DNA of 28,993 bases from the IMG/VR virus record IMGVR_UViG_3300006751_000085, positions 1 through 28,993 of that record; one strand, given 5' to 3'. Shown one piece after another: positions 1 through 28,993 of this stretch; position 1 is the first letter of the stretch; each line of letters opens with the position of its first letter. This DNA is from a virus. A model generated the notes under the pieces. That model made no database searches. It was given only the letters and a program-made list of their open reading frames with translations, and was not told the origin of the DNA. Both the position numbers and the translations under genes were made by a program.

Positions 1-1122
1 AGTTCGGGATTGTATTCTTTATTCATACCTATGGAATGGTCCTACGAGGGATACCTCGATACTTATGGCATACCTGTGTTCGACACTCCAACAAAGCCAA
101 TCCGAGGTATTGATGGATTTCCTATTGACATCGGAGTTATCGAACACTGGGACAATGAAGCTGATGGATTAAAACAAGATCAAGACGGATTAAACGAATT
201 TTATAGGCAATTTCCTCGTACAGAAAAACACGCCTTTAGAGATGAAGCAAAAGAATCACTATTTAATTTAGTTAAAATCTATGAACAAATAGATTATAAT
301 GAAGAATTAAATAATAAAGTTAATGTAACAACAGGTAGTTTTCAATGGGAAAGAGGAGTACAAGATACGAAAGTTATCTTCCATCCCAATATGAATGGAA
401 GATTTAAAATAAGTTGGGTACCTGATTTAAATCTTCAAAATAATATAATAACTAAAAATGGTATTAAATATCCAGGTAACAATCACGTTGGGGCATTTGG
501 TTGTGATAGTTATGACATTAGCGGCACTGTTGATGGTAAAGGATCGAATGGATCGCTTCATGGATTAACTAAATTTAGTATGGAAGATGCACCACCTAAT
601 CATTTCTTTTTAGAATATATAGCTAGACCACAAACCGCTGAAATATTCTTTGAAGATGTTTTAATGGCCTTAGTATTTTATGGAATGCCTATATTAGCAG
701 AGAATAACAAGCCTAGATTATTATACTATTTAAAACGTAGAGGATATAGAGGTTTTAGTATGAATAGACCAGATAAAACCTGGAATAAATTATCAGTTAC
801 TGAAAGAGAAATAGGTGGTATTCCTAATACAAGTGAAGATATAAAACAAGCTCATGCAGCAGCTATAGAATCATATATAGAAGAGTATGTAGGGATTAAA
901 AGAAATGGATATGGTGATATGTATCATCAAAAAACATTAGAAGATTGGGCAAGGTTTAATATAAATAATAGAACAAAACATGATGCTTCTATTAGTTCAG
1001 GATTAGCTATTATGGCATGTAATAAAAATAAATATAAACCCATTGCTTCAAGAAAACATAAGTCTGTAAACTTAGGTATTAAAAAATATGATAACACTGG
1101 TTATACTTCAAAAATAATATAA
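1..1122 (+). CDS. Phage terminase large subunit, C-terminal part (5' end outside the window)
   Basis: DNA-packaging motor subunit; this part holds the nuclease domain that cuts concatemeric DNA. The frame is open from base 1 with no convincing start: a TTG at 10 is in frame but lies inside the protein, so the N-terminal ATPase half is outside the window. RNase H-like nuclease acidic residues can be proposed from conserved spots: GCDSYD (Asp codon 505-507), AENN (Glu codon 700-702) and KHDA (Asp codon 982-984). The stretches EYIARPQTAEIFFED and GIPNTSED resemble TerL of crAss-like and marine Bacteroidota phages as I remember them. It ends directly against the portal start (TAA then ATG, no gap), so the two are probably translationally coupled. 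The first ~120 bases are clearly richer in GC (about 42% by hand count) than the rest of the gene (about 20% around 241-300). Confidence 0.88.
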   Translation, partial: SSGLYSLFIPMEWSYEGYLDTYGIPVFDTPTKPIRGIDGFPIDIGVIEHWDNEADGLKQDQDGLNEFYRQFPRTEKHAFRDEAKESLFNLVKIYEQIDYNEELNNKVNVTTGSFQWERGVQDTKVIFHPNMNGRFKISWVPDLNLQNNIITKNGIKYPGNNHVGAFGCDSYDISGTVDGKGSNGSLHGLTKFSMEDAPPNHFFLEYIARPQTAEIFFEDVLMALVFYGMPILAENNKPRLLYYLKRRGYRGFSMNRPDKTWNKLSVTEREIGGIPNTSEDIKQAHAAAIESYIEEYVGIKRNGYGDMYHQKTLEDWARFNINNRTKHDASISSGLAIMACNKNKYKPIASRKHKSVNLGIKKYDNTGYTSKII

Positions 1123-3531
1123 ATGATAGATACAAATTTTAATAGTCCTTTTCCTAGTCAAGTTGTTCCTGACGCTGAAAAAGAAACTTGGGAGTATGGT
1201 TATAAAGTAGGAAAAGCAATCGAATACGAATGGTTTAGAGGAGAAAATGGTAGATATGATAGATTTAATACTAATTATAATAACTATCATAGTAGACGAT
1301 TATATGCAAGAGGAGAACAACCTATTCAAAAATATAAAGATGAATTATCTATTAATGGAGATTTATCATATTTAAATTTAGATTGGAGACCTGTGCCTAT
1401 TGTTCCTAAATTCGTAGATATAGTTGTAAATGGAATGTCTCAACGTAATTACGAAATTAACGCTTACGCACAAGATCCTACATCTGCTCAAAAAAGAACT
1501 AAATATGCTGAAAACTTATTAACTGATATTAATGCTTCTGTATTTATAGAGAAAGTTAAAGGTATTACTGGAATGGATATTTCTTTTAGTCAAGGAGATG
1601 AGCAAGCTCCAGCTAATGAAGAAGAAGTGGAGCTACACATGCAGATGAATTACAAACAATCTGTAGAAGTAGCAGAAGAAGAAGTTATAGACAATGTATT
1701 AGCAAAAAATAAATACGATTTAACTAGGCGAAAATTAAATTATGATTTAGCAGTATTAGGCATCGGAGCAGTTAAGACAGATTTTAATAGATCTGAAGGT
1801 GTAACTATTAAATATGTAGATCCAGCTAATTTAGTTTATTCTTATACGGAAGATCCTAACTTTGAAGATATTTATTATGTTGGAGAAGTAAAAACAATTA
1901 GTTTACCTGAACTTAAAAAAGAATTTCCTCACTTAACTGCCGCAGAGTTAAAAGAAATAGAAAAGTTTCCAGGGAATAGAGATTACATACGAAATTGGAA
2001 TGGAAGATATGACAATAATAGTGTTCAAGTTTTATACTTTGAATATAAAACATATAGCAATCAAGTTTTTAAAATAAAGAAAACTAATAATGGTTTAGAA
2101 AAAGCTATTGAAAAATCAGACAACTTTAATCCTCCTGAAAATGAAACTTATTCTAAAGCTTTTAGAGCTATAGAAGTTCTATATTCTGGAGCTAAGATTT
2201 TAGGGTTTAAGAAAATGCTTAAATGGAACATGGCTGAAAACATGACTCGGCCATTTGCAGATGTTGTGAAAGTAAACATGAATTACAATATTTGCGCTCC
2301 TAGAATGTATAAAGGTAGAATTGACTCATTAGTAAGTAGAATCACAGGATTTGCTGATATGATTCAATTGACACATTTAAAGTTACAACAAGTGTTATCT
2401 CGGATTGTACCAGATGGTGTCTTCTTAGATGTAGATGGATTAGCAGAAGTAGATTTAGGAAATGGTACTAATTATAATCCACAGGAAGCACTTAACATGT
2501 ATTTCCAAACTGGTAGTATTGTAGGTAGAAGTATGACTCAAGATGGAGATCCTAACAGAGGAAAAGTACCTATTCAAGAATTATCTAGTTCTAATGGAAT
2601 GGCGAAAATTCAATCATTAATTCAAACTTACGAGTATTATCTTAAAATGATAAGAGATGTGACCGGTTTAAACGAAGCTAGAGATGGAACTTTACCCGAC
2701 AAACAATCATTAGTTGGATTACAAAAATTAGCAGCCGCAAATTCAAATGTAGCAACTAGACATATATTACAAGCTAGTTTGTTTTTAACCTTAAGAACTT
2801 GTGAGAATATATCAAATAGAATAGCAGATGCTTTAATGTTTCCAATGACTCGTCTAGCCCTAGAACAAAGTATTTCTAAATATAATGTAGGAACATTAGA
2901 TGAATTAATACATTTAAATATACACGATTTCGGTATATATTTAAATTTAGAACCTGATGAAGAAGAAAAAGCAGTTTTGAATCAGAATATAGAAAAAGCT
3001 TTACAAAATGGATCTATTTATTTAGAAGATGCAATTGATATAAGAGAAGTTCACAATTTAATGTTAGCTAATCAAATGTTGAAGCAACGTCGAAGAAGAA
3101 AAACTGAACAAGAAGAAGCAGCTAAGCAGCAACAAATTCAAATGCAAGCGCAAGCAGCTGCTCAACAAGCTGAACAAGTTGCTTTAGCTGAAGCGCAAAA
3201 ACAACAAATTATGACTGAACAAAAAATTCAGTTAGAAAAAATGAAATCAGAATTTGACACTCAAAAAATGGAAAGAGAAGCTCAAATTAAAATGCAATTA
3301 ATGCAACAGGAGTTTCAATATAACATTCAACTCGCGCAAGCAGCTGTTGATAAAGATAATCAAAAAGAACAATTAATAGAAGATAGAAAAGATAAAAGAG
3401 TTAAGTTACAAGGTACTCTTCAATCCGAATTAATTGATCAACGGAAAAATGACTTACTTCCGAAAAACTTTGAATCCGCAGGATTCGATACTATGGGTGG
3501 GTTTGGATTAGAACAATTTACTCCAACCTAA
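1123..3531 (+). CDS. Portal protein
   Basis: Forms the dodecameric ring at one capsid vertex through which DNA is packaged and to which the tail attaches. At 802 aa it has the size of a crAss-like portal. The middle part holds the portal-like core, for example VPIVPKFVDIVVNGM near residue 90 and IQSLIQTYEYYLKMIRDVTGLNEARDG near 500 read in shorter pieces; the latter is a typical portal stretch. From about residue 640 to 780 the protein becomes Gln/Ala/Glu/Lys-rich and is probably a long helix or coiled coil, as in the barrel or crown of long portals. The start abuts the terminase stop. It is followed by a 23-base A/T-only gap before the scaffold-like gene. Identity rests on position, size and motif memory. 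Confidence 0.87.
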   Translation: MIDTNFNSPFPSQVVPDAEKETWEYGYKVGKAIEYEWFRGENGRYDRFNTNYNNYHSRRLYARGEQPIQKYKDELSINGDLSYLNLDWRPVPIVPKFVDIVVNGMSQRNYEINAYAQDPTSAQKRTKYAENLLTDINASVFIEKVKGITGMDISFSQGDEQAPANEEEVELHMQMNYKQSVEVAEEEVIDNVLAKNKYDLTRRKLNYDLAVLGIGAVKTDFNRSEGVTIKYVDPANLVYSYTEDPNFEDIYYVGEVKTISLPELKKEFPHLTAAELKEIEKFPGNRDYIRNWNGRYDNNSVQVLYFEYKTYSNQVFKIKKTNNGLEKAIEKSDNFNPPENETYSKAFRAIEVLYSGAKILGFKKMLKWNMAENMTRPFADVVKVNMNYNICAPRMYKGRIDSLVSRITGFADMIQLTHLKLQQVLSRIVPDGVFLDVDGLAEVDLGNGTNYNPQEALNMYFQTGSIVGRSMTQDGDPNRGKVPIQELSSSNGMAKIQSLIQTYEYYLKMIRDVTGLNEARDGTLPDKQSLVGLQKLAAANSNVATRHILQASLFLTLRTCENISNRIADALMFPMTRLALEQSISKYNVGTLDELIHLNIHDFGIYLNLEPDEEEKAVLNQNIEKALQNGSIYLEDAIDIREVHNLMLANQMLKQRRRRKTEQEEAAKQQQIQMQAQAAAQQAEQVALAEAQKQQIMTEQKIQLEKMKSEFDTQKMEREAQIKMQLMQQEFQYNIQLAQAAVDKDNQKEQLIEDRKDKRVKLQGTLQSELIDQRKNDLLPKNFESAGFDTMGGFGLEQFTPT

Positions 3532-3543
3532 TTTATTAATTAT

Positions 3544-3556
3544 TATATTATATTAT
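3544..3556 (+). promoter_or_regulatory. A/T-only leader repeat at scaffold start
   Basis: The 13-mer TATATTATATTAT runs into the ATG at 3555. An identical 13-mer precedes the 264-aa gene at 6606-6618. There is no purine-rich Shine-Dalgarno site. It may serve as an unstructured translation-initiation leader of Bacteroidota type or as part of a promoter; simple A/T composition makes chance recurrence possible. Confidence 0.3.
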
Positions 3557-4778
3557 GTCAGAAAAAACACAAGAAAAAGTAGAGAAAGAAGGGGATTTTA
3601 AAATAAAGAAAAAACCTAAAAAATTAACCTCAAAAAAACAAAATACTACAAAAGTAGATTTTAAAAAACAAGAGGAAGAAGCAATAGAAGAAAAAACTAA
3701 AAATACAGAAGATGCCGTACGAAGGGAGACAACTAGCAGCGTGCAAAGCTCAGGAAACGGAAGCGAAGATAGCAGGGAAGATTCCAGAGTGGGATTGTCA
3801 CAGTCCGAGTCCGTTGACAATGAAACTTCACAAGAAGAAGTGTCCAAGTCTAATGAAGAGGAGAAAAAAGAAGAAACACCGGTAATTGAAGAAATAAGTA
3901 TTGGCGAAGAAAAGAAAGAAATAGAACCTCAAGTAGCTGAAACTCCTACTTTACCAAAAGTGGAACTTCCAGAAAATGTTGAAAAACTAGTGGATTTCAT
4001 GAAAGAAACTGGTGGTACTATGGAAGATTATATTAGATTAAATGCAGATTATTCTAATATAGATAATGACACACTAATAAAAGAATATTATAAACATACT
4101 AAACCACACTTAGATAGTGAAGAAATAAACTTTATTTTAGAAGATAATTTCACATATGATGAGGAAGTGGACGAAGAGCGATATATAAAAAAGAAAAAAC
4201 TCGCTTATAAAGAAGAAATTGCAAAAGCTAGGAACTTTTTAGATGATTTAAAAGGTAAATATTACGACGAGATCAAGTTGAGACCGGGCGTTACCCAAGA
4301 ACAAAAAAAAGCAACAGAGTTTTTCAATAGATACAACAACGAACAAGAAGTAGTTAAGCAACGACATGAGGTATTTAAAAATAATACTAAAGATTTTTTT
4401 GATAATGAATTCAAAGGTTTTGAATTTAAATTAGGAGAAAAGAATTTTAGGTATAATGTTAATAATACTTCTAATGTTGCAGATAACCAATCCGATTTAA
4501 CAAATCTAGTAGGGAAGTTCCTAGACGACAAAGGTAATGTTAAAGATTTTAATGGTTATCATAAAGCTATTTACGCAGCTCAAAATGTAGATACAATAGC
4601 TAGTCATTTTTATGAGCAAGGCAAAGCCGATGCTACAAAGAATATAATGGCTAAATCTAAAAATATAAGTAACGAACCTCGCCAAACGGCTACAGGGGAT
4701 GTATTTATAAATGGATTAAAAGTAAGAAGCATTTCGGGAGTTGACAGTTCAAGGTTGAAGATTAAAACGAAAAAGTAA
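3555..4778 (+). CDS. Probable capsid scaffolding protein
   Basis: This 407-aa protein lies between portal and major capsid genes, the usual place for a scaffold. Residues 1-~125 are highly charged and low in complexity: a Lys-rich start, then a Ser/Glu-rich stretch, then Glu/Lys blocks. Residues ~130-300 are predicted to be largely helical, and the last ~25 residues are basic (ending RLKIKTKK), as expected for a scaffold that binds the inner capsid surface by a charged tail. No enzymatic motif is visible. Codons ~56-89 (3721-3820) have 52% GC by hand count, against 18-37% in neighbouring lines, and use codons rare in the rest of the window (AGC, TCC, AGG). A structural role inside the head other than scaffolding cannot be excluded. 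Confidence 0.72.
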   Translation: MSEKTQEKVEKEGDFKIKKKPKKLTSKKQNTTKVDFKKQEEEAIEEKTKNTEDAVRRETTSSVQSSGNGSEDSREDSRVGLSQSESVDNETSQEEVSKSNEEEKKEETPVIEEISIGEEKKEIEPQVAETPTLPKVELPENVEKLVDFMKETGGTMEDYIRLNADYSNIDNDTLIKEYYKHTKPHLDSEEINFILEDNFTYDEEVDEERYIKKKKLAYKEEIAKARNFLDDLKGKYYDEIKLRPGVTQEQKKATEFFNRYNNEQEVVKQRHEVFKNNTKDFFDNEFKGFEFKLGEKNFRYNVNNTSNVADNQSDLTNLVGKFLDDKGNVKDFNGYHKAIYAAQNVDTIASHFYEQGKADATKNIMAKSKNISNEPRQTATGDVFINGLKVRSISGVDSSRLKIKTKK

Positions 4779-4780
4779 AA

Positions 4781-4796
4781 TTTAAAAACATAAATC
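4781..4796 (+). promoter_or_regulatory. Leader motif before the capsid gene
   Basis: TTTAAAAACATAAATC stands directly before the capsid ATG. A near copy, TTTAAAACATAAACT, stands directly before the ATG at 28560. Neither contains a Shine-Dalgarno sequence. The match between two starts 24 kb apart suggests a shared translation-initiation context for strongly expressed genes; this is inference from two copies. Confidence 0.35.
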
Positions 4797-6254
4797 ATGG
4801 GATTTGAATCAACCGGGAGTTATCCCGCATCAATTACTCCTATGCCATCAAAGGTAACAATGCCTGGAAATTATATTGATTTTCAAGACGCTGCTTTTGA
4901 TGCTTGGACACAACAATACCTACCTGAGCTTTACGAACAAGAAGTTGAAAGGTATGGTAACAGGACTCTAAATGGGTTCTTAAGAATGGTCGGGGCAGAA
5001 ATGCCAATGACCTCAGATCAAGTAATCTGGTCTGAACAAAATAGATTACATATTGCATATGACGGTGTTACAAGAGTTGCAGATACAATTACAGTAACTG
5101 GAAACAACGCTCTTAGAGTTAACCAAACTGTAGTTATTTCTAATGGTTTTACCACTGCAAAATGTATCATCTCTACGGCTGGTATCAGTGCGACAGATGA
5201 AGCCACTTTATTACCTTATACAGCGGCGGATTTAGATGCAGTGTTTGGCGCTGGAGTTACCACTGGATTCAAAGTGTTTGTTTATGGTTCTGAGTTCTCA
5301 AAAGGATCTCAAGGTATGATCAAAGCTGTTGAACCAAACGTAACTACAATGCAGAATTCTCCAGTTATTATCAAAGATTTCTATGAAGTATCAGGATCTG
5401 ATGCTGCTCAAATAGGATGGATTGAAGTAGCAACTGAAGATGGAACATCAGGATATCTTTGGTATTTAAAAGCTGAATCTGAAACACGAATGAGATTTGA
5501 AGATTATCTTGAAATGACATGCGTTGAAGGTGAATTAGCTGCAGCTGCTTCTGGTGCAATTGGTTTAAATACTGATCCAGCTGGTTATCCAGATGTTTGG
5601 GGTACAACAGTTAATCCAAAAGGTACACAAGGTTTATTCGCTGCTATTACCGCTAGAGGTAATGTATGGAATGATTTTGCTGGTGCTGCCGCTCCTGGAG
5701 CTGGTGCAATGGCAGATTTTGATGCAATACTTAAGCAACTAGATAAGCAAGGAGCTATTGAAGAGAACATGTTATTCTTAAACAGAGCTACTGCTCTTGA
5801 TTTTGATGATATGATCGCTGCTCAAGCTGGTGGAGGTTACGCTTCTACACAAGCTGCTTCTTACGGTTTATTTGACAACGAAGCTGAAATGGCATTAAAC
5901 TTTGGATTTTCAGGTTTTAGAAGAGGTTCTTATGACTTCTATAAAACTGATTGGAAATACTTAAACGATGCTACGACTAGAGGTTTAACTCAAGATATTG
6001 ATGGTGTTTTAGTACCAGCTGGTACTTCTACAGTATACGATCAAATGCTTGGTTCAAACATTAGACGTCCATTTTTGCATGTTAGATATAGAGCGTCTGA
6101 AACAGAAGATAGAAGATTTAAATCTTGGATCACTGGTTCAGTTGGAGGTGCTTACACTTCTGACTTGGATGCTATGCAAATACATTTCTTATCTGAGAGA
6201 TGCTTAGTAACACAAGCGGCTAACAATTTCGTATTGTTTAAGTCAACTGTTTAA
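4797..6254 (+). CDS. Major capsid protein, HK97-fold expected
   Basis: Shell-forming protein of the icosahedral head. At 485 aa it matches the size of crAss-like major capsid proteins. The N-terminal region has the stretch QDAAFDAWTQQYLPELYEQ (about residues 30-50) followed by RTLNGFLRMVGAEMP and SDQVIWSEQNRLH, which I recognise from capsid proteins of crAss-like and marine Bacteroidota podoviruses. Residues ~95-190 are rich in Thr, Val and Gly and look like a beta-rich inserted domain. The C-terminal part (FRRGSYDFYKTDWKYLND and later) is also family-like. Its place after the scaffold-like gene supports the call. The next gene is 27 bases downstream and an intrinsic terminator follows that one, so capsid and small protein probably end one strongly expressed transcript. 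Confidence 0.88.
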   Translation: MGFESTGSYPASITPMPSKVTMPGNYIDFQDAAFDAWTQQYLPELYEQEVERYGNRTLNGFLRMVGAEMPMTSDQVIWSEQNRLHIAYDGVTRVADTITVTGNNALRVNQTVVISNGFTTAKCIISTAGISATDEATLLPYTAADLDAVFGAGVTTGFKVFVYGSEFSKGSQGMIKAVEPNVTTMQNSPVIIKDFYEVSGSDAAQIGWIEVATEDGTSGYLWYLKAESETRMRFEDYLEMTCVEGELAAAASGAIGLNTDPAGYPDVWGTTVNPKGTQGLFAAITARGNVWNDFAGAAAPGAGAMADFDAILKQLDKQGAIEENMLFLNRATALDFDDMIAAQAGGGYASTQAASYGLFDNEAEMALNFGFSGFRRGSYDFYKTDWKYLNDATTRGLTQDIDGVLVPAGTSTVYDQMLGSNIRRPFLHVRYRASETEDRRFKSWITGSVGGAYTSDLDAMQIHFLSERCLVTQAANNFVLFKSTV

Positions 6255-6281
6255 TTATTAACATTTTAAAAGATAGAAATT

Positions 6282-6557
6282 ATGGGATATATAAAATTAA
6301 AGGGAAGTTCGGCGCTAGGTGGTTTTAGCCTAGTACCTGCAGATAATGTAGGTTCTGTTAAAATAATTACTCACGAGTTAGTAATTCAATACATGACAGG
6401 ATATAAATTGACAATTGCTGGAGCTAGTAACTTAGTTCAAGATGATGTTGTTTTATGTCTTGCTGGTATAGATAAAATGAACGGCGCTTCTGGAAAAGTT
6501 AATGAAATTATAGAGTTAAGTTCAGCTATAACTGGACAAACTGCTGCTTCATTGTAA
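6282..6557 (+). CDS. Small conserved-position protein downstream of capsid gene, unknown role
   Basis: A 91-aa protein directly after the capsid gene and directly before a terminator. It has no signal peptide, no Cys-based metal site and no motif I recognise. The sequence alternates short beta-like stretches (VKIITHELVIQYM, YKLTIAG, DDVVLCLAGI) with Gly/Ser turns, which fits a small beta protein. Position suggests a virion component such as a capsid decoration or head-fibre-type protein, but that is inference from context alone. The ATG at 6282 is the only reasonable start; the leader before it is A/T-rich without a Shine-Dalgarno site. Confidence 0.7.
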   Translation: MGYIKLKGSSALGGFSLVPADNVGSVKIITHELVIQYMTGYKLTIAGASNLVQDDVVLCLAGIDKMNGASGKVNEIIELSSAITGQTAASL

Positions 6558-6570
6558 CAAAAAAAACAAT

Positions 6571-6598
6571 AAGATCCCGTTTCGGCGGGGTCTTTTTT
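6571..6598 (+). terminator. Intrinsic (rho-independent) terminator
   Basis: Left arm AAGATCCCG (6571-6579) pairs with CGGGGTCTT (6586-6594) over nine base pairs including one T-G wobble, with loop TTTCGG, followed by a T run to 6598. It lies 14 bases after the 91-aa gene stop and only 23 bases before the next start codon. Confidence 0.85.
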
Positions 6599-6605
6599 AA
6601 ATATT

Positions 6606-6618
6606 TATATTATATTAT
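6606..6618 (+). promoter_or_regulatory. A/T-only leader repeat at 264-aa gene start
   Basis: Second copy of TATATTATATTAT (first at 3544-3556), three bases before the ATG at 6622 and just after the terminator T run. Only this short A/T stretch is available as a separate leader for the gene, so it must hold whatever translation signal is used. No recognisable promoter boxes are visible. Confidence 0.3.
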
Positions 6619-6621
6619 ATC

Positions 6622-7416
6622 ATGGAAACAAAAGTAAAAGAAAAATCATCTACAAAAGTAGATATGCCTTCCCCTGAAAAAGGTTGGGAGACAAAAGATA
6701 GAAGTTATTATTTAAAAGGAACGAAAGAACCTCTAACTTATAAAATTGGTTCACGTCACACATCTAGACATTCATTGTTATGGTATGACCCAGATAAGGG
6801 ATATCAAAGAGAATTGAGATACGCGAGTAATCAAAAATCTCCATTTGTAGACGAACAAGATGGACCAGTTACATTAGAGCATATTATTTTTGAAAACGGA
6901 ACATTATTTGTTCCTCAACAAAAACAAGCTTTACAAAAATTATTATCATTATATCATCCTATGAAAGGTCATGTTTACCTTGAGTTAGATGAAATAGTCA
7001 AAGCAGAAGATGACTTAGAAGTATTAAACCTAGAGTTAGATGCTATGACAGCCGCTACAGGTATGGATATAGATCAAGCAGAAGCTATTTTAAGAGTGGA
7101 AGAAGGATCTAAAGTATCTAGTATGAGTTCTAAGGAAATCAAACGAGATATTATACTTATGGCTAAGAAAAATCCAAGGATGTTCCTAGAATTAGCTAAT
7201 GACGAAAATGTTCAATTAAGAAATTTCGCTATTAGGGCTTGTGAAAGTCAAATTCTTAGATTATCACAAGATCAAAGAACATTTCATTGGGGAAGTAATG
7301 ATAGAAAACTCATGACTGTTCCATTTGATGAAAATCCGTATTCAGCAATGGCTTCGTGGTTTAAAACAGATGAAGGAGTTGAAGTTTACAAATCAATAGA
7401 TAAAAAACTTAAATAA
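6622..7416 (+). CDS. Conserved phage structural-region protein, unknown function
   Basis: A 264-aa protein between capsid and connector genes. The N-terminal ~30 residues are charged and probably disordered. The rest includes KGYQRELRYASNQKSPFVDEQ (residues ~60-80, in parts), a stretch with FVPQQKQALQKLLSLYHP, and a C-terminal part ending in WFKTDEGVEVYKSIDKKL. I remember similar proteins next to capsid genes in marine phages, but not with an assigned function. An EAILR...SSKEIKRDIILMAKKNPRMF-like helical middle suggests a compact helical domain. The gene is framed by terminators on both sides (6571-6598 and 7428-7459), so it may be expressed separately from, or at a lower level than, the capsid gene. 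It could be a head-completion or head-tail adaptor protein. Confidence 0.75.
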   Translation: METKVKEKSSTKVDMPSPEKGWETKDRSYYLKGTKEPLTYKIGSRHTSRHSLLWYDPDKGYQRELRYASNQKSPFVDEQDGPVTLEHIIFENGTLFVPQQKQALQKLLSLYHPMKGHVYLELDEIVKAEDDLEVLNLELDAMTAATGMDIDQAEAILRVEEGSKVSSMSSKEIKRDIILMAKKNPRMFLELANDENVQLRNFAIRACESQILRLSQDQRTFHWGSNDRKLMTVPFDENPYSAMASWFKTDEGVEVYKSIDKKLK

Positions 7417-7417
7417 T

Positions 7418-7429
7418 AAGTGATTATAA
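7418..7429 (+). repeat. 12-base repeat, copy 1 (AAGTGATTATAA)
   Basis: An exact 12-mer just after the stop of the 264-aa gene, recurring at 13935-13946 just after the stop of the 1418-aa gene. Part of it (ATTATAAGTT around 13940-13949) also precedes the ATG at 28115. It may be a short intergenic signal, but the A/T-rich composition weakens this. Confidence 0.3.
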
Positions 7430-7459
7430 AAGGGTGGCCTAACCGCCACCTTTTTTTTT
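7428..7459 (+). terminator. Intrinsic (rho-independent) terminator
   Basis: Left arm ending AAAGGGTGGC (to 7438) pairs with GCCACC plus following Ts (7445 onward), giving about nine to ten pairs including one G-T wobble, with loop CTAACC and a run of nine Ts (7451-7459). It lies 12 bases after the 264-aa gene stop and 14 bases before the next ATG. Confidence 0.88.
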
Positions 7460-7472
7460 AAAAATATTTAAA

Positions 7473-8489
7473 ATGGCAGTAAACGTAGATACAGTATACA
7501 AAACCGTATTACTTATCCTAAATAAAGAACAAAGAGGGTATATGACACCTGATGAGTTTAATAAAATGGGGACACAAGTGCAACGTGAAATATTTGAAAG
7601 ATATTTTGAAGACCTTAATCAGCAAGTTAGAATCCCACAAACAGATATGGATTATGCTGATCGAGTAGAAATAACTGATGAAAAAATTGCCGAATTTAAA
7701 ACTCAAGCAGTAGCTAATGGAAGTAATCCTTTTACTCTTCCAACAGATCTTTATAGATTAGGGTCAACTACATATGAACCAACTGGATATTTACCTAGAG
7801 AAATGCAACGTGTTGGTAGAAATGAATATTACAATATAAAACGCTCGCCGTTAACAGCTCCAACAACTAACCATCCTATCTATTTATACGAGAACAATGA
7901 ATTATTAGTTTATCCAACTGATATTACTTCCAAAGTATGGTGTCAATATGTTAAAAAACCTACAGATCCACGATGGGGATATAGTTTAGGAAGTGTTGGA
8001 CAATTTCTATATGATTCCAATCCTTATATTGATACAGCAGGAGCTATTGTAGTAGGTACAGGGGTTCTGACATCATCTATCACAGACGCATCTTCAAGTA
8101 TAGCAGTAGATGATACATATCCTGGTTTAACAACAACTGTTTCTCCAGCAGGTGGTACAGGTGCTATTTTAGAAGCTGTGGTGAGTGGTGGTGTAGTAAC
8201 ATCTCTATCAGTTACAAATGCTGGTTCTGGATATAGTGTTGGAGATATACTTACTGTTTCACAAATACAATTACCTGGTGCAGCTACTCCACTCACCGCT
8301 ACATTAGTTGCTAATAATATATACGCTACTAGCACATATGGATCTACAGATTTTGAATTACATAATTCAGAACAAACAGAACTAATATTAAATATACTGT
8401 TTTATGCAGGGGTTGTTATTAGAGATCCTCAAGTGGTTCAGGTAGCAGTTCAAGAAACTCAAAGAGACGAAGCAAACGAAAAAAGCTAA
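7473..8489 (+). CDS. Ring (head-tail connector) protein with an inserted beta module
   Basis: A 338-aa protein whose N-terminus (LNKEQRGYMTPDEFN, residues ~16-30, then VQREIFERYFEDL) matches my memory of crAss-like ring/connector proteins that sit under the portal. The C-terminus (STDFELHNSEQTELILNILF, from residue ~291, then AGVVIRDP) is also family-like. Between them, residues ~187-288 look like an insertion: low complexity, Gly/Ser/Thr/Val-rich, with SGGVVTSLSVTNAGSGYSVG at 238-257. The same GSGY/GD pattern occurs in the 1418-aa tail protein. Removing this stretch would leave a ~235-aa protein with the usual connector core. The role is structural, at the head-tail junction, probably together with the next gene seven bases downstream. 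Confidence 0.75.
   Translation: MAVNVDTVYKTVLLILNKEQRGYMTPDEFNKMGTQVQREIFERYFEDLNQQVRIPQTDMDYADRVEITDEKIAEFKTQAVANGSNPFTLPTDLYRLGSTTYEPTGYLPREMQRVGRNEYYNIKRSPLTAPTTNHPIYLYENNELLVYPTDITSKVWCQYVKKPTDPRWGYSLGSVGQFLYDSNPYIDTAGAIVVGTGVLTSSITDASSSIAVDDTYPGLTTTVSPAGGTGAILEAVVSGGVVTSLSVTNAGSGYSVGDILTVSQIQLPGAATPLTATLVANNIYATSTYGSTDFELHNSEQTELILNILFYAGVVIRDPQVVQVAVQETQRDEANEKS
8031..8336 (+). other. Inserted GSGY/GD beta module in ring protein
   Basis: Encodes residues ~187-288 of the ring protein. Boundaries are estimated from where family-like sequence stops (after GQFLYDSNPY) and resumes (at STDFELH). Core pattern: GGVVTS, then GSGY six residues on, then GD. See also the copies at about 11060-11299 and 12311-12571. 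Confidence 0.55.
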
Positions 8490-8495
8490 TAAATT

Positions 8496-9656
8496 ATGGG
8501 ATTAATAACAGAAACTAATGCTCAATATTACTCAGGTCAACAGAGCTTTCCTGTATATACTGCAATAACTAATAAAACTTTTGATTGTACGTTTGATGTA
8601 GATGTGGTAAGTGCTTTTGATAGTGCAGGTAGTCAAATTGGATCTGTATCTAATTATACTATTTATTTAGATGGTGTTGCTCAAGATGAAGATCAGTCTT
8701 ATATATCTACAGGAGCAAAAAATCAAATAACCTTAAGGCCTTCAACTTTTGCTACTACCACTGTTTATGTTCAATTAAAGGATTTTGCAATTCAAAGTAA
8801 TTATGGAGGATATTCTTATATTAGTCTTAATGATGTTATAAATAACTTTTTAGTTGGATATGTTGGTGTAGGTAAACTTATTCCACGAGTTAATAGAACT
8901 GATGTTATGTTTCACGCTAAACGTGGATTACAAGAGTTTAGTTATGACACATTAAAATCTATTAAATCTCAAGAATTAAACATACCTCCTAGTTTATCTG
9001 TCCCTATTCCTCAAGATTATGTAAACTACGTTAAAGCTTCTTGGGTTGACGGTTTAGGAGTAACTCATGTAATTTATCCTACTACGTTAACTACAAATCC
9101 TTATACTTTACCTATCCAAGATAGTGATGGTGTTCCTACTCAAGATGCCTATGGAAACAATATAGATGCCACACAGTCTTTAACAGAGGAAAATTGGGCA
9201 ACTGCTAATGATAGATTATTATCTGGAAATTTAAACTTAAGTTATTCTAATGCAGGAGTATATGATTGGAGATGGGATAAGATTGCTGCAGGAGAGAGAT
9301 ATGGATTAAATCCAGAAACATCTCAAAAAAATGGTTGGTTTACTATTAACGAAAGAGAAGGTAAATTCTCATTTAGTAGTAATTTAAAAAGTAAATTAAT
9401 AGTATTAGAGTACTTATCTGATGGATTAGCATGGGATTTAGATTCAAAAATTCCTAAAATGGCTGAACAAGCTATTTACATGCATATAGCTCATGGTATA
9501 TTAGCTAGTAGATCTAATGTTCCAGAATATATTGTAAGAAGATTTAAAAAAGATAGATATGCTGAATTAAGAAATGCTAAAATTAGATTATCTAATATTA
9601 AATTAGATGAAATAGTACAAGTTATGAGAGGTAAGTCTAAATGGATTAAACATTAA
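8496..9656 (+). CDS. Ring (head-tail connector) protein
   Basis: A 386-aa structural protein. Residues 1-~105 form a beta-like N-terminal domain (short strands rich in Val, Thr, Tyr). The main part begins at about residue 108 (SYISLNDVINNFLVGYVGVG) and includes RTDVMFHAKRGLQEFSYDTL, then NIPPSLSVPIPQDYVNYVK, a GLNPETSQKNGWFTIN segment, and a C-terminal end with RNAKIRLSNIKLDEI and RGKSKWIKH. I recognise these from connector/ring proteins of crAss-like and related marine phages. It probably stacks with the preceding ring protein between portal and muzzle. It starts seven bases after the previous stop and ends two bases before the next ATG, so this is a tightly packed operon segment. Confidence 0.8.
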   Translation: MGLITETNAQYYSGQQSFPVYTAITNKTFDCTFDVDVVSAFDSAGSQIGSVSNYTIYLDGVAQDEDQSYISTGAKNQITLRPSTFATTTVYVQLKDFAIQSNYGGYSYISLNDVINNFLVGYVGVGKLIPRVNRTDVMFHAKRGLQEFSYDTLKSIKSQELNIPPSLSVPIPQDYVNYVKASWVDGLGVTHVIYPTTLTTNPYTLPIQDSDGVPTQDAYGNNIDATQSLTEENWATANDRLLSGNLNLSYSNAGVYDWRWDKIAAGERYGLNPETSQKNGWFTINEREGKFSFSSNLKSKLIVLEYLSDGLAWDLDSKIPKMAEQAIYMHIAHGILASRSNVPEYIVRRFKKDRYAELRNAKIRLSNIKLDEIVQVMRGKSKWIKH

Positions 9657-9658
9657 TT

Positions 9659-12600
9659 ATGCCAGAAATTAAACATACTTTTCTAAAGTCCAAGATGAAT
9701 AAAGACTTGGACGCTAGATTAATTCCTAATGGTGAATATAGAGATGCACAAAATTTAGCTATAAGCAAATCAGAAGGCGCTGATGTTGGAGCATTAGAAA
9801 ATATTAGAGGTAATATTATAGCTGATACATTTGGAGAAAAAGGTGATGTTAATTTAGAATCAATTGGTTTATTTAGAGATACATCGACTAATAGATTGTT
9901 TTGTTTTTTAACTAACTTTAACGACGTCTCTAATGATCAACTTTCTAATAATAGTATATTATTTAGTGGTGCTAAATGTTATGTCGCAATATATGATGCC
10001 AATTTACAATCCAAAACAACTATTATTTCAGGAAATTTTTTAAATTTCTCTAAAAGTCACCCTATATCCGGTTTTAATATACTAGAAGATTTAATGTTTT
10101 GGACTGATGATAGAAATCAACCACGAAAAATAAATATTCAAAAAGCTTTAGAAGATCCTTCTTTTTACAATAGTGAAGATTTAATTTCTGTTTCTAAATA
10201 CTCTCCTTATAAAGCAATTGACTTTGTAGAAAACCTAGCAGGAGCAGCCGTGAGTACTCCAGAGTATAGTTCTATATTAATAAATGAAGTAGACGAATTT
10301 TTACCTTATCACGTATTAGCTCCAACTGAAATTATTGATCAAGTAGCACCTTCTAATGATTATCTTCAATTCCGTGCAACTGGTCCAAGTTTTCAACCAA
10401 ACATTTCAACCAGTTTTGACTTAAGTTCATATATAACTTTTGATAATACTTCTAAAGATCCTAAGATATTAGTTAAAAACCAAACTCAACCAGATAAAGG
10501 AGAGTTTTTAGTATTTAACATGGTACAGAGTTTAGGCAATTGGACTATAGCTTTAGCAAGTAAAGATGATCCTTATACTAGGTTAGATTTTTCTGCTACT
10601 ACAGGATTATCCGATTGGAATAGTGGAGATGTTGTTTCTTTTTCAAATATAAATCCAAATTATAACCCTAGTTTTACTGGAGATAAAGATTTTTTAAAAG
10701 ATAAGTTTGTAAGGTTTAGTTATAGATTTCAATACACTGATGGAGAATATTCTCTTATGGCTCCATTCACTCAACCCGCCTTTATCCCCAAACAATATGG
10801 AGATTTTTTAGAAAATGATGAATCTAAAACTAAAGATAGTGGGGTGGTAGAGTTCTTTGAAAATCAAGTAAGTACTGCGGGATTAAACATAACATTACCA
10901 TATGATTATGATAATCTTAATCCTTATTTAGATATAGAAAATATAGAAATACTTTATAAAGATTCGGAAAGTAATAATATAAAAATAATAGAATCAATAT
11001 ATCATACTAGTTTTGTGAATTATATTGGTGCCCCTATAACAGGAACTCTTATAGCGAGTTCTTATCTTCAACCAGCAAACACTGTAGATGGTACATATAC
11101 TCCAATATGTCAAGTGGTGACAGGGAATGGAAAAAGAATTAGATTTGAAGTTTCTGTAGTTGGTGGTGTGATAGCGAGTATTGCAACTAAATATTCTGGA
11201 TCTGGATTTAAAGCGGGAGATAAAGTAATTATACCTGCAAACGAACTAGGATATGGAAGTCAACAAGTAACTATAACTATAGATAGTAGCAATTTAAAAG
11301 TAGCTAGAGATACTCAATTTGTATATCAATATAAATCCACTAAACCTTATAAAGTATTACCAGAGAAAGATACTATTAGAGTATATGATAGAGTTCCTGT
11401 AAGAGCTTTAGCTCAAGAAATTTCAGGAAATCGTATAATGTATGGTAATTATATTGATAGAAAAAATTTCCCCAGTAAGATAGATTACAATCTAAAGGTA
11501 ACTAATAAACAAACTTCTGTAGCTTCTCAATCCAGGCGAGCTTATCCAACTCATACTTTAAAACAGAATAGAACTTATCAAGCAGGTATTGTATTAATGG
11601 ATAGATATGGAAGATCTTCTAATGTAATCTTAAATGAAGATATAGCTAGTGTAGTAGGTGAAGGAGGTAAATCTTCAACTATTTTTTCATCATATGTTAA
11701 CGCGGCTGGATATCCATTATCATGGCCTGGAAACTCTCTAAAAGTAATATTTAACAATGTAATTCCTGAAAGTATTAATACTGGAGGATTATATAGTACA
11801 AGCAATCCATTAGGATGGTATAGTTATAAAGTGGTTGTAAAACAACAACAACAAGAATACTACAATGTATATACTCCAGGAGTTTTATCAGGTAAAGTAA
11901 CATGGAGTCCAGATTATACAGTAAATTATACTTCAAACCCTAATGGTGCTGGGCGTAGACCTAATTATACAAATCTTTATACAGTTTCAAATATAGCATT
12001 ATTAGGAGATAATATTAATAAAGTACCTAGAAATTTACAGGATGTTGGACCTTTAGACACGGAAAACACCAGTAGTACTATATTATATAATAGAGTTAAT
12101 CCTGGTTTTGGAAGTAGTGGTAGTATTTACAATCAACAAAACCCTAATGACGAATCTAATCAAGCTTTAACTATATCAACTATAAAACAACATAGAGAGT
12201 TAGGTGATTGGGCAGTAACAAAAGGACAGTATGTCCCTGCGTCAGCAGACAACGCAAACTTTGGTAGTCCTTTATCTACTAAAGATGGTAATGTAACTCA
12301 TTTAATTATATCTAATATAACGGGTGCTAATAATGGTGTTCATGTAAATCAAAGTGGGAGTGGTGGAAGTGGTAGTGGTTCTTTATTTGATGTAACAGTG
12401 GCAGGTGGAATAGTAACAAATATTACATGTACGAATGTTTCTGTGCCAGATACTTCAGGCATGTACAGAGTAACAGTTGATCATTATGTGATAGGAGATA
12501 AAATTGAAATAGACACAAGTGGTTATATTGGCACGGGTTCCGGAACTTTAAAAATACAAGTAGAACGACCTATAGATCCATGGTATCCATTTTATAGTAA

Positions 12601-13915
12601 TGGTGAACCACCTACAGAAACTAATGTTCAATTTGAAGATATTTTTTACAAAGCTGGAGAAAATCCTTATGTTGTAGAATTAGCAACTAATTATAGAATT
12701 GGAGTCACTCCAGGATATAGTAGTTTAGTAGGAATAACAAACGCTACTTTATCTTTAGGGATATTTGAAACAAAACCAACTTATTCTAATTTAGATATTT
12801 TATGGGAGACATCCACTTCTGGTTTAATATCTGATTTAAATGCTAGTATTAGAGCGGAGAACGCGAGTGGAAATCAAGCTAGTTTAAGTCCAACGACTTA
12901 CGTTCATCATGAAGATGATGTTGTTTTTAGTGATTTATTAGCTCCTAGTGTCCAAGCTTTGGATTCTACAGGAAACGTAACAGGTGATCAATTTGCTACT
13001 ATGAATTTAATTCAAGTTAATGATTTAGCTGGAAACGATGTAACTGGTAAATTTAGATTAGTGCAGGCTACAGCTGGATCACCTAGTTCTTCTCCTACTT
13101 TTAATATTCAAAATAAAAATACTAATTTTGTTTACTTACAAAATCAAGATATAAGAAGTTATGAATTCCTAATAAACTCTACAGTTTATAACCAATCTCA
13201 AATACTCAGATATCCTGCAACTGGATGGGCAGAATTAGGTAATATAAAACCTGAAATAACTGGAGCTCTTCCTTTTGGAGAGTTAAATAAAGCAAGAGTA
13301 GTTACTAATAATTTTTATCAGAATGGAGGCACTGTTACTAATTATAATGGTTTATTAAGATTAAAAGATTTTTGGGACACAGGTACTAGTGTCCCAGGTG
13401 CAGGAAATGCAGGTTGGGTGATTATAAAAGGAAGTAATCCTACAGGTAAAAATTGTGAGGTATTACGTATAGATGATGAAGAATGGTATAGTTATACACC
13501 GCAAACAGGGGCGCAAGGTCAAGATACAGATAGAATTTATAATACCGATCCAGCTCTAAAAACTTTTACTTTGTCTAACGGGAGTATAATAGCAAGTAGC
13601 TTAAGAAAAAGTCAACTTAAAGTAGAAATAACTAAAATTGAAAAAAGTTATCATTCTGATTTTTCTGTAATTGAAGATATAACTAATGGAGAAACTTCTA
13701 CTACAGGACCTCCATTTATAGTTCCTTCTAATAGCAGTCGTAGAATTATGGTAAATTCCACCCATCCTCCAATGGATGGAGGAAATAATGCAAATACTGG
13801 TATAGGAGCTGCAATATATAAAGTAACGTATAAACTAACAGAAACGTTTGCTGGTGGATTATCTTCAGATGAATATCCATTGTACTTTAAATTATGGGCA
13901 AGTAGTCCTTTTTAA
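9659..13915 (+). CDS. Tail muzzle/stabilization-type protein, N-terminal component
   Basis: A 1418-aa tail protein. The N-terminus (KSKMNKDLDARLIPNGEYRD, residues ~11-30, then GALENIRGN) is the signature of the muzzle or stabilization protein family in crAss-like phages, related in role to P22 gp10 and T7 gp12 at the tail tip. Further family-like stretches are FVRFSYRFQYTDGEYSLMAP from ~350, VPVRALAQEISGNRIMYGNY near 580, LKQNRTYQAGIVLMDRYGRS near 640 and LDILWETSTSGLISDLN near 1050. Between them lie two inserted Gly-rich beta modules, at about residues 468-547 (with GSGF and GD) and 885-970 (a more diverged copy). The family's usual C-terminal propeller-like part is missing here but is found in the next gene, which starts 34 bases later in another frame. 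A perfect 8-base inverted repeat lies at 13373-13396. Confidence 0.8.
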   Translation: MPEIKHTFLKSKMNKDLDARLIPNGEYRDAQNLAISKSEGADVGALENIRGNIIADTFGEKGDVNLESIGLFRDTSTNRLFCFLTNFNDVSNDQLSNNSILFSGAKCYVAIYDANLQSKTTIISGNFLNFSKSHPISGFNILEDLMFWTDDRNQPRKINIQKALEDPSFYNSEDLISVSKYSPYKAIDFVENLAGAAVSTPEYSSILINEVDEFLPYHVLAPTEIIDQVAPSNDYLQFRATGPSFQPNISTSFDLSSYITFDNTSKDPKILVKNQTQPDKGEFLVFNMVQSLGNWTIALASKDDPYTRLDFSATTGLSDWNSGDVVSFSNINPNYNPSFTGDKDFLKDKFVRFSYRFQYTDGEYSLMAPFTQPAFIPKQYGDFLENDESKTKDSGVVEFFENQVSTAGLNITLPYDYDNLNPYLDIENIEILYKDSESNNIKIIESIYHTSFVNYIGAPITGTLIASSYLQPANTVDGTYTPICQVVTGNGKRIRFEVSVVGGVIASIATKYSGSGFKAGDKVIIPANELGYGSQQVTITIDSSNLKVARDTQFVYQYKSTKPYKVLPEKDTIRVYDRVPVRALAQEISGNRIMYGNYIDRKNFPSKIDYNLKVTNKQTSVASQSRRAYPTHTLKQNRTYQAGIVLMDRYGRSSNVILNEDIASVVGEGGKSSTIFSSYVNAAGYPLSWPGNSLKVIFNNVIPESINTGGLYSTSNPLGWYSYKVVVKQQQQEYYNVYTPGVLSGKVTWSPDYTVNYTSNPNGAGRRPNYTNLYTVSNIALLGDNINKVPRNLQDVGPLDTENTSSTILYNRVNPGFGSSGSIYNQQNPNDESNQALTISTIKQHRELGDWAVTKGQYVPASADNANFGSPLSTKDGNVTHLIISNITGANNGVHVNQSGSGGSGSGSLFDVTVAGGIVTNITCTNVSVPDTSGMYRVTVDHYVIGDKIEIDTSGYIGTGSGTLKIQVERPIDPWYPFYSNGEPPTETNVQFEDIFYKAGENPYVVELATNYRIGVTPGYSSLVGITNATLSLGIFETKPTYSNLDILWETSTSGLISDLNASIRAENASGNQASLSPTTYVHHEDDVVFSDLLAPSVQALDSTGNVTGDQFATMNLIQVNDLAGNDVTGKFRLVQATAGSPSSSPTFNIQNKNTNFVYLQNQDIRSYEFLINSTVYNQSQILRYPATGWAELGNIKPEITGALPFGELNKARVVTNNFYQNGGTVTNYNGLLRLKDFWDTGTSVPGAGNAGWVIIKGSNPTGKNCEVLRIDDEEWYSYTPQTGAQGQDTDRIYNTDPALKTFTLSNGSIIASSLRKSQLKVEITKIEKSYHSDFSVIEDITNGETSTTGPPFIVPSNSSRRIMVNSTHPPMDGGNNANTGIGAAIYKVTYKLTETFAGGLSSDEYPLYFKLWASSPF
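11060..11299 (+). other. GSGF/GD beta module in the muzzle protein
   Basis: Encodes about residues 468-547. Core pattern GGVIAS (from residue 502), GSGF (514-517) and GD (520-521), with the same order and nearly the same spacing as the module in the ring protein. Boundaries are approximate. Confidence 0.5.
12311..12571 (+). other. Diverged Gly-rich beta module in the muzzle protein
   Basis: Encodes about residues 885-971. It holds a GSGGSGSGS linker, then AGGIVTNI (from residue 915), then IGD (to 947). The central GSGY is missing, so membership in the same module family is weaker than for the other two copies. Confidence 0.35.
13373..13396. repeat. Perfect 8-base inverted repeat inside the muzzle gene
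   Basis: TGGGACAC (13373-13380) and GTGTCCCA (13389-13396) are exact reverse complements around the 8-base spacer AGGTACTA. There is no T run after it, so it is not a standard terminator. It may be a protein-binding site or a chance event within coding sequence (FWDTGTSVPG). Confidence 0.35.
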
Positions 13916-13934
13916 ATTAAAAAATAATTAAAAC

Positions 13935-13946
13935 AAGTGATTATAA
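13935..13946 (+). repeat. 12-base repeat, copy 2 (AAGTGATTATAA)
   Basis: Exact copy of 7418-7429, in the 34-base gap between the two muzzle genes. It continues as AAGTGATTATAAGTT directly before the ATG at 13950. Confidence 0.3.
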
Positions 13947-13949
13947 GTT

Positions 13950-15758
13950 ATGGAGTTAGAAGTAGAATATTTTAACACTTTTATAGGTAGAAGATTAATA
14001 GCAGATCAAGATCAATATGTTTTAGATACGGCTGATACTAAAATTAATTTTTTAACTGTTTGGCCTAGTACTCAATACGGAGATTACGCAACTAACGGTT
14101 TCCCTAACACTGTGTTTGATGAATCAGGAGGAGTTTTAACACCTGCTTCTCCTAAATCTGTAGTTTCTAACACTCAGTTAGTTGCAACTGGATCAACGGC
14201 TAATGCAGGATGGATAATAGAGGAAGCCAGAATAAGAGGAGGTTATAATAACACATGGACAGATTATGGAGCTAAAGCTTATTTAATAGAAGAAACTAAT
14301 GATCAAGTACATCGTTTTAATACTATTATTTTTTCTGGTATATATAACTCTAGAACTGGTTATAATGAAACAAATGTATTTTCAGTTGGACAAAATATAA
14401 CCAAATCATGTGATCCTCACTATGGACCTATTCAGCGTTTGTACTCTGAAGATACTAACCTAACTATATTTCAAGAAAATAAAGTAAATAGAGCTTTAAT
14501 AGATAAAAATGTTATTTACTCAGGGGAGCAAGGATCAGCAGAAACTGCAGTTGTGCCTGTAATGGGGCAAATTGTACCTTATACAGGAGAATATGGAATA
14601 AGTAAAAACTTTAGAAGTTTTGATTATTTTGGTTTTAGAAAGTATTTTTCAGATAAATATAGAAAATCTATAATGAGGTTGTCTAAGGATGGTATGACTG
14701 AAATATCTCAATATGGAATGAATGATTATTTTAGAGATGAACTTGCAGAAATAGATGATAATTTAAAAATGTATTGTGTAGAAATACATCCTAAAACAGT
14801 CACTCAATATCCTGCTTGGCCTTATTCTACACCTCAACCTTTAAATCCGGGAGAACCTTATTTAGAAATAGTACCAACTAATGGTAATGATGACTTAACA
14901 TCTATTGAAGTAGGTATGCAACTTAATATAATAGCTAGTGGAATTCCTACATTAGGACCATATGTTACAGAAGTAGATACAACAAATAACAAAATACACT
15001 TAAATGAATTACCACCAGAAATAGGGGGAAGTGTAACAAGTTTAAAGTTTTGTAAATACGTAAAAGATGAAATTATAGGGGTATATGATACTTATAAAGA
15101 TAATTATATACTATCTTTAGTTAAAGCTAAAACATCACCTGACGATATTGACGATTATCAAACCGTAGTGTTTGATGAAAGATCATTAGGTTGGGTTAGC
15201 TTTTTTACATATTTTCCAGACACTACTATCAGTTTAAGAAACAACTTATATAGTACTAAAGGTAGAGATTTATATTTACATTACGACGAGAATGTTAATA
15301 AAAATAGTTTTTATGGTTCTACTCCTTCTGATTCTTCTATAACGTTTGTATTCAATGCTGCCCCATCTACAGTAAAGAATTTTAGAACTGTTAATTACGA
15401 AGGTAGTAATGGTTGGGAAGTAGATAGTTTTACTTCTGACACCGAAGGTCCTAATTTAGTAGATGGAGTATATGTTAACTATATTGACACTACAAAAGCT
15501 GTATTATCATATGACGAAGGATTTTATACAGAAAATGGAATACAATATAGAGTAGGTTTTAACAGGAAAGAAAACAAATACTATGCTAATTTAAAAAATG
15601 ACAGTGTAGATAGACCAGGAGAAGTATGGTCAGGAAATGCAGTTAGTGGTATTAAAGGTTACTATGCAACTGTTAAAGTATCTACAGATTCTTCTACAGA
15701 ATTTGGAGGAATGAAAGAATTATTTGCTGTATCTACAGAATTTACAAAATCATCTTAA
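13950..15758 (+). CDS. Tail muzzle/stabilization-type protein, C-terminal component
   Basis: A 602-aa protein that looks like the C-terminal propeller-like half of the muzzle family: FRSFDYFGFRKYFSDKYR and MRLSKDGMTEIS near residues 215-250, then IIGVYDTYKDNYILSL near 375, FDERSLGWVSFFTYFPDT near 405, and SITFVFNAAPSTVKNFRTVN near 465. In relatives as I remember them this follows in the same polypeptide as the preceding gene. Here it has its own ATG, and an in-frame TAA two codons before it (13944-13946) rules out simple upstream extension. Residues ~302-371 look like another inserted beta module (GMQLNIIASGIPTLGPYVTE and following). It likely assembles with the 1418-aa protein at the tail tip. 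Confidence 0.75.
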   Translation: MELEVEYFNTFIGRRLIADQDQYVLDTADTKINFLTVWPSTQYGDYATNGFPNTVFDESGGVLTPASPKSVVSNTQLVATGSTANAGWIIEEARIRGGYNNTWTDYGAKAYLIEETNDQVHRFNTIIFSGIYNSRTGYNETNVFSVGQNITKSCDPHYGPIQRLYSEDTNLTIFQENKVNRALIDKNVIYSGEQGSAETAVVPVMGQIVPYTGEYGISKNFRSFDYFGFRKYFSDKYRKSIMRLSKDGMTEISQYGMNDYFRDELAEIDDNLKMYCVEIHPKTVTQYPAWPYSTPQPLNPGEPYLEIVPTNGNDDLTSIEVGMQLNIIASGIPTLGPYVTEVDTTNNKIHLNELPPEIGGSVTSLKFCKYVKDEIIGVYDTYKDNYILSLVKAKTSPDDIDDYQTVVFDERSLGWVSFFTYFPDTTISLRNNLYSTKGRDLYLHYDENVNKNSFYGSTPSDSSITFVFNAAPSTVKNFRTVNYEGSNGWEVDSFTSDTEGPNLVDGVYVNYIDTTKAVLSYDEGFYTENGIQYRVGFNRKENKYYANLKNDSVDRPGEVWSGNAVSGIKGYYATVKVSTDSSTEFGGMKELFAVSTEFTKSS

Positions 15759-15767
15759 AATTATAAT

Positions 15768-16757
15768 ATGTCCAACGGAATAGGAGATTACACACAAACT
15801 AATTATATTGATCAATTACAATATCCTACACAAACATCTAATTGGATGGCTGCTGCTGGAGCAGCTTTACCATCCGCTGTTATGGGTGTTGATGCTATGA
15901 TAAAAAGTCGTAAGGCAGGGAAAGAAATGAAAAGATTACAAGGCAGCGTAGATACACTAATGCAATCTTATATGGCAAAACCTATTGTTAATCCATATGC
16001 TAACTTACCTGTTGCTACTAAAGCTTTTGAAATGCAAGCTGATCAAACAGATGCAGCATTAGCAAATACGTTAGATACAATTAGAGCTACTGGAGGAAGT
16101 GCTGGTGGAGCTACAGCTTTAGCACAAGCAGCAGCAAAATCTAAACAACAAATATCTGGAGACATACAAAAACAAGAGGCGTCTAATGCGCAATTAGAAG
16201 CAAAAGGAGAATTCTTAGTTCAACAAGCAGAAATGTCTAGAATGGGGGAACAAATGGATTATGAACAAAGTAAAGCTGATCAAGCAAGAGCAGAGAAATT
16301 TGGTTATGGAGAAAGAGCAGCATCACAATTTGGTCAATTAGCTAATCTAGGTTATCAAATGAGTAGAGGATTAAGTAAACCAGGAGAAGAAGAAGTTGTA
16401 GTAGAAGAAAAGAGTGGTGATGGTACAACTCAAGATCTAGGTATTTTTGGAGGTGAAGGTGATACTGCTTCTTATGGCACTGACCCCACTCCTAAAATGG
16501 CTCAAGATCCTAAAGGAATGGGAGATCCAAGTTTTATTGATATGTCCCCTGAAGCGCCTACTATGGCTGATCCAACATCTTGGCTTATGGAGGGAAGTGG
16601 ATATAAGTCAACTGGATCCGAATGGGGTGAAAGAAACGTTGGTGGTCCTACTCTAGGTGAACTAGTTTTTAATAGAGATAAGGCAAAAAGAGAAGGATTG
16701 TCTACAGATATTTATCAAGCGGAGATTGATAAGATAAATGCACAATATGGAAATTAA
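15768..16757 (+). CDS. Predicted internal virion (cargo/ejection) protein
   Basis: A 329-aa protein following the tail genes, the place where podoviruses keep ejected internal proteins. Residues 26-45 form a short apolar segment (WMAAAGAALPSAVMGVDAMI). The stretch NPYANLPVATKAFEMQADQT, then ATGGSAGGATALAQAAAKSK near residues 107-126, is followed by a long Gln/Ala/Glu-rich helical part to ~200. I recall such Ala-rich helical proteins in the internal-protein position of marine podoviruses. The last ~120 residues are acidic, rich in Gly and Pro and probably flexible. T7 gp14-like function (a pore in the outer membrane) would be an analogy only. Confidence 0.6.
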   Translation: MSNGIGDYTQTNYIDQLQYPTQTSNWMAAAGAALPSAVMGVDAMIKSRKAGKEMKRLQGSVDTLMQSYMAKPIVNPYANLPVATKAFEMQADQTDAALANTLDTIRATGGSAGGATALAQAAAKSKQQISGDIQKQEASNAQLEAKGEFLVQQAEMSRMGEQMDYEQSKADQARAEKFGYGERAASQFGQLANLGYQMSRGLSKPGEEEVVVEEKSGDGTTQDLGIFGGEGDTASYGTDPTPKMAQDPKGMGDPSFIDMSPEAPTMADPTSWLMEGSGYKSTGSEWGERNVGGPTLGELVFNRDKAKREGLSTDIYQAEIDKINAQYGN

Positions 16758-16767
16758 TATTTAAGAA

Positions 16768-18780
16768 ATGCCAAAAGTAAAAACAGTAACACCCGGTGCA
16801 CTATCTGGATTAACAACAGGAGTAGAAGCAGTTACACAAGATGTTAAAGCAGCTAAAGATACAGAATACATAAAAGCATTATCTGACTATGAAAAAGAAT
16901 TAGCTAGATTAGAAGGTATTAAAACATCTGAATTAAGTGCTTTAGAAGAGAAACAAAAGAAAATAGCTGGATTAGAAGAATTAGCAGGAGAATCTTTTGA
17001 TGCTAGTGTAAAAGAACAATTAAGAAATTTAGCAGGAGATTATTCTAAGACCGTAGCTAAAATTAAATTAGGAGATATAGATCCAGGAGAAGGATATAAA
17101 GAGTTAGCAGAGTATGATAAGTTATTAACAACGTTAGAAACTTCTACACCTAACATGAATGCTTTATTTCAAAAAATAAATGATGCTAAAGATAAAAATA
17201 GTTGGGAAGTTGATGCTTTAGTAGTGGACGGAAGTGGTAAGACGGCTGAGATGGTAGAGTTAGTTAGTGATTTATATGATCCTCAAAACAATAGTAATGT
17301 ATCATTTGATGTAAGAGATAATAAAGGATTTTTTAAACATAAAAACGGTCAGGAGATATCAGTAGAAGGATTAAATGCTATAATGTCTGGTAATAATCCA
17401 GATTATCCGTTAGAGTTTGTTGGTAATCCAGATGAACAGATACAAGGAGTGTTTGATGCATTTTGGAAAGCTAATCAAGATGGAAAAAGCTTTATTATAG
17501 ATAAAACTACAATAGAAAAATTAAACAGAAGCGGAAGAGATAAAACTTTAAGTACTCAACAAAAAAATTACGATAGAGATGCGATGGTTAAGGATCTTAA
17601 AGAAAGAGGAGCTTATGATAATTTATTAGACGATAGTGAATATATGACAAATATATGGCCTAATTTATCAAGAGGTAATAAAAGATGGGATCCTACAGAT
17701 CCAAACCAAAGAGCTGAAGCAGAAGAATTTTTTATTCAAAGAGGTATAGATAATTTCGCACCAAAAGCAGAAGGGGAAATGATAAGTAAACAAAGTTGGT
17801 ATACTCCTACTAAAACATCTAGTGCTAGTAGTCCATCTGCGCCACCTGCCCCAGGATCTGCACCAGAATTTGATTATATTAAAGAAAAAATACGAGTACT
17901 AGACCTACATGTTCGTAATAATAATCCTCAAGGTATTGTAGAGGAAATAAATAACGTTGTTCAATTAGGTAATTTTAAAGGAGTTGAGGCTGTATATCAA
18001 GACCCTACTTCAATAGCAAAACGTCTACAAGATCAAGGCTTGAATTTACCTGACGATCAATTGAATGATGAACAAAAGAAAAAGAAAAAAGAGATAAAAG
18101 AAGGAGGAGTAGGAAGTGGTAAAATAATAATAACAGGTAATAAACTAGTAGAAGACGATGACGGAAACTTAGTTCGCAGCGCTAAAGGATCTGAAATATT
18201 AGTAATAGATCCTAATAATTATGATGATTTAGCTAAACTTGAAGATCTTGTAGTAGAAGGATACTACGATGGAGTGGATAGAAAAACTGAAGGAAAGATA
18301 TTAGTAGATAAATCTCGTACGGGGCATCAAGCAGACAACGCAAGAAATATACAATTTGAAAATAAAAGGGAAGAAATTAAAGAAAAAGTTGGTATACTTA
18401 CTAATGCTACACAAGATGCTAAAAAATATTTCTCAGGTAGAGATCCTAATGGAGCTTATGAAAATGTAACAAATTATACTCTTAGTCAACGAGGAAAGAG
18501 AATTAAACCTACTGGAAGTTTAAGTCCTAGTCAAAAAGAAATAGTAGACTATGTGGATGTTATAATGGAAGAACCAACAACTAGTGAATGGAGAGAAAAA
18601 ATGAGAAAAATAAAATTAGGTAAATTTGAGGCACTCGATGGTAACACTCCTAGTTTTGAAAACATTTTATCATATATAGTTTTACCTTGGTTAGAGGAAA
18701 AAGAAACTATAATGCGAGGAGGAGATAATGTAACTACAACCAAAAGAGAAGAAGTATTAAATAATTTAATAATACAATAA
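16768..18780 (+). CDS. Predicted internal virion protein, long helical
   Basis: A 670-aa hydrophilic protein with no enzymatic motif I recognise. Residues ~25-190 are Lys/Glu/Leu-rich and probably a coiled coil. A flexible Ser/Ala/Pro linker (SASSPSAPPAPGSAPE, from residue 352) separates it from a second helical part. Around residue 435 there is a KKKKKEIKEGG stretch followed by a beta-like segment (KIIITGNKLVEDDDGN). Its place between the 329-aa protein and the giant protein suggests that the three are packaged and ejected together, as with the gp14-gp15-gp16 set of T7-like phages; this is an analogy of position, not of sequence. Start: ATG at 16768, 10 bases after the previous stop. Confidence 0.55.
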   Translation: MPKVKTVTPGALSGLTTGVEAVTQDVKAAKDTEYIKALSDYEKELARLEGIKTSELSALEEKQKKIAGLEELAGESFDASVKEQLRNLAGDYSKTVAKIKLGDIDPGEGYKELAEYDKLLTTLETSTPNMNALFQKINDAKDKNSWEVDALVVDGSGKTAEMVELVSDLYDPQNNSNVSFDVRDNKGFFKHKNGQEISVEGLNAIMSGNNPDYPLEFVGNPDEQIQGVFDAFWKANQDGKSFIIDKTTIEKLNRSGRDKTLSTQQKNYDRDAMVKDLKERGAYDNLLDDSEYMTNIWPNLSRGNKRWDPTDPNQRAEAEEFFIQRGIDNFAPKAEGEMISKQSWYTPTKTSSASSPSAPPAPGSAPEFDYIKEKIRVLDLHVRNNNPQGIVEEINNVVQLGNFKGVEAVYQDPTSIAKRLQDQGLNLPDDQLNDEQKKKKKEIKEGGVGSGKIIITGNKLVEDDDGNLVRSAKGSEILVIDPNNYDDLAKLEDLVVEGYYDGVDRKTEGKILVDKSRTGHQADNARNIQFENKREEIKEKVGILTNATQDAKKYFSGRDPNGAYENVTNYTLSQRGKRIKPTGSLSPSQKEIVDYVDVIMEEPTTSEWREKMRKIKLGKFEALDGNTPSFENILSYIVLPWLEEKETIMRGGDNVTTTKREEVLNNLIIQ

Positions 18781-18781
18781 T

Positions 18782-21700
18782 ATGTATGAAATAGATGGGG
18801 TTACAGTTAGTGAAGAAGAGTTACAAGCAAAAGCGGAAGCTAGTGGAATATCTCTTCAACGCTTATTAGAACTCAATCCTAATATAAAACTTGCTGAACC
18901 AGAAGAAGAAGTAGAAGAAGAAGTTACAGAAGAAGTTACTCCAGAAGGAGAAGAAGTAACTGAAACAGAAACTACAGAAAAATTTGATCCAGGTTTTTTA
19001 TCGGAATATTTTAGCGCAGATCCAAAAACTCAAAGTCAAAAAGATTTTAATTATTTTGACAAAGATTTTAATAAAGTTTCAGAAGATGCTGGATCTGTAT
19101 GGATTCCAGATAGGTTTGGAGGAGGAAAAGGATTTGAAGAAACAGTTGTACCTGAATTAAATGATAAATTTAAAAAATGGGGATTTGTTTTTACACAGTC
19201 AGACGCGTTTGGTGATGGAGTAACAGTAAGTTCTACTACCAATCCAGAAGTAAAAAAAGAATTTGATTTAGACGATCCTGTTAAAGGAATGGCAAGTTTA
19301 AGAAAATATTTAGAAGCTAATAAAAGAGATAATGCCGTTTATACTGATGAAGTAGTAAAAATAACTCCTGAATTATTTAAATCTATAGGAGAAGGAATTG
19401 AGACTGAAGATGAATCTATTTTAGAAGGAGCAACTAGAAAAATATATGCTTCAGAAGGATTAGACTATGATGAAATAAAAAATATAGAAAATAAATCTAA
19501 AGAAAACGAAAAATATATTAATTTCATTGATAAGAAATTATATGGTGAATATCAAAAACCGATGTTTTATGATAAAACATTTGAAGCTGGAATGTATAAA
19601 ACTAAAGACGAAGCAGCCGCGAGATATTCTCCTACACCTGAGGAAATAAAAGAATATCCTCAATTGTTTAATGAAGATGGAAGTTTAAAAGTAAATGTAA
19701 GCGATTTTAAAAAAGAACTTAACGATGCTAATGAGTCTTTAGCTGATATCTCTGGTAATCCTGCTATTTATGATGCTAAAATTAAACAAGCTAATATCTT
19801 TAAAGACGCTACTAACAATGCAACTAAAGAAATTGTTACAACTAGTGAGGCTTTAAGAAATGAAAGCAAAAATCTTCAAGCTGAATTTCAAAAAATAACA
19901 GGTACAAGTATCAACAATTTAGAAACATTTAGTAAAAACATTGATAATCAAATATACGTTTTAGATAGAGAATTAAAAAACGCTATAGGAATTACTTTAG
20001 AAGATATAGAAACTTATCAACCTAAAACTCAAGAAGAATTAAATATTATAAATGATATAGTAAATAGATATCAAACCCTTAATAATGAGTATATCATACC
20101 AACTCAAAATATATTAAATGGAATGAATACTTTAAATGCTGAGGGTCAACGATTAGATGATATAGGTAATACAATAAACGCTATACTTTCATATGATGAC
20201 GTATATAAAATTAGAGGAATATATAATGATAGTGGATTTCAAAGTACTATAAATAATGTAAAAAAGGGATGGAGCCAAGGTGTAGTAAATAGAGAAATGC
20301 TAGATGTAATGTATCGTTTTGATGATGTCACAAATGACGAAGACATGGCGAATGTAGCTAGAAAAGTAGCTGAAGAAACAGCATATCAAAGAGGGTTGCT
20401 GAACAGTCAAGTATGGGAGAGATATCAAAATGCCACTACAGTAGCTGAACAAATGAAGATATTAGGTACTAATCCAGGAGAAGTATTATTAAGTTTATTT
20501 GGCAATAGTATGAGTATGTTTACTTCTACAGGAGCTAAAACTTTTTTTCCTATGGTAATTGGATCGGCTGGAGTAGGAGCAGGGATAGGATTCGTAGGTG
20601 GTGGTGGAGTTGGAGCACTACCTGGAGCCATTTCAGGTTTAGGTAAAGGATTATTAGGATGGCAAACTATAACTGGTTTTAATATGGAGATGGGATCAGT
20701 ATACGCTGAAGAACTAACAAAAGGTGGATATGATTTAACTGATGCAAATTCCATTATAGAAGGTTTAAGAGACAATGAAGTAAGAAGTGTTGCTTGGGAT
20801 AGAGGAATTAAAAGAGGTATACCAATTGCAGTAATGAATTTTATAGGTGGAGCAGTTGCTAATGGGATGGTAAGTCCTATAGCAACTACAGGTAGACAAA
20901 TAGCTAATCAATTTGCTAAAGGGTTAGTAGTAGAACCAATATTTGAAGCGACAGGAGAAACTTTAGCACAAGCATGGGGAGAAGGAGAATTAACATATAC
21001 TGAAATATGGAATGAAGCAATTGGGGGAGTAGCTGGTAGTCAATCAAACATTGCTGTTGCTTACGCTAAAAATCAATTTCTAGGAGCTCAAAAGAAAACT
21101 GCAGATCAATTGTTAAACATTGATTATATAGCAGATAATAATTATGGATTAGATAAAATTAAAGCATTTGCAGAAAGATTGAGTAAAAAGGGAATTATTG
21201 ATACTAAACAATATGATGCTATCTTAGAAAATGCTACAGCAGTTGATGAAGCTAATGCTGCTATGAGAAAAGGTCCTAAGTTTATATCAGGATCTAGACG
21301 TAAAGCGATAAGAGCTAGATTAACAGATTTAGCTGTAACAAGACATGAAGCTGACGCAGTAGGAGCTACAGATTTACTAAGCGTTATTGAAGCAGAAATG
21401 AATGAAATAGCTACTACAGGAAGATTATTACCTAAAAGTGATATTGTAACTGCTACAGACTATATAGATTTAGCTAGAAAAACTATTGAAGCCGGAACTT
21501 CTTTTATAAAAGGTAGAACTGGAGAGGATATTGGGGTAATAAATATTACAGATCCTAATAAACTTGATAGAAAAATGTTTCCTAGTGATGAAGTATATAA
21601 TACTGTAAAAAAACAATTACGACAGAACAAACAAGAAGGTGGATTAATGCCTGGTTTTGTTACAGATATTATGGCTGATGGAAAGCAGTATATAGTAATG

Positions 21701-24700
21701 AATAATCAAGACGTTAGTACAGCTTATTACCATGCGTTAGCAGATGGAGATTTAGCTGGAGCAACTGTAATGGGACATGAAATATTACATACAGTGCTAG
21801 ATAGATCGTTTGAAGAAGGAGAAGTAATAGATATAGGAAAAGAACTTGAAGCTTATATAAATGAAGACGATGGTAGTAGAATTTCCAAAGGTGCTAAAAA
21901 AAGAATAACTTCAAAATTAAAAGGCTATGAACAAAAGTATGGAGGTAAAGACAGTAGATATTATCAAGAAGTATTTACTACTCTAAGTGATGAAATAGCA
22001 GGAGAAAATATAGAATACGGAAGACAAGATAAAAAGTTTTGGCAAGGAATAGCAGATTCTATAAATGACTTTATGTATAAAGGAAAATTTGATTCTGATA
22101 TTGCTAATAATATTAAAATAAAATCTTCAGAACAAGCTTTTCAATTTATTAAAGATTATAATAAAACATTTTATAAGAAGAAAAGATTTCATCAAACTAA
22201 AACACAATCAAAAGCTGGTAAAGATCAAATTGGTGAAAGAGAAAGCTTTATCCCGGAAGATGAAAAATCAAAAGCAACTCGTAGAGCTTTAAGAGAAGAA
22301 AACATAAAAGAAATATATGATCTTAATGCATGGGGTAAAACAAAAGGAGAGTGGAAAGAATTGTTAGAAGAAGATAGATCTATACTCAATAACTTAATAG
22401 ATCCATTTGAAATTGAAATTAAAGCTATTGCTAAAGGAGATCAACAGCTTGTTGCTGCCACAAAAGTTCCACTTATTAAACATATAAAAGCTTTTGATCC
22501 AGAAGTTAATAAAGATTTAGCAGGTTACATTGGGAGTTATTTAGATCATAAAGTTGGTACAGCTAGGAAAGATTTAGCTAAAGGAGCTGTTCCTGCAGGA
22601 GTTAAAACTAAACGAATAGGAGAGAAAAGAGAAGGAGAAAGAGAATTTGATATAGCTGCTGAAGAAGAAACAGATATAAAAGCAAGAAAGAAAAGAGAGG
22701 AGGCAGAAGTTGTTATACTTAGTGATAAAATAAAAGTTAAACCTGACACAAAGAAAGCTATAACAGATAGAGTATTTTCTATTAATTATATGACGTTACC
22801 TGATCCTACGTTAGAAGTTTCTCAAAATAAAACTGTTACTCCTTTTGTCTCACAATTAAAACAAGAAATAGGTAAAGGAAAAATAGAAAGAAAAGGTAAA
22901 GTATCTAGACCTTTGTCTCCAGCAAGTAGAGCGATGATTAAAGAAATGGGTGGTAAAGGTAAGTTTGGGGATTACTTAAGAGAAAATCTAAAAGAAATAG
23001 CCAAGAAATTACCTTTAGAATATGTAGCTAAAAATATGCCTCATCTTGTAATGAAGTCTGTTGATGGAGAATATACTTTAGATTGGCAAGGAAAAACTGC
23101 AACCAAAGAAGATAAATGGAGCTATGAAGAATCTGGTATGACTTCACAACCACGGAAACAAATATTAAAACCTAAAATAACTAACGAAGATGTAGAAGTA
23201 GTTATAGAAAGTTTTACTAAACCCACTGGTGCACCTATTCAAGCTAAACAAGAAGGATTAGCATATCAAGTAGCATCGGAATTAGGATTAGAGCAATTTG
23301 CAAAATCCCTTATTGAAGGAGACAAAATAGCAGAAAAATTTAAAGAATCTCAAGAGTTAGCTAAAAGAATATTACAAGATAAACACATTGCTAAAATACA
23401 TGCTGATCTTGAAAGAGGACTTAAAGGAATTAAAGCTAGTATATTACAAGACTTAACTCCTGCACAAACCTTAATGATTCGAAGTATGCTACCTTTAATA
23501 GCTTCAGAAATCGGTAAACCTGGTACAACTGTAAATAACTTTAAAACAATTGTAAGAGATTTATTAAATGATACTAGTAAATTAAATCCTGAACTAGAGT
23601 TAAGTACTGATGTTAAGAGGAAGATAAGTGAGTTTATGACTAAGGTTTATGAGCAAAATAGAAAAGCTGAAATGAGATCAGGAGAAAAAATCAATTTAGA
23701 AAAATTCTTAGAAAAAAGAACTATATATGATTTTGAAAAAGATATTTTAAAAGCTTTAGGATTAAGTGATAAAACTTATAAAGAATTACTTCAAGATGTT
23801 AGCAATGTAAATGCATTAAGAGAATTAGCTTTAAAACAAGCTAAATGGGAAATTGAAGTATTAAAAAGAGATCCCTTAGATGTAATTTTAGATTTTTTAA
23901 GATATGACAAAGAACATTACTCAAGTGCTGGAAAAATAGGAGACAAAGGATTTGTAAAAGAAAAAACTTTAGGAGAGCATGGTCAACAAATATTAAGTAG
24001 AGATGAAAGTAAAATCGATGGGAGATTTAGTGGGCAAGTATTTGAAAATGTTCAAGACTATTATGATAATGTAATTAATTTAATTGACCCTAGATATGAA
24101 GTAGATCAAAATAGAAATGTATATAGAGTTGAAAAAAATATACAAGGTGAAGCGACCTATACACGTATATTAACCACAAAAGAAGTACGTGAAAGTACTG
24201 AAGGTAAATACGTAGCTCCTCAAAGTTCTAAAGCAGTATTTAAAGAAATAAATAAATACATTAAAGAAGGATTAACAGAAGAAGAAGCTAAAAAACAAGT
24301 ATATAAAGATAGATTAGCTATAGCTGAAAAAGCTAGAGAAAGATTAAAAACTACTTTTGAATATTTAAAACATGTAAATGATCCTACTTTAACTGCTATG
24401 ATGGTTTTTAGTTTAAAATCAGATATGAGATCTATTCTGCGTGCTGCTGCTAATATAGAACATATATTTGAAGGAGAATTAATGCCTGGAAAACCTATAA
24501 AAAGAAATATAAAAGGTAAAGAAGTTTGGATAGAAGATTATTATGTGTATGAACATATGATACCTGCAGAGGTTATTATGTTATCCATGGTTGAAGCATA
24601 CTTTGGAAAAGGGAAGTTAGATGTGGATCAGTTGTTAGATAATTATCATGTTGCTATTATTCCAGCTAGTATGGATGATAAATTAAAAGAATTTGGATAT

Positions 24701-27700
24701 CAACAAGCAATGCCAAGTGGTTTTATAAATGATTTTAGCAAATTTATAGACAGATATTATAATGAAGCAACTAAAGGTTCAGTACAATTTGCTATAAAAA
24801 GTCTAAAAGATGATAAAATTCATGGACAAGAGTGGGTGGATATCTATGAAATGAACAATAATATTAAAACTACTCTAGAAAATAGAGCAAGTTTAATTCC
24901 GAGTGGAGTTATTAAAACTGATCAAAATAATAATGGATTTGTAGAGGCATCGGAAAATATGACTAATGCTTTAAATAATTCTATAAATCCTAAAGCACCA
25001 GTAAAGAAGATTAGAGTATTTGACTTTGATGATACTTTAGCTAAAACCAATAGCAAGGTATTTGCTACCAGAGAAGGAGAAAAGAAAACTTTAACAGCTG
25101 AACAATTTGCACAAGATGGGGCAAGATTAGAAGCTGAAGGTTGGACAATGGATTTTAGTGATTTTGATAAAGTTAAAGAAGGTAAGAAAGGTCCTATGTG
25201 GGATATAGCAAAGAAAATTGAAAAAGCTAGAGGAAATGAAGATCTTTATATCTTAACAGCTCGCAACATGACTGCTGCTCCAGCTATTAAACAATTCTTA
25301 GATTCTATGGGATTAGATTTTAAGATTCAAAATATTGTTGGATTAGGTAACAGTACACCACAAGCTAAATCTCAATGGATAGTTGAAAAAGCTGCAGAAG
25401 GATATAATGATTTTTATTTTACTGATGATGCAGTGAAAAACGTAGAAGCAGTTAAAAAAGTATTAAGTCCTTTAGATGTAAAAGCTAAAATTCAACAAGC
25501 ATCTAAAGGAGTGAGGTTTAGTATGACTACTAAAAAAGATCTTAAATGGAAAGAGAATAGTGTAGGAGATCTGAGTACTACGTTTGAGTTAAACGATAAA
25601 AAATATAAAGTAGATTTCTATCCTAGAGATATGGAAGATACAGATTATAATTTAGAATTTGAACTTGAAACAGAGCGAGGTACTACTCAAGAAATGACGG
25701 GAACTGGAGATTCTATGAAAGTTGTTAGTATTGTTTATAATGGGTTATTAGATCTTGTAAATAAAATGCCTAATGTTGAAAGAATAGCTTTTGTTTCTAA
25801 AGCATCCCAAGAAAGTAGAGTTAAAGTCTATAATACTCTTATGGAGAAATTAGCTGATAAACTAGGATGGAATACTGATGTATGGACAATTGAAAGTTTT
25901 GGGAAGTTAGAAAGTTATGAATTTGAATTAACAAAATCAGTTAATAAAATAGAAAAATCAAAAAGTAAATTTAGTATATTAAAACCAGTTAAAGATGTTT
26001 TAAATGTGGTAGATATTAAAAGTCCTATACAGCAAGATAATGTAAGGTATAGTATTTTAAGTGATGAATTTAATGGTATATTAGAAGATACAAAAGGGAT
26101 TGGGAAACAAAAAAGATATTCCGCTGCTAAAGCAAAAACAATTGGAGCTAGTAAAGGTAATTTTAAATTTTGGATTCCTTATTCTGCAGAAGATTATGTA
26201 GGGTTAATTTATCCTACTTTAAGTAAAGGACAATTAGGGGATAAACAAATGGCTTGGTATAAAGAAAATATTTTAGACCCTTATGCTGTAGCCATGGAGA
26301 GTGTATCTAAAGCTAGAATAAATCTAATGGATGATTTTAAAGCTTTAAAAAATAAATTAAAAATTAGTGACTTGCTTAAAGATAAGAATAAAAGTGGATT
26401 CACTAATGAGCAATCTGTAAGGATATATATATGGAATAAACAAGGATTAGAAGTTCCAGGTTTATCTAAAGCAGATTTAAAAGAAGCACTTGCTGTTGTT
26501 AATGGAAATAAAAAATTAAAGTTATTCGCTGATCAAGTTATTAATATAAATAAAGGAGATAAAATGGCGGCTCCTACTAAAAATTGGTTAGTAGGTAATG
26601 TTACTAGTGACTTAATGGATACAATAGACAAAGTCAAACGTCCTAAGTATTTAGAAAAATGGCAACGTAATGTAGATACCATATACTCTGAAGAAAATCT
26701 AAATAAATTAGAAGCTATATATGGATCTAAATATAGAGAAGCTTTAGAGAATATGTTAGCTAGAATGAAGTCAGGTAAAAATAGATTAACCACTGGGAAT
26801 AGATTAAGTAATAGAATTTTAGATTATATAAATGGATCTGTTGGAGCTATTATGTTCTTAAACATGAGATCTGCTGTACTACAGACTATATCCGCTATTA
26901 ACTTTGTTAATTGGAGTTTTAATAATCCATTAAAAGCAGGTGCAGCTTTTGCTAATCAAAAACAATATTGGAGTGATTTTTCTAAATTAATGAATTCTGA
27001 TTTTTTAGTGGATAGAAGAAAAGGTTTAAGATTAAATATAAGTGAAGCAGAAATTGCTGATGCAGCTGCAACTAGTGAGAATAAAGCTAAAGCAGTTATT
27101 AATTGGTTATTGCAAAAAGGATATGCTCCAACTCAAATCGCGGATAGCTTTGCAATAGCTTCAGGTGGTGCTACATTTTATAGAAATAGAATAAACGATT
27201 TAATTAAAAATGAAGGCAAAACAAAAGCAGAAGCTGAAGCACAAGCTTATCAAGAGTTTAGAGAAATAGCAGAAGAGTCTCAACAATCATCTAGACCTGA
27301 TAAAATATCTGCTCAACAAGCTAGTGATTTAGGTAGGATATTATTGGCATTTGCTAATACACCAATGCAGTATGCGCGATTACAAAAACGAGCTGCACAA
27401 GATTTAGTTAATGGTAGAGGAGATCCTAAAAGTAATATCTCTAAAATAATATATTATGGGTTTGTACAAAATTTAATCTTTAATGCTTTGCAACAAGCTG
27501 CGTTTATGTTAGGATTTGGAGATGATGAAGAAGAAGATGAAAAAGCTAAAGAAAAAATATACAATAAAACTCTAAACGGGATGGCTGATTCTATATTGCG
27601 AGGATTAGGTATAGGTGGACAAACAGTATCTGTAGTTAAAAACTTCTTATTAGATATATATGAGCGATCAGGTAGAAGTAGACCTGAATATTCAGAGGCG

Positions 27701-28111
27701 GCTTGGAAATTACTTAAATTCTCTCCACCTGTTAGTTCTAAAATATCTAAAATGAGGGAAGCAGCATGGCCTTTTGAAAGTAAAAAGAAACGAGCTGAAA
27801 TATATGATAAAGGATTTAGTATAGATAATCCTGCATATGAATCTTTAGCTAAAGTTATTTCTGCTACTACCAACGTGCCGTTAGATAGAGTATATTCTAA
27901 ACTAAATAATATAGAAGCAGCATTAGCCGAAGATAGTGATTGGTGGCAAAGTGTTGCTATGATAGCTGGATGGCCAGAATGGGTGATAAAACCTAAAGAA
28001 AAAGAAAAAAAGAAAACGAAAAAAGGCAAAGGAAAGATCATTTTGAAATCTCCAAAAATCAAAATAGGAGGAAATATTAAATTAGGAAATAAGCAAAAAA
28101 TAAAATTATAA
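18782..28111 (+). CDS. Giant multidomain virion protein (large polyvalent protein type)
   Basis: 3109 aa, the largest gene in the window, starting one base after the previous stop. Visible regions in order: acidic linker ~40-65; long helical part to ~570; Gly-rich apolar stretch 579-640 and a second near 680-700, possibly membrane-active; HEILH at 999-1003, a zincin-type zinc protease motif, with E1063 or D1070/E1071 as possible further ligand; a helical segment ~1200-1266; a complete HAD phosphatase motif set (D2081, D2083, T2159, K2196, D2215/D2216) at ~2076-2236; an alpha/beta segment ~2248-2393; then a strongly family-like C-terminal region from ~2430 (GSVGAIMFLNMRSAVLQ at 2685, SSRPDKISAQQA at 2836); and a very basic tail. 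I recall the C-terminal region from giant phage proteins. It is probably packed in the capsid and ejected. Whether it is proteolytically processed is unknown. Confidence 0.75.
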   Translation: MYEIDGVTVSEEELQAKAEASGISLQRLLELNPNIKLAEPEEEVEEEVTEEVTPEGEEVTETETTEKFDPGFLSEYFSADPKTQSQKDFNYFDKDFNKVSEDAGSVWIPDRFGGGKGFEETVVPELNDKFKKWGFVFTQSDAFGDGVTVSSTTNPEVKKEFDLDDPVKGMASLRKYLEANKRDNAVYTDEVVKITPELFKSIGEGIETEDESILEGATRKIYASEGLDYDEIKNIENKSKENEKYINFIDKKLYGEYQKPMFYDKTFEAGMYKTKDEAAARYSPTPEEIKEYPQLFNEDGSLKVNVSDFKKELNDANESLADISGNPAIYDAKIKQANIFKDATNNATKEIVTTSEALRNESKNLQAEFQKITGTSINNLETFSKNIDNQIYVLDRELKNAIGITLEDIETYQPKTQEELNIINDIVNRYQTLNNEYIIPTQNILNGMNTLNAEGQRLDDIGNTINAILSYDDVYKIRGIYNDSGFQSTINNVKKGWSQGVVNREMLDVMYRFDDVTNDEDMANVARKVAEETAYQRGLLNSQVWERYQNATTVAEQMKILGTNPGEVLLSLFGNSMSMFTSTGAKTFFPMVIGSAGVGAGIGFVGGGGVGALPGAISGLGKGLLGWQTITGFNMEMGSVYAEELTKGGYDLTDANSIIEGLRDNEVRSVAWDRGIKRGIPIAVMNFIGGAVANGMVSPIATTGRQIANQFAKGLVVEPIFEATGETLAQAWGEGELTYTEIWNEAIGGVAGSQSNIAVAYAKNQFLGAQKKTADQLLNIDYIADNNYGLDKIKAFAERLSKKGIIDTKQYDAILENATAVDEANAAMRKGPKFISGSRRKAIRARLTDLAVTRHEADAVGATDLLSVIEAEMNEIATTGRLLPKSDIVTATDYIDLARKTIEAGTSFIKGRTGEDIGVINITDPNKLDRKMFPSDEVYNTVKKQLRQNKQEGGLMPGFVTDIMADGKQYIVMNNQDVSTAYYHALADGDLAGATVMGHEILHTVLDRSFEEGEVIDIGKELEAYINEDDGSRISKGAKKRITSKLKGYEQKYGGKDSRYYQEVFTTLSDEIAGENIEYGRQDKKFWQGIADSINDFMYKGKFDSDIANNIKIKSSEQAFQFIKDYNKTFYKKKRFHQTKTQSKAGKDQIGERESFIPEDEKSKATRRALREENIKEIYDLNAWGKTKGEWKELLEEDRSILNNLIDPFEIEIKAIAKGDQQLVAATKVPLIKHIKAFDPEVNKDLAGYIGSYLDHKVGTARKDLAKGAVPAGVKTKRIGEKREGEREFDIAAEEETDIKARKKREEAEVVILSDKIKVKPDTKKAITDRVFSINYMTLPDPTLEVSQNKTVTPFVSQLKQEIGKGKIERKGKVSRPLSPASRAMIKEMGGKGKFGDYLRENLKEIAKKLPLEYVAKNMPHLVMKSVDGEYTLDWQGKTATKEDKWSYEESGMTSQPRKQILKPKITNEDVEVVIESFTKPTGAPIQAKQEGLAYQVASELGLEQFAKSLIEGDKIAEKFKESQELAKRILQDKHIAKIHADLERGLKGIKASILQDLTPAQTLMIRSMLPLIASEIGKPGTTVNNFKTIVRDLLNDTSKLNPELELSTDVKRKISEFMTKVYEQNRKAEMRSGEKINLEKFLEKRTIYDFEKDILKALGLSDKTYKELLQDVSNVNALRELALKQAKWEIEVLKRDPLDVILDFLRYDKEHYSSAGKIGDKGFVKEKTLGEHGQQILSRDESKIDGRFSGQVFENVQDYYDNVINLIDPRYEVDQNRNVYRVEKNIQGEATYTRILTTKEVRESTEGKYVAPQSSKAVFKEINKYIKEGLTEEEAKKQVYKDRLAIAEKARERLKTTFEYLKHVNDPTLTAMMVFSLKSDMRSILRAAANIEHIFEGELMPGKPIKRNIKGKEVWIEDYYVYEHMIPAEVIMLSMVEAYFGKGKLDVDQLLDNYHVAIIPASMDDKLKEFGYQQAMPSGFINDFSKFIDRYYNEATKGSVQFAIKSLKDDKIHGQEWVDIYEMNNNIKTTLENRASLIPSGVIKTDQNNNGFVEASENMTNALNNSINPKAPVKKIRVFDFDDTLAKTNSKVFATREGEKKTLTAEQFAQDGARLEAEGWTMDFSDFDKVKEGKKGPMWDIAKKIEKARGNEDLYILTARNMTAAPAIKQFLDSMGLDFKIQNIVGLGNSTPQAKSQWIVEKAAEGYNDFYFTDDAVKNVEAVKKVLSPLDVKAKIQQASKGVRFSMTTKKDLKWKENSVGDLSTTFELNDKKYKVDFYPRDMEDTDYNLEFELETERGTTQEMTGTGDSMKVVSIVYNGLLDLVNKMPNVERIAFVSKASQESRVKVYNTLMEKLADKLGWNTDVWTIESFGKLESYEFELTKSVNKIEKSKSKFSILKPVKDVLNVVDIKSPIQQDNVRYSILSDEFNGILEDTKGIGKQKRYSAAKAKTIGASKGNFKFWIPYSAEDYVGLIYPTLSKGQLGDKQMAWYKENILDPYAVAMESVSKARINLMDDFKALKNKLKISDLLKDKNKSGFTNEQSVRIYIWNKQGLEVPGLSKADLKEALAVVNGNKKLKLFADQVININKGDKMAAPTKNWLVGNVTSDLMDTIDKVKRPKYLEKWQRNVDTIYSEENLNKLEAIYGSKYREALENMLARMKSGKNRLTTGNRLSNRILDYINGSVGAIMFLNMRSAVLQTISAINFVNWSFNNPLKAGAAFANQKQYWSDFSKLMNSDFLVDRRKGLRLNISEAEIADAAATSENKAKAVINWLLQKGYAPTQIADSFAIASGGATFYRNRINDLIKNEGKTKAEAEAQAYQEFREIAEESQQSSRPDKISAQQASDLGRILLAFANTPMQYARLQKRAAQDLVNGRGDPKSNISKIIYYGFVQNLIFNALQQAAFMLGFGDDEEEDEKAKEKIYNKTLNGMADSILRGLGIGGQTVSVVKNFLLDIYERSGRSRPEYSEAAWKLLKFSPPVSSKISKMREAAWPFESKKKRAEIYDKGFSIDNPAYESLAKVISATTNVPLDRVYSKLNNIEAALAEDSDWWQSVAMIAGWPEWVIKPKEKEKKKTKKGKGKIILKSPKIKIGGNIKLGNKQKIKL
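21659..22021 (+). other. Zincin-like metallopeptidase segment in the giant protein
   Basis: Encodes about residues 960-1080. It holds GHEILH (HExxH, His999/Glu1000/His1003) preceded by an Ala/Thr/Val-rich strand-like stretch and followed, about 60 residues on, by YQEVFTTLSDEIAGE, which offers acidic residues for the third zinc ligand. Such peptidase domains are known in phage polyvalent proteins; the substrate is unknown. Confidence 0.55.
25007..25489 (+). other. HAD-superfamily phosphatase domain in the giant protein
   Basis: Encodes about residues 2076-2236. All four HAD motifs occur in order: DFDDT (2081-2085, nucleophile D2081 and acid/base D2083), ILTARN (T2159), the Lys of PQAKSQ (K2196) and FTDDAVKN (D2215/D2216). 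A roughly 60-residue stretch between motifs I and II can hold a small cap. The ILTAR motif and DD pair resemble polynucleotide-phosphatase-like HADs in phages, but the substrate cannot be told from this. Confidence 0.78.
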
Positions 28112-28114
28112 GTT

Positions 28115-28543
28115 ATGGCAGTATATAAACACAATGCAAAAGACGTAGCAAAATGGAACTCTTCTATACCTTTGATTAGTCCATTAAAGAAAACTCCTCC
28201 TGAAGGAGGACATGAAAAAAAAATCCACATGGGAGGAGATATAGAAAAAACAGTAGAAGGAACTAATATAGGAATACATGGTGACAAAGGAGATGTGGGA
28301 ATTGGATTACATATAGGAGGAATAAAACCTAAAAGTGGTGAACATGGAGAACATCATGCACCCCACTTTAGTGGACAATTAAGTTATAAAGGAGTGAATA
28401 TTCAAGCTGGTCCACGTCAGTTACAAGTAGGATATAAAGGTCCTATTTCAGATATTGTAGATTTTGCAAAAAATAAAATAATAAACCCTATAAGAGAAAA
28501 ACGAAAAGAAAGAAAAGATCAAAATCTTGAAGAAAATTCTTAA
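28115..28543 (+). CDS. Small basic Gly/His-rich protein, unknown function
   Basis: A 142-aa protein starting three bases after the giant gene stop. The middle (residues ~35-100) is rich in Gly, His and Ile with a near-periodic pattern (GTNIGIHGDKGDVGIGLHIG), which suggests short beta turns or a beta-roll-like fold. The last ~25 residues are strongly charged (REKRKERKDQNLEENS). No signal peptide and no known motif. Its position after the giant virion protein suggests a virion or assembly role; nothing more can be said. A 277-aa frame on the other strand at 27454-28287 overlaps it and the giant gene, but that is a shadow. Confidence 0.65.
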   Translation: MAVYKHNAKDVAKWNSSIPLISPLKKTPPEGGHEKKIHMGGDIEKTVEGTNIGIHGDKGDVGIGLHIGGIKPKSGEHGEHHAPHFSGQLSYKGVNIQAGPRQLQVGYKGPISDIVDFAKNKIINPIREKRKERKDQNLEENS

Positions 28544-28544
28544 A

Positions 28545-28559
28545 TTTAAAACATAAACT
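28545..28559 (+). promoter_or_regulatory. Leader motif before the secreted-protein gene
   Basis: TTTAAAACATAAACT lies directly before the ATG at 28560 and closely matches the 16-base leader of the capsid gene (4781-4796), differing by one fewer A and the last two bases. It may mark efficient initiation by a Bacteroidota-type ribosome; based on two copies only. Confidence 0.35.
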
Positions 28560-28993
28560 ATGAGAAAATTATTATTAACATTTATATTATCACTGTTTGT
28601 AGGTATATACTACCCACAGTGTACTCATACGTTTACTGGTTACGATTCATATGGAGATGGTTGGAATGGAGCGAGTGCAACAATAACCGTAAATGGAATG
28701 ATAGTTGGGCAATGCGATATGCTATCAGGATCTTCAGAAATAGTTCAATTCCCCGCCACTGATGGTGATCTAATTAAGTTAGATTGGATGTCAGGTTCCT
28801 GGGATTCAGAGATATCTTGGGATGTTAAAGATGGTGTAGGAAATACTATAGCAATGGGGGCTTGGGGAACTACTACAGTTGGTAATGCTGCGTGTCCACT
28901 TGCAACACCTTGTGCTCAACTAAATTACTTTCAAGATTTTGAAACAGGAAGTACAGTGATGACATCAACCACTAATAGTGGATCAAGTGTTAG
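28560..28993 (+). CDS. Secreted or surface protein with DSYGDGWNG motif, 3' end outside the window
   Basis: 144 codons are visible, with no stop. The N-terminus MRKLLLTFILSLFVGIYY is a clear signal peptide (two basic residues, then an apolar core), probably cut near Q20/C21; the sequence before C21 is not a standard lipobox. Then comes YDSYGDGWNGASATITVNG, a motif I know from secreted Bacteroidota proteins with a beta-sandwich-like repeat, then a Cys pair region (AACPLATPCAQ) and YFQDFETGS, which resembles the start of a MAM-like adhesion domain. A Sec signal is unusual in a phage structural region. It could be a tail-associated receptor-binding or host-surface-modifying protein, or a gene acquired from a host. 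The ATG at 28560 is the natural start after the conserved leader. Confidence 0.78.
   Translation, partial: MRKLLLTFILSLFVGIYYPQCTHTFTGYDSYGDGWNGASATITVNGMIVGQCDMLSGSSEIVQFPATDGDLIKLDWMSGSWDSEISWDVKDGVGNTIAMGAWGTTTVGNAACPLATPCAQLNYFQDFETGSTVMTSTTNSGSSV

Follow-up and report, generated by a model that had tools for sequence, protein, structure and literature searches.

The type IX secretion system (T9SS) of Bacteroidota is an established pathway in which proteins enter the periplasm through Sec, are recognised by a C-terminal sorting domain (CTD) and cross the outer membrane, to stay on the cell surface or be released. Flavobacteriia usually possess such a system. Phage products that act at the outer membrane are also known, and in T5 the small lipoprotein Llp brings about superinfection exclusion by stopping adsorption. 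With regard to phage-encoded cargo for the T9SS, the cargo of 'Cryophage' was called a 'unique occurrence', and Bellas et al. 2020 (PMC7468147) suggested that it hijacks the host system, supplies virulence factors or excludes superinfecting phages.

We describe here a gene at the end of a phage contig. On sequence comparison it is best explained as a moron, an accessory gene of host origin in a Bacteroidota phage, and its product, an adhesin, is very probably phage-encoded cargo for the host T9SS.

The phage and its virion genes

The window, by which we mean the whole stretch of DNA analysed, makes up the entire 28993-base record of an IMG/VR virus. Its genes for terminase, portal, scaffold-like protein, capsid and several structural proteins are followed by those for a giant protein and a 142-aa protein and then by the adhesin reading frame. 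PHROG profiles recognise the terminase, portal and other head genes. The portal is 42-51% and the capsid 44-50% identical to those of the nearest named phages (85-87 records), and this homology, with a match to phrog_6547, places the window in the lineage of Elemovirus and the Cellulophaga and Maribacter podoviruses, a marine lineage represented by hundreds of contigs. The nearest isolated phages have Flavobacterium, Cellulophaga, Maribacter and Tenacibaculum as hosts, and we infer that the host of the window phage runs a T9SS.

The giant protein (3109 aa; 18782-28111, + strand) has a counterpart annotated as structural in elemoE, and the end of its gene marks a variable junction. In MW202828 (Manatee Spring) the giant gene is the last in its module, and the elemoE record stops just past it; no T9SS domain was found in these two or in Maribacter phage Panino, the three named relatives examined. 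The 142-aa gene (28115-28543, + strand) belongs to no known family, and Pfam gave no match on the giant and neighbouring genes. The giant protein holds GHEILHTVL (HExxH-like) and FDFDDTLA (HAD-like) motifs and is possibly an injected multi-enzyme virion protein.

The reading frame at the contig end

The last reading frame of the window (28560-28991, + strand) runs for 144 aa and is still open at the contig end, at codon 144; complete relatives identify it as the 5' part of a secreted adhesin gene. That it is a real gene, far beyond chance, is confirmed at the sequence level by the match on the independent contig of a sister phage (L002; tblastn 4e-82), by homologues at 64-70% identity in three other phage sequences and by dN/dS, which is 0.15 against the sister and 0.17-0.23 among complete genes. 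Ratios of 0.15-0.23 show that the gene is kept as a protein under purifying selection.

The Sec signal peptide claimed in the first-pass annotation is there at aa 1-19 (28560-28616, + strand), where the hydrophobic segment MRKLLLTFILSLFVGIYYPQ has a Kyte-Doolittle value of 2.9 over 11 aa; cleavage would be near Q20/C21, and all relatives in the alignment have signal peptides as well. It is followed by an N-terminal beta-sandwich domain (28617-28904, + strand), which includes the YDSYGDGWNG motif, also as claimed, at aa 28-37 (28641-28670, + strand). Within this motif DSYGDGWN is invariant in 14 of the 14 aligned sequences, phage and bacterial. The sequence FQDFETGS is at aa 124-131 (28929-28952, + strand), and alignment and the structure of a relative indicate that a jelly roll of cleaved-adhesin/CBM type starts here and runs past the window. 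The earlier description of FQDFETGS as MAM-like holds for the presence of the sequence but is loose for the module, which in the complete relative best fits K1, CBM61 and CBM22. MAM lies further on: Pfam gives no MAM (PF00629) above cut-off on the window's 144 aa, and matches in the complete relatives are at about aa 420-600.

The leader of the gene (28540-28559, + strand), AAATTTAAAACATAAACT, is indeed like that of the capsid gene (4777-4796), AAATTTAAAAACATAAATC, as had been noted. The shared phage program read from this likeness fared less well, as the motif TTTAAAANCATAAA has 12 matches at up to two mismatches in the AT-rich window against 9.5 expected, and the leader in the sister phage is quite different, with AGGAGGT. 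The motif was dropped as a common late signal, being neither enriched in the window nor conserved in the sister, and the likeness is weak evidence for a shared expression program.

Complete relatives on other viral contigs

The C-terminus of the window protein itself lies beyond the contig end, and the sorting domain has been read from relatives. A scan of 2.9 million viral contigs with the window reading frame gave seven of these. The sister phage has the same giant gene upstream and an adhesin 83% identical to that of the window, cut at 260 aa. Complete homologues of 1034 aa (L003), 1046 aa (L004) and 1033 aa (L005 and L006) are 60-70% identical to the window protein over the shared part, and L007 (981 aa) and L008 (896 aa) have only the N-domain in common with it. 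In L004 a second protein of the same style (P0006, 1200 aa) adjoins the adhesin. The window reading frame had no tblastn match in INPHARED, and the adhesins could not be placed with confidence in any PHROG family.

All six complete sequences (P0001-P0006) have Por_Secre_tail (Pfam) above cut-off and five of them, P0001 being the exception, also have TIGR04183 (NCBIfam, T9SS type A) above cut-off; PKD_6 and MAM are likewise found on P0001-P0003 and P0006. A recognised CTD is thus present in every complete relative with the N-domain type of the window (P0001-P0005). The type IX sorting domain that the first-pass annotation proposed to look for is therefore found in these relatives, and also in another phage of the lineage (L084), where the gene occupies this very site. 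We infer that the missing 3' end of the window gene encodes a CTD too, and consider export of the adhesin by the T9SS highly probable on these comparisons.

No gene other than that for the adhesin is common to the window and the L003-L008 loci, and there are T4-type portals on the records behind L004-L007, so the adhesin gene has moved between unrelated phages.

These data also bear on the suggestion that the protein is part of the virion, a fibre for receptor binding or a decoration, and that its likeness to secreted proteins of bacteria is superficial. Its gene is directly behind virion genes and on the same strand, and all-beta adhesive modules would suit such a role. However, a signal peptide and a sorting domain at opposite ends would remove the adhesin from the cytoplasm, the place of virion assembly. 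The gene is also missing from most relatives, whose virion gene sets are full, has no PHROG match and occurs in the unrelated T4-type phages. The virion-fibre reading was rejected because of the export signals at both ends and the patchy occurrence of the gene, and we regard it as very unlikely.

Predicted structure of the adhesin

Fold models were built from the family alignments. Window aa 20-110 are modelled as a beta-sandwich with block pLDDT mostly 77-91, which superposes on the calcium-dependent CBM60 with Z of 7.8 (2xfd) and 7.2 and on LecB lectins with Z of about 5.5, values of a size that is common without kinship. Foldseek with the N-domain gave nothing at E <= 0.001 (best E 0.03), and PDB sequence searches gave a weak MAM match only. 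The likeness of this domain to lectins and CBMs, of LecB or CBM60/CBM36 type, is a weak one of fold and only suggestive.

The full model of P0001 has a mean pLDDT of 57.7, and its well-modelled blocks alone were counted. For aa 126-300, the FQDFE module, the best fits include CBM61, CBM22 and K1, a cleaved-adhesin domain of Lys-gingipain, the last with Z 12.4 and rmsd 2.4 over 134 aligned residues. The stretch at about aa 410-600 superposes on MAM domains with Z of about 13, and Pfam places MAM at aa 421-588. In the case of aa 953-1034 the match is to the PorU CTD (Z 9.9, rmsd 2.4, 81 aligned), and this predicted fold supports the T9SS signal independently of the sequence profiles. The fold neighbours as a whole, CBM60, CBM61, a porphyran-binding CBM, Kgp K1/K3 and MAM, together with the all-beta modules, suggest an adhesin or lectin and not an enzyme.

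Bacterial origin of the modules

The proposed search for homologues gave, besides the phage relatives in the 2.9 million viral contigs, a bacterial protein (G027) that is 46-48% identical over aa 114-732, found by profile search of 295 Bacteroidia genomes. Many Bacteroidia proteins in the same search have the C-terminal half in common with the phage adhesins. The pre-CTD module is in 79 of 99 Bacteroidia genomes, often in many copies, and GTDB contigs scanned with short patterns gave weak N-domain matches only. These matches in Bacteroidia indicate that the phage genes were assembled from ordinary Bacteroidota secreted-protein modules. The type IX sorting domain in relatives and modules typical of Bacteroidota secreted proteins both support the earlier view of a host-acquired secreted surface protein.

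The junction behind the giant gene

The C-terminus of the giant protein was used as bait, and the best 80 of at least 547 lineage loci were taken, 63 of which have at least 700 bases readable behind the giant gene. A secreted gene of adhesin type is at the junction in five of the 63 (L072, which is the same contig as L002, and L074, L075, L082 and L084), and the window makes six. All junction contigs with such a gene have the window-type portal. In L074 the gene is fragmentary and lies on the other strand. In L084 it is complete, and its product has a signal peptide, an N-domain of another type, PKD and MAM, and a CTD that passes the Pfam as well as the NCBIfam cut-off. Over 943 aa this product shares 43% identity with P0003. 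The L084 contig (IMGVR_UViG_3300025131_000066) has two giant-gene ends on opposite strands and a single portal; it may be partly chimeric, or an unusual rearrangement, and its right-hand side is taken with caution.

Most other members of the lineage have different small genes at the junction, often before a gene for ribonucleotide reductase that runs the other way. When PF18962 (Por_Secre_tail) was run over 45 lineage records plus L060, L084 alone among the lineage passed the cut-off, and the gene is thus an accessory carried by a minority. This we count against the T9SS reading, as we do the short C-termini of L075 (285 aa) and L082 (474 aa), which have a signal peptide, the L084-type N-domain and the pre-CTD module, and in which neither Pfam nor NCBIfam calls a CTD.

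The short forms may show what a degenerate or differently anchored protein at this site looks like, and the window version could in the same way be without a working T9SS signal and end in the periplasm or outer membrane. However, all complete proteins with the N-domain type of the window (P0001-P0005) have a recognised CTD. The short C-terminus is also found in a phage of 634 kb (L223), and so may itself be a variant of the signal. We think a degenerate window protein improbable.

The independent contigs also deal with an artefact of assembly, in which bacterial DNA would have been joined to the phage contig. Such a join had been raised as a danger in the first-pass annotation, and the position at a contig end and the bacterial modules could be taken to point to it. 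However, L002 has the same junction type, and in L075, L082 and L084 there are phage genes on both flanks. The artefact is thereby refuted for the adhesin family, and for the window gene we find it hardly credible.

Other putative envelope genes of these phages

Secreted M43 (pappalysin-type) metalloproteases with a signal peptide and a T9SS sorting domain are on three viral contigs (L055:1444-2721, - strand; L057:517-1731, + strand; L231:514-1728, + strand, the same gene as in L060), and these CTD-bearing proteases are in the same phages or sites as the adhesins. Signal-peptide proteins of roughly 345-405 aa that resemble outer-membrane barrels are found in the window lineage, directly behind the giant gene in L101, L125, L089, L099 and L127, and in L007 (12943-13980) and L008 (12646-13683), with 35% identity (E 3e-51). 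A small protein that spans the membrane once and has a coiled tail (VGMYYTLQSDIEEAK) is beside secreted genes in the podovirus lineage and in L007/L008 (39%; L002:9630-9998, L075:11624-11899, L082:11868-12146, L007:13990-14274), and is perhaps a lysis gene product. L007 (10001-12946) and L008 (9959-12649) encode T9SS cargo with long runs of GCTDxxAxNYxPxAnxDDGSC repeats, and similar repeats are in cyanophage S-CAM3. Three phage records of 634-642 kb (LR745206, LR756502 and LR756504) have Por_Secre_tail above cut-off, and LR745206 shares the L075/L082-type short C-terminus (L223:2923-3363).

We read the adhesins, M43 proteases, barrel-like proteins and small membrane proteins as a putative set of envelope-changing genes. 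A wider proposal is that unrelated marine Bacteroidota phages (Elemovirus-like podoviruses, T4-type phages and phages of 460-640 kb) keep such genes as an exchangeable set, with which they re-dress the infected cell through the gliding and secretion machine of the host and exclude competitors, but this we put forward as a tentative and rather doubtful generalisation.

Proposed role of the adhesin

In our preferred reading a large multi-domain adhesin or lectin-like protein would be made during infection and enter the periplasm through Sec, where its CTD would be recognised by the host T9SS. After passage across the outer membrane it would remain at the cell surface or be released. The surface of the infected cell would be coated or altered, a change to the cell of the kind that the first-pass annotation proposed, and other phages, or the phage's own progeny, would adsorb poorly, which is the most likely purpose. 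In F. columnare phage resistance accompanies loss of gliding, and phage receptors have been proposed in the gliding machinery (PMC7345892), so altering the surface of the infected cell would be the most economical purpose. We judge T9SS export with surface remodelling of some kind to be somewhat probable, and the more specific claim of remodelling with superinfection exclusion to be a fair way plausible but short of probable.

The main rival to exclusion is adhesion or aggregation, in which the displayed lectin-like T9SS cargo would make infected cells, or debris, stick to polysaccharide of algae or to other cells, and progeny would thereby reach new hosts. The CBM60, CBM61, porphyran-binding CBM and Kgp K1/K3 fold neighbours and the marine lineage with its hundreds of contigs favour it. 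However, the Z values of the N-domain are in a range common without kinship, and the gene, placed after the late virion genes, would leave little time for any benefit to the host, and we hold this alternative to be unlikely, if less so than the others considered.

Comparison with known systems

Phage T9SS cargo is already known (Bellas 2020; de Jonge 2019), and it is the adhesin type, the M43 cargo and the site that appear to be new. In the literature, of which our coverage was partial, the Cryophage and BACON-linked reports were the only ones of such cargo, and none described an adhesin like the present one, M43 cargo or a site behind a giant virion gene.

Few cases are known in which an infecting phage routes proteins as long as about 1000 residues through a specialised secretion system of its host. 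The T9SS also exports the gliding adhesins that are thought to serve flavobacterial phages as receptors, and cargo from a phage that coated this surface, or competed for it, would, if the reading is right, make superinfection control in Bacteroidota directly testable. Through the adhesin gene, phages would also have a way to carry modules of secreted proteins from one member of the marine Bacteroidota to another.

The present genes resemble those of Cryophage in having T9SS type A sorting domains and in being variable among related phages, but Cryophage is a cryoconite phage and its cargo is an endoglucanase, a GH39 protein and a PA14 protein (PMC7468147), whereas the adhesin has cleaved-adhesin, PKD and MAM modules and is common to podoviruses and T4-type phages. 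The gut phages of de Jonge et al. 2019 (PMC6949934) also have T9SS sorting domains in reading frames near head genes, but these go with BACON repeats and crAss-like relatives and are without the modules of the present adhesin. Bacteroidota T9SS type A adhesins (Kgp K1/K3, PorU CTD) have the same signal peptide, jelly-roll adhesin modules and CTD fold; in contrast the present protein is phage-encoded and has no protease domain, and its identity to those PDB chains is low (13-17%). The likeness to T5 Llp would be in possible role only, that of a phage product at the outer membrane acting against adsorption, and the present protein differs in being about 1000 aa long and in that it would use a dedicated secretion machine.
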